Shown here: piece by piece, positions 1 to 64,000 of the stretch
Layout of the letters: each line of letters starts with the position of its first letter
Numbering within the stretch: position 1 is the stretch's first letter
DNA from: Microcella alkaliphila
GTDB taxonomy: Bacteria > Actinomycetota > Actinomycetes > Actinomycetales > Microbacteriaceae
DNA: 64,000 bases
Direction: 5' to 3'
Assembly: GCF_002355395.1 (NCBI RefSeq)
Contig: NZ_AP017315.1
Coordinates: 558,001 to 622,000 of the forward strand
Made by a program: the position numbers and the translations under genes
Notes under the pieces: generated by a model
The model's database searches: none
What the model saw: only the letters and a program-made list of their open reading frames with translations
Told to the model about the DNA's origin: nothing

Positions 1-170
1 TCAGCATTGACGATAGGACCCGCACGTTGCCGCCGTGTTTCGCGACGAAATGCGAATCCGCGTAGTCATTATGGGCACGGAATACGTTCCGCCCCAACCC
101 GCTTAAGATGGAACACCGGATTCCAGCGTCGCATCCGGCTCCGTTCCCGCGTTTACAGAGGAGTCAGTGA

Positions 171-1676
<1,506 letters not shown>

Positions 1677-1749
1677 CGCCCGCGCCCCGCGCCGCGCGTT
1701 CGGCGCCGCACCGCCGCCCCCGCGCGCGGGTCGCGAGTCAATACCGCGA

Positions 1750-1795
1750 GTTCGGTGCAAACCCGCGCATTCGAACGCGCGGGTTTGCACCGAAC
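1750..1795. repeat. 19-bp perfect palindrome, copy 1
   Basis: Two exact 19-bp arms (1750-1768 and 1777-1795) enclose an 8-nt loop containing TTCGAA. It lies between guaB and the AbiEi-like gene. Without a T-tract it could still stop transcription of guaB, but a second, degenerate copy on the other side of the next gene (2889-2932) marks it as a member of a dispersed repeat family. Confidence 0.8.
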
Positions 1796-1900
1796 AGCGG
1801 GTGACAGGGGAGGAGTCCTGACTCCTCCCCGTGTCGGTGTAGCCACGCTGGTTCTGCAGGTCACGCGCACCCCGCACTCCGCCAGTGGGGCGCGCGCACA

Positions 1901-2866
1901 ATGCCGCCCATGGTCACCCCCCTCGACGACTTACCCATTGGGCCAGATGGCTTCGTGCTCGCCCGGGATGTCTCGCGCTTGCACGGCGAGCGTTCAACCC
2001 TTGCGCGCGCAGTTGCGCGCGGTGACCTCGTTCGTGTCGAGCGTGGTGCCTACATCGCGAGTTCGGTCTGGGCTGAAGCGCGACCCTGGGAGCGCTATCG
2101 GCTCAGGTGCCTCGCGGTTGCTCGAGCTCGTCCGGATGCAGTTCTCTGCCATGCGGCCGCCGCCGCCATCTGGGGAATCCCTCTTCTTCGCAGTGCGAGA
2201 CGCGTCGACGTGCTCGCAGGCGCGCCGGAGGCCGGGCGAGTGTCGGGCAGCCTCCACTATCGCGGCACGAGGGCCCCGGAGGCCCATATCGTCAGCGTCG
2301 ACGGTGTGCTGGTCACAGATCTCGCCCGCACTCTCGTCGAGCTCACGAGCCGCACAACCTTTGCGGAGGGCGTTGTCGCCATGGACTGGGCGTCTGGCCC
2401 CGGTCGCGAGGGTCACAGCCCGCGGGTGCCCGCGCCGCTGATTCACGAGCGCGCGGCCGAACTGGAGCTTGTCCGCGGCGCTCGCCGGCTCGCGCATGTG
2501 CTGAGCTTCGCCGATGGCCGAGCCGCGTCCGCGGGGGAGTCGCTCAGTCGGGTCCGCATGTTCGAACTCGGCTTCGTGATCCCTGAGCTGCAGTACGAGT
2601 TTCGCCTCGATACCGGTCGACGCGCGGTGACGGACTTTCGGTGGTCGCGTCAGCGCATCGTGGGCGAGTACGACGGCATCGCCAAATACCGCGCAGCGGA
2701 GTTTCGTCGGGGTCGAACGCCAGAGCAGGTCGTGGTGGAAGAGAAGCTCCGGGAGGATGCACTTCGGCGTGAGGGGGAGGGAGTCGCGCGCTGGATCTGG
2801 GATGATCTATGGACTCCACAGCGCTTCGCGTCGCTCCTCGTTGAGCACGGGGTGCCGCGGGCGTAG
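1901..2866 (+). CDS. Orphan AbiEi-type wHTH / DUF559-like nuclease-fold protein
   Basis: Function unknown. Of 321 residues, about 1-100 resemble the winged-helix domain of AbiEi-type antitoxins (GFVLARDVSRLHG, then LVRVERGAYI, then LCHAAAAAIWGIPL). The C-terminal third resembles the DUF559/Vsr-like PD-(D/E)XK fold: TDFRW, then GEYDGIAKYR, then EEKLREDALRREG, with WDDLW near the end. The acidic and Lys residues of such a site (Asp in TDF, Glu-Tyr-Asp and Lys in EYDGIAK) look intact. No AbiEii-type nucleotidyltransferase toxin lies next to it, so it is not a complete type IV toxin-antitoxin pair. It sits alone between two related palindromes, which suggests arrival as a unit. An alternative ATG lies at 1913. 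Confidence 0.7.
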   Translation: MPPMVTPLDDLPIGPDGFVLARDVSRLHGERSTLARAVARGDLVRVERGAYIASSVWAEARPWERYRLRCLAVARARPDAVLCHAAAAAIWGIPLLRSARRVDVLAGAPEAGRVSGSLHYRGTRAPEAHIVSVDGVLVTDLARTLVELTSRTTFAEGVVAMDWASGPGREGHSPRVPAPLIHERAAELELVRGARRLAHVLSFADGRAASAGESLSRVRMFELGFVIPELQYEFRLDTGRRAVTDFRWSRQRIVGEYDGIAKYRAAEFRRGRTPEQVVVEEKLREDALRREGEGVARWIWDDLWTPQRFASLLVEHGVPRA

Positions 2867-2888
2867 GTCTCTCGGGCACACGGTCCCT

Positions 2889-2932
2889 CCGGTGCAACAC
2901 TGCACGTTCGAACGCGCGGTACCGCACCAAAC
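2889..2932. repeat. Degenerate copy of the 1750-1795 palindrome
   Basis: Aligned without gaps it matches about 33 of 44 bases of copy 1, including the shared core CGTTCGAACGCGCGG and the outer GGTGCAA. The arms no longer pair perfectly. It lies just after the stop of the AbiEi-like gene, so the two copies bracket that gene. Confidence 0.6.
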
Positions 2933-3112
2933 GCGCGGGGTCGCGGCGCAGGACCGTGGGCAGGGCGGAAGCGAGCGTGGGGAAGGGCGGCAGCGGCCGC
3001 GGGGCGGGGCGGCAGTGAGCGCAGTGCGGTGCGGCGGGGGCTGGCGCGAGGGCTCGATGCCGCGTGCACCCCGCCCCCCGCCAGCCTGCACCCCGCCCGA
3101 TAGGCTTGCCGG

Positions 3113-4234
3113 GTGATGGAAATCGAGATCGGTCGGGCCAAGCGGGCGCGCAGGGCGTACTCCTTCGACGACATTGCGGTGGTGCCGAGCCGCCGCACGC
3201 GCGACCCCGAAGTCGTGTCGTTGACGTGGACGATCGATGCCTTCACCTTCGACACCCCGGTTATCGCCGCCCCCATGGACTCGGTCGTCAGCCCCGCGAC
3301 GGCGATCGCCATGGGACGCCTCGGCGGTCTCGGCGTTCTCGACCTCGAAGGCCTCTGGACCCGCTACGAGGATGCCGATGCCGAACTCGAGCGCATCCGC
3401 CAGCTTGACCCGTCGGCAGCGACCGCCGAGATGCAGCGCATCTACGCCGAGCCGATCAAGCCCGAACTGATTCGTTCGCGGCTCGCCGAGATTCGCGAGG
3501 CCGGCGTGCCGGTGGCCGGTGCCCTTAGCCCGCAGCGCACGCAGGAGCACTTCCAGGACGTTGTCGACGCCGGTGTCGACCTGTTCGTCATCCGCGGCAC
3601 GACGGTGAGCGCCGAGCATGTCGCCCGCGACCGCGAGCCGCTGAACTTGAAGAAGTTCATCTACGAGCTCGACGTGCCGGTCATTGTCGGCGGCGCCGCC
3701 ACGTACACGGCGGCCCTGCACCTCATGCGCACGGGCGCCGCGGGCGTGCTGGTCGGCTTCGGCGGCGGGGCGGCAAGCACCACGCGCCTGAGCCTCGGCA
3801 TTCACGCCCCGATGGCGACCGCCGTGAGCGACGTCGCCGCGGCCCGCCGCGACTACATGGACGAGTCGGGCGGCCGCTACGTGCACGTCATCGCTGACGG
3901 CGGCCTTGGCACGAGCGGCGACATCGTCAAGGCGGTCGCGATGGGGGCGGATGCGGTCATGCTCGGTTCCGCACTCGCGAAGGCGACCGACGCACCCGGT
4001 CGAGGGTGGCACTGGGGTGCCGAGGCGCACCACCCCGAGCTTCCCCGCGGCAACCGCGTCGCGGTCGACCAGCTGGCGCCGCTCGAGCAGCTCATGTTCG
4101 GGCCGTCGCGCCACGCCGACGGCCAGGTGAACCTCATGGGTGCGCTGCGTCGCTCGATGGCGACGACGGGGTACTCCGACCTGAAAGAGTTCCAGCGCGT
4201 CGAGGTCGTCGTCGCGCCGTACCACTCGCGCTAG
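3113..4234 (+). CDS. guaB3: GuaB3-family IMP dehydrogenase-like protein
   Basis: A 373-residue TIM-barrel IMPDH/GMP-reductase family protein without CBS domains, the type present beside guaB in most actinobacteria. Visible motifs: AYSFDDIAVVPSRRTRD, DSVVSPATAIAMGRLGGLG, and HVIADGGLGTSGDIVKA. At the place of the catalytic Cys loop of GuaB it reads GFGGGAASTTR, so the nucleophile Cys is absent; conventional IMPDH activity is therefore doubtful and its role is unknown. A TAGGCT box at 3101-3106 lies 6 nt before GTG 3113 and 9 nt before ATG 3116, which supports a leaderless mRNA starting at one of these two codons. Confidence 0.9.
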   Translation: MMEIEIGRAKRARRAYSFDDIAVVPSRRTRDPEVVSLTWTIDAFTFDTPVIAAPMDSVVSPATAIAMGRLGGLGVLDLEGLWTRYEDADAELERIRQLDPSAATAEMQRIYAEPIKPELIRSRLAEIREAGVPVAGALSPQRTQEHFQDVVDAGVDLFVIRGTTVSAEHVARDREPLNLKKFIYELDVPVIVGGAATYTAALHLMRTGAAGVLVGFGGGAASTTRLSLGIHAPMATAVSDVAAARRDYMDESGGRYVHVIADGGLGTSGDIVKAVAMGADAVMLGSALAKATDAPGRGWHWGAEAHHPELPRGNRVAVDQLAPLEQLMFGPSRHADGQVNLMGALRRSMATTGYSDLKEFQRVEVVVAPYHSR

Positions 4235-4313
4235 CGCGGGAGGCGCCCGCGAGGGCACCCGCGAGCGGGCCCGCGCCCGCCGGCTCAGCCCCGCCACAGT
4301 CGTACCCGGCAGA

Positions 4314-5132
4314 ATGTGGGCCGTGTGGAAACTCGCGCGCCGTCCGAAGTGGATCGCCCTGCTCATCCTGGCGCTCACGGTCGCCGGCGTCTTCGCCGCG
4401 ATGGGCCAGTGGCAGTTGGAGCGCGCCGTCGAGGAGGCCATCGTGGTCGAGCGCGACACCGAGACGCCGACGCCGCTCGTCGACCTCGCCGAGCCGCAGC
4501 AGGTGATGGCCTCCGACGCGAGCGGCCGCATCGTCACGGTCGACGGCTCGTGGGTCGAGGGGGACGAGCTCGTGATGACGGGTCGCCAGACGCTCACCGA
4601 GGTGAACGGCTCGCGGGACGGCGACTGGGTGGTGCGCCACCTCAGGACGGCCGACGGGGCCAGCCTCGCCGTTGCGGTGGGGGTCCTGCCCGAGGGGGCG
4701 AGCATCCCGAACCTGGACCAGGGCGCGGCGACACTCACCGGCCGCTACGTGCCGAGTGAGTCGCCGCAGACGTCGAACTTCGAGGCGGGCGAGCGCACGG
4801 CCATCGCCGTCGCCGACCTCGTCAACCTCTGGCCCGAACCCGGACCGATCTACTCGGGCTACCTCGTGTTGAGCGAGGCCCCCGAGGGTTTCGCGACGAT
4901 CCCGGCACCGCCGCCCGTCATCGAGGGGCAGCTGAACCTCTTGAACGTGTTCTACGCGATCGAGTGGGTGCTGTTCGGCGGCTTCGCCGTCTACCTGTGG
5001 TGGCGCCTGTTGCGCGACGAGTACGAGAAGCAGCTCGCCGTCGAGGAGAACGCGGGGGAGGCGGCGCGCAACGATCAGCCCACCCGCGACCCTGCCCGCG
5101 CACCGGAGCCCCAGCCCGCCGCCCTAAACTGA
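4314..5132 (+). CDS. SURF1 family cytochrome oxidase assembly protein
   Basis: Predicted membrane assembly factor for the heme-copper cytochrome c oxidase. The 272 residues show the SURF1 plan: first membrane helix at about 12-30 (ALLILALTVAGVFAAM), directly followed by the family motif GQWQLER, a soluble extracytoplasmic domain, and a second helix near residues 215-235 (IEWVLFGGFAVYLWWRLL) ending in a charged tail. The ATG is 80 nt after guaB3. The next gene begins 5 nt after its stop. Confidence 0.92.
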   Translation: MWAVWKLARRPKWIALLILALTVAGVFAAMGQWQLERAVEEAIVVERDTETPTPLVDLAEPQQVMASDASGRIVTVDGSWVEGDELVMTGRQTLTEVNGSRDGDWVVRHLRTADGASLAVAVGVLPEGASIPNLDQGAATLTGRYVPSESPQTSNFEAGERTAIAVADLVNLWPEPGPIYSGYLVLSEAPEGFATIPAPPPVIEGQLNLLNVFYAIEWVLFGGFAVYLWWRLLRDEYEKQLAVEENAGEAARNDQPTRDPARAPEPQPAALN

Positions 5133-5137
5133 GAGCC

Positions 5138-5587
5138 ATGGCGATCGGCCCCAGCCCCAAGGACATCCCCGCGATCCGTCGCACCCTTGCCGTGTACAAG
5201 GTCTCTTCCGTGCTGACGGGCACCTTCCTGCTCGGCCTGGTGGTCATGATGATCACCCGCTACGGCCTCGGCAGCGACATTGAGCTGAACGGCGAGAGCG
5301 GCTTCCTCGCCCTCACCCCGGTGGGCGAGCTGACGGGCTTCAACCTGTCGATCTTCCTGCTGGCCGTGCACGGCTGGCTGTACGTGCTCTACCTCGCCTG
5401 CGACTTCCTCCTGTGGCGACTCGTGCGCTGGCCGTTCTGGAAGTTCCTCTGGATCGCGATGGGCGGCATCATCCCCCTGCTGTCGTTCTTCTTCGAACGC
5501 CAGGTTCCCCGTGAGGTCGAGTCGATCATCCAGACGCTCGAATCGAAACAGGATGCTCGCCCCGCGACCGAGGGCGCGTCCGCGTGA
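5138..5587 (+). CDS. DUF3817 domain integral membrane protein
   Basis: A 149-residue protein of unknown function found widely in actinobacteria, often beside guaA. After a short cytosolic start ([17 protein letters not shown]) there are three membrane segments, near 25-45, 70-95 and 105-125, the last followed by [11 protein letters not shown], a typical family ending. The ATG was chosen because a TAAACT -10 box (5125-5130) lies exactly 7 nt before it, giving a leaderless start; the frame stays open further upstream but there overlaps the SURF1 gene. Its stop overlaps the guaA GTG by four bases (GTGA), so the two are probably translationally coupled. Confidence 0.88.
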
Positions 5588-7161
5588 GCGCCGGCACCGA
5601 CCACCGCCCCGTTCTCGTCGTCGACTTTGGCGCCCAGTACGCCCAGCTGATCGCGCGGCGGGTGCGCGAGGCGAACGTGTACTCCGAGATCGTGCCGCAC
5701 ACCATCTCGGCCGACGAGGTCGCCGAGAAAAACCCGGCCGCGATCGTCTTGAGCGGCGGCCCGTCGAGCGTGTACGAGCCTGGCTCACCCGACCTCGACC
5801 CGGGCATCCTCAAACTCGGCGTTCCCGTCATGGGCATCTGCTACGGCTTCCAGGTGATGGCGAAGCAGCTCGGTGGTGAGGTCGCGAAGACGGGCCGCCG
5901 CGAGTACGGCGCCACCACCGCCCGCATCGTCGGCGACGGCGGCAGCCTGCTAACCGACCAGCCCGAGACCCAGATCACCTGGATGAGCCACGGCGACTCG
6001 GTCGCCAAGGCCCCCGAGGGTTTCGACGTGCTCGCCAGCACCGACGACACTCCGGTCGCCGCGTTCGCGAGCGACGAGAAGAAGCTGTACGGCGTGCAGT
6101 GGCACCCCGAGGTGAAGCACTCCGAGTTCGGCCAGCGCGTGCTCGAGAACTTTCTGCACCGCGCCGCCGGCATCGCCCCCGACTGGAACAGCGGCAGCGT
6201 CATCGCCGAGCAGGTCGAGCGCATTCGCGAGCAGGTCGGGGATGCGCGGGTCATCTGCGGTCTGTCCGGCGGCGTTGACAGCGCGGTCGCGGCGGCGATC
6301 GTGCACGAGGCGGTCGGCGACCAGCTCGTCTGCGTCTTCGTCGACCACGGCCTGTTGCGGGCCGATGAGCGCCGCCAGGTCGAGGAGGACTACGTGGCCG
6401 CCACGGGCATCCGCCTGGTGACGGTGGATGCTCGCCAGCAGTTCCTAGATGCGCTCTCGGGCGTCACCGACCCAGAAACGAAGCGCAAGATCATCGGCCG
6501 CGAGTTCATTCGTACGTTCGAGAACGCCGCCGAGGCACTGGTGCTCGAGGCGCAGGGCGAGGGCGAGGCCGTGAAGTTCCTCGTGCAGGGCACGCTGTAC
6601 CCCGACGTGGTCGAGTCGGGGGGTGGTACTGGCACGGCCAACATCAAGAGCCACCACAACGTCGGGGGCCTCCCCGACGACCTCGAGTTTGAGCTCGTCG
6701 AGCCGTTGCGCACCCTGTTCAAGGACGAGGTGCGCGCGATCGGCCGCGAGCTGGGGCTGCCCGAGCCGATCGTGGCCCGCCAGCCGTTCCCGGGGCCGGG
6801 CCTCGGCATTCGCATCATCGGCGAGGTGACGGAGGAGCGGCTCGAGCTGCTGCGCGAGGCCGACGCGATCGTGCGGCACGAGCTGACGGCGGCCGGCCTC
6901 GACTCGGCGATCTGGCAGTGCCCGGTTGTGCTGCTCGCCGATGTGCGCTCGGTGGGCGTGCAGGGCGACGGCCGCACGTACGGGCACCCGATCGTGCTGC
7001 GCCCAGTGTCGAGCGAAGACGCGATGACGGCCGACTGGACGCGCCTGCCCTACGACGTGCTCGCCCGCATCTCGAACCGCATCACGAACGAGGTCGAGGG
7101 TGTGAACCGGGTCGTGCTCGACGTCACGTCGAAGCCGCCGGGGACTATTGAATGGGAATGA
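5584..7161 (+). CDS. guaA: GMP synthase (glutamine-hydrolysing)
   Basis: Converts XMP, ATP and glutamine to GMP. The 525 residues hold a class I glutamine amidotransferase domain (1-200; nucleophile Cys in [11 protein letters not shown], catalytic His in QWHPEVKH), the ATP pyrophosphatase domain with P-loop SGGVDSAV, and the C-terminal dimerisation domain ending in PPGTIEWE, the usual terminal sequence of the family. It starts with GTG inside the stop of the DUF3817 gene. Together with guaB it completes the IMP to GMP branch in this cluster. A double hairpin follows. Confidence 0.98.
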
Positions 7162-7229
7162 GCGCGCTGGTCAACGAGGCCATTTCTGGCCTCGTTGCGC
7201 GCTCGTTCCTGCGGGCGTCTCGCCCGCAG
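7160..7229 (+). terminator. Tandem hairpin terminator after guaA
   Basis: Two perfect hairpins in a row. The first has an 11-bp stem (7172-7182 with 7187-7197, loop TTTC) extended by an outer 7-bp stem that begins on the guaA stop codon. The second has a 9-bp stem (7209-7217 with 7221-7229, loop TCT). There is no long T-tract, as is common in high-GC actinobacteria. Confidence 0.75.
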
Positions 7230-7249
7230 AGCCTTGAGCCCCGAGCATC

Positions 7250-7732
7250 GTGAACGACCGAATTGACGTCGAGCGTCGGCTCACCGACTTCTGGGACGCG
7301 CTCGGCGACGACGACGATCTCGCGGAATCTGACGCGCGCCTGCTCGCGATCGTCGACGGCCTGCCGGTGGCGCGCATCCTGTTCGAGCGAGCGTCGCTGC
7401 GCGACGCGCTCGGATTCGAGGCGGATGCTGTTCTCCTCTACGAGGCGGCGCTTGCGGCCGGCCTCCCGTCGCCCGACGGCGAGCGCGCGGTGATCCAGCT
7501 CGCGTCCTCCCTGCGCAATCTCGGTCGCGCCGAGGAGGCGTTCGCCCTGCTCGAGCCGTTCGTCGAGGACGACGAGGTGGGCGCCCAGGCCTCCGCCTTC
7601 GCCGCGCTGTGCCTGATCGACCTGGGCAGAAACGCGGAAGCCGCGAGGCTCGCGCTGTCAGCGCTTGCCCCGCGGCTTCCGGAATACGGTCGCGCGGTCG
7701 CGTCGTACGTTGACGACCTCGAGCTCGACTGA
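7250..7732 (+). CDS. Small tetratricopeptide-repeat protein
   Basis: A 160-residue soluble protein built of TPR-type helical pairs of the group 5 type. Repeats are visible as ARILFERASLRDALGFEADAV, then AVIQLASSLRNLGRAEEAFA and AFAALCLIDLGRNAEAARLA. Family members are uncharacterised scaffold proteins. It starts with GTG 21 nt after the guaA hairpins, so it is probably transcribed separately or by read-through. No partner can be named from context. Confidence 0.85.
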   Translation: MNDRIDVERRLTDFWDALGDDDDLAESDARLLAIVDGLPVARILFERASLRDALGFEADAVLLYEAALAAGLPSPDGERAVIQLASSLRNLGRAEEAFALLEPFVEDDEVGAQASAFAALCLIDLGRNAEAARLALSALAPRLPEYGRAVASYVDDLELD

Positions 7733-7754
7733 GTCGCGCTCGAGGCCGTCGTAA

Positions 7755-8570
7755 CTACTCGCCTCCGCGCAGGATGGCGAGGATGCGGAGGATCTCGATG
7801 TACAGCCAGACGACGGTGAGCACGATGCCGAACACGGCGCGCCAGGCGAACTGACGCGGGGCGCCGTTCTCGACGCCGCGCTTGACGGCGTCGAAGTCGA
7901 GCACGAGCGAGTAGGCGGCCAGCAGCACGACGAGGACGCCGAGGATCAGGCCGATGGGGATGCCGGCGATGGTCGCGGTGCGCAGGCCGAACTCGTTGTC
8001 GGTAACACCGAACAGGATCAGCCCGAGGTTCACGAGCGAGAACAGCGCGTAGCCCACCATCGCGATCAGGAACACCTTCGTCGCCCGCTTTGACGCGCGA
8101 ATCTTGCCGCTGCGGAACAGCAGCAGCGTGGCAACGAACACGGCCGCAGTGCCGATGAGGGCCTGCGTTGCGATGCCCTGGTACTGCGTCATCTCGAAGA
8201 TCTGTGAGATGCCTCCGACGAACACGCCCTGCACCGCCGAGTAGGCGAGCACAAGCCCGGGCACGGTCTTCTTCTTGAAGATGTTGACGAGCGCGAGCAC
8301 GAAGCCGGCGATCGCGGCGGGGATGGCGAGGAACGGCAGGAACCAGCCGATGGCGGCACCCACGGCGAGGATCGCGAAGGCGCCCACGGCCTTCTGGATC
8401 GTGTCCTCGTAGGTCATGCGGTCGGTGTCGGCGGGCGTCGCCGACGGGCGACCGTAGAGCTCGTCGAGCTGCTCGGCGCTCGGCGCGGGCGTCACGCGGT
8501 TCGCAATCGCCGAGGTCTGGTTCAGCTGGAAGGCGGGGGAGTTGAACGCGGGGTTCGACATCGAAGCCAT
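7755..8570 (-). CDS. Bax inhibitor-1 / YccA family membrane protein
   Basis: A 271-residue integral membrane protein. A polar N-terminal tail of about 55 residues (NPAFNSPAF near the start) precedes roughly seven helices that fill the rest, the layout of bacterial Bax inhibitor-1-like proteins, some of which behave as pH-gated calcium leak channels. The extended tail is typical of the actinobacterial branch. The ATG follows AGAGGACCC on the minus strand; a second ATG three codons later is possible. It is convergent with the TPR gene. Confidence 0.92.
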   Translation of the reverse strand: MASMSNPAFNSPAFQLNQTSAIANRVTPAPSAEQLDELYGRPSATPADTDRMTYEDTIQKAVGAFAILAVGAAIGWFLPFLAIPAAIAGFVLALVNIFKKKTVPGLVLAYSAVQGVFVGGISQIFEMTQYQGIATQALIGTAAVFVATLLLFRSGKIRASKRATKVFLIAMVGYALFSLVNLGLILFGVTDNEFGLRTATIAGIPIGLILGVLVVLLAAYSLVLDFDAVKRGVENGAPRQFAWRAVFGIVLTVVWLYIEILRILAILRGGE

Positions 8571-8662
8571 GGGTCCTCTTTCAGGGGTGTCGGCCAGTCG
8601 GAGTTGTCGCCGGTCGGCCCCTCCATTCTAGGGAGGGTCGGCCGCGATTCGCCTGGTGGCGC

Positions 8663-9160
8663 CTATGCGTCGGCTGGATGCGCGGTGCGCGGCCGCGCGG
8701 ACGGCGCACGATCGAGCGCGGCGGCCCACCACGAGCATCCGACGGTGACGACCGCGCCGAGCGCGAGAGCGGCCAGCATGCCGGGGTACTCGCGGAAGGC
8801 AACGGCGGCCACAACCCCGGCGAGCAGCACGGGACCGACGGTGATGAGGGTGATCCAGGGGCGGTGGCGGGCGAGCAGCCAGCCCAGATAGGGAATCGCG
8901 AGGGTCCAGAGGGCTTGGGGGCCCGTGAGGAGCAGCCACAGGGTGCCGAGGCTGGGGGCGACCGGTAGCAGGCGACGCCAGGCGCGGGCAGGCAGCAGGA
9001 ACCAGCCGAGGGCGTGCGCGGCCGAGCCGACGGCGAGTGGCCACAGGTTGGTCGTCGACGCGGCCTGCAGGTGCACGAGGCCGCCGGCGATGAGGGTGAG
9101 GCCGATCGCGGCCCGCTCGCGGTGGGTGCCCCAGCGCAGGGGCAGGTGGTCGGCGCTCAC
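8663..9160 (-). CDS. Hypothetical membrane protein
   Basis: I do not recognise a characterised family. From the chosen GTG the product has 165 residues with about five membrane helices (AAIGLTLIAGGLVHL, LWPLAVGSAAHALGWFLLP, TLWLLLTGPQALWTLAIP, WITLITVGPVLLAGVVAAV, MLAALALGAVVTVGCSW) and a short basic tail. The frame stays open upstream, but that part is low-complexity and lies opposite a coding region, so the GTG at 9160 (SADHLPLRWG) is preferred. It lies 16 nt after the stop of the DUF4190 gene, so the two probably form one transcript. Confidence 0.75.
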   Translation of the reverse strand: MSADHLPLRWGTHRERAAIGLTLIAGGLVHLQAASTTNLWPLAVGSAAHALGWFLLPARAWRRLLPVAPSLGTLWLLLTGPQALWTLAIPYLGWLLARHRPWITLITVGPVLLAGVVAAVAFREYPGMLAALALGAVVTVGCSWWAAALDRAPSARPRTAHPADA

Positions 9161-9176
9161 GGCTTCGGTACCTCGG

Positions 9177-9443
9177 TCACGACGGGAACGGTGCGGTGAA
9201 GGCTTGGTAGACGATGGCTCCGGCGAAGATCCAGCCGGCGAGCCAGAGATAGCCGAGCCCGACGGCCGTCCAGGCGAGCGGGGCGCCGCGCTCGGCGCCG
9301 CCCGAGCGGTGGATCTGGCCGGCGGCGATGTGGCCAAAGAGGGCGGCGAACGGGCTGACGAGCAGGGCCAGGATGAACGCGACGACTGCGAGCGCGTTGG
9401 TGCGGCGGCGCGGGCGGGTGTCCGCGGGCGTCGGGTCGCTCAT
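9177..9443 (-). CDS. DUF4190 domain membrane protein
   Basis: An 88-residue protein with two membrane helices, near residues 18-38 and 60-80, and the DUF4190 signature between them (FGHIAAGQIHRSG). Function unknown; such proteins are common small actinobacterial membrane proteins. On the minus strand a TAGCCT -10 box lies 7 nt before the ATG, which points to leaderless transcription. It is divergent from the phosphodiesterase gene with only 31 bp between the two start codons. Confidence 0.85.
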   Translation of the reverse strand: MSDPTPADTRPRRRTNALAVVAFILALLVSPFAALFGHIAAGQIHRSGGAERGAPLAWTAVGLGYLWLAGWIFAGAIVYQAFTAPFPS

Positions 9444-9449
9444 GCCCGC

Positions 9450-9467
9450 GAGGCTACCGCGTACGCT
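9450..9467. promoter_or_regulatory. Back-to-back leaderless -10 boxes
   Basis: Within the 31 bp between two divergent start codons, the minus strand carries TAGCCT (9450-9455) 7 nt before the DUF4190 ATG, and the plus strand carries TACGCT (9462-9467) 7 nt before the phosphodiesterase GTG. Each gene's -35 region must lie inside the other's coding sequence. Confidence 0.55.
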
Positions 9468-9474
9468 CGGTGAG

Positions 9475-10467
9475 GTGGCCTTCGAAACGCGCCCCGAGCA
9501 TCCGATGGTGATCGCGCACCGCGGAGCGAGCGGGTACCGCCCCGAGCACACCGCCGCCGCGTACGAGCTGGCGATCGCCCTCGGCGCGGACGCGGTGGAA
9601 CCCGACGTGGTGCCGACCCGCGATGGCGTACTCGTGGTGCGCCATGAGAACGAGATCGGCGGCACGACTGACGTCGCCGACCGTCCCGAGTTCGCCGACC
9701 GCCGCACGACGCGGGTCGTGGACGGGCACACGCTCACCGGCTGGTTCACGGAGGACTTCACGTGGGCCGAGCTCGCGACGCTCACCGCGCGGGAACGGCT
9801 GCCGCGCATGCGCCCGGCATCGACGCGGTTCGACGGCCGCTACCCGGTGCTGCGGCTGGAGGACGTACTGCGGATCATCGACGCCGCGCCGCGGGAGGTC
9901 GCCGTCGTGCTCGAGATCAAGCACGCAACGTACTTCGCGTCGGTCGGCATCGACATGGCGCGGCTGGTCGAGCGCGAGGTAATTCGCTGGCGCGCACGCG
10001 GGGGAACGGCCCCGCTCATTGTCGAATCGTTCGAGCAGGGGGTGCTCGACGCGTTGCGGCGTCGCGACCTGCGGGCCCGGTTCGTGTACTTGCATGAGCG
10101 GCGCGGCGCGGCCGCCGACCTCGTCGCGGCGCGAGGGCGGGCGGCGCCGAGCTGGGAATCGCAGCGCACGAACGTGGGACTCGACGCGCTCGCCGAGTCC
10201 GGGATGCACGGGCTCAGCGTCGAGACGTCCGCCCTGTCGCGCGACCTGGTCACCCGAGCGCACGCCTGCGGCCTGGACGTCTACACGTGGACCCTGCGCC
10301 CCGAGAACCGCTTCCTGCCCGAGCGGCATCGCATCGGGTCGTCGGCGTCGAGCCATGGCGACTGGCACGCGTGGTTTGCGGAGGTCGCGGCGACGGGCGT
10401 CGACGGGGTGTTCGCCGACCACCCCGACCTCCCGCGCGAGGCGTGGCGTGTCGGAGGCGCGACCTAG
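9475..10467 (+). CDS. Glycerophosphodiester phosphodiesterase
   Basis: Hydrolyses glycerophosphodiesters to glycerol 3-phosphate and an alcohol. The 330-residue product opens almost directly with the GDPD motif: VIAHRGASGYRPEHT, then EPDVVPTRDGVLVVRHE, giving the catalytic His pair and the metal-binding Glu and Asp. Later VLEIKH and the terminal GVFADHPD are also typical. There is no signal peptide, so it is probably cytosolic. The GTG was chosen for its position just before HRGASG and a -10 box 7 nt upstream; longer upstream frames overlap the divergent gene. Confidence 0.93.
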   Translation: MAFETRPEHPMVIAHRGASGYRPEHTAAAYELAIALGADAVEPDVVPTRDGVLVVRHENEIGGTTDVADRPEFADRRTTRVVDGHTLTGWFTEDFTWAELATLTARERLPRMRPASTRFDGRYPVLRLEDVLRIIDAAPREVAVVLEIKHATYFASVGIDMARLVEREVIRWRARGGTAPLIVESFEQGVLDALRRRDLRARFVYLHERRGAAADLVAARGRAAPSWESQRTNVGLDALAESGMHGLSVETSALSRDLVTRAHACGLDVYTWTLRPENRFLPERHRIGSSASSHGDWHAWFAEVAATGVDGVFADHPDLPREAWRVGGAT

Positions 10468-10479
10468 ACTGAGGCGGTC

Positions 10480-12843
10480 ATGACGCTGTTTCCTCCCGAT
10501 GCCGAGACCGCACCCGAGCCCTGGCAGGCCGACCCGGCCGCCGATCCACTGCTTGCCGGGCTCAACGAGCGTCAGCTCGCTGCCGTGCAGTCGAGGGCCG
10601 ACGCACTCTTGATCGTCGCGGGCGCCGGCTCGGGCAAGACCAGCGTGTTGACGCGGCGCATCGCCCGCCTCCTGCGTGACCGCGAGCTGTGGCCCAGCCA
10701 GATTCTCGCCATCACGTTCACGAACAAGGCCGCCGCCGAGATGCGTGAGCGGGTGGGGCATCTGATCGGCCGCGAGGCCGCGCAGGGCATGTGGATCTCG
10801 ACGTTCCACTCGGCGTGCGTGCGCATCCTTCGGCGTGAGGCCCAGCAGTTCGGCATGACGCAGGCGTTCACGATTTACGACTCGGCCGACTCGCGCGCAC
10901 TCATCAAGCGCATCGTGAAGGAGCTGCAGGCCGACACCCTGGGGCTCACGGTGCCCGCCGTCGCCGGCAAGATCTCGCGGCTCAAGAACGAGCTGATCGA
11001 CGCCGACGCCTACGCGCGGCAGTACAACCAGAACGACCCAACCGAGGTTATGTTCCTCGAGATCTTCCGGCGCTACACCGCCGAGCTCGCTCGAGCGAAC
11101 GCCCTCGACTTCGACGACCTCATCGGCCAGACGGTCTACCTGTTCCGTGCGTTCCCGCAGGTGGCGGCGCTGTACCAGCGGCGGTTCCGGCACATCCTCG
11201 TCGACGAGTACCAAGACACCAATCACGCCCAGTACGCGCTGATTCGCGAGCTCACCCGCGGCGTCAAGCCCGAGCACGTGCCCCCCGACACCCGCATTGA
11301 GACGGATGCGTCCGGCGCGATCCCGCCCGCCGCGCTCACGGTGGTCGGCGACTCCGACCAGTCGATCTACGCCTTCCGCGGTGCCGACATCCGCAACATC
11401 GTCGAGTTCGAGCGTGACTTCCCGGGCGCCGAGGTGATCCTGCTCGAGCAGAACTACCGCTCGACCCAGACGATCCTCGACGCCGCGAACGCCGTCATCG
11501 CGAACAACTTCGACCGCATCGCCAAGAACCTGTTCACGGCCGTCGGCGCCGGCGACAAGATCACCGGGTTCACGGGCTACAGCCAGCATGACGAGGCCCA
11601 GTTCGTCGCCGACGAGATCACGGCCCTGCACGACGATGGCATGCCGTACAACCAGATGGCGGTCTTCTACCGCACGAACGCCCAGACCCGAGCGCTCGAA
11701 GAGATCCTGATCCGCTCGGCGATTCCCTACCGCGTGCTGGGCGGCACGAAGTTCTACGAGCGCGCCGAGATCAAAGACGTGATGGCATACCTGATCGCGG
11801 TCGCCAACCCGGCCGACGCGCTCGCGGTGCGGCGCATCCTGAACACGCCGAAGCGGGGAATCGGCCCGGCGACAGAGACGGCACTGGCAATGCACGCCGA
11901 CGAACTGGGTGGCACGCTGCGCGATGCGCTCAGCGACGCGGCGGCGCTCGGCCTTGGGCCGAAGGTGACGGGCGCGATGCTCGAGCTGGCGCGCATCCTC
12001 GATGAGGCGAGCGCGACGATCGACACCGCGCTCGTCCCCGACATCGTCACGAGCATTCTCGAGAAGACCAAGTACCTCGAGCTGTTGCGGGCGAGCCGCG
12101 ACCCGCAAGACGAAGCTCGCGCCGAGAACGTCGAAGAACTGGTCGCCGTCACCCGCGAGTTTCAGAAGAACAACCCCGAGGGGCGTCTCGTCGACTTCCT
12201 CACGGAGGTGGCGCTCGTCGCGGCGGCCGACGACCTCGACGACTCGTCCGGCACCGTCTCGCTCATGACCCTGCACACCGCGAAGGGCCTCGAGTACGAC
12301 GCGGTGTTCATCACCGGAGTCGAAGAGAACCTGCTGCCGCACCAGATGAGCGCCTCCGAGCCGGGAGGCCCCGCCGAAGAGCGGCGCCTGTTCTACGTCG
12401 GCATCACCCGCGCGCGCAAGAAGCTGCACCTGAGCCTCGCCATGACCCGCTCGACGTTCGGCGACACCCAGGTCGCGGCCCCCAGCCGCTACCTGCAAGA
12501 GATTCCCGCCGAGCTGATCGACTGGCGCGATTCCCCCGGCATGGGGATGCGCACCGGAAGCGGCCAGCGCCAGCTCGGCTCGTCGAAGCCCTCCTTCTCG
12601 TACGGGTCGTCGCTTCCCCCGGGCAAGCCGAAGACCGAGTGGGCCAACCGGGTCACCAACACGGTGCGCGACAACGGTGACCTGACGCTGGAGGTCGGCG
12701 ACCGCATCCGGCACGACGATTTCGGCGAGGGACGCGTGACGGGCGTCACGCAGAACGGGGCGAAGTCGATCGCCGAAGTGCAGTTCGACTCTGCGGGGCG
12801 CAAGCGGCTCCTCATCAAGATCAGTCCGATTGTGAAGCTCTAG
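10480..12843 (+). CDS. pcrA: UvrD/PcrA-type ATP-dependent DNA helicase
   Basis: A superfamily 1A 3'-5' helicase of 787 residues, acting in repair and clearance of recombination intermediates. Motifs in order: Q motif LNERQLAAV, Walker A VAGAGSGKTSVL, Ia ITFTNKAAAEM, DEYQDTN (motif II), GDSDQSIYAFRGAD (III), LEQNYRSTQTIL (IV), LMTLHTAKGLEYDAVF (V) and EERRLFYVGITRARKKL (VI). The C-terminus has the PcrA-like DRIRHDDFGEGRV RNA-polymerase-binding type domain. A TAGACT box overlapping the previous stop lies 9 nt before the ATG, suggesting its own nearly leaderless transcript. Confidence 0.96.
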   Translation: MTLFPPDAETAPEPWQADPAADPLLAGLNERQLAAVQSRADALLIVAGAGSGKTSVLTRRIARLLRDRELWPSQILAITFTNKAAAEMRERVGHLIGREAAQGMWISTFHSACVRILRREAQQFGMTQAFTIYDSADSRALIKRIVKELQADTLGLTVPAVAGKISRLKNELIDADAYARQYNQNDPTEVMFLEIFRRYTAELARANALDFDDLIGQTVYLFRAFPQVAALYQRRFRHILVDEYQDTNHAQYALIRELTRGVKPEHVPPDTRIETDASGAIPPAALTVVGDSDQSIYAFRGADIRNIVEFERDFPGAEVILLEQNYRSTQTILDAANAVIANNFDRIAKNLFTAVGAGDKITGFTGYSQHDEAQFVADEITALHDDGMPYNQMAVFYRTNAQTRALEEILIRSAIPYRVLGGTKFYERAEIKDVMAYLIAVANPADALAVRRILNTPKRGIGPATETALAMHADELGGTLRDALSDAAALGLGPKVTGAMLELARILDEASATIDTALVPDIVTSILEKTKYLELLRASRDPQDEARAENVEELVAVTREFQKNNPEGRLVDFLTEVALVAAADDLDDSSGTVSLMTLHTAKGLEYDAVFITGVEENLLPHQMSASEPGGPAEERRLFYVGITRARKKLHLSLAMTRSTFGDTQVAAPSRYLQEIPAELIDWRDSPGMGMRTGSGQRQLGSSKPSFSYGSSLPPGKPKTEWANRVTNTVRDNGDLTLEVGDRIRHDDFGEGRVTGVTQNGAKSIAEVQFDSAGRKRLLIKISPIVKL

Positions 12844-12867
12844 CGAGCTTCGCAAGCACTGCCTCCT

Positions 12868-12891
12868 GTTCGAGGCTGGTTCGCCTCGAAC
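12868..12891 (+). terminator. Hairpin after the helicase gene
   Basis: A 9-bp perfect stem (12868-12876 with 12883-12891) with loop TGGTTC, followed by a second short hairpin CCCAG-TT-CTGGG. It separates the helicase gene from the STAS module. Confidence 0.6.
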
Positions 12892-12972
12892 CCCCAGTTC
12901 TGGGTGGTTCTCCGCCCGACGTCGTCACTTCCCGACAGAATGGGGTGACCGGGGGACAGAAGGGGAAACGTC

Positions 12973-13308
12973 ATGGACATCAGCGTCACCACCCACAGCA
13001 ACGGCATCACCGAGCTCGGCGTATCGGGCCGACTCAACATGGTGACGGCGGCCCGCGTGCGCGATGCGATCCAGACCGCGGTCGATGACAATCGGGGCCG
13101 GGTCGCTGTCGACCTCTCCGGCGTCGTCTTTCTCGACTCGTCAGGACTCGGTGCGCTGATCGCGGGGCTCAAGACAGCGCGCGAGGCGGGCGGCGACGTG
13201 CGGCTGGTGCGCCCGACCGAGCAGGTTGAACTCGTTCTCGACCTCACGAACATGGGGTCGGTGCTGAAGTCGTTCGACAGCGTGGAGAGTGCCTACCCGC
13301 ATGAGTGA
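12973..13308 (+). CDS. STAS-domain anti-anti-sigma factor (module 1)
   Basis: A 111-residue single STAS domain of the SpoIIAA/RsbV type. Such proteins bind anti-sigma kinases when unphosphorylated and so free a sigma factor. The phosphorylation site motif FLDSSGLGALIAGL is intact (Ser56/Ser57), as is the GRLNMVTA start of the fold. The ATG follows AGAAGGGGAAACGTC. Its last 8 bp overlap the next gene, the presumed kinase and phosphatase. It is the same length as, and clearly a paralogue of, the gene at 15005-15340. Confidence 0.9.
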   Translation: MDISVTTHSNGITELGVSGRLNMVTAARVRDAIQTAVDDNRGRVAVDLSGVVFLDSSGLGALIAGLKTAREAGGDVRLVRPTEQVELVLDLTNMGSVLKSFDSVESAYPHE

Positions 13309-14917
13309 CATGGTCACTCGCACGGTGCGATTGACGGCCCCGCCCGACACCGTCGACACCGTGCACGATCTGCTTGACGCGCTGTGGCCGAGCGTGCCCG
13401 ACGTGAGCGCGCGCGACCGCATGTCGCTCGACACCGCCATCATCGAATTGGCGGCGAACGTCATCCAGCACGCCAACCGCGGCAAGCCGATCACCGCAAC
13501 GCTGACGGTGATCGCCTTTCCGGATCGCATCGAGGCGACGCTGAGCGACTCGGGCGAAGTTGAAGAAATCGATATCGACGGTCGCTTCATGCCCGCACCC
13601 GATGAGCTTGCCGAGTCGGGTCGCGGCATCGCCCTGATGAAGGCGCTCGTTGACACGGTGGAGCACCGCCGCGTCGACGGCTTCAACCACTGGACCCTGG
13701 TGCGCGAACGCGAGCAGGTTCGGCAGCCGGATGCGCCGCCACGACACCTTCCCTCGGTATCGATCAGCGGCATCATCGACGAGATGGCGCGCCAGCGGGC
13801 CCTCGAGGAGATGGGGATCCTCGACTCGCCCCCCGAGGACCGCTTCGACCGCGTGACGCGGCTCGCCAAGCAGTTGTTCGGTGTCGGTGGGGCGAAAATC
13901 AACCTCATCGACGGCGATCGGCAGTGGGCGAAGTCGACGGCGGGGTATGGCGACGAGGTGGTGCCGCGCGACAAGGCTGTGTGTGCCGTCACCATCGAGG
14001 ATGACCGAACGCTCGTGGTTCAGGATCTGCTCGCGGATCCGCTGTTAGCTGACCGCGGGGTGTCCGGCGCAGTCGAATTCTACGCGGGCCACCCCCTGCA
14101 AGCGCCCGGGGGTGAGCGCATTGGGGCGCTGTGCGTGTACGACGGAAAGCCGCGCCAGTTCAGCGAGCGTGAGAAAGAAATGCTGCGTGACCTTGCCGAC
14201 TGGGTGCAGCAGGAACTCACCGCGAGTCACGAGCTGAGTCGTGCCGCCGAGGTGCAACAGGGTCTCCTCCCTCAGTCGCTCATCAGCATGCCGGGGTGGG
14301 ACATCGCGGGCATGTGCCTTCCCGCGCGCGCCGTCGGCGGCGACTTCTACGACTGGTACCCCGTCGGCGAGGGTGCCGCGATCACGCTCGCCGACACCAT
14401 GGGTAAGGGAATCGGGTCGGCGATCATCGCCGCCACCGTGCGGGCCGTTCTCCGCTCAGCCGCGCGATTTGGTGACGTGGCGGGCGCTGTCGACCTGGCC
14501 GCAGCATCCCTGAATGCCGACCTCGACACGATCGGCCTGTTCGTTACGCTCTTGCACGGCCGTCTCGATATGGACTCAGGCGAATTCACCTATGTCGATG
14601 CCGGACACGGGCTCACCGTCGTCGCACGCCGTGACGGCACCATCGAGCGACTGCGCTCGCACACACCGCCGCTCGGCGTCGACCTCGAGACCGAGTGGGA
14701 ATCGAACTCGGTGATCTTGAACCCCGGGGATGTTCTCGTGACCGCGAGTGACGGACTGCTCGACCTTTACGATGGCACCCTCGACGGCCTCGACAAGGTC
14801 GGAGCCCTCGCGTTGCTCGCCTCGACGTCAGCAGAAGTCACCGACGCGGTGCGGGCTCGTGCCCGGGGGGTGGCCCCCGACGACGTGACAGTGGTGGTGG
14901 TCCGCCGTGACGGCTGA
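13301..14917 (+). CDS. RsbW-like ATPase / GAF / PP2C phosphatase fusion
   Basis: A 538-residue switch protein. Residues 1-135 are an anti-sigma-type ATPase (N box ELAANVIQHAN, G1 SDSGEVEE, G2 ESGRGIALMKALVD). About 165-305 form a GAF sensor (MGILDSPPEDRFDRVTRLA, DGDRQWAKS). About 310-538 form a SpoIIE/RsbU-like PP2C phosphatase with metal-ligand motifs GGDFYDWY and LADTMGKGIGSA and a late TASDGLLDL. In known systems the ATPase phosphorylates a STAS protein and the phosphatase reverses this, so this chain may hold both opposing activities. The ATG at 13301 overlaps the STAS stop by 8 bp. The target sigma factor is not in the window. Confidence 0.88.
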   Translation: MSDMVTRTVRLTAPPDTVDTVHDLLDALWPSVPDVSARDRMSLDTAIIELAANVIQHANRGKPITATLTVIAFPDRIEATLSDSGEVEEIDIDGRFMPAPDELAESGRGIALMKALVDTVEHRRVDGFNHWTLVREREQVRQPDAPPRHLPSVSISGIIDEMARQRALEEMGILDSPPEDRFDRVTRLAKQLFGVGGAKINLIDGDRQWAKSTAGYGDEVVPRDKAVCAVTIEDDRTLVVQDLLADPLLADRGVSGAVEFYAGHPLQAPGGERIGALCVYDGKPRQFSEREKEMLRDLADWVQQELTASHELSRAAEVQQGLLPQSLISMPGWDIAGMCLPARAVGGDFYDWYPVGEGAAITLADTMGKGIGSAIIAATVRAVLRSAARFGDVAGAVDLAAASLNADLDTIGLFVTLLHGRLDMDSGEFTYVDAGHGLTVVARRDGTIERLRSHTPPLGVDLETEWESNSVILNPGDVLVTASDGLLDLYDGTLDGLDKVGALALLASTSAEVTDAVRARARGVAPDDVTVVVVRRDG

Positions 14918-15004
14918 CGCACCTGCCGCTCGCATGAGTGTCCTCGTGCACGCGGTGCGGTACCGCGGGTACCGTGCAGACGAGGAGTCGGAAGGGACTG
15001 TTGC

Positions 15005-15340
15005 GTGAAGATTGACGTGGTCGACGGGCCGGGAGGCGTCGTCGTTCTGAAGCCGGAGGGCCGCCTGAACATGGTTGCCGCTCCCGCGGTTCGTGAGGCG
15101 GTTTCCTCCATCGTGGACAGTGGGCGCTCGAAGGTCGCCGTCGACCTCTCGGGTGTCGAGTTCATCGACTCGTCCGGCCTGGGCGCGCTGATCAGTGGGT
15201 TGAAGACGACCCGTCAGGCAGGGGGAGACCTGCGCATCGCCGGCGCGAACGACCAGGTGAAGCTCATGCTGTCGCTGACCAACCTTGAGCGGGTGCTCAC
15301 CCCGTACGACACCGTCGAGAATGCGTACGGTGATGCCTGA
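15005..15340 (+). CDS. STAS-domain anti-anti-sigma factor (module 2)
   Basis: A 111-residue STAS domain, a close paralogue of 12973-13308: both share GRLNMV near residue 20, VAVDLSGV before the switch motif, and (F/L)(I/L)DSSGLGALI. The phosphorylatable Ser pair is intact. It starts with GTG after GGAAGGGAC. It overlaps its ATPase partner by exactly 8 bp, as in module 1, which supports duplication of the whole pair. Confidence 0.9.
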   Translation: MKIDVVDGPGGVVVLKPEGRLNMVAAPAVREAVSSIVDSGRSKVAVDLSGVEFIDSSGLGALISGLKTTRQAGGDLRIAGANDQVKLMLSLTNLERVLTPYDTVENAYGDA

Positions 15341-15755
15341 GCCGTTGCGGCGAACGGTGCGGCTGACAACGCCGCCGGGCGACGTGAACACGGTGCATGA
15401 CTTTCTTGTCGAGCTGTGGCCCGACGTCGATACGGTCTCGAATGTTGACCGCATCAGCATTGAAACGGCGCTCATTGAGCTTGCCGCGAACGTCATGCAA
15501 CACGCCGATAGCGACGGGTCCGGCTTGACGTGCGAGTTCACGGTCGTCGTGAGCGACGACGCGATCGACATGGTGGTGCGCGACACCGGTGAGCCGGGAG
15601 AGATCCGGCTCGTCGGTGCCGAAATGCCTGAGCTTGAGGCCGAGTCCGGTCGCGGCCTCGCCCTGATCTCGGCGCTGGTCGACGTGGTCGCCTACTCGCA
15701 AGAAGACGGGCACAACATCTGGCGGCTGCGCCGGACGCGCACGACAGGCGCCTAA
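15333..15755 (+). CDS. RsbW-like anti-sigma factor ATPase (module 2)
   Basis: A 140-residue stand-alone ATPase of the HATPase_c_2 type with N box ELAANVMQHAD, G1 VRDTGEPGE and G2 ESGRGLALISALVD. It should phosphorylate the STAS protein encoded just before it or bind a sigma factor; which of these cannot be told. It aligns with residues 1-135 of the fusion at 13301 but ends before the GAF and phosphatase parts. ATG 15333 was chosen because it recreates the 8-bp overlap of module 1; ATG 15321 is possible. Confidence 0.87.
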   Translation: MPEPLRRTVRLTTPPGDVNTVHDFLVELWPDVDTVSNVDRISIETALIELAANVMQHADSDGSGLTCEFTVVVSDDAIDMVVRDTGEPGEIRLVGAEMPELEAESGRGLALISALVDVVAYSQEDGHNIWRLRRTRTTGA

Positions 15756-15757
15756 TG

Positions 15758-15784
15758 TCGGGATGCTCGCGGCGAGCATCCCGA
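15758..15784. terminator. Perfect 13-bp hairpin after the STAS module
   Basis: Arms 15758-15770 and 15772-15784 are exact complements with a one-base centre. The stem carries GGGATGCTCGC, i.e. the GGATGC/GCATCC word also seen in the hairpins at 35483 and 59071. It separates the signalling module from sucCD. Confidence 0.65.
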
Positions 15785-15844
15785 TGAATGGTCGCGCGGA
15801 CAATTCCCTCCGCGAACAGGAGTACCCTTGCAGAGGCCGATTTG

Positions 15845-15858
15845 TCTCGACATCGAGA
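15845..15858. promoter_or_regulatory. Palindromic operator before sucC
   Basis: The 14-bp palindrome TCTCGA-CA-TCGAGA lies 65 bp before the sucC start. The same sequence, inverted, lies before icd at 34085-34098, with flanking bases also largely conserved. A binding site for a shared TCA-cycle regulator is inferred; the regulator is not identified. Confidence 0.6.
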
Positions 15859-15923
15859 AATCTCGGGGCATGGTTGACGGCCGCTGACCCCTGTCACTCG
15901 CACGCGGATGGGATGAAAAAAGC

Positions 15924-17087
15924 GTGGATCTTTTCGAGTATCAAGCCCGCGACATGTTCGAGAAGCACGGAGTTCCCGTGCTGCCCGGCATCGTCGCCGA
16001 CACCCCGGCGGAGGTGCGCGCCGCTGCTGAGAAGCTCGGCGGCGTGACCGTCGTCAAAGCTCAGGTCAAGACCGGAGGTCGCGGCAAGGCCGGAGGCGTC
16101 AAGGTCGCGAAGACCTCCGATGACGCGGAAGCGGCGGGCGAGGCCATCCTCGGCCTCGACATCAAGGGCCACACCGTCCACCGCGTCATGGTTGCCGCCG
16201 GTGCCGACATCGCCGAGGAGTTCTACTTCTCGGTGCTGCTCGACCGCGCCAACCGCTCGTACCTCGCGCTCTGCAGCTACGAGGGCGGCATGGAGATCGA
16301 GCAGCTCGCGGAGGAGCGCCCCGAGGCGCTCGCCCGCGTCGAGGTTGACCCGATCGCCGGCATTGACCTTGAGAAGGCCCGCGAGATCGCGCGCGCGGCG
16401 AACTTCCCCGACGAGCTGATCGAGAAGGTCGCCCCGGTCTTCGTCACCCTCTATGAGGTGTTCGACAAGGAAGACACGACCCTCGTCGAGGTGAACCCGC
16501 TCGTGCTCACCGGCGGCGGCGACATCATTGCCCTCGACGGCAAGGTGACGCTCGACGAGAACGCGGCGTTCCGTCAGCCGCACCACGCCGAGCTTGAAGA
16601 CGCGGCCGCGACTGACCCGCTCGAGGCGAAGGCGAAGGAGCACGACCTCAACTACGTGAAGCTCGACGGGGAGGTCGGCGTTATCGGCAACGGTGCGGGC
16701 CTCGTCATGTCGACGCTCGACGTCGTCGCCTACGCCGGAGAGAACCACGGCGGGGTGAAGCCCGCCAACTTCCTCGACATCGGTGGTGGCGCCTCGGCCG
16801 AGGTCATGGCCGCTGGTCTCGACGTGATCCTCGGCGACCCGCAGGTCAAGAGCGTGTTCGTGAACGTCTTCGGCGGCATCACCGCGTGTGACGCGGTCGC
16901 CAACGGCATCGTCAAGGCCCTCGAAATTCTCGGCGACACCGCGACGAAGCCGCTCGTTGTGCGTCTCGACGGCAACAACGTCGACGAGGGTCGTCGTATC
17001 CTCGCGGACGCCAACCACCCGCTCGTGACGATCGCGAGCTCCATGGACGAGGGGGCCTCCACGGCCGCCGAGCTGGCTGCGAAGTAA
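15924..17087 (+). CDS. sucC: Succinyl-CoA synthetase beta subunit
   Basis: With SucD interconverts succinyl-CoA and succinate with NDP phosphorylation in the TCA cycle. The 387 residues are standard length: ATP-grasp domain with [18 protein letters not shown] at the start, [20 protein letters not shown] for nucleotide binding, then the CoA-ligase domain with [12 protein letters not shown] and [13 protein letters not shown]. It starts with GTG after GGATGAAAAAA. sucD follows after 17 bp. The palindrome at 15845-15858 suggests control shared with icd. Confidence 0.97.
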
Positions 17088-17104
17088 GGACGGAGAGAAG
17101 AGAT

Positions 17105-18007
17105 ATGTCGATCTTCCTCAACAAGGATTCGAAGGTCATCGTCCAGGGCATCACCGGCGGCGAAGGCACCAAGCACACGGCCCTCATGCTGAAGGCCGGA
17201 ACCCAGGTCGTCGGCGGTGTCAACGCCCGCAAGGCCGGCACCACCGTCGCGCACACGGCGAAGGACGGCAGTTCCGTCGAGCTGCCTGTGTTCGGCTCCG
17301 TCGCCGAGGCGATGGAGGCCACCGGCGCCGACGTGTCGATCGCGTTCGTGCCTCCGGCGTTCGCGAAAGACGCCGCGATCGAGGCGATCGAGGCGAAGAT
17401 TCCGCTGCTCGTGATCATCACCGAGGGCATTCCGGTGCAGGACTCGGCTGACCTGTGGGCGACCGCCAAGGCGCACGGAAACACGACCCGCATCATCGGC
17501 CCGAACTGCCCCGGCATCATCACGCCGGACGAGTCGCTCGTCGGCATCACTCCGGCGACGATCACCGGCAAGGGCCCGATCGGCCTCGTGTCAAAGTCGG
17601 GCACCCTGACCTACCAGATGATGTACGAGCTGCGCGACATCGGCTTCTCGACCGCCATCGGCATCGGCGGTGACCCCATCATCGGCACCACGCACATCGA
17701 CGCGCTCGCCGCGTTCGAGGCTGACCCCGAGACGAAGGCGATCGTCATGATCGGCGAGATCGGGGGCGACGCCGAGGAGCGTGCCGCCGACTTCATCAAG
17801 GCGAACGTGACGAAGCCGGTCGTCGGCTACGTCGCCGGCTTCACCGCCCCCGAGGGCAAGACGATGGGCCACGCCGGCGCCATCGTCTCCGGCTCGGCGG
17901 GCACCGCCCAGGCGAAGAAGGAGGCCCTCGAGGCCGCCGGAGTCAAGGTTGGCAAGACGCCGAGTGAGACGGCCGCCCTCATGCGCGAGATCATTCAGGG
18001 GCTGTAG
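17105..18007 (+). CDS. sucD: Succinyl-CoA synthetase alpha subunit
   Basis: The CoA-binding and phospho-His-carrying subunit of succinyl-CoA synthetase, 300 residues. It shows the CoA-binding start [15 protein letters not shown], the [11 protein letters not shown] segment, and the active-site His in [13 protein letters not shown]. The ATG lies behind GGACGGAGAGAAG, 17 bp after sucC, in one operon. A 13-bp hairpin follows. Confidence 0.97.
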
Positions 18008-18023
18008 ACCAGCATCCCGAATT

Positions 18024-18061
18024 CGACGGCCCCGGCTGCGCAGTGCGCGCCGGGGCCGTCG
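18024..18061 (+). terminator. Terminator after sucCD
   Basis: A perfect 13-bp GC-rich stem (18024-18036 with 18049-18061) and 12-nt loop start 17 bp after the sucD stop. No clear T-tract follows. Confidence 0.75.
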
Positions 18062-18122
18062 GCGTTCGTGGTGTCATCAGATCGTGACCCTCTCGAGCGA
18101 GGGGGGCGCGCATACTGAGGGA

Positions 18123-18554
18123 ATGACGGATCGGTGGATGCGCGGGGGCGCGACGGGTGCATCCGTTGCGCTTGCGGTGACGCTCGTTTTCACGCTGTCT
18201 GCATGCGCTCCTCCGCGGGCACTCGAATCCGAGTCTGGTTTGCTCATCCCTGTCGCGGGCGAGGACAACGGCATGGAGGCGCTGCTCACCGGCGTCCTCA
18301 TCAGAACGGCCGAGGGGTGTCTGGCGGTGGCAGAGCCGGAGTCCGCGCTTGACTATCGAGTGGTCGCTCCGCCCGCAACGCGGCTGCTCGCTGACGACGT
18401 GATCGACATGCCGGAGTACGGCGAACTCCGGCTCGGCGACGAGGTCGCCTTCGGCGGGGGATGGCAGAGTCCCGACTCGGAGGCGCTCGCCGCCGACATC
18501 CCCGAGGCCTGCGTTGCAGGCGACGAGATCTTCTTCATCAACGCTCAGAGCTGA
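18123..18554 (+). CDS. Hypothetical lipoprotein
   Basis: A 143-residue predicted lipoprotein. A basic N-terminus and hydrophobic stretch lead to lipobox LSAC (Cys28). The mature part has no recognised family; LLIPVAGEDNGMEALLTGVL, an EGCLAV strand and AFGGGWQSPDSE suggest a small beta-rich domain, and a Cys in each of EGCLAV and EACVAG could pair outside the cell. CATACT lies 6 nt before the ATG, suggesting a leaderless transcript. It is convergent with the iclR-type gene. Confidence 0.75.
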   Translation: MTDRWMRGGATGASVALAVTLVFTLSACAPPRALESESGLLIPVAGEDNGMEALLTGVLIRTAEGCLAVAEPESALDYRVVAPPATRLLADDVIDMPEYGELRLGDEVAFGGGWQSPDSEALAADIPEACVAGDEIFFINAQS

Positions 18555-18561
18555 CCCCGGG

Positions 18562-19356
18562 TCAGTCGTCGCGCGGCATCACCTTCGGCGGCCACTCGGT
18601 GTAGCCGAGCTCGCGCGAGATGTTGCGCGCGGTCTCGCGCAGGTCGTTGAGGACGCCGGCCTCCGGCGGCCACTCGCTCGAGGGCATCACGACCGACACC
18701 GCGGCGATGACGGCGCCGCTGCGGTCAGCGACGGGAACGGCAACGGACGATTCGCCGAGCACCGCCTCGTCCTCCTCCATGGCGAGGGCCCGCTCCGCGA
18801 CGCCGGCGAGCTGCAGGCGAAGCGTCGCCGGGTCGGTCACGGTGTCGCCCGTGAGGCTGCGCAGCGGCTTCGCGAGCAGCTCGTCGGCGGCGCACGGGTG
18901 GTACGCGAGCAACACCTTGCCCAGCGCCGACGCGTGCGCGGGAATCGTGATGCCGGTCTCCAGCATCTGCTGGCTGCCGTCGGGGCGACGGTTGTGGTGA
19001 ATGATGATGACCTCGTCGAACAGCTCAGCCCCCAGCCGTGTCGAGAGGCCAGTACGGCGCGCCAACTCGCGCGTCCAGCGCATGGCGCGCGCCCGCACGT
19101 CGAGGGTGTCGAGGTAGACGTTCGAGAGCTTCAGTAGCGCCGGGCCGAGCATGTAGCGCTGGCTACCGGGTTCTTTCGCCACGAGTCCGTGAGCCTGCAG
19201 CGACTTGACAATGCCGTGCACGGTCGATGGGGGGAGTTCGAGGATGCCGGCGAGCTCGGTGATGCCGAGGTGGCGGGCGCCCTGCAGCGAGGCGAGAATC
19301 CTCGCCGCGCGGTCGATTGCTTGAATCACGCGAACCCCTTCGGTCACCTCGCCCAT
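18562..19356 (-). CDS. IclR-family transcription regulator
   Basis: A 264-residue regulator with an N-terminal winged helix (about 10-70: IQAIDRAARILASLQ, LAGILELPPSTVHGIVKSLQAHGL) and a C-terminal GAF-like effector domain (about 85-255). It is divergent from the dhaK-dhaL-dhaM genes, and a perfect 19-bp palindrome lies over their presumed promoter, so it is the likely repressor or activator of dihydroxyacetone use. A candidate ligand is dihydroxyacetone or a related triose; this is inference. Confidence 0.9.
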   Translation of the reverse strand: MGEVTEGVRVIQAIDRAARILASLQGARHLGITELAGILELPPSTVHGIVKSLQAHGLVAKEPGSQRYMLGPALLKLSNVYLDTLDVRARAMRWTRELARRTGLSTRLGAELFDEVIIIHHNRRPDGSQQMLETGITIPAHASALGKVLLAYHPCAADELLAKPLRSLTGDTVTDPATLRLQLAGVAERALAMEEDEAVLGESSVAVPVADRSGAVIAAVSVVMPSSEWPPEAGVLNDLRETARNISRELGYTEWPPKVMPRDD

Positions 19357-19407
19357 TATGCGGTCGGATCGGCGAGCGCGTCCGCACGACGACGGGCTAA
19401 CGGGTCC

Positions 19408-19452
19408 TTGACAGCACGTGAACTCTCAGAGCATATTCGACATTGTCGAATA
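19408..19452 (+). promoter_or_regulatory. dha promoter with IclR-type operator
   Basis: A consensus -35 TTGACA (19408-19413) is followed after 18 bp by CATATT (19432-19437). A perfect palindrome TATTCGACA-T-TGTCGAATA (19434-19452) overlaps this -10 and the expected start point. The position fits repression by the divergent IclR protein and possibly autoregulation. Confidence 0.7.
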
Positions 19453-19589
19453 CCGTTCCAGAAATACCGCCGAGACATGAGGCGCCGGTGCCTCGACCAT
19501 CCCGGTGGCGGACGCGCTCTAGCGGTTCCTGAGCAACCCGACAACACTGGTCTCACCGAGACCCTCGCGAAGAAGGATGGATAGGTTCA

Positions 19590-20588
19590 ATGAAGAAACT
19601 CATCAACTCCCCCGAGTCGGTTCTGGCGGACGCGCTGCGCGGCATCGAAGCCGCGCATCCCGATCAGCGCGTTGACCATGAGAATCGCGTGATCTACCGC
19701 GCCACCCCGAAGGAGCACGGCACCGTCGCGCTCGTGAGTGGCGGCGGTTCCGGCCACGAGCCGTTGCACGGCGGCTTCGTCGGCTTCGGCATGCTCGACG
19801 CCGCGTGCGCCGGAGAGGTGTTCACCTCGCCGACGCCCGACCAGATGCAGGCCGCCACGAAAGAGGTCGACCGCGGAGCCGGCGTCCTGCACATCGTGAA
19901 GAACTACACCGGCGACGTCATGAACTTCGAGATGGCCGCCGAACTCGCCGCGATGGAGGCGAGCGTCGACGTGAAGACGGTCGTCGTCAACGACGACGTC
20001 GCCGTCCAAGACTCGCTGTACACGGCGGGTCGGCGCGGCGTCGGCCTCACGGTGCTGCTCGAAAAGATCGTCGGAGCGGCCGCCGAGCAGGGTCGCAGCC
20101 TCGACGAGGTCGTCGCGCTCGCCGAAAAGGTGAACGGCGACGGCCGCTCGATGGGTATGGCCCTGACCAGCTGCACCGTCCCCGCAGCCGGCAAGCCGAC
20201 GTTCGACCTCCCCGACGACCAGATGGAGATCGGCATCGGCATTCACGGCGAACCCGGTCGTCACCGCGTTCCGCTCGCCGATGCCTCGCACGTGGCCGAG
20301 CAGCTGGTTGAGCCGATCCTCGCCGACCTCGACTTTGGTGGCGCGCCCACCATCGTCATGCTCAACGGCATGGGCGGCACCCCGCTGATCGAGTTGTACC
20401 TCATGTATGGCGAGGTGGCGCGCATCCTCGAGAAGCACGGCATCACGATTGCCCGCAACCTGGTGGGCAACTACATCACGTCGCTCGACATGGCGGGATG
20501 CTCGGTGACCGTTCTGCGCGCCGACGACGAGATCGTCTCGCTCTGGGACGCGCCCGTCGAGACGCCGGGCCTGCGCTGGGGTCGCTGA
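19590..20588 (+). CDS. dhaK: Dihydroxyacetone kinase subunit DhaK
   Basis: The substrate-binding subunit of PTS-dependent dihydroxyacetone kinase, 332 residues. Dihydroxyacetone is held covalently on a His, seen here in [13 protein letters not shown]; the Gly-rich loop [17 protein letters not shown] is also present. Its phosphate donor is ADP/ATP on DhaL, recharged by DhaM, both encoded downstream. The ATG follows AAGGATGGATAGG. First gene of a three-gene operon under the operator at 19434-19452. Confidence 0.96.
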
Positions 20589-20629
20589 GCCGCCGCGCAA
20601 TTCACCACTGATCCGGACCGGAGGACACC

Positions 20630-21268
20630 ATGAGCACCACCATCAGCATCGACGGATTCACCGCGTGGCTGGATGCGTTCCGCACCCGCGTCACCGAGAA
20701 CAAGGCCTATCTCACTGAGTTGGATTCCGCGATCGGGGACGCCGATCACGGGTCGAACATGGCCCGAGGAATGGCCGCCGTGATGGACAAGGTGGGCGCG
20801 GCGGCGCCCAGCACGGCCGACGAGCTGTTCAAGACCGTCGGCATGACGCTTGTCACGTCGGTCGGTGGTGCGAGCGGGCCGCTGTACGGCACGTTCTTCC
20901 TGCGGTTCGGTATGACCGCCGGTTCAGTCTCGGAGTGCGACGGCGCCGCGTTGGCCGCCGCACTCCGAGCCGGGCTGGACGGCGTGGTCGCCCGCGGCAA
21001 GGCCGAGGCGAACGACAAGACCATGTTCGACGCGATGGCGCCCGCCATCGATGCACTCGACTCTGCTCTGGCATCCGGCGCCTCGCTCGCGGACGCCGTC
21101 GCGGCGGCTCGGGACGCAGCGGCCGCCGGCCGTGACGCGACCGAGCCTCTCGTGGCGCGCAAGGGCCGCGCGAGCTACCTCGGCGACCGCAGCGCCGGTC
21201 ACCTCGACCCGGGCGCCACCTCGACGGCGATGCTGTTCGACGCCCTCGCGGAGGTCATCGCCGCATGA
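20630..21268 (+). CDS. dhaL: Dihydroxyacetone kinase subunit DhaL
   Basis: The ADP-binding subunit, 212 residues, all-helical. The Mg-ADP ligands lie in DSAIGDADHGSNMARG, and VGGASGPLYGTFF and GRASYLGDRSAGHLDPGA are standard family motifs. It transfers phosphate to the DhaK-bound substrate and keeps its ADP, which DhaM rephosphorylates. Strong ribosome binding site GGAGGACACC before the ATG. Its stop overlaps the next ATG by four bases. Confidence 0.95.
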   Translation: MSTTISIDGFTAWLDAFRTRVTENKAYLTELDSAIGDADHGSNMARGMAAVMDKVGAAAPSTADELFKTVGMTLVTSVGGASGPLYGTFFLRFGMTAGSVSECDGAALAAALRAGLDGVVARGKAEANDKTMFDAMAPAIDALDSALASGASLADAVAAARDAAAAGRDATEPLVARKGRASYLGDRSAGHLDPGATSTAMLFDALAEVIAA

Positions 21269-23724
21269 GCTCCGTCGGTGTCGTCGCCGTTTCGCACAGT
21301 CCGGCCCTCGCGGAGGCGGCGATTGCCCTCGCCCTCGAAATGACGGCGACGGGCGCCCCGGCCGTCATCGCTGCGGCGGGCACGGCAGACGGCAACATCG
21401 GCACCGACGCTGCGCGCATCGCTGAGGCGATCGCCGAAGCCGACTCGGGCGACGGTGTCGCCGTGATCATGGATCTCGGCTCGGCCATCATGAGCGCGGA
21501 GCTCGCGCTCGAGTTTGTCGACCCTGACCTCGCCGAGCGCACCCGGCTCGTCGCCGCGCCCTTCGTCGAGGGCCTCCTCGCGGCCGTCGTTCGCGCGGCG
21601 GGGGGAGCCTCGCTCGCCGAAGTCGCGCAAGAAGCATCGGGGGCCCTGCGCCCCAAAACCGACCACCTGCAGTCGCCGACGCCCGATCAGGATGCTGCGG
21701 GCGCGGCGTCGGCGGCCGACGAACCCCCTGCGCCCTCCGACGCGTCGTCGGCCACCGCGACCGTGCGCAATGTCGCTGGTCTGCACGCCCGCCCCGCTGC
21801 GGTCATCGCCGGGGCGGTCCAGAGCTTCGACGCCGAGGTGATGCTACAACGCGAGGACCAGGCTCAGCGCCCACCCGTCTCGGCGGCGAGCCCCATCGGC
21901 ATCGCCACGTTGGCGGCGGGACCGGGCACGGTGGTGCTCATCAGGGCGACCGGACCGCAGGCGGCCGAGGCCGTCGAGCACGTTCGCGCGCTCATCGAGG
22001 AGGGCTTCGGTGAGGAGCTCGCCGAGGGGCAAGCGCCCACCGGCGCCGCCGCACCGACGCCGGCGCGCGTCGACCCCACCCCCACCGGTCCGATCGGGGT
22101 GAGCTCCGGCCGCGTCGTCGGTCCCGCCGTCGTGCTGCGCCGCACGGTCCGCGAGCCGTCCGCCAGCGATCGTGTGCCGGAGGACGCGCGCGACGGGGCC
22201 GTGTCTCTGCTGCGCGAGGCGAGCATCCGCGTGGCCGAGCGGTACCGCGAGCGTGCTGCGAGCGTGACCGGTCAGCGGCGCACCGTTCTCGAGGCGACCG
22301 CCGACATGGCGACCGACCCGACGCTCGTCGGAGGCGCCGAGGCGCTGATTCGCGACGGCGGGCTCACCCCCACCCGCGCGGCATGGCAGGTCTGTGCCGA
22401 GCTCGCCGAGCAGTATCGCGCGGCGGGCGGACTCATCGCCGAGCGCGCGACCGACCTGCTGGATGTGCGCAACAGGCTCATCGCCGAGTTGCGCGGGGAG
22501 GAGCCGCCGGGGGTTCCCGACCGGCGCGAGCCGTTCATCCTGGTGGCCGACGACCTGGCGCCCGCCGACACGGTCGCGCTCGACCCGGCCGTGTGCCTCG
22601 CGCTCATCACCGAACAGGGTGGCCCGACCTCGCACACGGCGATCATCGCCCGCGAATTGGGGCTCCCCGCCGTGGTCGGCTACCCCGAGGCCACAAGCAT
22701 CGTCGACGGCGAACTGCTGCTCGTCGACGGAGACACGGGGGAGGTCGTCGTGCGCCCCGACCAAGCGTCGCAGGCGACCGCGACCGGTGTGATCACTCTG
22801 CCGCCGTTCGAGGGCCCCGGCCAGACGCGCGACGGCCTCCGGGTGCTGCTCGGGGCGAACGTCGGCGCGCCTCGCGACGTGGCGCGCGCCGTCGAGCGGG
22901 GCGCCGAAGGAGTCGGGCTGTTCCGCACCGAGTTCTGCTTCCTCGACCGCGACACCGAGCCGAGCATTGACGAGCAGGTGGAGGCCTACCGCGAGGTGTT
23001 CGACGGCTTCGCCGGTCAGCGGGTCGTCGTGCGCACCCTCGACGCCGGAAGCGACAAGCCACTGCCGTTCCTCACGAACGACGACGAGCCGAACCCTGCT
23101 CTCGGCGTGCGGGGCCTGCGAACCGCCCGGCGACACCCCGACGTGCTCGAGCGGCAGGTGCAGGCCATCGCACGCGCCGCGGAGGGCGCGACCGCCGACG
23201 TGTGGGTCATGGCGCCCATGGTGGCGACGGCCGCCGAGGCCCGCGACTTCGTGACGCTCGCCCGCGGTGCCGGCCTCGCCACCATCGGCGTGATGATCGA
23301 AACCCCCGCCGCGGGGCTCACCGCCGTCGAGGTCATGCGCGAGGTCGACTTCGTCAGCCTCGGCACGAACGACCTCGCCCAGTACACGATGGCCGCCGAC
23401 CGTCAGTCGGGCGACCTCGCCGATCTGGCGAACCCGTGGCAGCCCGCGCTCTTGCGCCTCATCGGCATGATCGGCCAGGCGAGCCGCGACACCTCCGGCA
23501 CGCCCGTCGGCGTGTGCGGCGAGGCGGCGGCCGACCCCGACCTGGCGTGTGTGCTTGTCGGTCTCGGCGTGACGAGCCTCTCGATGGCGGCCCGCGCCAT
23601 CACGCGGGTGGGTGCCCGACTGGGAGACGTCGATCTCGCCGCGTGTCGTCGCGCGGCCGAGGCCGCCATCGGCGCCGCTGACCCGGCCGAGGCGAAGGCC
23701 GCGGCGCGCGCCGCCCTCGGGTAG
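21265..23724 (+). CDS. dhaM: DhaM-HPr-Enzyme I fusion phosphotransferase
   Basis: An 819-residue three-part PTS protein. Residues 1-130 are an EIIA-Man-type DhaM domain with active His11 (VAVSHSPALAEA). After a Pro/Ala linker, about 163-250 are an HPr domain (GLHARPAAV, His174). About 275-819 are Enzyme I: phospho-His457 in GGPTSHTAIIAR, then GLFRTEFCFLDR, VMIETPAA, SLGTNDLAQYTMAADR and the Cys of GVCGEAAADP. It can thus carry phosphate from PEP to DhaL without separate general PTS proteins. The Enzyme I part looks full length, unlike the truncated one of E. coli DhaM. Confidence 0.94.
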   Translation: MSSVGVVAVSHSPALAEAAIALALEMTATGAPAVIAAAGTADGNIGTDAARIAEAIAEADSGDGVAVIMDLGSAIMSAELALEFVDPDLAERTRLVAAPFVEGLLAAVVRAAGGASLAEVAQEASGALRPKTDHLQSPTPDQDAAGAASAADEPPAPSDASSATATVRNVAGLHARPAAVIAGAVQSFDAEVMLQREDQAQRPPVSAASPIGIATLAAGPGTVVLIRATGPQAAEAVEHVRALIEEGFGEELAEGQAPTGAAAPTPARVDPTPTGPIGVSSGRVVGPAVVLRRTVREPSASDRVPEDARDGAVSLLREASIRVAERYRERAASVTGQRRTVLEATADMATDPTLVGGAEALIRDGGLTPTRAAWQVCAELAEQYRAAGGLIAERATDLLDVRNRLIAELRGEEPPGVPDRREPFILVADDLAPADTVALDPAVCLALITEQGGPTSHTAIIARELGLPAVVGYPEATSIVDGELLLVDGDTGEVVVRPDQASQATATGVITLPPFEGPGQTRDGLRVLLGANVGAPRDVARAVERGAEGVGLFRTEFCFLDRDTEPSIDEQVEAYREVFDGFAGQRVVVRTLDAGSDKPLPFLTNDDEPNPALGVRGLRTARRHPDVLERQVQAIARAAEGATADVWVMAPMVATAAEARDFVTLARGAGLATIGVMIETPAAGLTAVEVMREVDFVSLGTNDLAQYTMAADRQSGDLADLANPWQPALLRLIGMIGQASRDTSGTPVGVCGEAAADPDLACVLVGLGVTSLSMAARAITRVGARLGDVDLAACRRAAEAAIGAADPAEAKAAARAALG

Positions 23725-23754
23725 GGCTCGCGCGCCCGTAGGCTCGCGGGCGAC

Positions 23755-24981
23755 ATGACCCGCCGCGCGACCGCCTTCTTCTCCGCCCTCGAGGCGCTGC
23801 TCGTCGTCGCCGCCGGCGCGGGCGTGCCGCTCACCGTGCTCACCGTGATGTGGGCCGTGCAGTTCGAGTTCCAGGTCGACCTCATCGACCTCTGGAAGGC
23901 CGGCGCCATCATCTGGATGCTCGGCCACGGCGTCGCCGTCACCATTCGGCTCGATGCAGAAACGGTCGCGCAGCTGCAGATCGACGGCGCCGGCGACCCG
24001 TTCACCATCACCCTCGCGCTTACCGGATTTCTGCTGATCACCGCCCTCTTGGGCGTGCGGCTCGGACGACGCCTGCGCGAGCACCCCCACCGGATCATCG
24101 GCGAAGTGGTGGCGGTGACCGGGGTGGTGGGGCTCTCGGCCCTCATCCAGTGGCTCGTCGCGAACCCGGGGGCCACCCCCGACCCGGTGCAGGCGACGCT
24201 GTTCCCCGGCCTCGTCTACGGGCTGGGGCTCGCCATCGGCTCGATCGGGGCGACCAACCCGGCGCGCGTGCGGTTGCGCAAGGAGTGGGCGCGCATCCCG
24301 GCCAGCGTTCGGGGCGTCGCCGAGGTTGTCGTGCGTGCCGGTGTCGCGAGCGTCGCGACCGTGGTCGCCGCGGGCGCCCTCGTGACGACGATCACGCTGT
24401 TCGTCGGCTTCACCGACGTGATCGCCCTCTACCAGGGTGTGCAGTCGGGCGTGCTCGGCGGCATCGCCCTCACCCTCGCCCAGCTCGCCCTGCTGCCGAG
24501 CATCGTGATCTGGACGACCAGCTACCTCGCCGGCCCCGGCTTCGCGCTGGGCGTCGGCTCGTCGGTCAGCCCACTCGGGGTGAGCCTCGGGCCCGTGCCC
24601 GCGATCCCGGTGCTCGGCGCGCTGCCCGCACCCGACTTCGCCCCCGGCTTCCTCGTGCTGCTCGTTCCCGTGATTGCGTCGTTCGTCGCGGGCGTCATGC
24701 TGCGCGAGCGCCTGCTCGATGTGCTCGGCCCCGACCGCCGCCCCGAGGGGTGGGCGGCGCTCGCGGGAGTGCTCGCCGGCGTCGTGGCGGGCGCCGTCAT
24801 GGCCGCGCTCGCCTTTCTCGCGTCGGGGGCCGCCGGCCCCGGCCGTCTCGCCGTCGTTGGCCCCGACCCCGTGGAGGTCGGCCTCTGGATGCTCGTCATC
24901 GCCGCCATCACGATCCCGCTCGGCCTGCTCGCCGGGGGAGCGAAGCAGGTGGTGGCCGAGAGGCTCACCGCCAGCCGCTAG
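23755..24981 (+). CDS. DUF6350 multi-helix membrane protein
   Basis: A 408-residue integral membrane protein with about ten helices. It fits the actinobacterial DUF6350 family, whose usual place directly before purN is kept here; the role is unknown. A conserved-looking loop SYLAGPGFALGVGSSVSPLG is visible. TAGGCT (23739-23744) lies 10 nt before the ATG. Its last 35 bp, including the stop, recur exactly at 25573-25607 on the far side of an inserted lipoprotein gene. Confidence 0.85.
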   Translation: MTRRATAFFSALEALLVVAAGAGVPLTVLTVMWAVQFEFQVDLIDLWKAGAIIWMLGHGVAVTIRLDAETVAQLQIDGAGDPFTITLALTGFLLITALLGVRLGRRLREHPHRIIGEVVAVTGVVGLSALIQWLVANPGATPDPVQATLFPGLVYGLGLAIGSIGATNPARVRLRKEWARIPASVRGVAEVVVRAGVASVATVVAAGALVTTITLFVGFTDVIALYQGVQSGVLGGIALTLAQLALLPSIVIWTTSYLAGPGFALGVGSSVSPLGVSLGPVPAIPVLGALPAPDFAPGFLVLLVPVIASFVAGVMLRERLLDVLGPDRRPEGWAALAGVLAGVVAGAVMAALAFLASGAAGPGRLAVVGPDPVEVGLWMLVIAAITIPLGLLAGGAKQVVAERLTASR

Positions 24982-24983
24982 CG
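24949..24983 (+). repeat. 35-bp direct repeat, left copy
   Basis: Covers the last codons and stop of the DUF6350 gene plus two bases. An exact copy lies at 25573-25607. Between them is 589 bp carrying one lipoprotein gene. Confidence 0.95.
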
Positions 24984-25054
24984 ACAATTGCTTCAGATCT
25001 GAGGATGCTCTAACCTCTGAATTGAGGGAGTATCACTCTAGTGATCGGAGCCCA

Positions 25055-25570
25055 ATGATGTCCTTCGTGTTTCGGTGTTGGGCAATCGTGGTGTTCTGCT
25101 GTTTTGCTGTCCCCCTGTTTGCCGGTTGCTCGCCCAACACATCTAGCGAAACACCCCCTGGCGCAGGCGATTCTCCAGGAAGGGAATCACCAGACTCGGC
25201 GGCACGGGAGGAGTGCGCCATCGTCGCCCCCGCGGAACTTCCGAGTGGCGCGCCCGTGGGCGATCCACGCCCCGTTGAGGGGGACGAAGCGGACAGCGGC
25301 GATCGGGTCCAGTGGGGTGAGGGCCTGGATCGGGTTGTTCAAGCTGTCGGCGCCGATGCCCGCACTGCGGCAGGGGAAGGCAATGATGACGTCGACAACT
25401 GGCCCGAATCGGCAGTCGTCCGAGTGGATGGAGCTCCCCGACTCGTTATGCCAGTAGGCGATCCTGGCGAGATACAGATCCACGTGATCATCGAAAACTG
25501 CTACTACCTACACTGGGTTGGCCCGGGCCTCACGATTGAGGAAGCCCGAGACTATGCCGCACGGCTATAG
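25055..25570 (+). CDS. Hypothetical lipoprotein on an inserted segment
   Basis: A 171-residue predicted lipoprotein: signal FRCWAIVVFCCFAVPLF and lipobox FAGC (Cys25), then a Ser/Pro-rich spacer and an acidic mature region ending near VIIENCYYLHWVGPGLTIEE. No family is recognised. The gene is visibly lower in GC than its neighbours, uses codons rare elsewhere here, and lies with its own upstream region between exact 35-bp repeats, so it was probably acquired. Two adjacent ATG codons (25055, 25058) are possible starts; a short palindrome ATCACT-CT-AGTGAT lies at 25032-25045. Confidence 0.75.
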   Translation: MMSFVFRCWAIVVFCCFAVPLFAGCSPNTSSETPPGAGDSPGRESPDSAAREECAIVAPAELPSGAPVGDPRPVEGDEADSGDRVQWGEGLDRVVQAVGADARTAAGEGNDDVDNWPESAVVRVDGAPRLVMPVGDPGEIQIHVIIENCYYLHWVGPGLTIEEARDYAARL

Positions 25571-25572
25571 CT

Positions 25573-25607
25573 GTGGTGGCCGAGAGGCTCACCGCCAGCC
25601 GCTAGCG
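25573..25607 (+). repeat. 35-bp direct repeat, right copy
   Basis: Identical to 24949-24983. It ends in GCTAGCG, which with the next base forms TAGCGT, the -10-like box 7 nt before the purN GTG. The duplication therefore leaves the DUF6350 stop codon on one side and the purN promoter on the other both intact. Confidence 0.95.
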
Positions 25608-25615
25608 TTAAGGGC

Positions 25616-26212
25616 GTGCTGCGGGTCGTCGTTCTGATCTCGGGCGGCGGGTCGAACCTCGCCGCGCTGCTTGACGAATGCGACGCTCCCGACTTCCCGG
25701 CTGAGATTGTCGCCGTCGGCGCCGACCGCGAGGCGGGCGGGCTCGAACACGCTCGACGGCGCGGAATTCCGGCGTTCGTCGTTCCGTTCTCCGAGCATCC
25801 CGATCGCGAGAGCTGGGGCGATGCCCTCGTTGCCGCCGTCGCCGCGCACGAGCCCGACCTCGTCGTGCTGTCCGGGCTCATGCGCCTGCTGCCGCCGCGG
25901 GCCGTCGCTGCCTTCGCCCCGCGGCTGATCAACACGCACCCCGCGTACCTCCCCGAGTTTCCCGGAGCGCACGGCGTGCGCGACGCGCTCGCCGCCGGCG
26001 TCACCGAGACGGGCGCGAGCGTGATCGTCGTCGACACGGGTGTCGACACGGGCGCCATCCTCGCTCAAGAACGGGTGCCCGTGCTGCCCGGCGACGACGA
26101 GGCGACCCTGCACGACCGCATCAAGCCCGTCGAGCGGCGCCTGCTCGCCGATGTCGTGCGCGGCGTCGCCGACGGCACCATCGACCTCACCAGCCCTCGT
26201 TCATCCGCCTAA
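25616..26212 (+). CDS. purN: Phosphoribosylglycinamide formyltransferase
   Basis: Transfers formyl from 10-formyl-THF to GAR, step 3 of purine synthesis. The 198 residues carry [15 protein letters not shown] at the start and the catalytic segment [21 protein letters not shown] (Asn-His) with [13 protein letters not shown] holding the active Asp. The start is GTG with TAGCGT 7 nt upstream. purH follows after 11 bp with a strong ribosome binding site. Confidence 0.97.
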
Positions 26213-26223
26213 GAAGGAGCCCC

Positions 26224-27825
26224 GTGGCCGCCCCCACTCCCAACGCTGCCGACTACCGCCCCCGCGACGCCGTGGCCGTGCGCCGCGCCCTCATCTCGGT
26301 GAGCGACAAGACCGGGCTGGTCGAGCTGGCCGCCGACCTCGTCGAGCAGGGCGTCGAGCTCGTCTCGACCGGGTCGACCGCCGCCACGATCGCCGCCGCG
26401 GGCCACCCGGTCACGGAAGTGTCCAAGGTCACCGGGTTTCCCGAGTCGCTCGACGGCCGCGTGAAGACCCTGCACCCCGCCGTGCACGCCGGGCTGCTCG
26501 CCGACCTGCGCCTCGAGCGGCACGAGCGGCAGCTCGCCGAGCTCGGCTTCGCGCCCTTCGAGCTGGTCGTCGTCAACCTCTACCCGTTCGTCGAGACCGT
26601 CGCCTCGGGGGCCGAGCCGCTCGCGGTCGTCGAGCAGATCGACATCGGCGGCCCCGCCATGGTGCGCGCGTCGGCGAAGAACCACCCGAACGTCGCGATC
26701 GTCGTCGACCCGGCCGACTACGCCCCGGTTCTGGATGCTGTGCGCACCGGCGGCACGGACCTCGCCTTCCGCACACGCCTCGCCGCGAAGGCCTTCGCGC
26801 ACACCGCCGCGTACGACGCGGCGGTCGCGAGCTACCTGGCGGAGCGGGTCGCGGAGCAGGACGCGGACGGCGCGAGCGGGACTGCGGGGCTGCCCGCGAG
26901 CATCCGCATCGCCGTGGACAAGGCCGCCGACCTGCGGTACGGCGAGAACAGCCACCAGGCGGCGGCGTTGTACCCGGTCGTCGGCAGCGCCGGCATCGCC
27001 CAGGCGACGCAGCTCGGCGGCAAAGAAATGTCGTACAACAACTACGTCGACGCCGACGCCGCCCTGCGCGCCGCGTTCGACCACGATGAGCCAGCAGTGG
27101 CGATCATCAAGCACGCGAACCCGTGCGGCATCGCCGTCGGCGAGACGATCGCCGCCGCGCACGCGGCCGCCCACGCCTGCGACCCCGTGTCGGCGTTTGG
27201 CGGCGTGATCGCCGCGAACCGTATCGTCACCCGCGCGGCCGCCGAGTCGATCGCGCCGATCTTCACCGAGGTCGTCGTCGCGCCCGGCTTCGAGCCCGGC
27301 GCCCTCGAGGTGCTGCAGGCGAAGAAGAACCTGCGGCTGCTGCAGTTGCCCGCGAGCTTCGCGCCCGAGGCGCTCGAGCTGCGCCAACTGTCCGGCGGCT
27401 TCCTCGCCCAGCGCCCCGACCGTCACTTCGCCGACGCCGCCTCCTGGCAGCTCGTCTCGGGCGAGGCGGCCGACGAGGCGACGCTCGCCGACCTGGCCTT
27501 CGCCTGGCGGGCCTGCCGCGCCGTGAAGTCGAACGCGATCCTGCTCGCCGCGGGCGGCGCCTCAGTCGGCGTCGGCATGGGTCAGGTCAACCGCGTCGAC
27601 TCGTGCCACCTCGCCGTGACGCGCGCGGGGGAGCGGGCCCGCGGCTCGGTCGCCGCCTCCGACGCGTTCTTCCCCTTCGCCGACGGCCTGCAGGTGCTGA
27701 TCGACGCGGGCGTGCGCGCCGTCGTGCAGCCCGGAGGGTCAGTGCGCGACGAGGAGGTCATCGACGTGGCCCAGGCGGCCGGCGTGACGATGTACCTCAC
27801 GGGCGAGCGCCACTTCTTCCACTGA
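26224..27825 (+). CDS. purH: AICAR transformylase / IMP cyclohydrolase
   Basis: Bifunctional enzyme for the last two steps to IMP, 533 residues. Residues 15-145 are the cyclohydrolase (MGS-like) domain with [15 protein letters not shown] and [15 protein letters not shown]. The rest is the transformylase domain with [23 protein letters not shown] and the terminal GMTRYLTG-like [13 protein letters not shown]. The GTG follows AGAAGGAGCCCC. Its substrate AICAR-phosphate is ZMP, the ligand class of the riboswitch at 45680. Confidence 0.97.
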
Positions 27826-28017
27826 TCCCGCGCATCCCGGTCACCGGTTCTCAGCCTGTTTCGGCGCGCCGGGAATTGTGGCTGGCGCCCGCGAAGTTGA
27901 GGCGATAGTCTGCAAGGCTGCCCGCGCCCCGGCACCCCCGGAGGCGCGTCGGCGGCACGAAATCCACCACCGCAATGCGCCACGAGCGCGCCGCGCCGAA
28001 CCACGAGGAACACCGTC

Positions 28018-29967
28018 GTGTCGACCGCTGAAACATCCGCCGCCGCGCCCCGCAAGAGCGAACTGAGCACGTTCCGCGCCATCGCGCGGATCTACCCGTA
28101 CGCGAAGCCGGCGGTGCCGTGGATCATCGGGGGCATGATCGCGGCCCTCGCGGCCGGCGTCGTCAGCCTGCTCATCCCCATCGTGTTGCAGGGCCTCGTC
28201 GACGGACCACTCGCCGACGGCAACCCGGTCGGCATCTGGCCAGCCGTCGCCCTCGTTCTCGTGCTCGGCGTCGTCGAAGCCGCGATGATCATGCTGCGCC
28301 GCTGGCTCGTGCTGACCCCCGGCACGCACATCGAGGCGCGCATGCGCAACGGCCTCTACGCGAAGCTGCAAGACCTGCCCGTCGCCTTCCACGACCGGTG
28401 GCAGTCGGGCCAGCTGCTGTCGCGTGCCGTCAGTGACCTGAACCTCATCCGCCGCTGGATCTCATTCGGCCTCGTCCTCCTGATCGTCAACATCATCACC
28501 ATCCTCATCGGCATCGTCGTGCTGCTGAACTGGAGCGTCTGGCTCGGCCTGCTCTTCTTCGTCACGTCCATTCCGATCTGGGTATACGGCTATGTGTTCG
28601 AGAAGAAGTACTCGGTCATCGCCCGTCGCGTTCAAGACCAGCAGGGCGACCTGGCGACCGCCGTCGAAGAGAGCGTGCACGGCATCCGCGTGCTCAAGGC
28701 GTTCGGCCGAGGCAAGCATTCGCTGCTCAAGTTCGCCGATCAGGCCGAAATGCTGCGCACTCTCGAGATCCGCAAGGCAAAAGCGATCGCGGGCATCTGG
28801 TTCTGGCTCGTGCTCATTCCCGACGCGGCATTCGCCCTGTCGCTGCTTGGCGGCGTCGCGCTCGCGGCCGCCGATCAGCTCACGGTGGGCCAGCTGCTCG
28901 CCTACTTTGCCACCGCAACGGTGCTGCGCTTCCCGATCGAGTCGATCGGCTTCCTGCTCGCCATGACGTTCGACACCCGCAGCGCCGTCGACCGCTTCTT
29001 CGACGTCATGGACGAGGTGAACACGATCACCGACCCCGAGCATCCGGCGACCGTCGAGCGGCCGGTCGGCCGCCTCGTCTTCGAGGATGCGCGATTCCGT
29101 TACCAAGATGCGCCCGCGACCCAGCGTGACCAGCTCGACGGCATCCAGCTCGAGCTGGAGCCGGGTGAGACGATGGCGCTCGTCGGCATCACGGGCAGCG
29201 GCAAGACCACGCTGACCGCTCTGACGACGCGACTGTACGACGTGACGGGCGGGCGCATCCTGCTCGACGGCGTCGACATTCGCGAGCTCACGCGCGAGGA
29301 GCTGCGTCGCCGCATCGCGATGGCGTTCGAAGACGCGACGCTCTTCTCCTCCAGCGTGCGCGACAACGTGCTGCTCGGCCGCCCCGAGTTCGCGAGTGAC
29401 GACCCCGCGGTCGTTGCCGAGGCCGACCGCGTGCTCGCCGAAGCCCTCGACATCGCGCAGGCCGGCTTCGTCTACGACCTGCCCGACGGAGCCGACACGG
29501 TCGTGGGGGAGGAGGGCATGAGCCTGTCGGGTGGCCAGCGCCAACGCCTCGCCCTCGCGCGCGCCGTTGCTGCCAAGCCCGACGTGCTCGTGCTCGACGA
29601 CCCGCTGAGCGCACTCGACGTCGACACCGAGGCGCTCGTCGAGGCGGCCCTGCGTCGCGTGCTCGCGACCACCACCGGCCTCATCGTCGCCCACCGCCCG
29701 TCGACCGTGCAGATGGCCGACCGCGTCGCGCTGCTCGAGGAGGGGCGCATCACCGACGTCGGCACGCACAGCGAGCTGCTCGCCCGCAACGAGCACTACC
29801 GCTACGTCATCTCCTCTCTCGAAGACGAAGAGCTGGCGCAGGCCGAGCGCGACGAGCGCGAGCTGCGCCTCGCGGAGGAGACATCCCGCGTGCAGGAGGC
29901 CACGGTGCGCGAGAGCCGCGTCATCGACAAAGACGGATTCGAACGAGACGGGGAGGTGAAGCGATGA
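28018..29967 (+). CDS. ABC exporter half-transporter A (degenerate site)
   Basis: A 649-residue fused permease and ATPase: six membrane helices (about 35-320), then a nucleotide-binding domain with Walker [11 protein letters not shown], signature [14 protein letters not shown] and Walker [13 protein letters not shown]. Asp replaces the catalytic Glu after Walker B, and the Q-loop region reads MAFEDATLF with Glu at the Gln position. In heterodimeric exporters this pattern marks the non-hydrolysing partner. Substrate unknown; such pairs export drugs or lipids. GTG start after GAGGAAC; overlaps the next gene by 4 bp. Confidence 0.93.
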
Positions 29968-31772
29968 GCGTTCTCGGTGTCGCCGGCGAAGAACGCGACA
30001 ACTACACGAAAGACGAGTCGCGCCAGATTCGCCAACGCTCACTGCGCCTGCTCGGCTCGCTGCTGCGCCCCGTGCGCGGCCGCATCGTGTTCGCGATGGT
30101 CGTCGTCGTGTTCTCGACGGCGCTGCAAGTTGCGGGCCCGGCGCTGATCGCGCTCGGCATCGACCGGGGCTTGCCGGCCGTCGCCAACAACGGCGATTGG
30201 ATGCCCATCGCCCTCATCGTCGTCGGCTTCGTTTTCGCCGCCCTCGTCGGCGCCGCAACAATCGCCTGGTACCAGGTGATGAGCGCGCGCATCAGTCAGG
30301 CGATTTTGCTCGACCTGCGCAAGCGCGTCTTCCTGCACACCCAGAATCTGAGCCTCGAGTTCCACGAGTCGTACACCTCGGGCCGCATCATCTCGCGCCA
30401 GACGAGCGACCTCGACTCCATTCGCGAGCTGCTCGACTCGGGCATCAACCAGCTCGTGTCGGGCCTGCTCTATATGGGGTTCACGGCGGGCGCGCTGATC
30501 CTGCTCGACGCCCCGAGCGGGCTCGTGCTGGCCGCCGCGCTCATCCCACTGCTCATGCTGACGCGCTGGTTCCAGGTGCGCTCGCAGAAGATGTTCCGCC
30601 TGACGCGCGTCGCATCCGCCCGCCTGATCGTGCATTTCGTTGAGACGATGACGGGCATCCGTGCGGTGAAGGCGTTCCGAAAGGAGCCGCGCAACGCGCG
30701 CGAGTTCGGCGACCACGTCGAGAGCTACCGCGACGCCAACGCGCGCGTGATCCGACTCTTCGGCATCTTCGACCCGGGTCTCGTGCTGATCGGCAACGTC
30801 GCGGTCGCCGCGGCCCTGCTGTGGGGTGCTTTCCGGGTTGTCGACGGGTCGCTGCAGATCGGCGTGCTCATTGCCGTGCTGCTGTACGTGCGCAACTTCT
30901 TCGGCCCCGCCGAGGAGATGGCGATGTTCTACAACTCGTATCAGTCGGCCGCCGCAGCTCTGGAGAAGATCTCGGGCGTGCTCGAAGAGGCGCCGTCGGT
31001 GCCCGACCCCACGACCCCCATCGACCTGTGGCAGGCGAAGGGGCAGGTGCGGTTCGAGAGCGTGCGGTTCCAGTACACCGACGAGACCGTCGTGCTGCCC
31101 GACTTCGATCTCGAGATCCCGGCGGGTCAGACGATCGCGCTCGTCGGCACGACCGGTGCGGGTAAGTCGACGCTCGCGAAGCTCATCGCGCGCTTCTACG
31201 ACCCCACCGATGGACGCGTCACGCTCGACGGCGTCGACCTGCGGAAGCTCCACCCGAAAGACCTGCGGCGCGCGATCGTCATGGTGACGCAGGAGGCCTA
31301 CCTCTTTTCGGGAACCGTGGCTGACAACATCGCCCTCGGCAAGCCCGACGCCACGCACGAGGAGGTCGAGGCGGCAGCGCGCGCCGTCGGAGCGCACGAG
31401 TTCATCACCTCGCTGCCGAACGGCTACGACACCGACGTGAACAAGCGCGGCGGGCGCGTGTCGGCGGGGCAGCGGCAGCTGATCTCGTTTGCGCGCGCGT
31501 TCCTCGCCGACCCGACGGTGCTCATCCTGGACGAGGCGACGGCCTCGCTCGACATCCCGAGCGAACGGCTCGTGCAGGAGGCGCTGCAGACTCTGCTCGC
31601 CGACCGCACGGCGGTGATCATCGCTCACCGACTGTCGACCGTGGCGATCGCCGACCGGGTACTCGTCATGGAGCATGGCCGCATGATCGAAGACGGCAGC
31701 CCCGCCGAGCTCATCGCCGGGGCGGGCAAGTTCGCGCAGCTGCACGCCGCCTGGCGCGAGTCGCTCGTGTAG
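29964..31772 (+). CDS. ABC exporter half-transporter B (consensus site)
   Basis: A 602-residue half-transporter, partner of the gene it overlaps (ATGA). Membrane domain about 40-330. The nucleotide-binding domain has Walker [13 protein letters not shown] loop [10 protein letters not shown], signature [14 protein letters not shown] and Walker [13 protein letters not shown] with the catalytic Glu present. The signature has Ala for the usual first Gly. Together the two halves make one asymmetric exporter with one competent ATP site. A long N-terminal tail ([19 protein letters not shown]) precedes the first helix. Confidence 0.94.
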
Positions 31773-31780
31773 GTCGGCCG

Positions 31781-33250
31781 CTACCGCTCGACGGCGCCGA
31801 CGTGCAGGGCGACGAAGCCGCGGCCCGGCACCACCGCCGTGAACACGCCCGACTCGTCGACCTCGACCGCCTCACCCGACAGCACGTCGGTGTAGGTGCC
31901 CGCCCTCAGCGAGGTCTCGAACTGGCCCTCGAGGTCGAGCGGCCCGCCGTTGAACGCGATGTACCCGTACTCGCCGCGGCCGAATCCCGAGAGGGCGCGC
32001 AACTCGCCGTCGAAGCGCACGTCATCGGTGAGCGGCGCATCGCCGACGGCGGAGCGGAACGCGAGCATCCCCGTCACCCCGGTCCAGCGCTGCGGGCACA
32101 CCCACTCGCCGGGCTCGTACCGCGGCTGCGGCGCGTCGGCCGCGTCTGCGCACGAGGCGTCGGCGACGCGACCGTCCGCCTGAAGCGGCGGAGCAGCATC
32201 CCGCCCCTCGAAGGCGTAGCCGCTCGAGAGCTGGGGCGTTCCGTACGGGTGGGCGAGCATGAATGCGAGCCCCAGCAGGTAGGCGTCGCCGTCTTTGTAC
32301 GACAGGGTTTCGCCGTTGCGCTCCGTGTCGTGGTTGTCGACGAACGAGATGGCGAGCTCGCTCGGCACCGAGCCGCCGTCGGGCCCGAACACGACCCGCG
32401 GGTTCAGCGACCCCGAGTCGACCATGCTCTTCAGCGTGCGCGCGTAGAGGAACTCCCACGACGGCCCGTTGTCGAGGTACTCCTCGGGCTGAATCGGTTC
32501 GCTGGATGCCCGGATCACCTCCTGATAGACGCGCACCCCCTCGGGCAGGTCGCGAATGATGGCGGCGATGTCCTCGGGCGGCATGTGCTTGGCCGCGTCG
32601 ATGCGGAACCCGCTCACGCCGAGACTCAGCAGGTCGTCGAGGTAGCTGCGGAGCCCCTCGCGCACACGTTCGGTGCCGGTGGCGAGGTCGGCGAGGTTCA
32701 CGAGCCGGCAGTTGCGCACCTCGTCGGCGTCGCGGTAATCGATGATCTCGCCGGTGGGCGACTCGGTGCACTGGTGGAAGTCGTCGGGCTCCCAGATGCC
32801 GGGGTAACGGAAGTGCTCGAACTCGCTGCCGGCCCACCCGACGCCGGGCGTGCCGAGGCCGGTCATGTGGTTGACGACCGCGTCGGCGACGATGTCGACG
32901 TCGTGCTCGGCGCAGGTGGAGACCATGGCGGCGAACTCGTCGCGGGTGCCGAGGCGTGACTCGATCTGGTAGCTGACGGGCTGGTAGTGCACCCACCATT
33001 CGTCGCGGACGACATGTTCCTGCGGCGGGCTGGTCAGCACCCAGTCGATGCCGGCGTCGCCCAGGAATTCACACTCGTCGGCGATGGCGTTCCACGTCCA
33101 CTGGAACAGGAGGATGCCCGCATCGCGGCTGCCGGCGGGCTCGGGCGCGGTCGTGGCGGGCGTGCATCCGGCGAGGAGGCCGACGGTCCCTATGGCGGCG
33201 GCGATGCCGGCGGCGATGGTGCGGCCGGCGCGTCTTGCAAGCGCTTGCAT
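31781..33250 (-). CDS. Alpha-amylase family (GH13) lipoprotein
   Basis: A 489-residue secreted glycoside hydrolase. Signal peptide and lipobox LAGC (Cys29) anchor it outside the membrane. GH13 regions: DAVVNHM (about 123-129), GFRIDAAKHM with nucleophile Asp218, VYQEVI with acid/base Glu244, and FVDNHDTER with Asp308. The C-terminal 100 residues form the usual beta domain. The QWTWNAIADEC start resembles animal-type and bacterial alpha-amylases. Minus-strand TAGACT lies 6 nt before the ATG, suggesting a leaderless transcript. No maltose transporter is nearby. Confidence 0.92.
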   Translation of the reverse strand: MQALARRAGRTIAAGIAAAIGTVGLLAGCTPATTAPEPAGSRDAGILLFQWTWNAIADECEFLGDAGIDWVLTSPPQEHVVRDEWWVHYQPVSYQIESRLGTRDEFAAMVSTCAEHDVDIVADAVVNHMTGLGTPGVGWAGSEFEHFRYPGIWEPDDFHQCTESPTGEIIDYRDADEVRNCRLVNLADLATGTERVREGLRSYLDDLLSLGVSGFRIDAAKHMPPEDIAAIIRDLPEGVRVYQEVIRASSEPIQPEEYLDNGPSWEFLYARTLKSMVDSGSLNPRVVFGPDGGSVPSELAISFVDNHDTERNGETLSYKDGDAYLLGLAFMLAHPYGTPQLSSGYAFEGRDAAPPLQADGRVADASCADAADAPQPRYEPGEWVCPQRWTGVTGMLAFRSAVGDAPLTDDVRFDGELRALSGFGRGEYGYIAFNGGPLDLEGQFETSLRAGTYTDVLSGEAVEVDESGVFTAVVPGRGFVALHVGAVER

Positions 33251-33254
33251 TCCG

Positions 33255-33590
33255 TCAGTCTAGGTCAGGCTCCCACCGGGCGCGAGCGAGATCCACACGC
33301 ACGCTCATCAGGTCGGCGCCGGAGTGCGCGACGTCGGCGCGCAGGGGAGTGCCTTCCGCGCGGTAGTGGGCCACTGCATCCGTTTCGTGTCCGGCCGGGG
33401 GCCTGCCATCGGAGCGGATCACGCGCCACCACGCGACCGTGCCGCCCGACTCGGCCATGACCCGACCGACGGCGCGCGCGCCGCGCGAGCCGAGGGTCGC
33501 CGCCACGTCGCCATAGGTCATGACGCGCCCCGGTGGGATTAGTTCGACGACGGTGAGTACGGCGCCCGCGAAGTCGAGTTCGTCGCTCAG
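33255..33590 (-). CDS. DNA alkyltransferase-like protein (MGMT fold, no Cys)
   Basis: About 111 residues matching the DNA-binding domain of O6-alkylguanine DNA alkyltransferases: VLTVVELIPPGRVMTYGDVAA and RAVGRVMAE (the recognition helix region). In place of the PCHR active site it reads AWWRVIRSDGRP, so the methyl-accepting Cys is missing, as in alkyltransferase-like (ATL) proteins that flag lesions for nucleotide excision repair. No ATG, GTG or TTG fits the N-terminus; the best start is CTG at 33590, overlapping the GNAT stop as CTGA. An internal ATG in RVMTYG would cut the fold. Confidence 0.8.
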   Translation of the reverse strand: MSDELDFAGAVLTVVELIPPGRVMTYGDVAATLGSRGARAVGRVMAESGGTVAWWRVIRSDGRPPAGHETDAVAHYRAEGTPLRADVAHSGADLMSVRVDLARARWEPDLD

Positions 33591-34039
33591 ATGGCCAGCT
33601 TTCCGATGACCTCGCCGTACTCGGTCTCGCCGACCTCGACGAAGCCGATGCGGCGGAAGAACTCTCCCGGGCCGTCGTCGCCGGTCTCCCAGATGACGTG
33701 CAGCGTCTCGAAGCCACGCGAGCGGGCCTCCTCCGCGAGCTGCCGGACGGCGAAGCGGCCGACGCCGCGGCCCTGCGCTCCGGCGTCGACGTTGATGCGC
33801 CACACGCACGAGCGGAACTCTTCGCGCGGGTTGTCGGGGTCGAAGTTACCGCGCACGAAGCCGACGACTTCCTCGCCGTCGAGCACGACCCGCGCCCACG
33901 TCGTGGTGGGGTTCAGATAGGCATCGTTCGCCGAGTACGAGACGGGCGTGACGTACTGTTCCTGGCCCGGGCGCAGAGTGAGGCCGTTCGCGGCCACGAT
34001 GGTTTTCGCCGACAACTCTTCTACGCGCAAGTCACCCAT
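33587..34039 (-). CDS. GNAT family N-acetyltransferase
   Basis: A 150-residue acetyl-CoA-dependent acyltransferase. The acetyl-CoA loop is visible as NVDAGAQGRGVGRFAVRQL, and the C-terminal strand as GFVEVGETEYGEVIG. Substrate unknown. TACCCT on the minus strand lies 7 nt before the ATG. It is divergent from icd and its stop overlaps the alkyltransferase-like gene, so the two are likely cotranscribed. Confidence 0.9.
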   Translation of the reverse strand: MGDLRVEELSAKTIVAANGLTLRPGQEQYVTPVSYSANDAYLNPTTTWARVVLDGEEVVGFVRGNFDPDNPREEFRSCVWRINVDAGAQGRGVGRFAVRQLAEEARSRGFETLHVIWETGDDGPGEFFRRIGFVEVGETEYGEVIGKLAI

Positions 34040-34084
34040 GGCCCCCAGGGTAGAGGACGGGCGTGAATGCCGCGCGAAGAGTTA

Positions 34085-34098
34085 TCTCGATGTCGAGA
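34085..34098. promoter_or_regulatory. Palindromic operator before icd
   Basis: TCTCGA-TG-TCGAGA, the exact reverse complement of the palindrome before sucC (15845-15858). It lies 134 bp before the icd start and about 46 bp before the divergent GNAT start. A TAGGCT -10-like box lies at 34116-34121. Confidence 0.6.
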
Positions 34099-34231
34099 CA
34101 ATTCGGCCGAGGCGGTAGGCTGACCTGCGGCGCGCATCCGCGCCCTTGGCCGCCCTGCGGCCGCGCCTGCCGCGCATCCTTTGCCGCGGGCGCCCCACCG
34201 ACGTGCGACAGACCCAACCGAAAGGCCCCGC

Positions 34232-35449
34232 ATGGAGAAGATCAAGGTCGAAGGCACCGTCGTCGAACTCGACGGCGATGAGATGACCCGCATCATTTGG
34301 CAGTTCATCAAGGACCGCCTGATTCACCCCTACCTCGACGTCACGCTCGAGTACTACGACCTCGGCATTCAGCACCGCGACGAGACCGACGACCAGGTCA
34401 CGATCGACGCCGCCCACGCCATCCAGAAGCACGGTGTCGGCGTCAAGTGCGCGACGATCACGCCCGACGAGGCACGCGTCGAAGAGTTCGGCCTGAAGAA
34501 GATGTGGCGCAGCCCCAACGGCACGATCCGCAACATCCTCGGTGGCGTCATCTTCCGCGAGCCGATCATCATCTCGAACATCCCGCGCCTGGTGCCGGGC
34601 TGGAACAAGCCGATCATCATCGGTCGCCACGGGTTCGGCGACCAGTACCGCGCCACCGACTTCCTCTTCAAGGGCGAGGGCACGCTCACCGTCGAATTCA
34701 CCCCGAAGGACGGCGGTGAGCCGCAGAAGTTCGAGGTCTACCAGTCGCCCGGCGACGGCATCGCCCAGGTGCAGTACAACCTCGACGCGTCGATCATCGA
34801 CTTCGCCCGCGCCTCGCTGAATTACGGTCTCTCGCGCGGTTACCCGGTCTACCTCTCGACGAAGAACACGATCCTGAAGGCCTACGACGGCCGCTTCAAG
34901 GACCTCTTCCAGGAGATCTACGAGACCGAGTTCAAAGACAAGTTCGAGGCCGCCGGCATCACCTACGAGCACCGCCTCATCGACGACATGGTCGCCAGCG
35001 CCATGAAGTGGGAGGGCGGCTACGTCTGGGCCTGCAAGAACTACGACGGCGACGTGCAGTCCGACACGGTCGCGCAGGGCTTCGGCTCTCTCGGCCTCAT
35101 GACCAGCGTGCTCACGACCCCCGACGGCAAGATCGTCGAGGCCGAGGCGGCCCACGGCACGGTGACGCGCCACTACCGCCAGCACCAGCAGGGCAAGCCC
35201 ACCTCGACGAACCCGATCGCCTCGATCTTCGCGTGGACCCGCGGTCTCATGCACCGCGGCAAGCTCGACGACAACGCCGCGCTCATCGAGTTCGCCGAGA
35301 CGCTCGAAGACGTCGTCATCAAGACGGTCGAGAGCGGCAAGATGACGAAGGACCTGGCGCTGCTCGTCAGCCCCGACCAGGAGTGGCTGACCACCGAAGA
35401 CTTCCTCGCAGCCCTCGACGAGAACCTGCAAGCGCGACTCGGCGCGTAA
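34232..35449 (+). CDS. icd: NADP-dependent isocitrate dehydrogenase
   Basis: Oxidative decarboxylation of isocitrate to 2-oxoglutarate. The 405-residue product belongs to the homodimeric, eukaryote-like type rather than the monomeric type common in other actinobacteria: [19 protein letters not shown] at the start, [47 protein letters not shown] in short form here as [12 protein letters not shown], and [12 protein letters not shown] for NADP binding. The ATG follows GAAAGGCCCC; an upstream in-frame ATG at 34181 has no supporting homology. The palindrome at 34085 suggests regulation with sucCD. Confidence 0.96.
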
Positions 35450-35482
35450 GCGCCGATCGCGTCGCGTTTCGTCGCGAACGCT

Positions 35483-35512
35483 GGATGCCCGTGGTGCGAA
35501 CCACGGGCATCC
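35483..35512. terminator. Terminator after icd
   Basis: A perfect 13-bp stem (35483-35495 with 35500-35512) with GNRA-type loop GCGA. The stem begins with GGATGCCCG. Confidence 0.8.
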
Positions 35513-35534
35513 GTGCGTTAGCGGTAGCTTGCGT

Positions 35535-35554
35535 GATAATACCCCTGGGGGTAT
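35535..35554 (+). promoter_or_regulatory. CsoR/RcnR-type operator on a GATAAT promoter
   Basis: ATACCCC-TG-GGGGTAT (35539-35554) matches the C/G-tract inverted repeat bound by CsoR/RcnR-family metal or persulfide sensors. It overlaps a good -10 GATAAT (35535-35540), so binding would block transcription of the genes downstream. No csoR-like gene lies in the window. Confidence 0.65.
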
Positions 35555-35603
35555 ATTGATCGACGAGGCGTCGACCACGCCACACTGATCGAAAGGACCG
35601 CCC

Positions 35604-35723
35604 ATGTGCTCACCCATCCGTTGCTCAAGCTGCGGCAAGGTCACCTGGACCGGCTGCGGCCAGCACGTCGACGAGGCGCTCGCCCCGTTCTCGGCCGACG
35701 AGCGCTGCACCTGCGCGAACTGA
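35604..35723 (+). CDS. 39-residue Cys-rich mini-protein
   Basis: A very small protein beginning MCSPIRCSSCGKVTW and ending ERCTCAN, with seven Cys including CSSC and CTC spacings and one His in CGQHVD. The pattern suggests zinc or other metal binding. Clear ribosome binding site GAAAGGAC 5 nt before the ATG. It is the first gene behind the metal-type operator at 35539 and precedes a P1B ATPase, so a metal or sulfur role is inferred. Similar mini-proteins occur in other actinobacteria as far as I recall; no function is known to me. Confidence 0.75.
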   Translation: MCSPIRCSSCGKVTWTGCGQHVDEALAPFSADERCTCAN

Positions 35724-35998
35724 CGATTGCGGAGGCGCGCGCCGCGGCGTTAACCGCGCTCACCACCACCGCCGCGGGCGACAGTCTGTGCACGCTGTCG
35801 CGCGAGCGACTGCCCGCGGCGAAGTATCACGAGGGCGCGGTCGCTGCACTCGGCGATGCCCTGCGCGCCGCACGCGCCGATATTGCGCCGCCCGAGCCTG
35901 CGGCGTGGGGCGCCCAGTGGGACCACCTCGCCGAGCGCGACGCAGGCTGGCGCGCCTACCTCGCCGGCGGCCGCGACGCTCTCGCGCGCCTCGCCTGA
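35720..35998 (+). CDS. Hypothetical protein, probable CTG start
   Basis: A 92-residue helical, Ala-rich protein starting LTIAEARAAALTAL, with DSLCTLSRERLPAAKYHEGA in its middle and WDHLAERDAGWRAYLAGGRDAL near its end. No family recognised. The plausible start is CTG at 35720, overlapping the mini-protein stop as CTGA; the GTG at 35606 would run through the mini-protein in another frame and looks like noise. If real, it is translationally coupled to the mini-protein and part of the metal operon. Confidence 0.5.
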   Translation: MTIAEARAAALTALTTTAAGDSLCTLSRERLPAAKYHEGAVAALGDALRAARADIAPPEPAAWGAQWDHLAERDAGWRAYLAGGRDALARLA

Positions 35999-36059
35999 CG
36001 CGCCTCAGGCAAGCCTGCCCTTGCTGGTGATCGCTGCGCGCACCGAGTAGACCTGACCC

Positions 36060-37964
36060 ATGACGCGCGTTGCCGCTTCCCTCCGCCGCTACCCGCTGGT
36101 GGCTGCGGCGTTGGCCGTCGGGGCGGTGGGTCTCGCGCTGTTGGCGATCGAGCTGGAACCGGCCGCGCGCATCCTGGTATCGGTGTTCGCCGCCGCCGTC
36201 GCCCTGAAAGAGGGCGTGTCGATGGTGCGCAGCCTGCTCAGTCGACAGTTCGGGCTCGACCTGCTCGCCGTCATGGCGATCACGGCGACGCTGCTCGTCG
36301 GCGAGTACTGGGCGAGCCTGATCATCGTGTTCATGCTCGCCGGCGGTGAGGCGCTCGAGGACTACGCCGAGAACCGAGCCCGCCGCGAGCTGAGCGCCCT
36401 GCTTGACCGGGTTCCGCAGCGCGCGCACCGAATCGGCCCCGACGGCGCGATCGACGACGTTCCCGTCGACGCGGTCGCGGTCGGCGATCGGCTACTCGTG
36501 CGCCCGGCGGAGATCGTTCCGGTGGATGCACGCCTCGCCTCCCGCGAGGGATCCTTCGACGAGTCATCGCTCACGGGTGAGAGCCTGCCCGTCGACAAGG
36601 AGAGCGGCGACGAGGTCGCGAGCGGTTCGGTGAACGGCCCGGCCGCGGTGGAGATCATCGCATCGGCGCTCGCCGCCGACAGCCAGTATCAGCGCATCGT
36701 CGAACTCGTGCGGGAGGCATCGGAGTCGAAGGCCCCGCTCGTGCGCCTCGCCGATCGCTACGCGGTGCCGTTCACCCTGCTGAGTCTTGCCATTGCCGGC
36801 ATCGCCTGGGCGGTCAGCGGCGACCCCGTCCGATTCGCCGAGGTGCTCGTTGTCGCGACCCCGTGCCCGCTGCTCATCGCCGCTCCCGTCGCGTTCATGG
36901 GCGGCATGTCGAGCGCCGCCCGCAACGGGGTCGTGGTGAAGAACGCGGGCACCCTCGAGAAGCTGTCGAGGGTGCGCACGGTCGCCTTCGACAAGACGGG
37001 CACCCTCACGAGGGGTCACCCGGAGGTGGTCGACGTGCGCCCGGCCGCCGGTGACGGCACAGCGAACCTCCGCCCCGATGAGCTGCTGCGGCTCGTCGGA
37101 AGCGCCGAACGCTACTCATCGCACGTGCTGGCCGCCGCTCTGCAGCAGGCGGCCGAGCGTCGCGGTCTCGCGCTCAGTGATTCGACCGACGCCCGCGAGG
37201 TCGCGACCCACGGTGTTGCCGCGACCCTCGACGGGCGTGCGCTCGTCGTCGGCAAGCCGGCGTTCGTGGCGGAGGCGATCGTTGGGAACGCGGCCCCGAT
37301 CATCCGCCCCGAGCTGCCGAGCGGCGAGGCAGCCGTCTACGCGGCGGTCGATGGGCGCTTCGCCGGCACGATCATCCTGCGCGACCAAGTGCGTGACGAG
37401 TCGGCCGAGACCGTTGCCGCGCTCGGCCCGCTCGGCGTCACCCGTGTGCTGATGGTGACCGGAGATGTGGAGGCGACGGCGCGCCCGATCGCCGCGTCGC
37501 TCGGCATCGACGAGGTGCACGCCGAGTGCCTGCCGGCCGACAAGGTGCGCATCGTGCGCGAGGCCGAGCCGCGTCCCGTGGTGATGGTCGGCGACGGCGT
37601 GAACGACGCTCCCGTGCTCGCGGTGGCCGATGTCGGTATCGCGATGGGCGCGCGCGGCGCCACCGCGGCCGGCGAAAGCGCGGATGCTGTCGTGCTGGTC
37701 GACGACGTCTCCCGCGTTGTCGAGGCGGTCACCATCGGACACCAGACGGTGCGCATCGCCCTGCAAAGCATCTGGCTCGGCATCATCATCTCGGTCGGCC
37801 TGATGCTCGTCGCGTCGGTCGGCCTGCTGCCGGCTGTTGTCGGAGCGCTCCTGCAAGAGGTCGTCGACCTGGTCGCGATTCTCGCGGCCCTGCGTGCAGT
37901 ACGGGCCGGCACCCGTGGGGTACCGGCCCGTCCGTCGCGGCGTGTGCCGCAGCTTACGCGGTGA
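36060..37964 (+). CDS. Heavy-metal P1B-type ATPase
   Basis: A 634-residue metal-transporting P-type ATPase without an N-terminal metal-binding domain. The membrane motif is ATPCPLL (Cys269) instead of the CPC of copper pumps, closer to TPC/SPC types. Phosphorylation Asp311 lies in FDKTGTLTRG; TGES and VGDGVNDAPVLA are present. The third membrane pair has HQTVRIALQSIWLGI. Metal not determined; cobalt, nickel, iron or zinc are candidates, copper less likely. TAGACC lies 6 nt before the ATG, so besides read-through from 35535 it may have its own start. Confidence 0.92.
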   Translation: MTRVAASLRRYPLVAAALAVGAVGLALLAIELEPAARILVSVFAAAVALKEGVSMVRSLLSRQFGLDLLAVMAITATLLVGEYWASLIIVFMLAGGEALEDYAENRARRELSALLDRVPQRAHRIGPDGAIDDVPVDAVAVGDRLLVRPAEIVPVDARLASREGSFDESSLTGESLPVDKESGDEVASGSVNGPAAVEIIASALAADSQYQRIVELVREASESKAPLVRLADRYAVPFTLLSLAIAGIAWAVSGDPVRFAEVLVVATPCPLLIAAPVAFMGGMSSAARNGVVVKNAGTLEKLSRVRTVAFDKTGTLTRGHPEVVDVRPAAGDGTANLRPDELLRLVGSAERYSSHVLAAALQQAAERRGLALSDSTDAREVATHGVAATLDGRALVVGKPAFVAEAIVGNAAPIIRPELPSGEAAVYAAVDGRFAGTIILRDQVRDESAETVAALGPLGVTRVLMVTGDVEATARPIAASLGIDEVHAECLPADKVRIVREAEPRPVVMVGDGVNDAPVLAVADVGIAMGARGATAAGESADAVVLVDDVSRVVEAVTIGHQTVRIALQSIWLGIIISVGLMLVASVGLLPAVVGALLQEVVDLVAILAALRAVRAGTRGVPARPSRRVPQLTR

Positions 37965-38376
37965 CTTCTGCCCGCGTGCCGGTGGTCTCGACCGCGATCT
38001 TGCGCGGCTTCGCCTTCTCGAGCACGGGGATCATCACACTGAGCACACCGTTCTCGTAGTGGGCGCTGATGCTCTCGGTGTCGATGTCCTTACCGAGGGT
38101 CAGCTGGCGCAGGTAGGCGCCGGCCGGACGCTCGCGGGTCAGCCACTGCACGCCCTCCTGCGAACGCGGGGTGCGCTCGGCGCGGATGGTGAGCAGCTGG
38201 CCGTCGACGTCAACGTCGACGCTGCCCGGGTCGACGCCCGGCAGGTCGGCGGTCAGCACGTAGTGGTCGCCGTCGCGGTAGACGTCCATCGGCATGAGCC
38301 GGGGGCTTTCGCGGCGGTCGAGCAGCGTGCCGGCGACGCGGTCGAGCTCACGGAACGGGTCGAAGAACATGGTCAT
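37954..38376 (-). CDS. Hsp20 / alpha-crystallin small heat-shock protein
   Basis: A 140-residue holdase chaperone. The N-terminus MTMFFDPFRELDRVAGTLL is followed by the alpha-crystallin domain (about 28-125: MDVYRDGDHYVLTADLPGVD, then LTRERPAGAYLRQLTL) and the IPV motif (VMIPVLEKAKP) used for oligomer contacts. The ATG at 38376 follows AAAGGAGCCAC, a strong ribosome binding site; the upstream in-frame extension lacks one. Both HAIR and CIRCE operators precede it. Confidence 0.95.
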   Translation of the reverse strand: MTMFFDPFRELDRVAGTLLDRRESPRLMPMDVYRDGDHYVLTADLPGVDPGSVDVDVDGQLLTIRAERTPRSQEGVQWLTRERPAGAYLRQLTLGKDIDTESISAHYENGVLSVMIPVLEKAKPRKIAVETTGTRAEVTA

Positions 38377-38427
38377 GATGTGGCTCCTTTCGGTCACGTC
38401 GCCCGCCGGTGTGGCGGGTAGTGGTGA

Positions 38428-38450
38428 AGTTGAGTCGGAGTGACTCAACT
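38428..38450 (-). promoter_or_regulatory. HAIR operator (HspR site)
   Basis: AGTTGAGT-N7-ACTCAACT, a perfect 8-bp inverted repeat, close to the HspR consensus CTTGAGT-N7-ACTCAAG. It lies about 52-74 bp before the hsp20 ATG on the minus strand. Confidence 0.8.
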
Positions 38451-38460
38451 ACCGATAATT

Positions 38461-38485
38461 TAGCACTCGACAGCCGAGAGTGCTA
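38461..38485 (-). promoter_or_regulatory. CIRCE operator (HrcA site)
   Basis: TAGCACTC-N9-GAGTGCTA, exact arms and the exact 9-bp spacing of CIRCE. Only 10 bp separate it from the HAIR site, and an AT-rich TAAATT box lies between them. Dual HspR and HrcA repression is expected. Confidence 0.9.
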
Positions 38486-38556
38486 GAAATTCGCGCACGG
38501 CGAAATCGCGGATTCACGGGGCTCATTCCCCGGGAATCCAACGCTCCCGGTATGCG

Positions 38557-40014
38557 TCAGTACCCGGCGAAGTAGTCCGTGCGCACCCGTCGCGCCCCCG
38601 CGCGCCGGAGCGCCGTCGCGGCGTCGGCGACGAGTGACGGCGCTCCCGAGACATACGCGCGCCGGGAGGCGAGATCGGGCACGGCGGTGAGCAAAGCATC
38701 CGCCGTCACGGGGGTGTCGTCGAGGACGGTGACGGTCGCCCCCGCGCTTTCGAGCACGTCGCGGTACAGCACCTCGCCGGGGCGCGACGGAACGTAGACG
38801 ACGTGCACGTCGCGGCTTTCCCCGCGCGCGGCCGCCGAGCCGAGTTGGCTGGCGAAGGGGGTCACGCCGATGCCCCCGGCGATCATCACCACCGGGGTTG
38901 CCGGGTCGCGCGGCAGGAGGAAGTCGCCCGAGATCTGCGTGGCCTGCACGGTCGCGCCCTCGTCGAGTTCGCGGAGGACGCGTTTGAACGACGAGCCGTC
39001 GGTGGGCGTCCGCATCCCGAGCGAGATCTGGTCGTGCTCGGGAGCCGATGCGATCGAAAAGACGCGCCGGGTGCCGCGCCGGTCGGCGCGGTGAGGCAGG
39101 TGCAATTCGAGGTACTGACCCGGCTCGAAGGGCACGGGGCGAGACGGGGCGAACGTGAACTCGGTCGCGCTGTCTGACAGCGCGCGCGACCCCGTGAGCC
39201 GTAGCGAGAACCCGCCGCGGCGGGATACGGCGAAACCCACGATGTTGGCGGCGACGAGCGCGAGCTCGGGCGAGGTGTAGAGCGGCCCGAACTGGAACGG
39301 GATCGAGAACAGCAGCGCGGTCACCACGGCCACCAACCACTGCTGCCAGCGCCGAGGCGGCAGGGTGAGCGGCTCACTGAGCATGTAGCCGGCAAGGAAA
39401 ACCACGGGGAACAGCAAGAGCACCGAGCCGTACGCGTCGAGCGCGCTCGGGCCGGTGCCCGCGATACGCGTGCCGATGATGGCGACCGTCACGACGACGA
39501 GAATTACGCCGATATCGAGGCGGCGGGTGCGGTCGAGCAGCAGCAACGCGCCGAGGGCAACGACGGGCAGCATCGCCGGCGTCGCGATCCACCAGATGCC
39601 GACGGTCAGCTGCAGCAGTCCCGCGACGAGCACCCCGGTTGCCGCCGGGTTCAGAATGTGCCGGCCACGCCAGACGATCAGGTACTTCGACAGAGCCGCG
39701 ACGATGCCCGCGACCGCCGCCCCGATGAGGTCGAGGGTGGCGACGGTGGGCGGCACCAGACACGCAATGATGAGGGCGGTGATGACGCTCGACTCGCGAT
39801 GCGGAACGACGCGCGCGAGCCGCGCCGCCGCCTCGTTCGCGCCGAGCGTGGCCACGACCACGACGGCGAGCGTCGCGAGCAGTCCGTAGGGGTTGACTCC
39901 GATGACGCCGAGGGAGCCCAGCAGCAGTCCGATGGCGAGCACGGCGGAAAGCGCGATCGTCGTCAGCCGGTACATGCTGACCTGAGCGGTGACGCGGTCG
40001 ATCGTCGCTCTCAT
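38557..40014 (-). CDS. RnfD/NqrB-like membrane domain fused to FNR reductase
   Basis: A 485-residue electron-transfer protein. The first ~260 residues are about ten membrane helices with HILNPAATGVLVAG, resembling NqrB/RnfD membrane subunits. Residues from about 270 form a ferredoxin-NADP reductase-type module: flavin motifs PGQYLELHLPH and RRVFSIAS, NAD(P) motif MIAGGIGVTPF, terminal YFAGY. It should move electrons from NAD(P)H through the membrane, probably to the FMN lipoproteins encoded upstream. Its ATG overlaps the apbE stop (ATGA). No other Rnf or Nqr subunit is present. Confidence 0.87.
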   Translation of the reverse strand: MRATIDRVTAQVSMYRLTTIALSAVLAIGLLLGSLGVIGVNPYGLLATLAVVVVATLGANEAAARLARVVPHRESSVITALIIACLVPPTVATLDLIGAAVAGIVAALSKYLIVWRGRHILNPAATGVLVAGLLQLTVGIWWIATPAMLPVVALGALLLLDRTRRLDIGVILVVVTVAIIGTRIAGTGPSALDAYGSVLLLFPVVFLAGYMLSEPLTLPPRRWQQWLVAVVTALLFSIPFQFGPLYTSPELALVAANIVGFAVSRRGGFSLRLTGSRALSDSATEFTFAPSRPVPFEPGQYLELHLPHRADRRGTRRVFSIASAPEHDQISLGMRTPTDGSSFKRVLRELDEGATVQATQISGDFLLPRDPATPVVMIAGGIGVTPFASQLGSAAARGESRDVHVVYVPSRPGEVLYRDVLESAGATVTVLDDTPVTADALLTAVPDLASRRAYVSGAPSLVADAATALRRAGARRVRTDYFAGY

Positions 40015-40925
40015 CGGAACAGCTCTCCTTCCCAGCCGGGGCTCGCCTCGAGGCGGCCGTCAGCGTGCATCCGTACGTATTCGACGCCGAGCCGCTCAGC
40101 GATTGCGGTGGGCTCGCCGAGGAACAGCGCGGTGGCCGCCCCATCGGCGACGAGCGCCGAGTCGGCGACGGCCCACGTCGCGATGACGTCGAGTGCGAGG
40201 GGCCGGCCCGTCATCGCGTCGACGAGGTGGTGAAGGCCCGGCCCCCACGCGCGCCGATTTGGCGCTGACGCGGCGAGGGCACGTCCGCCGGCGAGTTCGA
40301 CGACCCCGACGACCAGTTCCGGATTCGCGGGGTTTTCGAGCCCGACACGGATGCTCGCCTCGCCCACCGCGCGTAGATCACCGCTGCCGTCAACGACCGC
40401 TCCGGCCGCCCCCCGTTCGAGGAGGAGCTCCGCGACGAGGTCGACGAGGTACCCCTTGCCGGCTGCCCCCACGTCGAGCACGACGGGGGAGGCAGTGTGG
40501 AGTGCACAGGCCCCATCGCCGCTGTTCTCGGTGAGTGCGATCGCGTCATCCCAGGCGGGCGCCGCGATCGGGTCGCCCGCCGGCGTGAGGCGGTAGGCGG
40601 CGTCATAGCCCAGTTGTTCGAGGCTGCGGCCGACGAGGGGATTCACCCGACCGTTCGTCACCTCGTACAGCTCGCGTAGGTGGCGCATGAGGGGCCCCGC
40701 GTCTGCCGCGAGGGCGTGGTGGCCGGGAGTGCGCGCGATCGCCGCGATTCGCGAGTCGTCACGAAATCGCGACCAGTCGCGGTCGAACTGCGCGATGCGG
40801 TCGTCGACGGCGACGCGGTCCGCGTGCGTTCCACCGGCTCCCTCATGACCGGGATGCACGTCGAGGCGCCAGGGGGCACCGATCGCCTCGAACTCCCAGA
40901 CGACCGGATCAGTTGCTGAGGGCAT
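40011..40925 (-). CDS. apbE: FAD:protein FMN transferase ApbE
   Basis: Attaches FMN through a phosphoester to Ser/Thr of target proteins. The 304 residues begin EFEAIGAPWRLDVH and show DVGAAGKGYLVDLVAELL with VDGSGDLRAVG, the FAD-binding core, and TWAVADSALVADGAATALF near the end. No signal peptide is evident. The ATG at 40925 overlaps the FMN-binding protein gene by 17 bp. The likely substrates are the two FMN-binding proteins in the same operon. Confidence 0.93.
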   Translation of the reverse strand: MPSATDPVVWEFEAIGAPWRLDVHPGHEGAGGTHADRVAVDDRIAQFDRDWSRFRDDSRIAAIARTPGHHALAADAGPLMRHLRELYEVTNGRVNPLVGRSLEQLGYDAAYRLTPAGDPIAAPAWDDAIALTENSGDGACALHTASPVVLDVGAAGKGYLVDLVAELLLERGAAGAVVDGSGDLRAVGEASIRVGLENPANPELVVGVVELAGGRALAASAPNRRAWGPGLHHLVDAMTGRPLALDVIATWAVADSALVADGAATALFLGEPTAIAERLGVEYVRMHADGRLEASPGWEGELFR

Positions 40926-41400
40926 CCGCCTTGATCTGCTCGAGCGCATCGGTGAAGCCGTTACCGGTGAGCGATGACCCGGCCACGCGCGTGACCTCGA
41001 CCTCGTCGACGCGCTGGCCGACGACCTCAGCCTCGATGCCGCCCGAGAACATCGTTTGGAAGCGCGACGTCGTCGGGTTCGTCGGGTTCGTTCCCACCGT
41101 TACGGCGGAGATCACGTTGTCGGTGAGCGTGACCTCGACGTCGATCGTCTCGGTGCCGTTCGGCGAGATGTACGAGCCGGTGGCGGTGTAGGTGCCGTCG
41201 GCGAAGTCGCCCGTGATCGGTGCGGCGCCGTCGTCGGCGCCGGGCTCATTCGGTTGCGCCCCGGGCGACCCCGAGTCGGGCGCGAGCTCTGCGGGCGCCG
41301 CGGGTACGTCGCTTGCGCAGCCGGTCAGTGCACCCATGAGGGTGAGCGAGGCGGCTGCGGTGTACAGCGGCAGTGCGGCGGGGCGGGTGAGGCGGGTCAT
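40909..41400 (-). CDS. FMN-binding domain lipoprotein
   Basis: A 163-residue lipoprotein. Signal LPLYTAAASLTLMGAL and lipobox LTGC lead into an acidic/Pro linker and an FMN_bind domain (about 75-163). The expected flavinylation segment reads VTRVAGSSLTGNGFTDALEQI, where GSS replaces the usual GAT; a Ser would be the acceptor. ApbE encoded next would add the FMN, and the RnfD/FNR fusion would reduce it. The ATG at 41400 was chosen for the signal peptide; an upstream in-frame start adds a non-signal stretch. Confidence 0.88.
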   Translation of the reverse strand: MTRLTRPAALPLYTAAASLTLMGALTGCASDVPAAPAELAPDSGSPGAQPNEPGADDGAAPITGDFADGTYTATGSYISPNGTETIDVEVTLTDNVISAVTVGTNPTNPTTSRFQTMFSGGIEAEVVGQRVDEVEVTRVAGSSLTGNGFTDALEQIKADALSN

Positions 41401-41534
41401 CGGCGCTCCGGAGTCTTGGCGTACAGGCGGCGGTCGGCGGGCTTCCAGCATTGCTGACCTCGATGGGGATTCGCTGTGGTGTCCGTCGGGGATTGCTTTT
41501 CACACCTGTGCAGAACCTGTGTCAGTGCTGGGTT

Positions 41535-41957
41535 CTACCGGCGAGCCTCCGAGCGGATCTGCTCGAGTGCCTCCCGGAAGCCGCCGCTCGTGAGTGACGA
41601 GCCGGCAACCCGCGTGACGTCCAGCTCGTCGACGTGACGGCCGACAACCTCGGCCGCGATGCCCTCGGCGAACTCCCCCTGGTAGAACGCCGCGGTCGGG
41701 TTGTTGGCGTCGGGCGTCACGGTGACGTCGGCGATGACGCCCCCGTCGGCGAGTGTCACGAAGACGACGATGTTCTCGCGCCCATTCGGCGACGTATATG
41801 TGCCGTTGCCGGCGTACAGCCCCGCCGTGTAGCTCGCGAGTGACCCGATGCCCCCGTTCGCAACGGAGCCGTCGACTCGTTCGACGCTCGGACTGCCGAC
41901 GAGCGCGGGGTGCGAGCATGCGCGCGTCCTTTCTCTCGAGGGAGGTTCGGCGCGCAT
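41535..41957 (-). CDS. FMN-binding domain protein lacking its signal peptide
   Basis: A 140-residue paralogue of the previous gene, with GTYTSPNGRENIVVFVTL and the same VTRVAGSSLTSGGFREALEQI flavinylation segment. The first residues MRAEPPSRERTRACSHPALVG contain no membrane segment, but the CSHPALVG part looks like the start of a mature lipoprotein. The signal peptide thus seems to have been cut off exactly before the lipobox Cys, leaving a protein that may stay in the cytosol. It could be a decaying copy. It begins the flavin operon; a GCCCCC-CTTC-GGGGGC hairpin (41971-41986) precedes it. Confidence 0.75.
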   Translation of the reverse strand: MRAEPPSRERTRACSHPALVGSPSVERVDGSVANGGIGSLASYTAGLYAGNGTYTSPNGRENIVVFVTLADGGVIADVTVTPDANNPTAAFYQGEFAEGIAAEVVGRHVDELDVTRVAGSSLTSGGFREALEQIRSEARR

Positions 41958-41993
41958 CTTTCGACGGATGGCCCCCCTTCGGGGGCGAGACGC

Positions 41994-42164
41994 TCAGCCG
42001 TGCAGGGCTGCGTCGGGCGCCGTCACGCGCCAGTCGGTGAACGTGGCACGCAATCCTGGCCGCGACGGGGCGCAGACCATGGGGCCGATACGGGCGTCGG
42101 TGTGCGGGAAGCGTGCGATCCGAACGAGCCGCCAATCGGTGTCGCGCTCGCCACCCGCGCTCAT
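41994..42164 (-). pseudogene. C-terminal remnant of a DUF1349 protein
   Basis: A 56-codon frame starting ATGA on the nagA stop. Its text DTDWRLVRIARF, then ARIGPMVCAPSRPGLRATF and TDWRV, matches the last third of DUF1349 (concanavalin-like) proteins, which are usually near 190 residues. The start codon coupled to nagA is kept but the middle of the gene is gone, so an internal deletion is inferred. It is unlikely to fold. Confidence 0.6.
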
Positions 42165-43312
42165 GCGTCGTCTTCGACCAGACTGCCCGCCGCCCACACG
42201 CGCCGGGCGGCCCACTCGGCGTCGAGCGCCACGACGTCGGCAGCGTAGCCGGGCTCGAGCAAGCCCCACTCGTCGTCGCGCCCCAGCACACAGGCGGGGG
42301 TGAGGGTGAGTGCTTCGACCGCGCGCGACTCGTCGATGCCCGCGGACGTGACGGCGCACTTGAGCGCCGAATCTTGGGTGAGGGTCGACCCCGCGATCGT
42401 CTGGGTGCCGTTGAGCATTGCCACCCCGTTTTGCACGGTCACGTTGAGAGAGCCGAGCCGGTAGTAGCCGTCGTCGCCGCCGGCCGCCGCCATCGCGTCG
42501 GTGACGAGCGCGACCCGGTGCGGCGCCGCGCGGAAAGTCATCTGGGCAACCGACGGGTGCACGTGCACGCCGTCGAGCACCAGTTCGAGGGTGACCCGGT
42601 CGTCGTCGAACCCGGCGACGATGGGCCCCGGGTCGCGGTGGTGGATGCCCGGCATCGCGTTGAAGATGTGCGTGACGAGCGTCGCCCCGGCGTCGAACGC
42701 TTCACGGGTGAGCTTCTCGTCGGCCTCCGTGTGCCCGACGGCGACCACCACGCCCGCCGCGACGAACTGGCGAACGGCGGCAATCGCGCCCGGCAGTTCG
42801 GGGGCGATCGTCACCTGGCGGATGCTCGACCCGCCCGCATCCAGCAAGCGCGCGATCACGACGGGGTCGGGCTCCGACAGGTATTCCGGCGCGTGCGCGC
42901 CGCGCCGGCCGATCGCGAGGAAGGGGCCCTCCAGGTGGCTGCCGACGATGGTCGGGTCGTCCTGTACGAGCCGGGCCACGAGACGCAACGACTCTTCGAT
43001 CTGTTCGAGCGGGTTCGCGACGAGCGAGATGACCGATCGGGTCGTCCCGTGCGCGCGGTGCACGGCGAGGGCCGCGCGAATCTCGTCCTCGCCGTTGTCG
43101 TAGGCGGCGCCCCCGCCGCCGTGACCGTGCAGGTCGATGAAGCCGGGGGTGAGCGTGTGCCCGGCGAGGGCGTGCACGTGGTCGGCGGCGGGGGCGGCCG
43201 TGCCCGCCTCTCCGACGGCCGCGATGCGGTCGCCGTCGAGAAGGATCCATGAGTCGGGGCGCCGGCCACGAGCATCCAGGAGGTCGACGTCGGTGATGAG
43301 GGTGGTGGTCAT
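42161..43312 (-). CDS. nagA: N-acetylglucosamine-6-phosphate deacetylase
   Basis: Hydrolyses GlcNAc-6-phosphate to glucosamine-6-phosphate and acetate, in cell-wall sugar use. The 383-residue amidohydrolase shows DLHGHGGGG for metal binding, VGSHLEGPFLA with the metal-ligand Glu, VGHTEAD and ATLVTHIFNAMPG (His), and ALVTDAMAAAG with the catalytic Asp. ATG 43312 (MTTTLITDVDLLDARG) is preferred; the long upstream frame overlaps purU. nagB is not in the window. Confidence 0.95.
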   Translation of the reverse strand: MTTTLITDVDLLDARGRRPDSWILLDGDRIAAVGEAGTAAPAADHVHALAGHTLTPGFIDLHGHGGGGAAYDNGEDEIRAALAVHRAHGTTRSVISLVANPLEQIEESLRLVARLVQDDPTIVGSHLEGPFLAIGRRGAHAPEYLSEPDPVVIARLLDAGGSSIRQVTIAPELPGAIAAVRQFVAAGVVVAVGHTEADEKLTREAFDAGATLVTHIFNAMPGIHHRDPGPIVAGFDDDRVTLELVLDGVHVHPSVAQMTFRAAPHRVALVTDAMAAAGGDDGYYRLGSLNVTVQNGVAMLNGTQTIAGSTLTQDSALKCAVTSAGIDESRAVEALTLTPACVLGRDDEWGLLEPGYAADVVALDAEWAARRVWAAGSLVEDDA

Positions 43313-43364
43313 CGCGTGCCCTTCGGGTGGGTGCGGCGGCGCTGCCGCGCGAGGTTGCCCAGAA

Positions 43365-44222
43365 CTATTGGAAGACGATCGTGCGTTGCCCGTCGAGCAA
43401 CACGCGGTCTTCGGCGAACCAGCGCACCGCCTGGCTGAGGGTGCGGCTCTCTTCGTCCTGACCGATGGCGACGAGTTCGGCGACCGAGCGGGTGTGGTCG
43501 ACACGCACGACGTTCTGCTCGATGATCGGGCCCTCGTCGAGGTCGCTCGTGACGAAGTGGGCGGTCGCGCCGATCAACTTCACCCCGCGCTGGTGCGCTT
43601 GGCGGTAGGGGTTCGCGCCCTTGAAGCCGGGCAGGAACGAGTGGTGGATGTTGATCGCCTTGCCCGCGAGCCGCTCGCACAGCTCGGGCGAGAGAATCTG
43701 CATGTAGCGGGCGAGCACGACGAGCTCGATGTCATGCTCGTCGACCGCTTCGAGGATGCGCGCCTCCATCGCCGCTTTCTCGTCACCGTTGGTGACGGGG
43801 CGCGCTTCGAACGGCACCCCGTAGAACGACGCGAGTTCGCCGAGGTCGGGGTGGTTGCCGAGCACGAGGGGGATCTCGACCGGCAGCTGGCCGCTGCGCT
43901 GCCGGAACAGCAGGTCGTTGAGGCAGTGGGCGGCCTTCGACACCAGCACGAGGGTGCGCAGGGGGCGACCGACGCGGTCGATGCGGCAGTCCATGCCGTA
44001 CCGCTCGATGACGGGGGCAAGGGCGTGGTGCAGCCGGTCGTGGTCGGCGGGCGTCTCGGTCTGCAGGCGCAGGAAGAAGTTGCCCGTCTCGAGCCCCGAG
44101 AACTGCTGCAGCTCGGTGATGTTGCCCTCGGCCTCGACGATGGCTCCGGTGACGGCGTGCACGATGCCGGGCATGTCGGGGCAGACGAGGGTCACGATCC
44201 AGTGGTTGAGGGGGTCGCTCAC
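43365..44222 (-). CDS. purU: Formyltetrahydrofolate deformylase
   Basis: Hydrolyses 10-formyl-THF to formate and THF, balancing the one-carbon pool. The 285 residues have an ACT regulatory domain (about 5-85, LVCPDMPGIVHAVTGAI) and a formyltransferase-type domain with LARYMQILS and NIHHSFLPGFKGANPY. GTG 44222 is supported by TAGGCT on the minus strand 7 nt before it. The frame stays open far upstream but that part is noise. It is divergent from the MFS gene. Confidence 0.95.
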   Translation of the reverse strand: MSDPLNHWIVTLVCPDMPGIVHAVTGAIVEAEGNITELQQFSGLETGNFFLRLQTETPADHDRLHHALAPVIERYGMDCRIDRVGRPLRTLVLVSKAAHCLNDLLFRQRSGQLPVEIPLVLGNHPDLGELASFYGVPFEARPVTNGDEKAAMEARILEAVDEHDIELVVLARYMQILSPELCERLAGKAINIHHSFLPGFKGANPYRQAHQRGVKLIGATAHFVTSDLDEGPIIEQNVVRVDHTRSVAELVAIGQDEESRTLSQAVRWFAEDRVLLDGQRTIVFQ

Positions 44223-44330
44223 GCGCTTCAGCCTAGTTTGCGCGGGCGTTAGGGTTGTCTCGGCCCGACGTCTTGTCGCGCCCCGGTCCGTCGGCTCCGC
44301 TCGTGCCGACCGCGAAAGTTTCTCTCGCCC

Positions 44331-45671
44331 ATGACCACGTCCCCGTCCGATACCGCGACGCGTCCCTTCCCCTGGGTCGGCCTGTTCACGCTCGCCGCCG
44401 CCATATTCGTGATGGTGACGAGCGAGTTCCTGCCGACGGGGCTTCTGCCGCAGATCGCTGCCGACCTCGAGGTCACCGAACCGCAGGTGGGCCTGCTCGT
44501 CACGATCTTCGCGGGCACGGTGGTCGTCGCCACAGCCCCCATGGCGGCGGCGACCCGACGCTTCCAGCGCAAGCACCTCATTCTCGTGGTGCTGGTCGTC
44601 TTCGCGATCGCGAATGTCGCCGCCGCCCTCGCCCCGAGCTACGGCCTGCTCGTGGCGGCCCGCGTGCTCGGCGGGCTCGCGCACGGGCTGTTCTGGGCCG
44701 TCGCGGGTGCCTACGCCGGCTACCTCGTGCCGAAGCACCAGATCGCGCGCGCCGTCGCGATCACGAGCGGTGGTGGCACGGCGGCGTTCGTCATGGGGGT
44801 CCCTGCAGGAACCGCGCTCGGCACGGCCGTGGGGTGGCGCACCTCGTTCCTCGTCATCGCGGGAATCGTGATCGTGCTGCTCGCGCTGGTCGTCAAGTTC
44901 TTGCCCGCTGTCAACCACGCTCCGACCCTCGCCACCGGCGAGATCGCGGTTCCGGCCCGCCGCGACGCGACCTTCCCGAGCGTGCTGTTCATCTGCCTCC
45001 TCGTGCTCGTCGTCGTCGGGGGCCAGAACGTCTTCTACACGTACATCGCGCCGTACCTGATCGGCTCGGTGGGCTTCGCCGAGGGCGCCGTCGGCGGACT
45101 CCTGTTCCTCTACGGCGGCGCCGGTGCGATCGGCCTCGTGCTCGCCGGGATGCTCGGCTCGCGGTATCCGCGCGGCGCCCTGTACGGGATGCTCGCGGTC
45201 GTCATCGTCGCCGTCACCCTCCTGGGGTTGCTGGCCGGTGTGCCCGCCGCGGTCGTCGTCCTGCTCGTGGTGTGGGGAGCATCCTTCGGGGGTATTCCGG
45301 CGCTGTTGCAGACGCGCCTGCTGCACGCGGCGTCGCCGCGCGTGCGCGACGTCGGCGCCGCGCTCCTGACGACGGCGTTCAACATCGGCATCGGGGGCGG
45401 CGCGGCCATCGGTGGCGCCCTGTTCACGGTGCTTCCAACTCCGGGGTTGGCGCTCGTGCAGGCGGCCATCATCGGCGCCGGACTCCTGCTGCTCGTCATC
45501 GCCGACACGCGGCGCCGCGGGCGGCAGGCGCGCGGGCAGACCCCGCCCGACACCGACGACGAGATCGCGGGGGAGGGCACCGTGCCGCTCATCACCGGGT
45601 CGATCGCGCTGCCCGACCATCACCGCCACGGCGGCGAGGGCGACTCCTCCGGCGACGGCGCGGGACGATAG
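44331..45671 (+). CDS. MFS transporter, AraJ/drug exporter type
   Basis: A 446-residue major facilitator with 12 helices. The opening FVMVTSEFLPTGLLPQIAADL is typical of the DHA1/AraJ branch, whose members export sugars or drugs. The helix 2-3 loop reads MAAATRRFQRKHL. The C-terminal tail after residue 405 is polar with a His cluster (DHHRHGGEG). The stop TAG forms part of TAGACT, the -10 box of the riboswitch transcript that follows. Substrate unknown. Confidence 0.9.
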   Translation: MTTSPSDTATRPFPWVGLFTLAAAIFVMVTSEFLPTGLLPQIAADLEVTEPQVGLLVTIFAGTVVVATAPMAAATRRFQRKHLILVVLVVFAIANVAAALAPSYGLLVAARVLGGLAHGLFWAVAGAYAGYLVPKHQIARAVAITSGGGTAAFVMGVPAGTALGTAVGWRTSFLVIAGIVIVLLALVVKFLPAVNHAPTLATGEIAVPARRDATFPSVLFICLLVLVVVGGQNVFYTYIAPYLIGSVGFAEGAVGGLLFLYGGAGAIGLVLAGMLGSRYPRGALYGMLAVVIVAVTLLGLLAGVPAAVVVLLVVWGASFGGIPALLQTRLLHAASPRVRDVGAALLTTAFNIGIGGGAAIGGALFTVLPTPGLALVQAAIIGAGLLLLVIADTRRRGRQARGQTPPDTDDEIAGEGTVPLITGSIALPDHHRHGGEGDSSGDGAGR

Positions 45672-45785
45672 ACTAACGGCGTCGCGACTGGCGTTGGATG
45701 GGTCACCATCAGGGAGCGACCGACACGGTGAGGGGCCGTACGCCTGGGCCTCGAGCACACAGTGAGGTTGCGGTGCGCCGCGACC
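45669..45785 (+). promoter_or_regulatory. ZTP (pfl) riboswitch with its promoter
   Basis: TAGACT (45669-45674) is followed from about 45678 by the conserved ZTP riboswitch segments: GTCGCGACTGGCG, a small hairpin GATGGGTCACCATC, GGGAGCGACC closing the first domain, and the pseudoknot domain CCGTACGCCTGGGC. A hairpin with 8-bp stem and loop TGCG (45766-45785) may be the switching element; the AAAAGGAG ribosome binding site of glyA follows. ZMP/ZTP binding is expected to raise glyA-folD expression when 10-formyl-THF is low. Confidence 0.9.
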
Positions 45786-45807
45786 CGAGAGCCTAAAAGG
45801 AGCCCCC

Positions 45808-47085
45808 GTGTCTGACCGTCTTCCCACGTCCTTCAACGAGCCGCTGAGCGTCGTCGACCCCGAGATCGCGGCGGTGCTCGACCAGGAACTCAGCCGTCAG
45901 CGGCACACGCTCGAGATGATCGCGAGCGAGAACTTCGTCTCGCGCGCCATCCTCGAAGCCCAGGGCTCGGTGCTGACCAACAAGTACGCCGAGGGGTACC
46001 CGGGCAAGCGGTACTACGGCGGCTGCGAGTTCGTCGACATCGCCGAGAACCTCGCCATCGAGCGGGCGAAGGCTCTCTTCGGCGCCGAGTACGCCAACGT
46101 GCAGCCCCACTCGGGCGCGTCGGCCAGCGCCGCCGTTCTGCACGCGCTCGCGCAGCCGGGCGACACGATCCTCGGCCTCGAGCTCGCCCATGGCGGTCAC
46201 CTGACCCACGGCATGAAGCTCAACTTCTCGGGCAAGGTCTACAACGCCACGTCGTACGGCGTCGACCCCGAGACGATGCTCATCGACATGGACACCGTGC
46301 GGGCGAAGGCCCACGAGGTGAAGCCCGCCGTCATCATTGCCGGCTGGTCGGCCTACCCGCGCCAGCTCGACTTCGCCGCCTTCCGCGCGATCGCCGACGA
46401 GGTCGGCGCGAAGCTTTGGGTCGACATGGCGCACTTCGCCGGGCTTGTCGCAGCGGGGCTGCACCCCTCCCCGCTGCCCCACGCGCACGTCGTCAGCTCG
46501 ACCGTGCACAAGACCCTCGCCGGTCCCCGCTCGGGCATCATCTTGAGCAACGACGAGTCGCTGTTCAAGAAGCTCAACTCGGCCGTGTTCCCCGGCCAGC
46601 AGGGCGGGCCGCTCATGCACGTGATCGCCGCGAAGGCGACCGCGTTCAAGGTCGCGGCAGAGCCCGAATTCCGCGACCGCCAGGAGCGCACTCTGCGCGG
46701 GGCGAGCATCCTTGCCGAGCGTTTGACGGCCGACGACGCGCGCGCCGCCGGCGTCGACGTCTTGACCGGCGGCACCGACGTGCACCTCGCGCTCGTCGAC
46801 CTGCGCACCTCGCCGCTGAACGGCCAGGAGGCGGAAGACATTCTGCATGAGGTGGGCATCACGGTGAACCGCAACTCAGTGCCGTTCGACCCGCGCCCGC
46901 CGATGGTGACAAGCGGCGTGCGCATCGGAACCCCCGCCCTCGCGACGCGCGGCTTCGGCGACGACGAGTTCGCCGAGGTGGCCGACGTCATCGCGCACGC
47001 GCTCATGCCGAACCCCGATGTGGCCGCCCTGCGCGGCCGGGTGGCCGAGCTGACCGGCGCGTTCCCGCTCTACCCGGGGCTGTAG
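45808..47085 (+). CDS. glyA: Serine hydroxymethyltransferase
   Basis: Interconverts serine + THF and glycine + 5,10-methylene-THF. The 425-residue PLP enzyme shows [27 protein letters not shown] (in part IASENFVS), the PLP Lys in [13 protein letters not shown], and [17 protein letters not shown] start after AAAAGGAGCCCCC. folD begins 2 bp after its stop, so both are under the ZTP riboswitch. Confidence 0.98.
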
Positions 47086-47087
47086 GC

Positions 47088-47975
47088 GTGACGGCGCAGA
47101 TCCTCGACGGGTCGGCGACCGCGGCGACGATCAAGGCCGAGCTGCGTTCGCGCGTCGCGGCCCTCGCCGAACGCGGCGTCGTGCCCGGGCTCGCGACCGT
47201 GCTCGTCGGCGACGACCCCGGATCGCAGTGGTATGTCGCGGGCAAGCACCGCGACTGCGCCGAGGTCGGCATTGCTTCGATCCGGCGTGACCTCCCCGAG
47301 TCGACGACCCAGGCGGAGCTGGAGGCGGTGCTCGACGAGCTCAACGCCGACCCGGCCGTCACCGGCTACATCGTGCAGCTGCCGCTGCCGAAGCACATCG
47401 ACACCGACGCGATCCTCGAGCGCGTCGACCCCGCGAAAGATGCCGACGGGCTGCACCCGACGAACCTCGGGCGGCTCATGCTGCGCGCGGCGCGCGACAT
47501 CGACACGCCCCTGCCGTGCACGCCGCGCGGCGTCATCGAACTGGTGGAGCGCCACGGCATCTCGTGGGACGGCCTCGACGTCGTCGTGATCGGGCGCGGC
47601 GTGACGGTCGGCCGTCCGATCGGCTCGCTGTTGACGCGTCGCGCCGTGAATGCCACCGTCACGCTGACCCACACGGGTACGCGCGAGCTCGGTTCTCACC
47701 TGCGCCGGGCCGACGTGATCGTCGCCGCGGCCGGCGTGCCGGGCATCGTGTCGGCCGCCGACGTGAAGCCAGGAGCGATCGTGCTCGACGTCGGGGTGTC
47801 GCGGGTCACCGACCCCGAGACCGGAAAGTCGCGCATCGCGGGCGACGTCGCCGACGACGTGCGCGAGGTCGCCGCGTGGGTGTCGCCGAACCCCGGCGGG
47901 GTCGGGCCGATGACCCGCGCTCTGCTGCTCGCCAACGTCGTCGAGACGGCCGAGCGACAGCACCAGCCAGCCTGA
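47088..47975 (+). CDS. folD: Methylenetetrahydrofolate dehydrogenase/cyclohydrolase
   Basis: Bifunctional enzyme turning 5,10-methylene-THF to 10-formyl-THF, the donor used by purN and purH. The 295 residues carry the family motifs [41 protein letters not shown] and the Rossmann segment [14 protein letters not shown], ending [17 protein letters not shown] start immediately after glyA, one operon. Confidence 0.98.
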
Positions 47976-48284
47976 GTGCCGGCGCGCGCCAGCACACCAG
48001 CCTGCCTCTGGGGTGGCGCGCGCCCGCCGTAGCTCGCTACCGCGGCTGGTTGCGCTGCGTCTGACGCGCAGAGCGTCGTCTTGCCCCGGAGCGGGCAGCG
48101 GTGTGCCGGCGTGTCGATCGCGACACGCCGCCCGCGCTAGGAAACTCCGGGACGACGCGACCCGACGCAGAGTCAGGCGGCCTTGTGACTCCCGTGGCCG
48201 GGGACACGCCATCCTGCCTCTCGCTATGAAGAGATGACGCAGTCGCACCCAGAGCCCGGGGCTTCGCCCGGCGGCTGTAATGGG
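47976..48284. other. Intergenic region between folD and pxpBC
   Basis: No gene supported in 309 bp between convergent genes. It is hairpin-rich: the decamer GGCGCGCGCC occurs twice (near 47980 and 48013) and could pair with itself; a perfect 10-bp stem with loop ATCG lies at 48107-48130 and probably ends folD transcription; a short hairpin around GGGGCTTCGCCC near 48260 probably ends pxpBC. Confidence 0.6.
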
Positions 48285-49997
48285 TCAGGGGCGCCCGGTG
48301 GCGAGCCGCAGCCGCACGTGCGTGCCGGGGCGCAGCTGCGCGAGCCGGTCGAGCGTGTCGTCGGTGACGACCGCGATGACCGGATAGCCGCCCGTCACCG
48401 GGTGGTCGGGGCCGAGAATCGTGGGGACGCCGTCCGGGCTGACTTGAATGGCTCCCGCGGTCATGCCCTCGCTGGCCAACTCGCGGTCGACGACGGCGGG
48501 CACACGGTCGAGCGTGGGCCCGTCGAGGCGCACGCCCGTGCGATCGGCACGCACCGACACCGTCCATTCCGTCTCGAGCATGCGATGCCAGGAGTCGCGG
48601 GTGAACCAGTCGAGCCGGGGGCCAGGACGCACGTCAAGTTCTGCGTGGTCAATGCCCGACGCGTCCACCGGCACGAGGTCGACGGCGGGCACCGGGCCGG
48701 TGACTGCGCCACCGACGATGAGCTCGTCGCCCGCGGAGACGGGATCGGGGCCCAGGGCGGCGAGGGTGTCCCGCGAGCGTGAACCAAGCACGGACTCCAC
48801 GGCGATGCCGCCGCGCACCGCGACGTAGGAGCGCACCCCGCGTGCCGCCGGCCCGATGCGCAGCACCGCACCATCGCGTTCGGCTCGCACGGGGTGGGCG
48901 TGGGCGACGGGCGCCTCGTCGAGTGTGACCGGGCCGTCGGCGCCGGTGACCGCGATCCACGCGCCGGCGGGGAGTGCGAGCGCGGCGCCGCCCAGCAGGA
49001 TCTCGAGGCCCGCCGCGCACTCGTCGTTGCCGACGAGACGATTGGCGAGCCGGTGCGCGGCGCGGTCGAAGGCGCCGCTCGCGCCGACGCCGATCGCGGC
49101 GAGGCCGGGGCGACCCAGGTCTTGCACAAGCGTGAGTGCGCCGGGCTCGAGCACCCGCAGCACAGCGGCCCCCTCGTCTCGCTCTTTCCCGTCGGTCCGC
49201 TCCACCTCTGACGCGTGCCCGTGACGTTTCTCAGGAGTTCGGCCATCTGCGCGGCCACCGACTCCCGTACTTCCTGCCCTCGTGTCGCTCGACTCCTGAG
49301 AAACGTCACGCACGACCGCCCGTACCGGCTCGAACCGCACGCGCGTGCCCGCCGTGACGAGTGCGGGCGGCTCGCGCCGCGCATCCCACAGCACGGCATC
49401 AGTGCGGCCGATCAGTTGCCAGCCTCCGGGAGACTCGCGTGGGTACACGCCGCAATACTCGGCAGCGAGCGCGACAGCGCCCGCCGGAACCCGCTGCCGC
49501 GAGGTCGCCCGTCGTGGCACGGGTGGAAGTGCCTTGGGCCTGCCGTCCGCGCCAGCGGGCACGAGATACGGAAACCCGGGTGCGAACCCCACGAACGCGC
49601 ACACCCACTCGGTTGCGGCGTGCCGCGCCACGACCTCGTCGACACTGCACCCCCACGCTGAGGCGACGTCCGCGAGATCCTCGCCGTCGTAGACAACCGG
49701 GATGCTCACCACAGCCCCGCCCGGCGCGTCGCCTCCAGGCGCGACACAGCGCGCCCCCTCACCACGCGATGAATCGGGTTCGTCTGTCCCGTCCAGCACG
49801 CTCCGCACCCAGTGGGCGAGGTGTGTCAGCCCCGTCACCCGGGTGTCGGCCCGGACGAGGACGGTGCGGCCGCCCGGTACGAGTTCGGTGACGCCACCAA
49901 AGCGTCGGGCAGTAAGGGTCCGGTATGCCCGCCTCGCGCCGGCGAGGTCATCGCACTCGACCAGCAGAGCGCGGTCGCCGTACGACAGCAATCTCAT
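48285..49997 (-). CDS. 5-oxoprolinase subunits B and C, fused
   Basis: A 570-residue fusion. Residues 1-225 are the PxpB (KipI-like) part with FVGFAPGFPYLV, VPAGAVALAAEYCGVYP and SPGGWQLIGRT. Residues about 277-570 are the PxpC (biotin-dependent carboxyltransferase-like) part with LTLVQDLGRPGLAAIGV and GPDHPVTGGYPVIA. With PxpA it hydrolyses 5-oxoproline to glutamate using ATP. The linker, about residues 230-260, is encoded by a 91-bp inverted-repeat element. GC content is like its neighbours. Confidence 0.92.
   Translation of the reverse strand: MRLLSYGDRALLVECDDLAGARRAYRTLTARRFGGVTELVPGGRTVLVRADTRVTGLTHLAHWVRSVLDGTDEPDSSRGEGARCVAPGGDAPGGAVVSIPVVYDGEDLADVASAWGCSVDEVVARHAATEWVCAFVGFAPGFPYLVPAGADGRPKALPPVPRRATSRQRVPAGAVALAAEYCGVYPRESPGGWQLIGRTDAVLWDARREPPALVTAGTRVRFEPVRAVVRDVSQESSDTRAGSTGVGGRADGRTPEKRHGHASEVERTDGKERDEGAAVLRVLEPGALTLVQDLGRPGLAAIGVGASGAFDRAAHRLANRLVGNDECAAGLEILLGGAALALPAGAWIAVTGADGPVTLDEAPVAHAHPVRAERDGAVLRIGPAARGVRSYVAVRGGIAVESVLGSRSRDTLAALGPDPVSAGDELIVGGAVTGPVPAVDLVPVDASGIDHAELDVRPGPRLDWFTRDSWHRMLETEWTVSVRADRTGVRLDGPTLDRVPAVVDRELASEGMTAGAIQVSPDGVPTILGPDHPVTGGYPVIAVVTDDTLDRLAQLRPGTHVRLRLATGRP
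49220..49310. repeat. 91-bp inverted-repeat element inside pxpBC
   Basis: Exact 19-bp arms (49220-49238 and 49292-49310, containing GTGACGTTTCTCAGGAGT and its complement) enclose 53 bp. It lies wholly in the linker between the two enzyme domains and is translated in frame as RDVSQESS through TPEKRHGH. It looks like a miniature palindromic element that entered a tolerant site. Confidence 0.85.
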
Positions 49998-50767
49998 GAG
50001 GGGGAGAGGAACGGTCGCACGTCGACTCCCGCATCGTCGAGTCCCGCCCTAACGCCCTGGGCGAGCGCGACGGCGTCACGCGTGTCGCCGTGCACGCAGA
50101 GGCTCTGCGCGTCGAGGTGCAGCGTGCCGCCGTCGATCGTGTCGATGAGGTGCTCGGTGGCGAGGCGCACAGCCCGCGCCCGCACGGCGTCGGCGTCATC
50201 CAGAACGGCTCCGAAGGTACCGCGCGCAACAAGCGTGCCGTCGGAGGCATATGCCCGATCGGCGAAGGCTTCACCAACGATGTCGACGAAGCGGCGGTCG
50301 CACGCGCGCTGAATCGCCGACCCCGGCACCCCGGCGAGGGCGAGCACGGGAAGCTCGAACTCGGCGGCCACCCGGGCGACGGCGTCGGCCTGGTCGGCGT
50401 CGGCGAGGATGCGCGAGTAGAGCGCTCCGTGCGGCTTGAGATAGCGCACGACGGCACCCGGAATCCCGTCACACGTGTCGAGCAGCGCCTCGAGCTGCTC
50501 GCGAATCTGCCGTTCCAGCACGGGCCCGGGAACATCCATCGCGCGACGCCCGAAGCCCTCCCGGTCGACGTAGGACGGGTGCGCGCCGATGACCACGCCA
50601 GCGTCAACGGCCGCGCGCACGGCGTTCCTCCGCGCATCCGCGTCGCCGGCGTGCCCGCCGCAGGCGAGGTTCGCGCTCGTCACGAGCTGCAGCATCGCGT
50701 CATCGTCGGCGACCGCGATGCCGGCCCAGCCCTCGCCGAGGTCGCTGTTCAGGTCGATCGCGGGCAT
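49994..50767 (-). CDS. pxpA: 5-oxoprolinase subunit A (LamB/YcsF family)
   Basis: A 257-residue protein opening with the family signature IDLNSDLGEGWAG, then SANLACGGHAGDADA, GAHPSYVDREGFGRR and YLKPHGALYSRI, and CVHGDTRDAVALAQGVR near the end. It binds 5-oxoproline and works with PxpB/PxpC. TAGGCT on the minus strand lies 6 nt before the ATG, so it starts a leaderless pxpA-pxpBC transcript. Its stop overlaps the pxpBC ATG by 4 bp. Confidence 0.95.
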   Translation of the reverse strand: MPAIDLNSDLGEGWAGIAVADDDAMLQLVTSANLACGGHAGDADARRNAVRAAVDAGVVIGAHPSYVDREGFGRRAMDVPGPVLERQIREQLEALLDTCDGIPGAVVRYLKPHGALYSRILADADQADAVARVAAEFELPVLALAGVPGSAIQRACDRRFVDIVGEAFADRAYASDGTLVARGTFGAVLDDADAVRARAVRLATEHLIDTIDGGTLHLDAQSLCVHGDTRDAVALAQGVRAGLDDAGVDVRPFLSPS

Positions 50768-50881
50768 GCTGCGAGCCTACGTGGCCCGCTCGGGGGATGG
50801 CGAGCGTCGGTGTCGCGGGCGATAATCAGGCGACCGCCACCCCGAAAACAGGCGAACCCCACCCCGACGGAAGGAGCCCGT

Positions 50882-52087
50882 GTGCCCCTCGGGTTGCCTC
50901 CGCACCTCGCGAGCTCGACCGCGTCGCTCGCCGTTGTGCGCGCCGGGCACGCCGCCGCGGCCGCCTGTCTTGTGGCCGCGGCTGCCGTCGTCGTGACCCT
51001 GCAGATCACGTTGCCCGAGATCACCGTGTGGCCGGCCCTTATCATGCTCGCGCCCATGATCGGCTTACTCGTTCTTCTCGATCGCAGCCCGTCGGCGTTC
51101 ATTGGCGCGGGCTACCTCTTCGTCGGGGGCACCTGCATTGCTTGGTTCACGGTCATCGGCACTGCTCAGCTCGGCACGGTGCCCCGCACCGACGACTTCA
51201 TGGTGGGGCTGGTGAAGTCGGCGGTGATCTTGATCGTCGGTGTCGGGCCGGGAATCCTGCGCGCCGTGGCGTGGACCACCGCGGGCCTCCTCGTCGCCGA
51301 GGTGTCGTCGGCCGTGGTCATCGTCGCACTCGATGCGAACTGGACTCCGGCGCCGGGGCCGATCATCCTCTGGGCGTTCCTCGTTGCAGGCCTCGCCTCG
51401 CTTCGCCTGCAGCGCCTTCGCGCGCGCACGGCGCTTCCCCTGCTGTATCGGGCGGTGCGCGACGAGATGTTGGCGGAAACCCGACGCGGTTTCGAACGCC
51501 GTGCGACCGCGCTCGTGCACGACACCGTGCTGAACGACCTCGCCCTGATCGCGCAGCACGACGAAGGCCCGCTCCGGCCCGGCGTGGCCGAGTCGATCTC
51601 TGCCGACCTCGCGACGCTCGTGGGCGAGGACTGGCTCGCCGAGGATCCCGACGACACGCCCGTCGAGGCCGCCGACTTCGCCCGGATGCTCGCTGACGCC
51701 ACCGCGGGCGAACTCGCGGTCGCCGTCTCGGGCGACCTCGCCGTGCTCGATCGCATCGAAAGGGATGCGCGTGCGGAGTTCCTGCGCGCCATCGGCCAGG
51801 CGCTCGTCAACGTCCGCCGCCACGCCGGGGTCGCCGAGGCAGAGGTGGTGATCGGCGCGGGTCACGAGGACGTGTCGGCGATGATCGTCGATGCAGGCTG
51901 CGGGTTCGAGCCATCGCCGGGAGGGGATGGTCGTCTGGGTGTCGGCATGAGCATCCTGGCTCGCATGGAGGCGATCGGCGGCGAGGCCCAGGTGTGGTCG
52001 CGCGAGGGAAGCGGAACGACGGTCGCCCTCCGGGTGCCCGCCACGAGGCCCGCACCCGTCGTCGCGTCGGGGGACGGTGCCCCGTGA
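50882..52087 (+). CDS. Sensor histidine kinase, HisKA_3 type
   Basis: A 401-residue membrane sensor kinase. About four to six helices fill residues 15-175, without a large external sensor domain. The dimerisation and phospho-acceptor helix reads RATALVHDTVLNDLALI (His213), and the ATP-binding domain has N box QALVNVRRHAG (Asn310), G1 IVDAGCGFEP and G2 GVGMSILARM. GTG 50882 follows AAGGAG; the long upstream frame is opposite pxpA and is noise. It overlaps the next gene by 4 bp. Signal unknown. Confidence 0.88.
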   Translation: MPLGLPPHLASSTASLAVVRAGHAAAAACLVAAAAVVVTLQITLPEITVWPALIMLAPMIGLLVLLDRSPSAFIGAGYLFVGGTCIAWFTVIGTAQLGTVPRTDDFMVGLVKSAVILIVGVGPGILRAVAWTTAGLLVAEVSSAVVIVALDANWTPAPGPIILWAFLVAGLASLRLQRLRARTALPLLYRAVRDEMLAETRRGFERRATALVHDTVLNDLALIAQHDEGPLRPGVAESISADLATLVGEDWLAEDPDDTPVEAADFARMLADATAGELAVAVSGDLAVLDRIERDARAEFLRAIGQALVNVRRHAGVAEAEVVIGAGHEDVSAMIVDAGCGFEPSPGGDGRLGVGMSILARMEAIGGEAQVWSREGSGTTVALRVPATRPAPVVASGDGAP

Positions 52088-53283
52088 CTGCCACCCCGAC
52101 CACCGTGATCGGCCCTCTGGCCACTCGCCCGCACCCGTGGCGGATGCGCATGGAGAGCGTCGATCCACTGTCAGCCGCTGCGGCTCGCCCGCTGACGGTT
52201 GTCATAGCGGTGTCGATGGTGGTGCTCGCAATACTCGACTCGGTCACGAAGGCCGAGCAGGTGACGTCGTTTCCCTTCCTGGTGGCGACGTTTGTGATTC
52301 TCGTGGCCGCGATGGTCTTTCTCGTCGACCGCACCCGGCTGAGCCGGCCGGGGTGGTCGCGCGCGTCCGCTCTCGTCTTGCAGGGCCTCCTGGTCCTCCT
52401 CATGATCAGCGCCGCTCTCGCGACGTGGGGTGGCAACGTTGCCGTCCGCGACGACTGGGCACCGCTCGTCGTCGCCCTCACCCTGTTCGCCCTCACCTCG
52501 TACCGGTCGCCGGCCGAGTTGGCGATCTGGACGGGCGTACACACCGGCGTCGCGGCCGTCCTGGGGCTCCTGGAGTCACCGTTCGCACAGACGCCGTTGC
52601 CCGCACCTCTGTTCGCGATCTCCGGCTCGGTCGTCATCCTCATCATCGGCTCGGCGGCTGTCGGCTACGCCCGGTCGATGAACGGCTCCGTCCTGTCGTG
52701 GGAGAAGCGGGCCTGGCGCCGTGCAGAGTCCTTCGCACGGGAGGCACGTGGCGGCGTCGCCCGCTCGGTCCGTCAGCAGCAGATCAGTCGCGCGGGCCGT
52801 GACGCGATGCCCGTGCTCGATCGTGTGGTCGAGCGCGGCGAGGTGACGACCGCCGATCGCGACGAAGCGGCGGAACGCGCCGCGAGCATCCGTCGCACCC
52901 TCGTCGATGCCGTGCAGCGCAGCTGGTCACGCGAACTCGTCGACGAACTGATCGCTCGACGACCCGAGTTGGCGCCCACCGTCACGATCGAGGACCCGGC
53001 CGACGCGGGCCGCGCCGGAACGCTCGAAGAGCGCACGCTCATCCGCGCCATGCTCTCTGCCGTCATGGATGCGGTGGGCACCGTTCGCATCGACCTCGCG
53101 ATTGCGCCGCCTGCGGCTGGACGCGGCCTCAGCGTGCGGATCACCGCCCTCAGCGAGCGGCCCGCGGAGGAGGTTCGCGACGACCTTGCGCCGCTCATCG
53201 CCGCGGTGCGCGGTCTGGCGCGCCGCTGCGTTGCGGTCGAGCGCGACGGCGCCCTCGTTCTAGAGTTTGAGTATGGACACTAG
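52084..53283 (+). CDS. Degenerate kinase-like membrane protein
   Basis: A 399-residue protein of the same plan as the preceding kinase: membrane helices at about 33-195, then a helical linker and an ATPase-like C-terminal domain. However, no phospho-accepting His motif is seen (the helix reads AREARGGVARSVRQQQ), and the N box is replaced by AMLSAVMDAVGTVRIDLAI. It is therefore probably a catalytically dead partner that modulates the first kinase. GTG start on the previous stop (GTGA). Confidence 0.75.
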   Translation: MTATPTTVIGPLATRPHPWRMRMESVDPLSAAAARPLTVVIAVSMVVLAILDSVTKAEQVTSFPFLVATFVILVAAMVFLVDRTRLSRPGWSRASALVLQGLLVLLMISAALATWGGNVAVRDDWAPLVVALTLFALTSYRSPAELAIWTGVHTGVAAVLGLLESPFAQTPLPAPLFAISGSVVILIIGSAAVGYARSMNGSVLSWEKRAWRRAESFAREARGGVARSVRQQQISRAGRDAMPVLDRVVERGEVTTADRDEAAERAASIRRTLVDAVQRSWSRELVDELIARRPELAPTVTIEDPADAGRAGTLEERTLIRAMLSAVMDAVGTVRIDLAIAPPAAGRGLSVRITALSERPAEEVRDDLAPLIAAVRGLARRCVAVERDGALVLEFEYGH

Positions 53284-53935
53284 GGCGTTCCCGCACGCTC
53301 GCGTGCGCCTGGCTATCCTCGACGACCACGAGCTGCTGCTCGACAGTCTTTCGTCGTGGATCAGCGCGAACGCACCCGACTTCGATCTCGTGCTGACCGC
53401 GCCCACCTGGTTCGAGCTCGTGCAGAGCGAGCAGTTCCCGACCGACCTGGTGCTGCTTGACTTCCAGCTGCAGGAGCCGGTGTCGATCGAGGCGCGCGTG
53501 CGCACCTGTCGTGCTGCCGGCGCGAAGGTGATCGTCTTGACGAGCCTCGACACGGATGAGTCGCGCCAGCGGGCGTTCGATGCCGGCGCTTCCGCGTTCC
53601 TCACGAAGACGATGCCGCTCGGCGAGGTGATGGAGACGGCGCGTCGGGTGATGGGCCTCGAGTCGTCGCCCGAGCAGCCCCGCGATTGGCGGCCGCTGCC
53701 GTCGGGCGCCACACGCCACGCTCGCCCCAAGCTTTCGCAGAGCGAGGGCGAGGCGCTTGCCCTGTACGCGAGCGGCCTGTCGACCAATGAGGTCGCCACC
53801 CGCATGAACGTGCAGTACGAGACGGCGAAGACCTACCTGCGCCGAGTGCGCGACAAGTACGCGCGCGCGGGGCGACCTGCGTCGACGAAGTCTGAACTGA
53901 TCCGGCGAGCCGCCGAGGACGGATACCTCCAGTAA
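53273..53935 (+). CDS. NarL/LuxR-family response regulator
   Basis: A 220-residue regulator. Receiver domain: acidic pocket AILDDHELLLDSL, phospho-acceptor Asp63 in LVLLDFQL, switch VIVLTS and FLTKTMPLG. C-terminal LuxR helix-turn-helix (about 160-210): LSQSEGEALALYASGLSTNEVA and YETAKTYLRRVRDKYA. It is the cognate output of the kinase pair and overlaps the preceding gene by 11 bp. Target genes unknown. Confidence 0.92.
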   Translation: MDTRAFPHARVRLAILDDHELLLDSLSSWISANAPDFDLVLTAPTWFELVQSEQFPTDLVLLDFQLQEPVSIEARVRTCRAAGAKVIVLTSLDTDESRQRAFDAGASAFLTKTMPLGEVMETARRVMGLESSPEQPRDWRPLPSGATRHARPKLSQSEGEALALYASGLSTNEVATRMNVQYETAKTYLRRVRDKYARAGRPASTKSELIRRAAEDGYLQ

Positions 53936-54603
53936 TGGCGAAGCTGTACTTCCGGTACGGGGCGATGAACAGCGGCAAGTCGACGGCACTGCTGCAGGCG
54001 GCCTACAACTACGAAGAGCGCGGCCAGCGGGTGCTGCTCGCGAAACCACGCATCGACACGAAGGGCGACCAGACGGTCGTGTCGCGCCTCGGCGTGACCC
54101 GTCCGGTCGACTTCACGGTCGACCTCGCCGACGACGTCTACACGGTCTTTCAGCGACAACGCGCTGCCGTGCTGCGCGACGAGGGTCGCGACGTCTCCTG
54201 CCTGCTCGTTGACGAGTCGCAGTTCCTGACTCCCGAGCAGGTGGATGACCTGCTGCGCATCGCCATCCGCGAGAACATTCCGGTGCTCGCCTACGGCATC
54301 CGCACCGATTTTCAGACGGTGGCCTTCCCGGGAAGTCGGCGCCTGCTCGAGATCGCCCACTCGCTCGAAGAGTTGAAGACGATCTGCCGGTGCGGACGCA
54401 AAGCCATCTTCAACGGCAGAACGGTGGATGGTCGGTTCATCTTCGCGGGGGATCAGGTCGCCATCGACGGCGTCGACGTCGCATACGAGTCGCTGTGTGG
54501 ATCGTGCTACCTCGACGAGTCGGGCGACACGCTCGCCTCGGGCAGACGCGCGCCGGTCGAGCTGGACCCCGACGCGCTCGGCCCCGACCCTGACTTCAGC
54601 TGA
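53935..54603 (+). CDS. tdk: Thymidine kinase
   Basis: Salvages thymidine to dTMP. The 222-residue type II enzyme has P-loop YGAMNSGKSTALL, the DESQFL Walker B/catalytic Glu motif, the substrate-flexible GIRTDFQTVAF, and a zinc site made of CRCGRKA and CGSC. The ATG shares one base with the TAA stop of the response regulator gene. A rho-independent-like terminator follows. Confidence 0.96.
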   Translation: MAKLYFRYGAMNSGKSTALLQAAYNYEERGQRVLLAKPRIDTKGDQTVVSRLGVTRPVDFTVDLADDVYTVFQRQRAAVLRDEGRDVSCLLVDESQFLTPEQVDDLLRIAIRENIPVLAYGIRTDFQTVAFPGSRRLLEIAHSLEELKTICRCGRKAIFNGRTVDGRFIFAGDQVAIDGVDVAYESLCGSCYLDESGDTLASGRRAPVELDPDALGPDPDFS

Positions 54604-54608
54604 GACGC

Positions 54609-54642
54609 GAAAACCCTCGAACCGGAAGGCTCAAGGGTTTTC
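54609..54642 (+). terminator. Terminator after tdk
   Basis: Stem GAAAACCCT (54609-54617) with AGGGTTTTC (54634-54642), followed by TTTG. It is the most classical terminator of the window, with A/T tracts on both sides, and may act in both directions. Confidence 0.8.
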
Positions 54643-54664
54643 TTTGTCCTCAATGAGGACTCCG

Positions 54665-54738
54665 TCGGGGTAACAGGATTTGAACCTGCGACCTCGTCGT
54701 CCCGAACGACGCGCGCTACCAAGCTGCGCCATACCCCG
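54665..54738 (-). tRNA. tRNA-Pro (anticodon CGG)
   Basis: A complete 74-nt cloverleaf on the minus strand: acceptor CGGGGTA pairs with TACCCCG, D arm GGCGCAGCTTGGTAGCGC, anticodon loop TTCGGGA with CGG, T arm GCAGGTTCAAATCCTG. The CCA end is not encoded. Confidence 0.95.
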
Positions 54739-54765
54739 TGGAGGTCTGCGGCTAAACCGCACGCG

Positions 54766-55722
54766 TCAAGCGTACCCGATGTCGTCGCCGACGAGTGTCA
54801 CGAGCACGGCCTCGGGCGGGCAGGCGAAGCGCACGGGAGCGTAGATCGAATGGCCGAGGCCGGCTGAGACGTTGAGGTAGGCGGCGCGGTGTGCGTGATA
54901 CCAGAGGCTGAGGCCCCGGGCTTGCTCAGGGGGAATGTCACAGTTGGTGACGAGGGCGCGCCCGCCCGGCAGGCATACCTGCCCGCCGTGGGTGTGGCCC
55001 GCGAAGATCAGGTCGGCACCCTGGGTGGTGAACGTGTCGAGCACGCGCCGGTAGGGGGCGTGCGTGACGCCGATCGTGACAGCGGGGTCGTCAGTGTCGT
55101 CGTCGTCCTGTTCACGCAGTTCGTCGAGCAGTGACGGCACGACGTCGAGGCGATCCCATCCGCGGTGGGCGTCGTTGACGCCGACGAGGTCGAGGATCGA
55201 CCCGTTGATGGTGAGCTGGCCGACATCGTTGTTGAGCCCGTGCCAGCCGAGCCGCTCGCCGAGCAGGCGTTCGAGCGCGTCGACATCGAGGCGCTCAACG
55301 TCGTCGGCGTCCCCCCTTGAGGGCCCGAGTAGGTAGCGCAGCGGGTTCTTGAAGGTGGGCGCGAAGTAGTCGTTCGACCCGTGCACGAACGCTCCCGGCA
55401 CGCCGTCGAACGGCATCAGCGCCTCGGTCAGGGCGGGGAGTGCCTCGGTGTGCCCGAGCAGGTCGCCCGTGGAGACGATGAGGTCGGGCTTGAGGGAGGT
55501 GAGGCCGCGAACCCACTCGATTCGATCGCGCTGCCACGGCGCCAGGTGAAGGTCGCTGAGGTGAAGGACCCGAATCGGGTCGGCGCCGGGCGATAGCACG
55601 GGCACGATTTCGGTGCGCACGCGGTAGGCGCGGCGCTCAATCGCGGTGGCGTAGACGGCGGCGGCCGCCGCAACCCCGAGGGTTACGGCGGCCGCCGCCT
55701 TCGCCGGTGCGCTCATCGGCAA
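54766..55722 (-). CDS. Membrane-anchored metallophosphoesterase
   Basis: A 318-residue calcineurin-like phosphoesterase with an N-terminal signal anchor (AAAAVTLGVAAAAAVYATAI). Metal motifs in order: VLHLSDLHLAPW, STGDLLG, VHGSNDYF, GVTHAPYRR and FAGHTHGGQVCLP. The family includes UDP-2,3-diacylglucosamine hydrolase-like and YkuE/YaeI proteins; the substrate here is unknown. It overlaps the end of the penicillin-binding protein gene by 10 bp and is probably cotranscribed with it. Confidence 0.93.
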   Translation of the reverse strand: MPMSAPAKAAAAVTLGVAAAAAVYATAIERRAYRVRTEIVPVLSPGADPIRVLHLSDLHLAPWQRDRIEWVRGLTSLKPDLIVSTGDLLGHTEALPALTEALMPFDGVPGAFVHGSNDYFAPTFKNPLRYLLGPSRGDADDVERLDVDALERLLGERLGWHGLNNDVGQLTINGSILDLVGVNDAHRGWDRLDVVPSLLDELREQDDDDTDDPAVTIGVTHAPYRRVLDTFTTQGADLIFAGHTHGGQVCLPGGRALVTNCDIPPEQARGLSLWYHAHRAAYLNVSAGLGHSIYAPVRFACPPEAVLVTLVGDDIGYA

Positions 55723-58352
55723 CTGTCTCGTTGCACCGTCAGGCGCACGGGCGTGTTGCGGTTCACAGTATCTCCGGCAGCGACGCTCTGGTCGATCACA
55801 ATGTTGTTGCCGGGCGAGGGTCTTGGGTCAACCGGATCTTCGATGATCTCCTCGCCCTCGTCGTCGCCCTCGTCTTCACGAGGCGGCGGGCCGGGCTCGC
55901 GTCGAATTGTCTCGCAGCGAACGCTGATGTTGCCGAATCCGGCACCCTCCAGTACGGCTCGTGCCTCTTCCAGGGTGTAGCCCGGACTGACAACATCGGG
56001 TACGACGGCCTGGTTGCCCGCGCTGAGCTGGACAGTCACGGTGCTTCCGAGACTCAGGAAGATGCCCGGCGCCGGGTTCTGGTTGGCGATGAGACCTTCG
56101 GGCACTGACGAGTCGGCGCGTGTCTCGCTGATCGCGAATCGGAAGCCGAGGCCTTCGATGATGCTCCGTGCAGTGTCGGGGTTTTGGCCATTCACGTTGG
56201 GCACATTCACGCCCTGACCGCGCAGCAGGCGGTCGGGAACCTCGGGGATCGGGTCCCCGCCGTAGGCGGCGTTCGCCGCCCCCATGATCGGGCGGAAGAT
56301 CTCGTGCCGGAGGTTTGTGCCGTTCGGCAGGTTGCTCACGACGAACTCGCCGGTGATGTTGCCCACCCATGAGGCTGTGCCGATGCGGGTCGAGCCGCCG
56401 ACCATCCAGGTGTGGCGGGCGTTGTCGCTGGTCCCCGTTTTGCCGACGACGGGCACGTCGCCCCCGGGGTTTGAGAGCCGACCGGTTCCGCGCGTCACAA
56501 CCTCGCGCATCGCGAAGGTGGTTGCGGCGGCGACGTCGGAATCGATGGCCTGTCGGCAATCCGGCACCTGGCCGGGTAACTCCGTTCCATTGCGGTCAAT
56601 GAGTTTGTCGACGGCGATCGGCTCGCAGTACCAGCCGCCGTTCTGGATCGCGCCGAACGCTGCAGCCATGCTGAGCGGCGAAATCTCGTTCGTGCCGAGC
56701 ACCGCCGACGGGTTGGTCTGCAGGGGTCCGCCGTCAGCCCTCTGCACGCCCAGACGCTGAGCCGTCTCGCCGATGGCGCAGAGGTCGAGTTGCTGGGCAA
56801 TCGCGGCAAACGACGTGTTGACCGAGTTGACCGTCGCCTGCAGCACGCTCATCACGCCGCCGCCAGCGCCGGCGAAGTTGCGCGGCTCCCAGACCTCGCC
56901 ACTCCACGGGCCATTGCACGAGTCGGTGAAGGTGGCCGGCTCGAAGCGACTGCGCGACCCGTCGATGAACTCTTGGAGGCCTCGACCTGATTCCAGCCAT
57001 TCGACGAGAGCGAAAATCTTGTAGGTCGATCCGGTCTGGAAGCCGCGGGAGCCGCCGTACGGGAAGTCGGTGTTGAAGTTCACGGCGCTGGTCGTCACGC
57101 CCCCGCCTTCGAGACTGTTGTCGAACCGCTTGTTCTGCGCCATCGTCAAGATGCGCCCCGTGTTCGCTTCGACTGAGACGCTGGCGCCACCGATGTCATA
57201 GGGGATGCCGTTGCCGGTTTCACCCACGGCATCGGCCGGTACAACGCTCCACACCGTGTCTTGAGCCACGCGCTGAAGCGACATGTCGAGCGTCGTGTAC
57301 AGCTCGTACCCGCCCTGACGCCACGCGGTCTCGCGCTCCTCGGGCGTCGCCCCGAGCGACTCGAGCTCGGGAATCAGGTTGACGATGTAGTCACACATGT
57401 GCCGGGCATACTCGTCGGCTGCGATGCAGCCAGAGCGCGGGGTTGACAGGGTGACGAACTCGGCGTCGACCGGCGTGTTGAGCGCCTCGTCACGTTCGGC
57501 AGCGCTGATGAAACCTTCGTCGTACATGCCGCGAATGATGAAGTCTCGGCGATCCTGGTTGCGCTGGTAATTTTCTTCACTCAGTAGTGAACGCGCGCTT
57601 GGTTGTTGCACAATCGCGATCAGGCTTGCCGCTTGCGCGACGTTGAGCTCGGCGGCGGTGATGCCGAAGTACAGCTGCGCGGCGGCCTCGATGCCGTAGG
57701 TGTTGCCCCCGAAACCGGCGATATTGAGGTAGGCGAGCATGATCTCGTCTTTGGTGTATTGCTTTTCGAGGCCGATCGCGAGCTTCGCCTCGTTCAGCTT
57801 GCGCTCCAGCGTCGTCTCTTGCGCCGCACGCACGGCTTCGTTGCGCTCTTCGCCCGGCGGGAACTGCTGAATCGCCTGGTTGATGAAGATGTTCTTCACG
57901 AGCTGCTGGGTGAGCGTCGACCCACCGCCCGTGATGTCGCCCGCGGCGAAGTTGCCGAGGGCCGCGCGCACAATTCCTTGCGGGTCGATGCCGCCGTGGG
58001 TGTAGAAGCGGCGGTCTTCGGCCGCCAGCGTGGCCTGGATGACCGTCTCGGCGATCTGGTCGTAGTCGACCTCTTCACGGTTCTCACTGAAGACGTCGGC
58101 GATCTTGACGTAGCCGTCTTCCGGATCGTTGCTGACCTGCGCGTACAGTTCGTTGCGCTGCGACAGGGGATCGATGCGAATGTACTCGGGCAGGCTGTCG
58201 AAAATACCGATGGTGTTGTTGGCCGCCATACCGGTGACCGCGATGGCGGGGGTCACCATGATCGTGGTGAGCAAGCCGATGATGGCGCTCAGGCCGATCA
58301 TGCCGGCGAACGCCCCCAGTGCGCCGGCGGGCGAAGAATTCTGGGCAGACAT
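55713..58352 (-). CDS. Bifunctional penicillin-binding protein with PASTA domains
   Basis: A class A PBP, 879 residues, polymerising and cross-linking peptidoglycan; like PonA2 of mycobacteria. Membrane anchor about 17-40; glycosyltransferase with EDRRFYTHGG (Glu112) and GGGSTLTQQLVKN; transpeptidase with STYK (Ser442), SVN (510-512) and KTG (638-640); two PASTA repeats, about 714-778 and 781-875. The second PASTA is split by an acidic/Pro insert, about 818-846. ATG 58352 is supported by TAGCCT on the minus strand 7 nt before it. Confidence 0.95.
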   Translation of the reverse strand: MSAQNSSPAGALGAFAGMIGLSAIIGLLTTIMVTPAIAVTGMAANNTIGIFDSLPEYIRIDPLSQRNELYAQVSNDPEDGYVKIADVFSENREEVDYDQIAETVIQATLAAEDRRFYTHGGIDPQGIVRAALGNFAAGDITGGGSTLTQQLVKNIFINQAIQQFPPGEERNEAVRAAQETTLERKLNEAKLAIGLEKQYTKDEIMLAYLNIAGFGGNTYGIEAAAQLYFGITAAELNVAQAASLIAIVQQPSARSLLSEENYQRNQDRRDFIIRGMYDEGFISAAERDEALNTPVDAEFVTLSTPRSGCIAADEYARHMCDYIVNLIPELESLGATPEERETAWRQGGYELYTTLDMSLQRVAQDTVWSVVPADAVGETGNGIPYDIGGASVSVEANTGRILTMAQNKRFDNSLEGGGVTTSAVNFNTDFPYGGSRGFQTGSTYKIFALVEWLESGRGLQEFIDGSRSRFEPATFTDSCNGPWSGEVWEPRNFAGAGGGVMSVLQATVNSVNTSFAAIAQQLDLCAIGETAQRLGVQRADGGPLQTNPSAVLGTNEISPLSMAAAFGAIQNGGWYCEPIAVDKLIDRNGTELPGQVPDCRQAIDSDVAAATTFAMREVVTRGTGRLSNPGGDVPVVGKTGTSDNARHTWMVGGSTRIGTASWVGNITGEFVVSNLPNGTNLRHEIFRPIMGAANAAYGGDPIPEVPDRLLRGQGVNVPNVNGQNPDTARSIIEGLGFRFAISETRADSSVPEGLIANQNPAPGIFLSLGSTVTVQLSAGNQAVVPDVVSPGYTLEEARAVLEGAGFGNISVRCETIRREPGPPPREDEGDDEGEEIIEDPVDPRPSPGNNIVIDQSVAAGDTVNRNTPVRLTVQRDSCR

Positions 58353-58427
58353 AGACTCAAGGCTACGGCAGAGGTGCCTATGACGTCTCTGAACGTGACC
58401 CATCTTTGACAATTCGAAAGGCCGCTG

Positions 58428-58592
58428 ATGACGCGCTGGGAGTACATCACCACGCCCCTGATGATCCACAACACCACGGCGATCCTGAACACGTGGGGCT
58501 CCGAGGGCTGGGAACTGGTACAGATCGTGACCGGCCCCGAGGGGGGCCTCGTCGCCTACTTCAAGCGCCCGGTCGCGGGCGACGCCGCCTGA
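58428..58592 (+). CDS. DUF4177 small protein
   Basis: A 54-residue protein MTRWEYITTPLMIHNTT..., with the DUF4177-like core WGSEGWELVQIV and a final strand GLVAYFKRP. Function unknown. GAAAGGCCGCTG before the ATG serves as ribosome binding site. Its TGA overlaps the ATG of the RidA gene (TGATG), so the two are translationally coupled. The same pair lies beside ponA2 in mycobacteria. Confidence 0.88.
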   Translation: MTRWEYITTPLMIHNTTAILNTWGSEGWELVQIVTGPEGGLVAYFKRPVAGDAA

Positions 58593-59053
58593 TGAGCGCT
58601 CTGGATGCTCGCCTCGCCGAGCTCGGAATCACCATCCCCGAGGTGGCCGCCCCGGTCGCCGCCTACGTTCCGGCGACCGTGTCGGGTCAGCTGGTGTTTA
58701 CCGCCGGCCAGCTCCCGTTCGTGGACGGCAGCCTGCCGGCCACGGGCAAGGTGGGTGCCGAGGTCGGCGCTGAGCGCGCTGCCGAGCTCGCCGGCACCGC
58801 CGTCTTGAACGCGCTGGCGGCGGTGAAGAGCGTGATCGGCTCGCTCGACCGCGTGACCCGCATCGTGAAGGTCACGGGGTTCGTCGCCTCAGACCCGAGT
58901 TTCTCGGGCCAGCCCGCCGTGCTCAACGGCGCAAGCACGCTGCTCGGCGACATCTTCGGCGACATCGGCGTGCACTCCCGCAGCGCTGTGGGCGTTGCGG
59001 TGCTGCCGCTCGACGCCCCCGTCGAGGTCGAGCTGGTCGTCGAGTTCGCGTAG
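58592..59053 (+). CDS. RidA family protein
   Basis: A 153-residue member of the RidA/YjgF family, whose founding members hydrolyse reactive enamine/imine intermediates. Visible: FTAGQLPFVDGSL (the RidA SGQIP region with Ala-Gly-Gln), VLNALAAVKSVIGSLDRVTRIVKVTGFV, and HSRSAVGVAVLPLDAPVEVE with the conserved Arg. It is longer than classical RidA by an N-terminal extension, typical of this actinobacterial branch. A 22-bp hairpin ends the operon. Confidence 0.93.
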   Translation: MSALDARLAELGITIPEVAAPVAAYVPATVSGQLVFTAGQLPFVDGSLPATGKVGAEVGAERAAELAGTAVLNALAAVKSVIGSLDRVTRIVKVTGFVASDPSFSGQPAVLNGASTLLGDIFGDIGVHSRSAVGVAVLPLDAPVEVELVVEFA

Positions 59054-59070
59054 CCAAACGCGGGCCGTAC

Positions 59071-59121
59071 ACGACACCGGGGCCGGGCATCCATGATTCG
59101 GATGCCCGGCCCCGGTGTCGT
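59071..59121. terminator. Bidirectional 22-bp hairpin
   Basis: A perfect 22-bp stem (59071-59092 with 59100-59121) and 7-nt loop ATGATTC between the convergent RidA and acs genes. The stem tip carries GGGCATCC/GGATGCCC. Confidence 0.9.
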
Positions 59122-59137
59122 CTGAAGCCGCGCCTCG

Positions 59138-61090
59138 CTACCGGAAGGAGGCGCTGATCGACGCGACGACGTTCGTGTCGGTCAGTGTCGTGGTGTCGCC
59201 GACCTCGCGACCTTCGGCGATGTCGCGAAGGAGTCGCCGCATGATCTTGCCTGAGCGGGTCTTCGGCAGCTCGGCGACGACGAACACTTTGCGGGGGCGT
59301 GCGATGGCGCCGATCTGCTCGGCGACGTGCGCTCGCAGCTGCGCCTCCGCTTCCTCGTCGCTCACGGTGCCGACCATGCGCTGGCGCAGGATGACGAAGG
59401 CGACGACCGCCTGGCCGGTGGTCTCGTCGTTGGCGCCGACGACGGCGGCTTCGGCGACCAGCTCGTGGGCGACGAGTGCCGACTCGATCTCCATCGTCGA
59501 CAGGCGGTGGCCCGAGACGTTCATGACATCGTCGACCCGGCCAAGCAGCCAGACGTCGCCGTCCTCGTCGAGGTGTGCGCCGTCGCCGGCGAAGTACTTG
59601 CCCTCGAACGCCGACCAGTAGGTGTCGACGAAGCGCTGATCGTCGCCCCAGATGCCGCGCAGCATGCTCGGCCAGGGCTCGGTGATGACGAGCAGACCCC
59701 CCGCCTCCTTGCCCACATGCATACCCTGCTCGTCGAGCACGTCCACGCTGATGCCGGGAAGCGGCACCTGCGCCGAGCCGGGCTTGGCGGTCGTCACGCC
59801 GGGCAGCGCGCTGATCATCATCGCGCCGGTCTCGGTCTGCCACCACGTGTCGACGATGGGGGTGCGGCCGCCGCCGATGACCTGGCGATACCAAACCCAC
59901 GCCTCGGGGTTGATGGGTTCGCCGACGCTGCCGAGCACCCGCAAGGTGGCGAGGTTGTACTGGTTGGGCACCTCGCGGCCGATCTTCATGAACGAGCGGA
60001 TCGCGGTCGGCGCCGTGTAGAACAGCGTGACACCGTACTTCTCGATGATCTCCCACCAGCGACCCGGGTGCGGGGTGTCGGGGGTCCCCTCGTAAATGAC
60101 CTGGGTGGCGCCGTTCGCCAGCGGGCCGTAGACCACGTAACTGTGCCCGGTGATCCAGCCGACGTCGGCCGTGCACCAGTAGACGTCGCTCTCGGGCTTC
60201 AGGTCGAAGACGTTCTTGTGGGTGAACGCCGCCTGCGTCAGGTACCCGCCCGAGGTGTGCAGAATCCCCTTCGGCTTCCCCGTGGTGCCGCTCGTGTAAA
60301 GGATGAACAGCGGATTCTCGGCCTCGAAGCCTTCCGCTTCGTGCTCGGGGTCCGCCTCGGCCATGAGCTCGTGCCACCACAGGTCGCGGCCTTCGCTCCA
60401 GTCGATGTCGTTCTCGCCGCGGCGGACGACCAGCACGTTCTGGATCGATTCCGCGCCCGAGGCGAGCGCAGCATCCACGGCGTTCTTGAGGTTGAAGACC
60501 TTGCCCTTGCGGTAGCCGCCGTCTGCGGTGATGACAAGCTTCGCCTCGGCGTCGTCGATGCGCGCGCGCAGGCTTTCGGCCGCAAACCCGCCGAAAACGA
60601 CGGAGTGAATCGCGCCGAGGCGGGCGATCGCGAGCATGGCGATGACCGCTTCGGGGATCATCGGCATGTAGAGCGCCACACGGTCGCCCTGACTGATGCC
60701 GAGACCTGCGAGTACGTTCGCCGCCTTCTTCACCTCGGCGGTGAGCTCGGCGTACGTGATGGCGCGCGAGTCACCGGGCTCGCCCTCGAAGTAGAAGGCG
60801 ACGCGATCGCCGTTGCCCGCCTCGACGTGGCGGTCGAGGCAGTTGTACGCGACGTTGATGCGGCCGTCGTGGAACCAGCGGGCGAACGGTGGGTTCGACC
60901 AGTCGAGGGTCTTCGTGAATGGCGTGTGCCAGCTCAGCAGCTCGCTGGCCTGGCGGGCCCAGAAGCGCAGACGGTCGGCCTTCGCTTCCTCGTAGAGCTC
61001 GGCCGTGGCGTTCGCCTGGGCGGTAAACGCGGGTTCGGGGGCGAACCGGCGGTTTTCGTGCAGGAGGCTGTCGATCGATGTCGAGGACAT
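59138..61090 (-). CDS. acs: Acetyl-CoA synthetase
   Basis: Activates acetate to acetyl-CoA through acetyl-AMP. The 650 residues match the usual length: [16 protein letters not shown] near 75, P-loop [38 protein letters not shown] with the hinge Asp, and the regulatory acetylation Lys in [17 protein letters not shown] 61090 was chosen; the frame is open upstream without homology. Acetate from nagA could feed it. It is divergent from the 6C RNA. Confidence 0.97.
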
Positions 61091-61220
61091 ACATCTACTT
61101 TCGTCGATGTGCGGACTGGCCTGGTCTGCCGCGACGGTGCGAGTGAACAGACGCCATCGTAGGGCCTCGCGCCGGGGTTCGCGATCTTCCGTGTCGTGGT
61201 GCGTCACAGGCAACGCGTGT

Positions 61221-61300
61221 CCCCCATTCGGGTGTCCGCACTTGGGGGGACGAAATGGGGGTCAAAATTGTCTTGACCGTGAGCCTTCCTGGCGTACACT
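61221..61300 (+). promoter_or_regulatory. Promoter and upstream inverted repeat of the 6C RNA
   Basis: TTGACC (61273-61278), 16-bp spacer, TACACT (61295-61300): a strong vegetative promoter. Just upstream, CCCCCATTCG (61221) and CGAAATGGGGG (to 61261) form an imperfect inverted repeat around a G6 tract. Confidence 0.7.
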
Positions 61301-61305
61301 GAACG

Positions 61306-61450
61306 TAGTCAGCAGCAAAACTGACCTCGCGGCGCGAACGATTCCCCCCAATCTCGTGTCGCTGTGGCGGCGTCCAAATCCCCCCAAGTGGGCGCCGCCC
61401 CTGACGTACAGCGGCGGCTCCTCCCCACGGAGGGGCCGCCGCTTCGTCGT
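61306..61450 (+). ncRNA. 6C small RNA
   Basis: Carries the two C6-loop hairpins that define 6C RNA: GATT-CCCCCC-AATC (near 61330-61343) and a longer stem GGCGGCG...CGCCGCC around CCCCCC (61380-61385). It ends in a perfect 15-bp hairpin (61411-61442). A strong promoter lies directly upstream. In mycobacteria the homologous RNA lies beside the same tad gene cluster and regulates mRNAs through its C-rich loops. Ends are estimates. Confidence 0.87.
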
Positions 61451-61467
61451 CCCCGGCTGATCGGTCG

Positions 61468-62535
61468 ATGCGGGATGCTCGTGGCGCATTCGCGCACACT
61501 CGCCCGGTGCCCGCCTCCACGCCCTCCACCCCCTTCCTTCCCGTGGCGCGTGCCGACGCGGGCTCCCACCGCGAGGTGGCGCCAGACGTGCTCGAGGCGC
61601 TGGGGCCGCTCGCTCCGCTCGCCACCGACGGCCGCCTCACCGATCTCTTCATCACCGCTGAGGGGCGGGTGCACGCCGACGCCGGCGCGGGAACCGAGCC
61701 GATCGACGGCCTCACCCTGTCTGCCGACGAGGCGCGTGCCCTCGTCGTGCACCTCATCGCCCTCGGGGGTCGCCACATTGACGAAGCGGCCCCCTGTTGC
61801 GACGTGCGCCTCGGTGAGGGCGTGCGTGTGCACGGCGTGCTGCCACCCGTCAGCACCGGGGGAGCGTTGCTGTCGCTGCGGCTGCCTCGACCGATGCCGC
61901 CGAGCGTCACCGAGCTCGGCCTGCCGTCTCCGGCGACCGCGGCTCTCGGGCGGGCGTTGACGGCCCGCCTCACCCTGCTCGTCACGGGAGCAACCGGCAG
62001 CGGCAAGACAACATTGCTGTCGGCCTGGCTGTCGGGGGCTGAGCCGCGCGACCGCATCGTCGTGCTCGAAGACGTCGCGGAGGCGCGCATCCGACACCCC
62101 CACGTCGTATCGCTGGAGACGCGCCAGCCGAATCTCGAGGGTGCGGGGGGAGTGGATCTCGCACGCCTCGTTCGCGAGGCGCTGCGGATGCGCCCCGACC
62201 GGCTCGTCGTCGGCGAGTGTCGCGGGGCCGAGGTGCGCGAGTTCCTGGCGGCCCTGAACACCGGGCATCGAGGTGGTGCCGGAACCCTGCACGCCAACAG
62301 CCTCGGTGATGTGGCTGCGCGGCTCGAGGCGGTCGGCATGCTCGCCGGGCTCGCGCCCGCAGCCCTCGCCCGCCAGGCCGTCAGCGGAATCGACCTGGTG
62401 GCGCACCTGGCGCGCGATCCCGCCGGTGCACGCTCAATCGCCTTCGGACGGCCGTCGCTTGATGCTCGCGAGCGCTTGCGTATCGACCCGCTCGCCCCCG
62501 AGGCGGTCGCCCCCGACGCCCCGGCGCCGCCGTGA
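61468..62535 (+). CDS. TadA/CpaF-type pilus secretion ATPase
   Basis: The motor ATPase of a tight-adherence (Flp) pilus, 355 residues from this ATG. Motifs: Walker [17 protein letters not shown], Asp box VVLEDVAEAR, RPDRLVVGECRGAEVREFL (Walker B) and GTLHANS (His box). The N-terminal domain has TDLFITAEGRVHAD. The start is uncertain: GTG 61507 (PASTPSTPFLP) is also possible; neither has a strong ribosome binding site. It overlaps the next gene by 4 bp. Confidence 0.93.
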   Translation: MRDARGAFAHTRPVPASTPSTPFLPVARADAGSHREVAPDVLEALGPLAPLATDGRLTDLFITAEGRVHADAGAGTEPIDGLTLSADEARALVVHLIALGGRHIDEAAPCCDVRLGEGVRVHGVLPPVSTGGALLSLRLPRPMPPSVTELGLPSPATAALGRALTARLTLLVTGATGSGKTTLLSAWLSGAEPRDRIVVLEDVAEARIRHPHVVSLETRQPNLEGAGGVDLARLVREALRMRPDRLVVGECRGAEVREFLAALNTGHRGGAGTLHANSLGDVAARLEAVGMLAGLAPAALARQAVSGIDLVAHLARDPAGARSIAFGRPSLDARERLRIDPLAPEAVAPDAPAPP

Positions 62536-63437
62536 CGGCGGCGGACGAGTCGCTTCCTCGCCTCATCCACCGGCTCGCGGTGCTGCTGAGCGCCGGCCTC
62601 GCTCCGGCGTCGGCGTGGCGGCACCTCGCGGCGGCAGGACGGGAGCGCGCGCATCCCCTCGTCGCGGCGGTGGCCGAGCATCCCGCGCTCGTCCGTGACC
62701 CCGCCGACGCGATGGCGGCTGCCTCGCCCGACCCGCCGGTCGAGTGGCGCGCGCTGACCGCGGCGTGGCGGATCGCCGCCACCGCGGGGGCGCCGCTCTC
62801 GGCCGTGTTGCGCTCGATCGCCGACGCCCTGCGCGACCGGGCCGACGCGCGCCGCGAGATTGCCGTCGCCCTCGCTGCGCCACGGGCCACCGCGCGCCTG
62901 GTCTTGTGGTTGCCCGCTGCGGGCGTACTGCTGGCACTCGTCATCGGGGTCGATGTCGTGGCCACAGTGCTGAACCCGATCGGCCTGATCAGCGTGATCG
63001 CGGGGCTCGGTCTCGTGCACGCGGGTCGGCGATGGACGAGCCGCCTGCTCGCGGCGGCCGAGCCGCCTGCCCCCACGGCGGGGCTCGGCTACGAGCTACT
63101 CGCCGTGGCGGCAGCGGGCGGGCGAGGTCCGGAGGCGGCGCTGCAGCTCGTGCTCGACCACCTCGCCGCGGTCGACTGTGCACCGTCGTCGACCGAGACA
63201 GCCGAGTTGACGGAGTTGGTCGCGCTGTCGCGGGGTTCGGGCGCACCGCTGGGGGAGCTCGCCCGCGCGGAGGCCCGCGAGGCCCGGGTGGCCGCGCGCG
63301 GTGCGGCCCGGCGCACGGCCGAACGCCTCGGCGTTCGCCTGATGCTGCCACTTGGTGCGTGCATCTTGCCGGCCTTCTTGCTCATCGGCGTCGTGCCAAT
63401 CCTGCTCGGCATCGTCTCCTCCACACTCGCCGGCTGA
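62532..63437 (+). CDS. TadB-TadC-like pilus platform protein
   Basis: A 301-residue type II secretion F family membrane protein. Residues 1-160 look like TadB: a helical domain LIHRLAVLLSAGLAPASAW, then WLPAAGVLLALVIGVDVVATVL. Residues 175-301 look like TadC: LGYELLAVAAAGGRGPEAAL, then MLPLGACILPAFLLIGVVPI. Both platform halves, usually two genes, thus appear in one compact chain. It recruits the TadA motor at the inner face of the membrane. Confidence 0.85.
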   Translation: MTAADESLPRLIHRLAVLLSAGLAPASAWRHLAAAGRERAHPLVAAVAEHPALVRDPADAMAAASPDPPVEWRALTAAWRIAATAGAPLSAVLRSIADALRDRADARREIAVALAAPRATARLVLWLPAAGVLLALVIGVDVVATVLNPIGLISVIAGLGLVHAGRRWTSRLLAAAEPPAPTAGLGYELLAVAAAGGRGPEAALQLVLDHLAAVDCAPSSTETAELTELVALSRGSGAPLGELARAEAREARVAARGAARRTAERLGVRLMLPLGACILPAFLLIGVVPILLGIVSSTLAG

Positions 63438-63538
63438 CGTGCCAGCAACCGGATGGGCGGGCTCGCGTCTCGTCGGCATCGTCAGCAGTCGACACTGGTC
63501 GCGTTCGTGCTGCCGACCCGATGAAAACGGAGACCCTC

Positions 63539-63745
63539 ATGTCGACCCTCACCCGCCCCCACCGCCGACTCTCCCGTCTGCGCAGCCGACTCGCCAGCGA
63601 CCGCGGAGCCGCAACGGCCGAGTATGCCATCGCCACGATGGCGGCCGTCGCCTTCGCCGGGCTTCTCGTCGTCATCATGCAGAGCGACGAGGTGCGCGGC
63701 ATTCTCACCGACATGGTGCGTTCCGCGTTGACCTTCGGCGGGTGA
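63539..63745 (+). CDS. DUF4244 Flp-pilin-like protein
   Basis: A 68-residue small pilin-like protein: basic N-terminus (RPHRRLSRLRSRL), then SDRGAATAEYAIATMAAVAFAGLLVVIM with the Glu-Tyr and hydrophobic stretch of Flp prepilins; cleavage may fall in RGAATAEY. ATG 63539 follows CGGAGACC at good spacing; ATG 63521 adds six residues. It overlaps the next start (GTGA). Confidence 0.87.
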   Translation: MSTLTRPHRRLSRLRSRLASDRGAATAEYAIATMAAVAFAGLLVVIMQSDEVRGILTDMVRSALTFGG

Positions 63746-64000
63746 GCTGCCGCGGCGGGGCTGCACGCGACGATCGAGGCGCGGTGAGTGCCGAACTCAT
63801 CGCCGCGATTCCCGCGCTGCTCGTGGTGCTCGCCCTGTGCCTCGGCGGGCTCACCGCCGCGACCGCGCAGGCGCGCGCCCACGAGGCCGCGACGACGGCC
63901 GCGCGCCTGCTTGCTCGCGGCGCACCCGAGTCCGACGCGCACCGCCATGTCGGGCTGTCGCTCGCCGGAGCGCGGCTCGCCCTTATCCGAGCCGACGGGC
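63742..64000 (+). CDS. TadE-like pseudopilin (cut by window end)
   Basis: The first 86 codons of a protein with RGAVSAELIAAIPALLVVLALCLGGLTAATAQARA, the TadE-type N-terminal helix, then a helical region with AATTAARLLARGAP. TadE proteins are minor pseudopilins of the tad pilus. GTG start on the DUF4244 stop. The 3' end lies beyond the window, where further TadE/RcpC-like genes are expected. Confidence 0.8.
   Translation, partial: MSCRGGAARDDRGAVSAELIAAIPALLVVLALCLGGLTAATAQARAHEAATTAARLLARGAPESDAHRHVGLSLAGARLALIRADG

Follow-up and report, generated by a model that had tools for sequence, protein, structure and literature searches.

The window analysed here, a 64-kb stretch of the chromosome of Microcella alkaliphila (64,000 nucleotides), contains a gene for a DUF6350 membrane protein that is followed by purN, and the two are separated by a single gene with the same 35 bp on either side (Table 1). 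We refer to this 35-bp sequence as the hinge. Its two copies are exact direct repeats at a spacing of 624 bp, and the description in the sequence-only reading of the locus, a gene end repeated exactly around an insert that carries one low-GC gene, was borne out in coordinates and composition. The GC content of the insert is 0.604 vs. 0.740 in the DNA to its left (22001–24948) and 0.726 in the DNA to its right (25608–28400). No other exact direct repeat in the window is as long as the hinge, the runner-up measuring 18 bp. Among exact repeats spaced 150–5000 bp apart, it also ranks first over 464 kb sampled from this chromosome (the window and 20 stretches of 20 kb), ahead of one of 27 bp. A second copy of the insert DNA was not found in the window genome.

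Table 1. Features of the DUF6350–purN junction in the window.
Feature	Position	Strand	Evidence
DUF6350 membrane-protein gene; last bases form the left hinge copy	23755..24981	+	PF19877, E 8e-78
Left 35-bp hinge copy, holds the DUF6350 stop codon	24949..24983	+	Exact direct repeat
589-bp insert, GC 0.604	24984..25572	+	Missing from the empty site of M. alkaliphila AC4r
Candidate -10 box TAACCT of the lipoprotein gene	25011..25016	+	Alignment: same place as TAGCCT in M. putealis CV2; inferred
Lipoprotein-like gene, 171 aa, no family match	25055..25570	+	Homologues; no Pfam or NCBIfam match at E ≤ 1
Right 35-bp hinge copy, directly before purN	25573..25607	+	Exact direct repeat
-10-like box TAGCGT, 7 bases 5' of the purN GTG	25603..25608	+	Sequence; promoter role inferred
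purN, phosphoribosylglycinamide formyltransferase, GTG at 25616	25616..26212	+	TIGR00639, E 1.7e-55

Of the 21 insert-free genomes of the genus, 18 have a TANNNT box whose first three bases are the stop codon of the DUF6350 gene, and in these 18 genomes 9 or 10 bases separate the stop from the GTG of purN. Twelve of these boxes read TAGCCT; in the remaining three insert-free genomes the stop lies 23, 46 or 50 bases from the GTG. The hinge TANNNT resembles a -10 box from which a leaderless purN would be transcribed. A scan for promoters and terminators, which covers the sigma-70 consensus only, found none and gives the -10 reading no support; it found no promoter for the lipoprotein gene either, and the candidate box of that gene comes from the alignment with M. 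putealis. Since the stop codon and the putative promoter share bases, a plain insertion at this junction would break one of them, and an insert is harmless only if the hinge is duplicated. In the window, the end of the DUF6350 gene and the -10-like box before purN are both present twice and, as had been proposed from the sequence, neither neighbour is broken: the right copy does place TAGCGT 7 bases before the purN GTG, where it may serve as a promoter element. The only Rfam match (23953–24037) falls below its gathering score (25 vs. 50 bits) and is not relevant.

Inspection by eye suggests that the 171-aa product of the inserted gene, a putative surface-anchored lipoprotein, carries a signal peptide and, as a lipobox-like motif, FAGC. 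The AlphaFold2 model of the product, built from an alignment of three sequences only, had a mean pLDDT of 73, with residues 1–50 below 50. A Foldseek search against the PDB gave no match at E ≤ 0.001 (best 2.3e-3, TM 0.31), and therefore we claim no function for this protein. The protein was present in 3/26 same-genus genomes and in 4/99 relatives, the fourth of which (G042) was weak, with a stop inside. A draw of 398 genomes of the family returned the window's own genome and four weak matches (E 8e-5 to 8e-4, one with stops), which we took as chance; the two Microcella homologues described below were not among the matches listed in that draw. In a metagenome search, one protein besides the query was found (P0002, 64% identity over 74% of the query, on one 12.8-kb contig), a search of genome contigs gave two loci, and a search of viral contigs gave no match. 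On these counts, we rejected the idea that the lipoprotein belongs to a wider mobile family.

The sequence-only reading had asked what the same junction looks like in related genomes, and an empty site with a single hinge copy does exist in the sister genome, M. alkaliphila AC4r (G006). There the hinge differs by two bases from that of the window and no insert is present, so that the segment has two direct repeats at its base in the window and one in the empty form. In M. putealis CV2 (G014), of the same genus, a homologous lipoprotein gene lies between the same two neighbours, and the ends of its insert match those of the window. These neighbours are located at the ends of two contigs: on C3, the DUF6350 gene is followed by a diverged hinge copy and the first part of the lipoprotein gene, and on C6, the second part of the lipoprotein gene is followed by the other hinge copy and purN. 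Two further exact copies of the final 94–95 bases of C3 exist in the M. putealis genome, and an insertion sequence therefore most likely interrupts the lipoprotein gene there. In the census of 26 same-genus genomes, the window included, the insert occupied the site in two (the window and M. putealis), and in 21, AC4r among them, DUF6350 was followed by purN within 50 bases with the segment absent at this place. The other three genomes were left out, one as its contig begins at purN (G025) and two for lack of a match across the junction (G008, G015).

The two carriers differ in the state of their hinge copies (0/35 differences between the copies in the window, 7/35 in M. putealis). The left copy of M. 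putealis has lost its TAG, which reads TCG, and the DUF6350 stop comes one codon later, while the right copy retains TAGCGT. Such decay of the left copy would be expected once each hinge copy has a single job. The proposal that the insertion is recent is supported in one part only: the identical copies of the window, beside the diverged pair of M. putealis, suggest that the present repeat pair is recent, but an insertion peculiar to the window genome is not supported, since M. putealis has a homologous gene with matching ends.

The distribution of the segment could go back to a single ancient insertion before the window genome, AC4r and M. putealis diverged, with one loss in AC4r through slippage or through recombination of one repeat with the other. 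In the window lineage, gene conversion, or expansion of the 624-bp unit followed by its collapse, would then have held the two copies alike, and the lipoprotein gene would evolve fast. The DUF6350 tree of 23 genomes, which joins the window with AC4r (98/99) and then with M. putealis (100/100) on a long stem, favours such an insertion, as do the insert ends shared by both carriers; the purN tree of 23 genomes has the same branching, though the window–AC4r pair is less well supported in it (89/60). Deletion between repeats is, moreover, a known process according to a study of variable segments (PMC2884548). However, the simplest form of this history, one insertion on the stem with plain vertical descent and one loss in AC4r, fits poorly with three results: the identical window copies, the grouping of hinge copies within genomes and the saturation of the lipoprotein gene. 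When a duplication at the split was simulated without conversion, with a simple model of 35 positions that includes no selection, identical window copies arose at frequencies of 0.0001–0.025 over four rates. At hinge positions 2 and 19 the copies sort by genome, and in the same simulations two or more such positions appeared at a frequency of 0.001 to 0.028. An old insertion would thus need extra conversion to account for the 0 vs. 7 differences and for the two within-genome positions.

As to saturation, the lipoprotein genes of the window and M. putealis agree at 15/59 four-fold sites, below the 0.30 expected at random, and a single old insertion demands an unusually fast gene here. The composition-corrected four-fold identity of 28 conserved frames around it, two or so of which (e.g., 15541–15903) are possibly shadow frames and not genes, ranged from 0.04 to 0.86 and was above 0.04 in 27/28. 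The exception is the gene at 20630–21265, which lies after a dhaK-like gene and which we take to be dhaL; with a corrected identity of 0.04 between the window and M. putealis, it is also saturated, unlike the 27 other frames. Since a flanking gene can be as saturated as the lipoprotein gene, which speaks for the old insertion, saturation alone is no proof of a separate gain. The strongest competitor of the reading that we prefer is one old insertion whose copies underwent gene conversion, and we regard it as possible, if on the unlikely side. Taken together, the three results favour the view that the segment was renewed in the window lineage, or that its hinge copies at least were.

The DNA around the junction may have a mixed history of its own. 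Between 24.1 and 30.4 kb, limits that were picked after seeing the data, differences peculiar to AC4r numbered 238 vs. 118 peculiar to the window, and outside these limits the numbers were 538 vs. 546, as if 24100–30400 were a recombination mosaic, a local signal that we count in favour of exchange. We also considered an imported tract and set the idea aside, as no clean edge lies at the junction; that the window's immediate insert flanks resemble those of AC4r counts against exchange.

Islands of the integrase type insert at gene 3' ends, where the end of the gene is duplicated and restored around the insert. The window insert is like them in its attachment-like duplication at a gene 3' end, and in a cargo-only cassette, integrated at such an attachment site by a site-specific recombinase acting in trans, the 35-bp gene-end identity, the restored neighbour and the scarless empty site would correspond to attL and attR. 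The genomes do encode tyrosine recombinases (PF00589) at other places, and these could act in trans (G000 has 4 matches, AC4r 4 and M. putealis 3). On the other side, the insert carries only one gene, none of the four PF00589 matches on the chromosome lies in the window, and no match to the serine recombinase family (PF00239) was found in the window. None of the 13 inverted pairs listed (minimum 12 nt) joins the insert ends, so terminal inverted repeats of this length, as in an insertion sequence or transposon, are missing. The left insert end also lacks a conserved inner arm: the first 30 insert bases of the two carriers agree at 9/30 positions, about chance, whereas the 40 bases before the lipoprotein start agree at 28/40. 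A second 35-mer with up to nine mismatches was not found in the 464 kb sampled, and the AC4r homologue of the lipoprotein gene has no gene-end repeat in the stretches compared. An attachment-core structure noticed by eye within the 35-mer, CGAGAGGCT-CACCGCC-AGCCGCTAG with arms matching at 7/9, was dropped, as about 0.4 such matches would be expected by chance on a hand estimate. Taken together, these results make a site-specific cassette moved in trans, as suggested by the sequence-only reading, improbable.

The other origin suggested there, repair of a staggered break, fared no better. If the window lineage had captured foreign DNA in a single event, at such a break or by template switching, 35 bp of the target could have been duplicated, and a target duplication without any element machinery might be what such an event leaves behind. 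However, the same gene with the same ends in M. putealis means that the capture was not a one-off event in the window lineage. The Ku family (PF02735), on which end-joining capture would depend, had no match in any of the three genomes, in a search whose control matched in 1/14 named genomes, B. subtilis. We consider capture in the window lineage quite improbable, although template switching may have produced the first event at this site.

The AC4r homologue of the lipoprotein is 44% identical to that of the window and is encoded at another place than the DUF6350–purN junction, in a variable segment at the junction of a TetR gene and purA. In AC4r, where the two edges lie on separate contigs, the 500 bases that surround the TetR edge have no 12-base word in common with the stretch of up to 700 bases that precedes purA, and a second repeat-flanked site at this junction was accordingly rejected. 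As this homologue sits elsewhere with no shared 12-mer in the stretches compared, the hinge repeat seems to be a property of the site and not of the lipoprotein gene family. The TetR and purA genes themselves (L041 3264–6528, L054, L083, L084) are adjacent in the window genome and have different inserts between them in AC4r and M. putealis, which would make this junction another variable site beside a purine gene.

Over the roughly 40 kb in which the window and AC4r are comparable, further segments are present in one genome and absent in the other. A second single-gene segment, of 473 bp, lies at 18085–18557; it is cleanly absent from AC4r and has no flanking repeat, and the product of its gene (18123–18554) resembles a small lipoprotein. 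At 35525–36002, 478 bp of the window are replaced by 20 bp in AC4r. Elsewhere (L074 11883–12730), the motif GTCAACAACTCAGGACTAacgc and its reverse complement recur as pairs in gene gaps, like a dispersed intergenic repeat; the 18-base core of this motif is absent from the window.

A title-level literature search found no title describing the DUF6350–purN junction, a description of which may exist elsewhere, and within the literature searched, DUF6350 appeared as a word only in a study of Cutibacterium acnes. Among known systems, the closest are the microdiversity loci of E. coli, S. aureus and S. pyogenes, for which PMC2884548 reports that direct repeats flank 10–18% of small variable segments and that 66–94% of these repeats are under 30 bp. 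Like those loci, as described there, the window has a short segment that varies between strains, is bounded at its base by direct repeats and has a cleanly deleted counterpart in a relative; it differs in the length of its repeat, in the stop-codon/promoter hinge and in having a whole gene as the segment. Homology-facilitated illegitimate recombination, treated in the same source (PMC2884548), would resemble the present case in that incoming DNA is anchored by homology to the recipient, but here the same 35 bp stand at both joints and homology lies on both sides.

The explanation that we prefer, with a probability of about one half, is that the locus is a repeat-bounded accessory segment of a single gene that strains of this Microcella clade gain, lose and swap by homologous recombination, and not a self-mobile element. 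In an exchange of the RecA type, pairing would take place through the core genes shared on both sides and also through the two 35-bp copies of the hinge. If these copies recombined with each other, the lipoprotein gene would be deleted with no scar, and if an incoming segment paired with the lone hinge of an unoccupied site, two like copies would be renewed; such an exchange would explain both the scarless loss and the renewed likeness of the copies in the window. Against this explanation, no donor strain was found. More doubtfully, we suggest that the hinge is a natural cassette port, through which at least two Microcella lineages took up divergent lipoprotein alleles independently of each other, with no recombinase dedicated to the task. 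As the stop codon and the promoter have bases in common, two working hinges would remain after any strand exchange in which an incoming lipoprotein segment pairs with the hinge.

On our best reading, the locus is of a known kind, an accessory gene bounded by repeats, with an instructive design in its stop-codon/promoter hinge. A repeat-bounded gene of this sort may mimic a fresh mobile insertion, even though its history is more likely one of ordinary recombination. As a compact case from nature, the junction illustrates how a place with no spare bases can take in a gene by way of a duplicated stop-codon/promoter stretch, the copies of which can then specialise.
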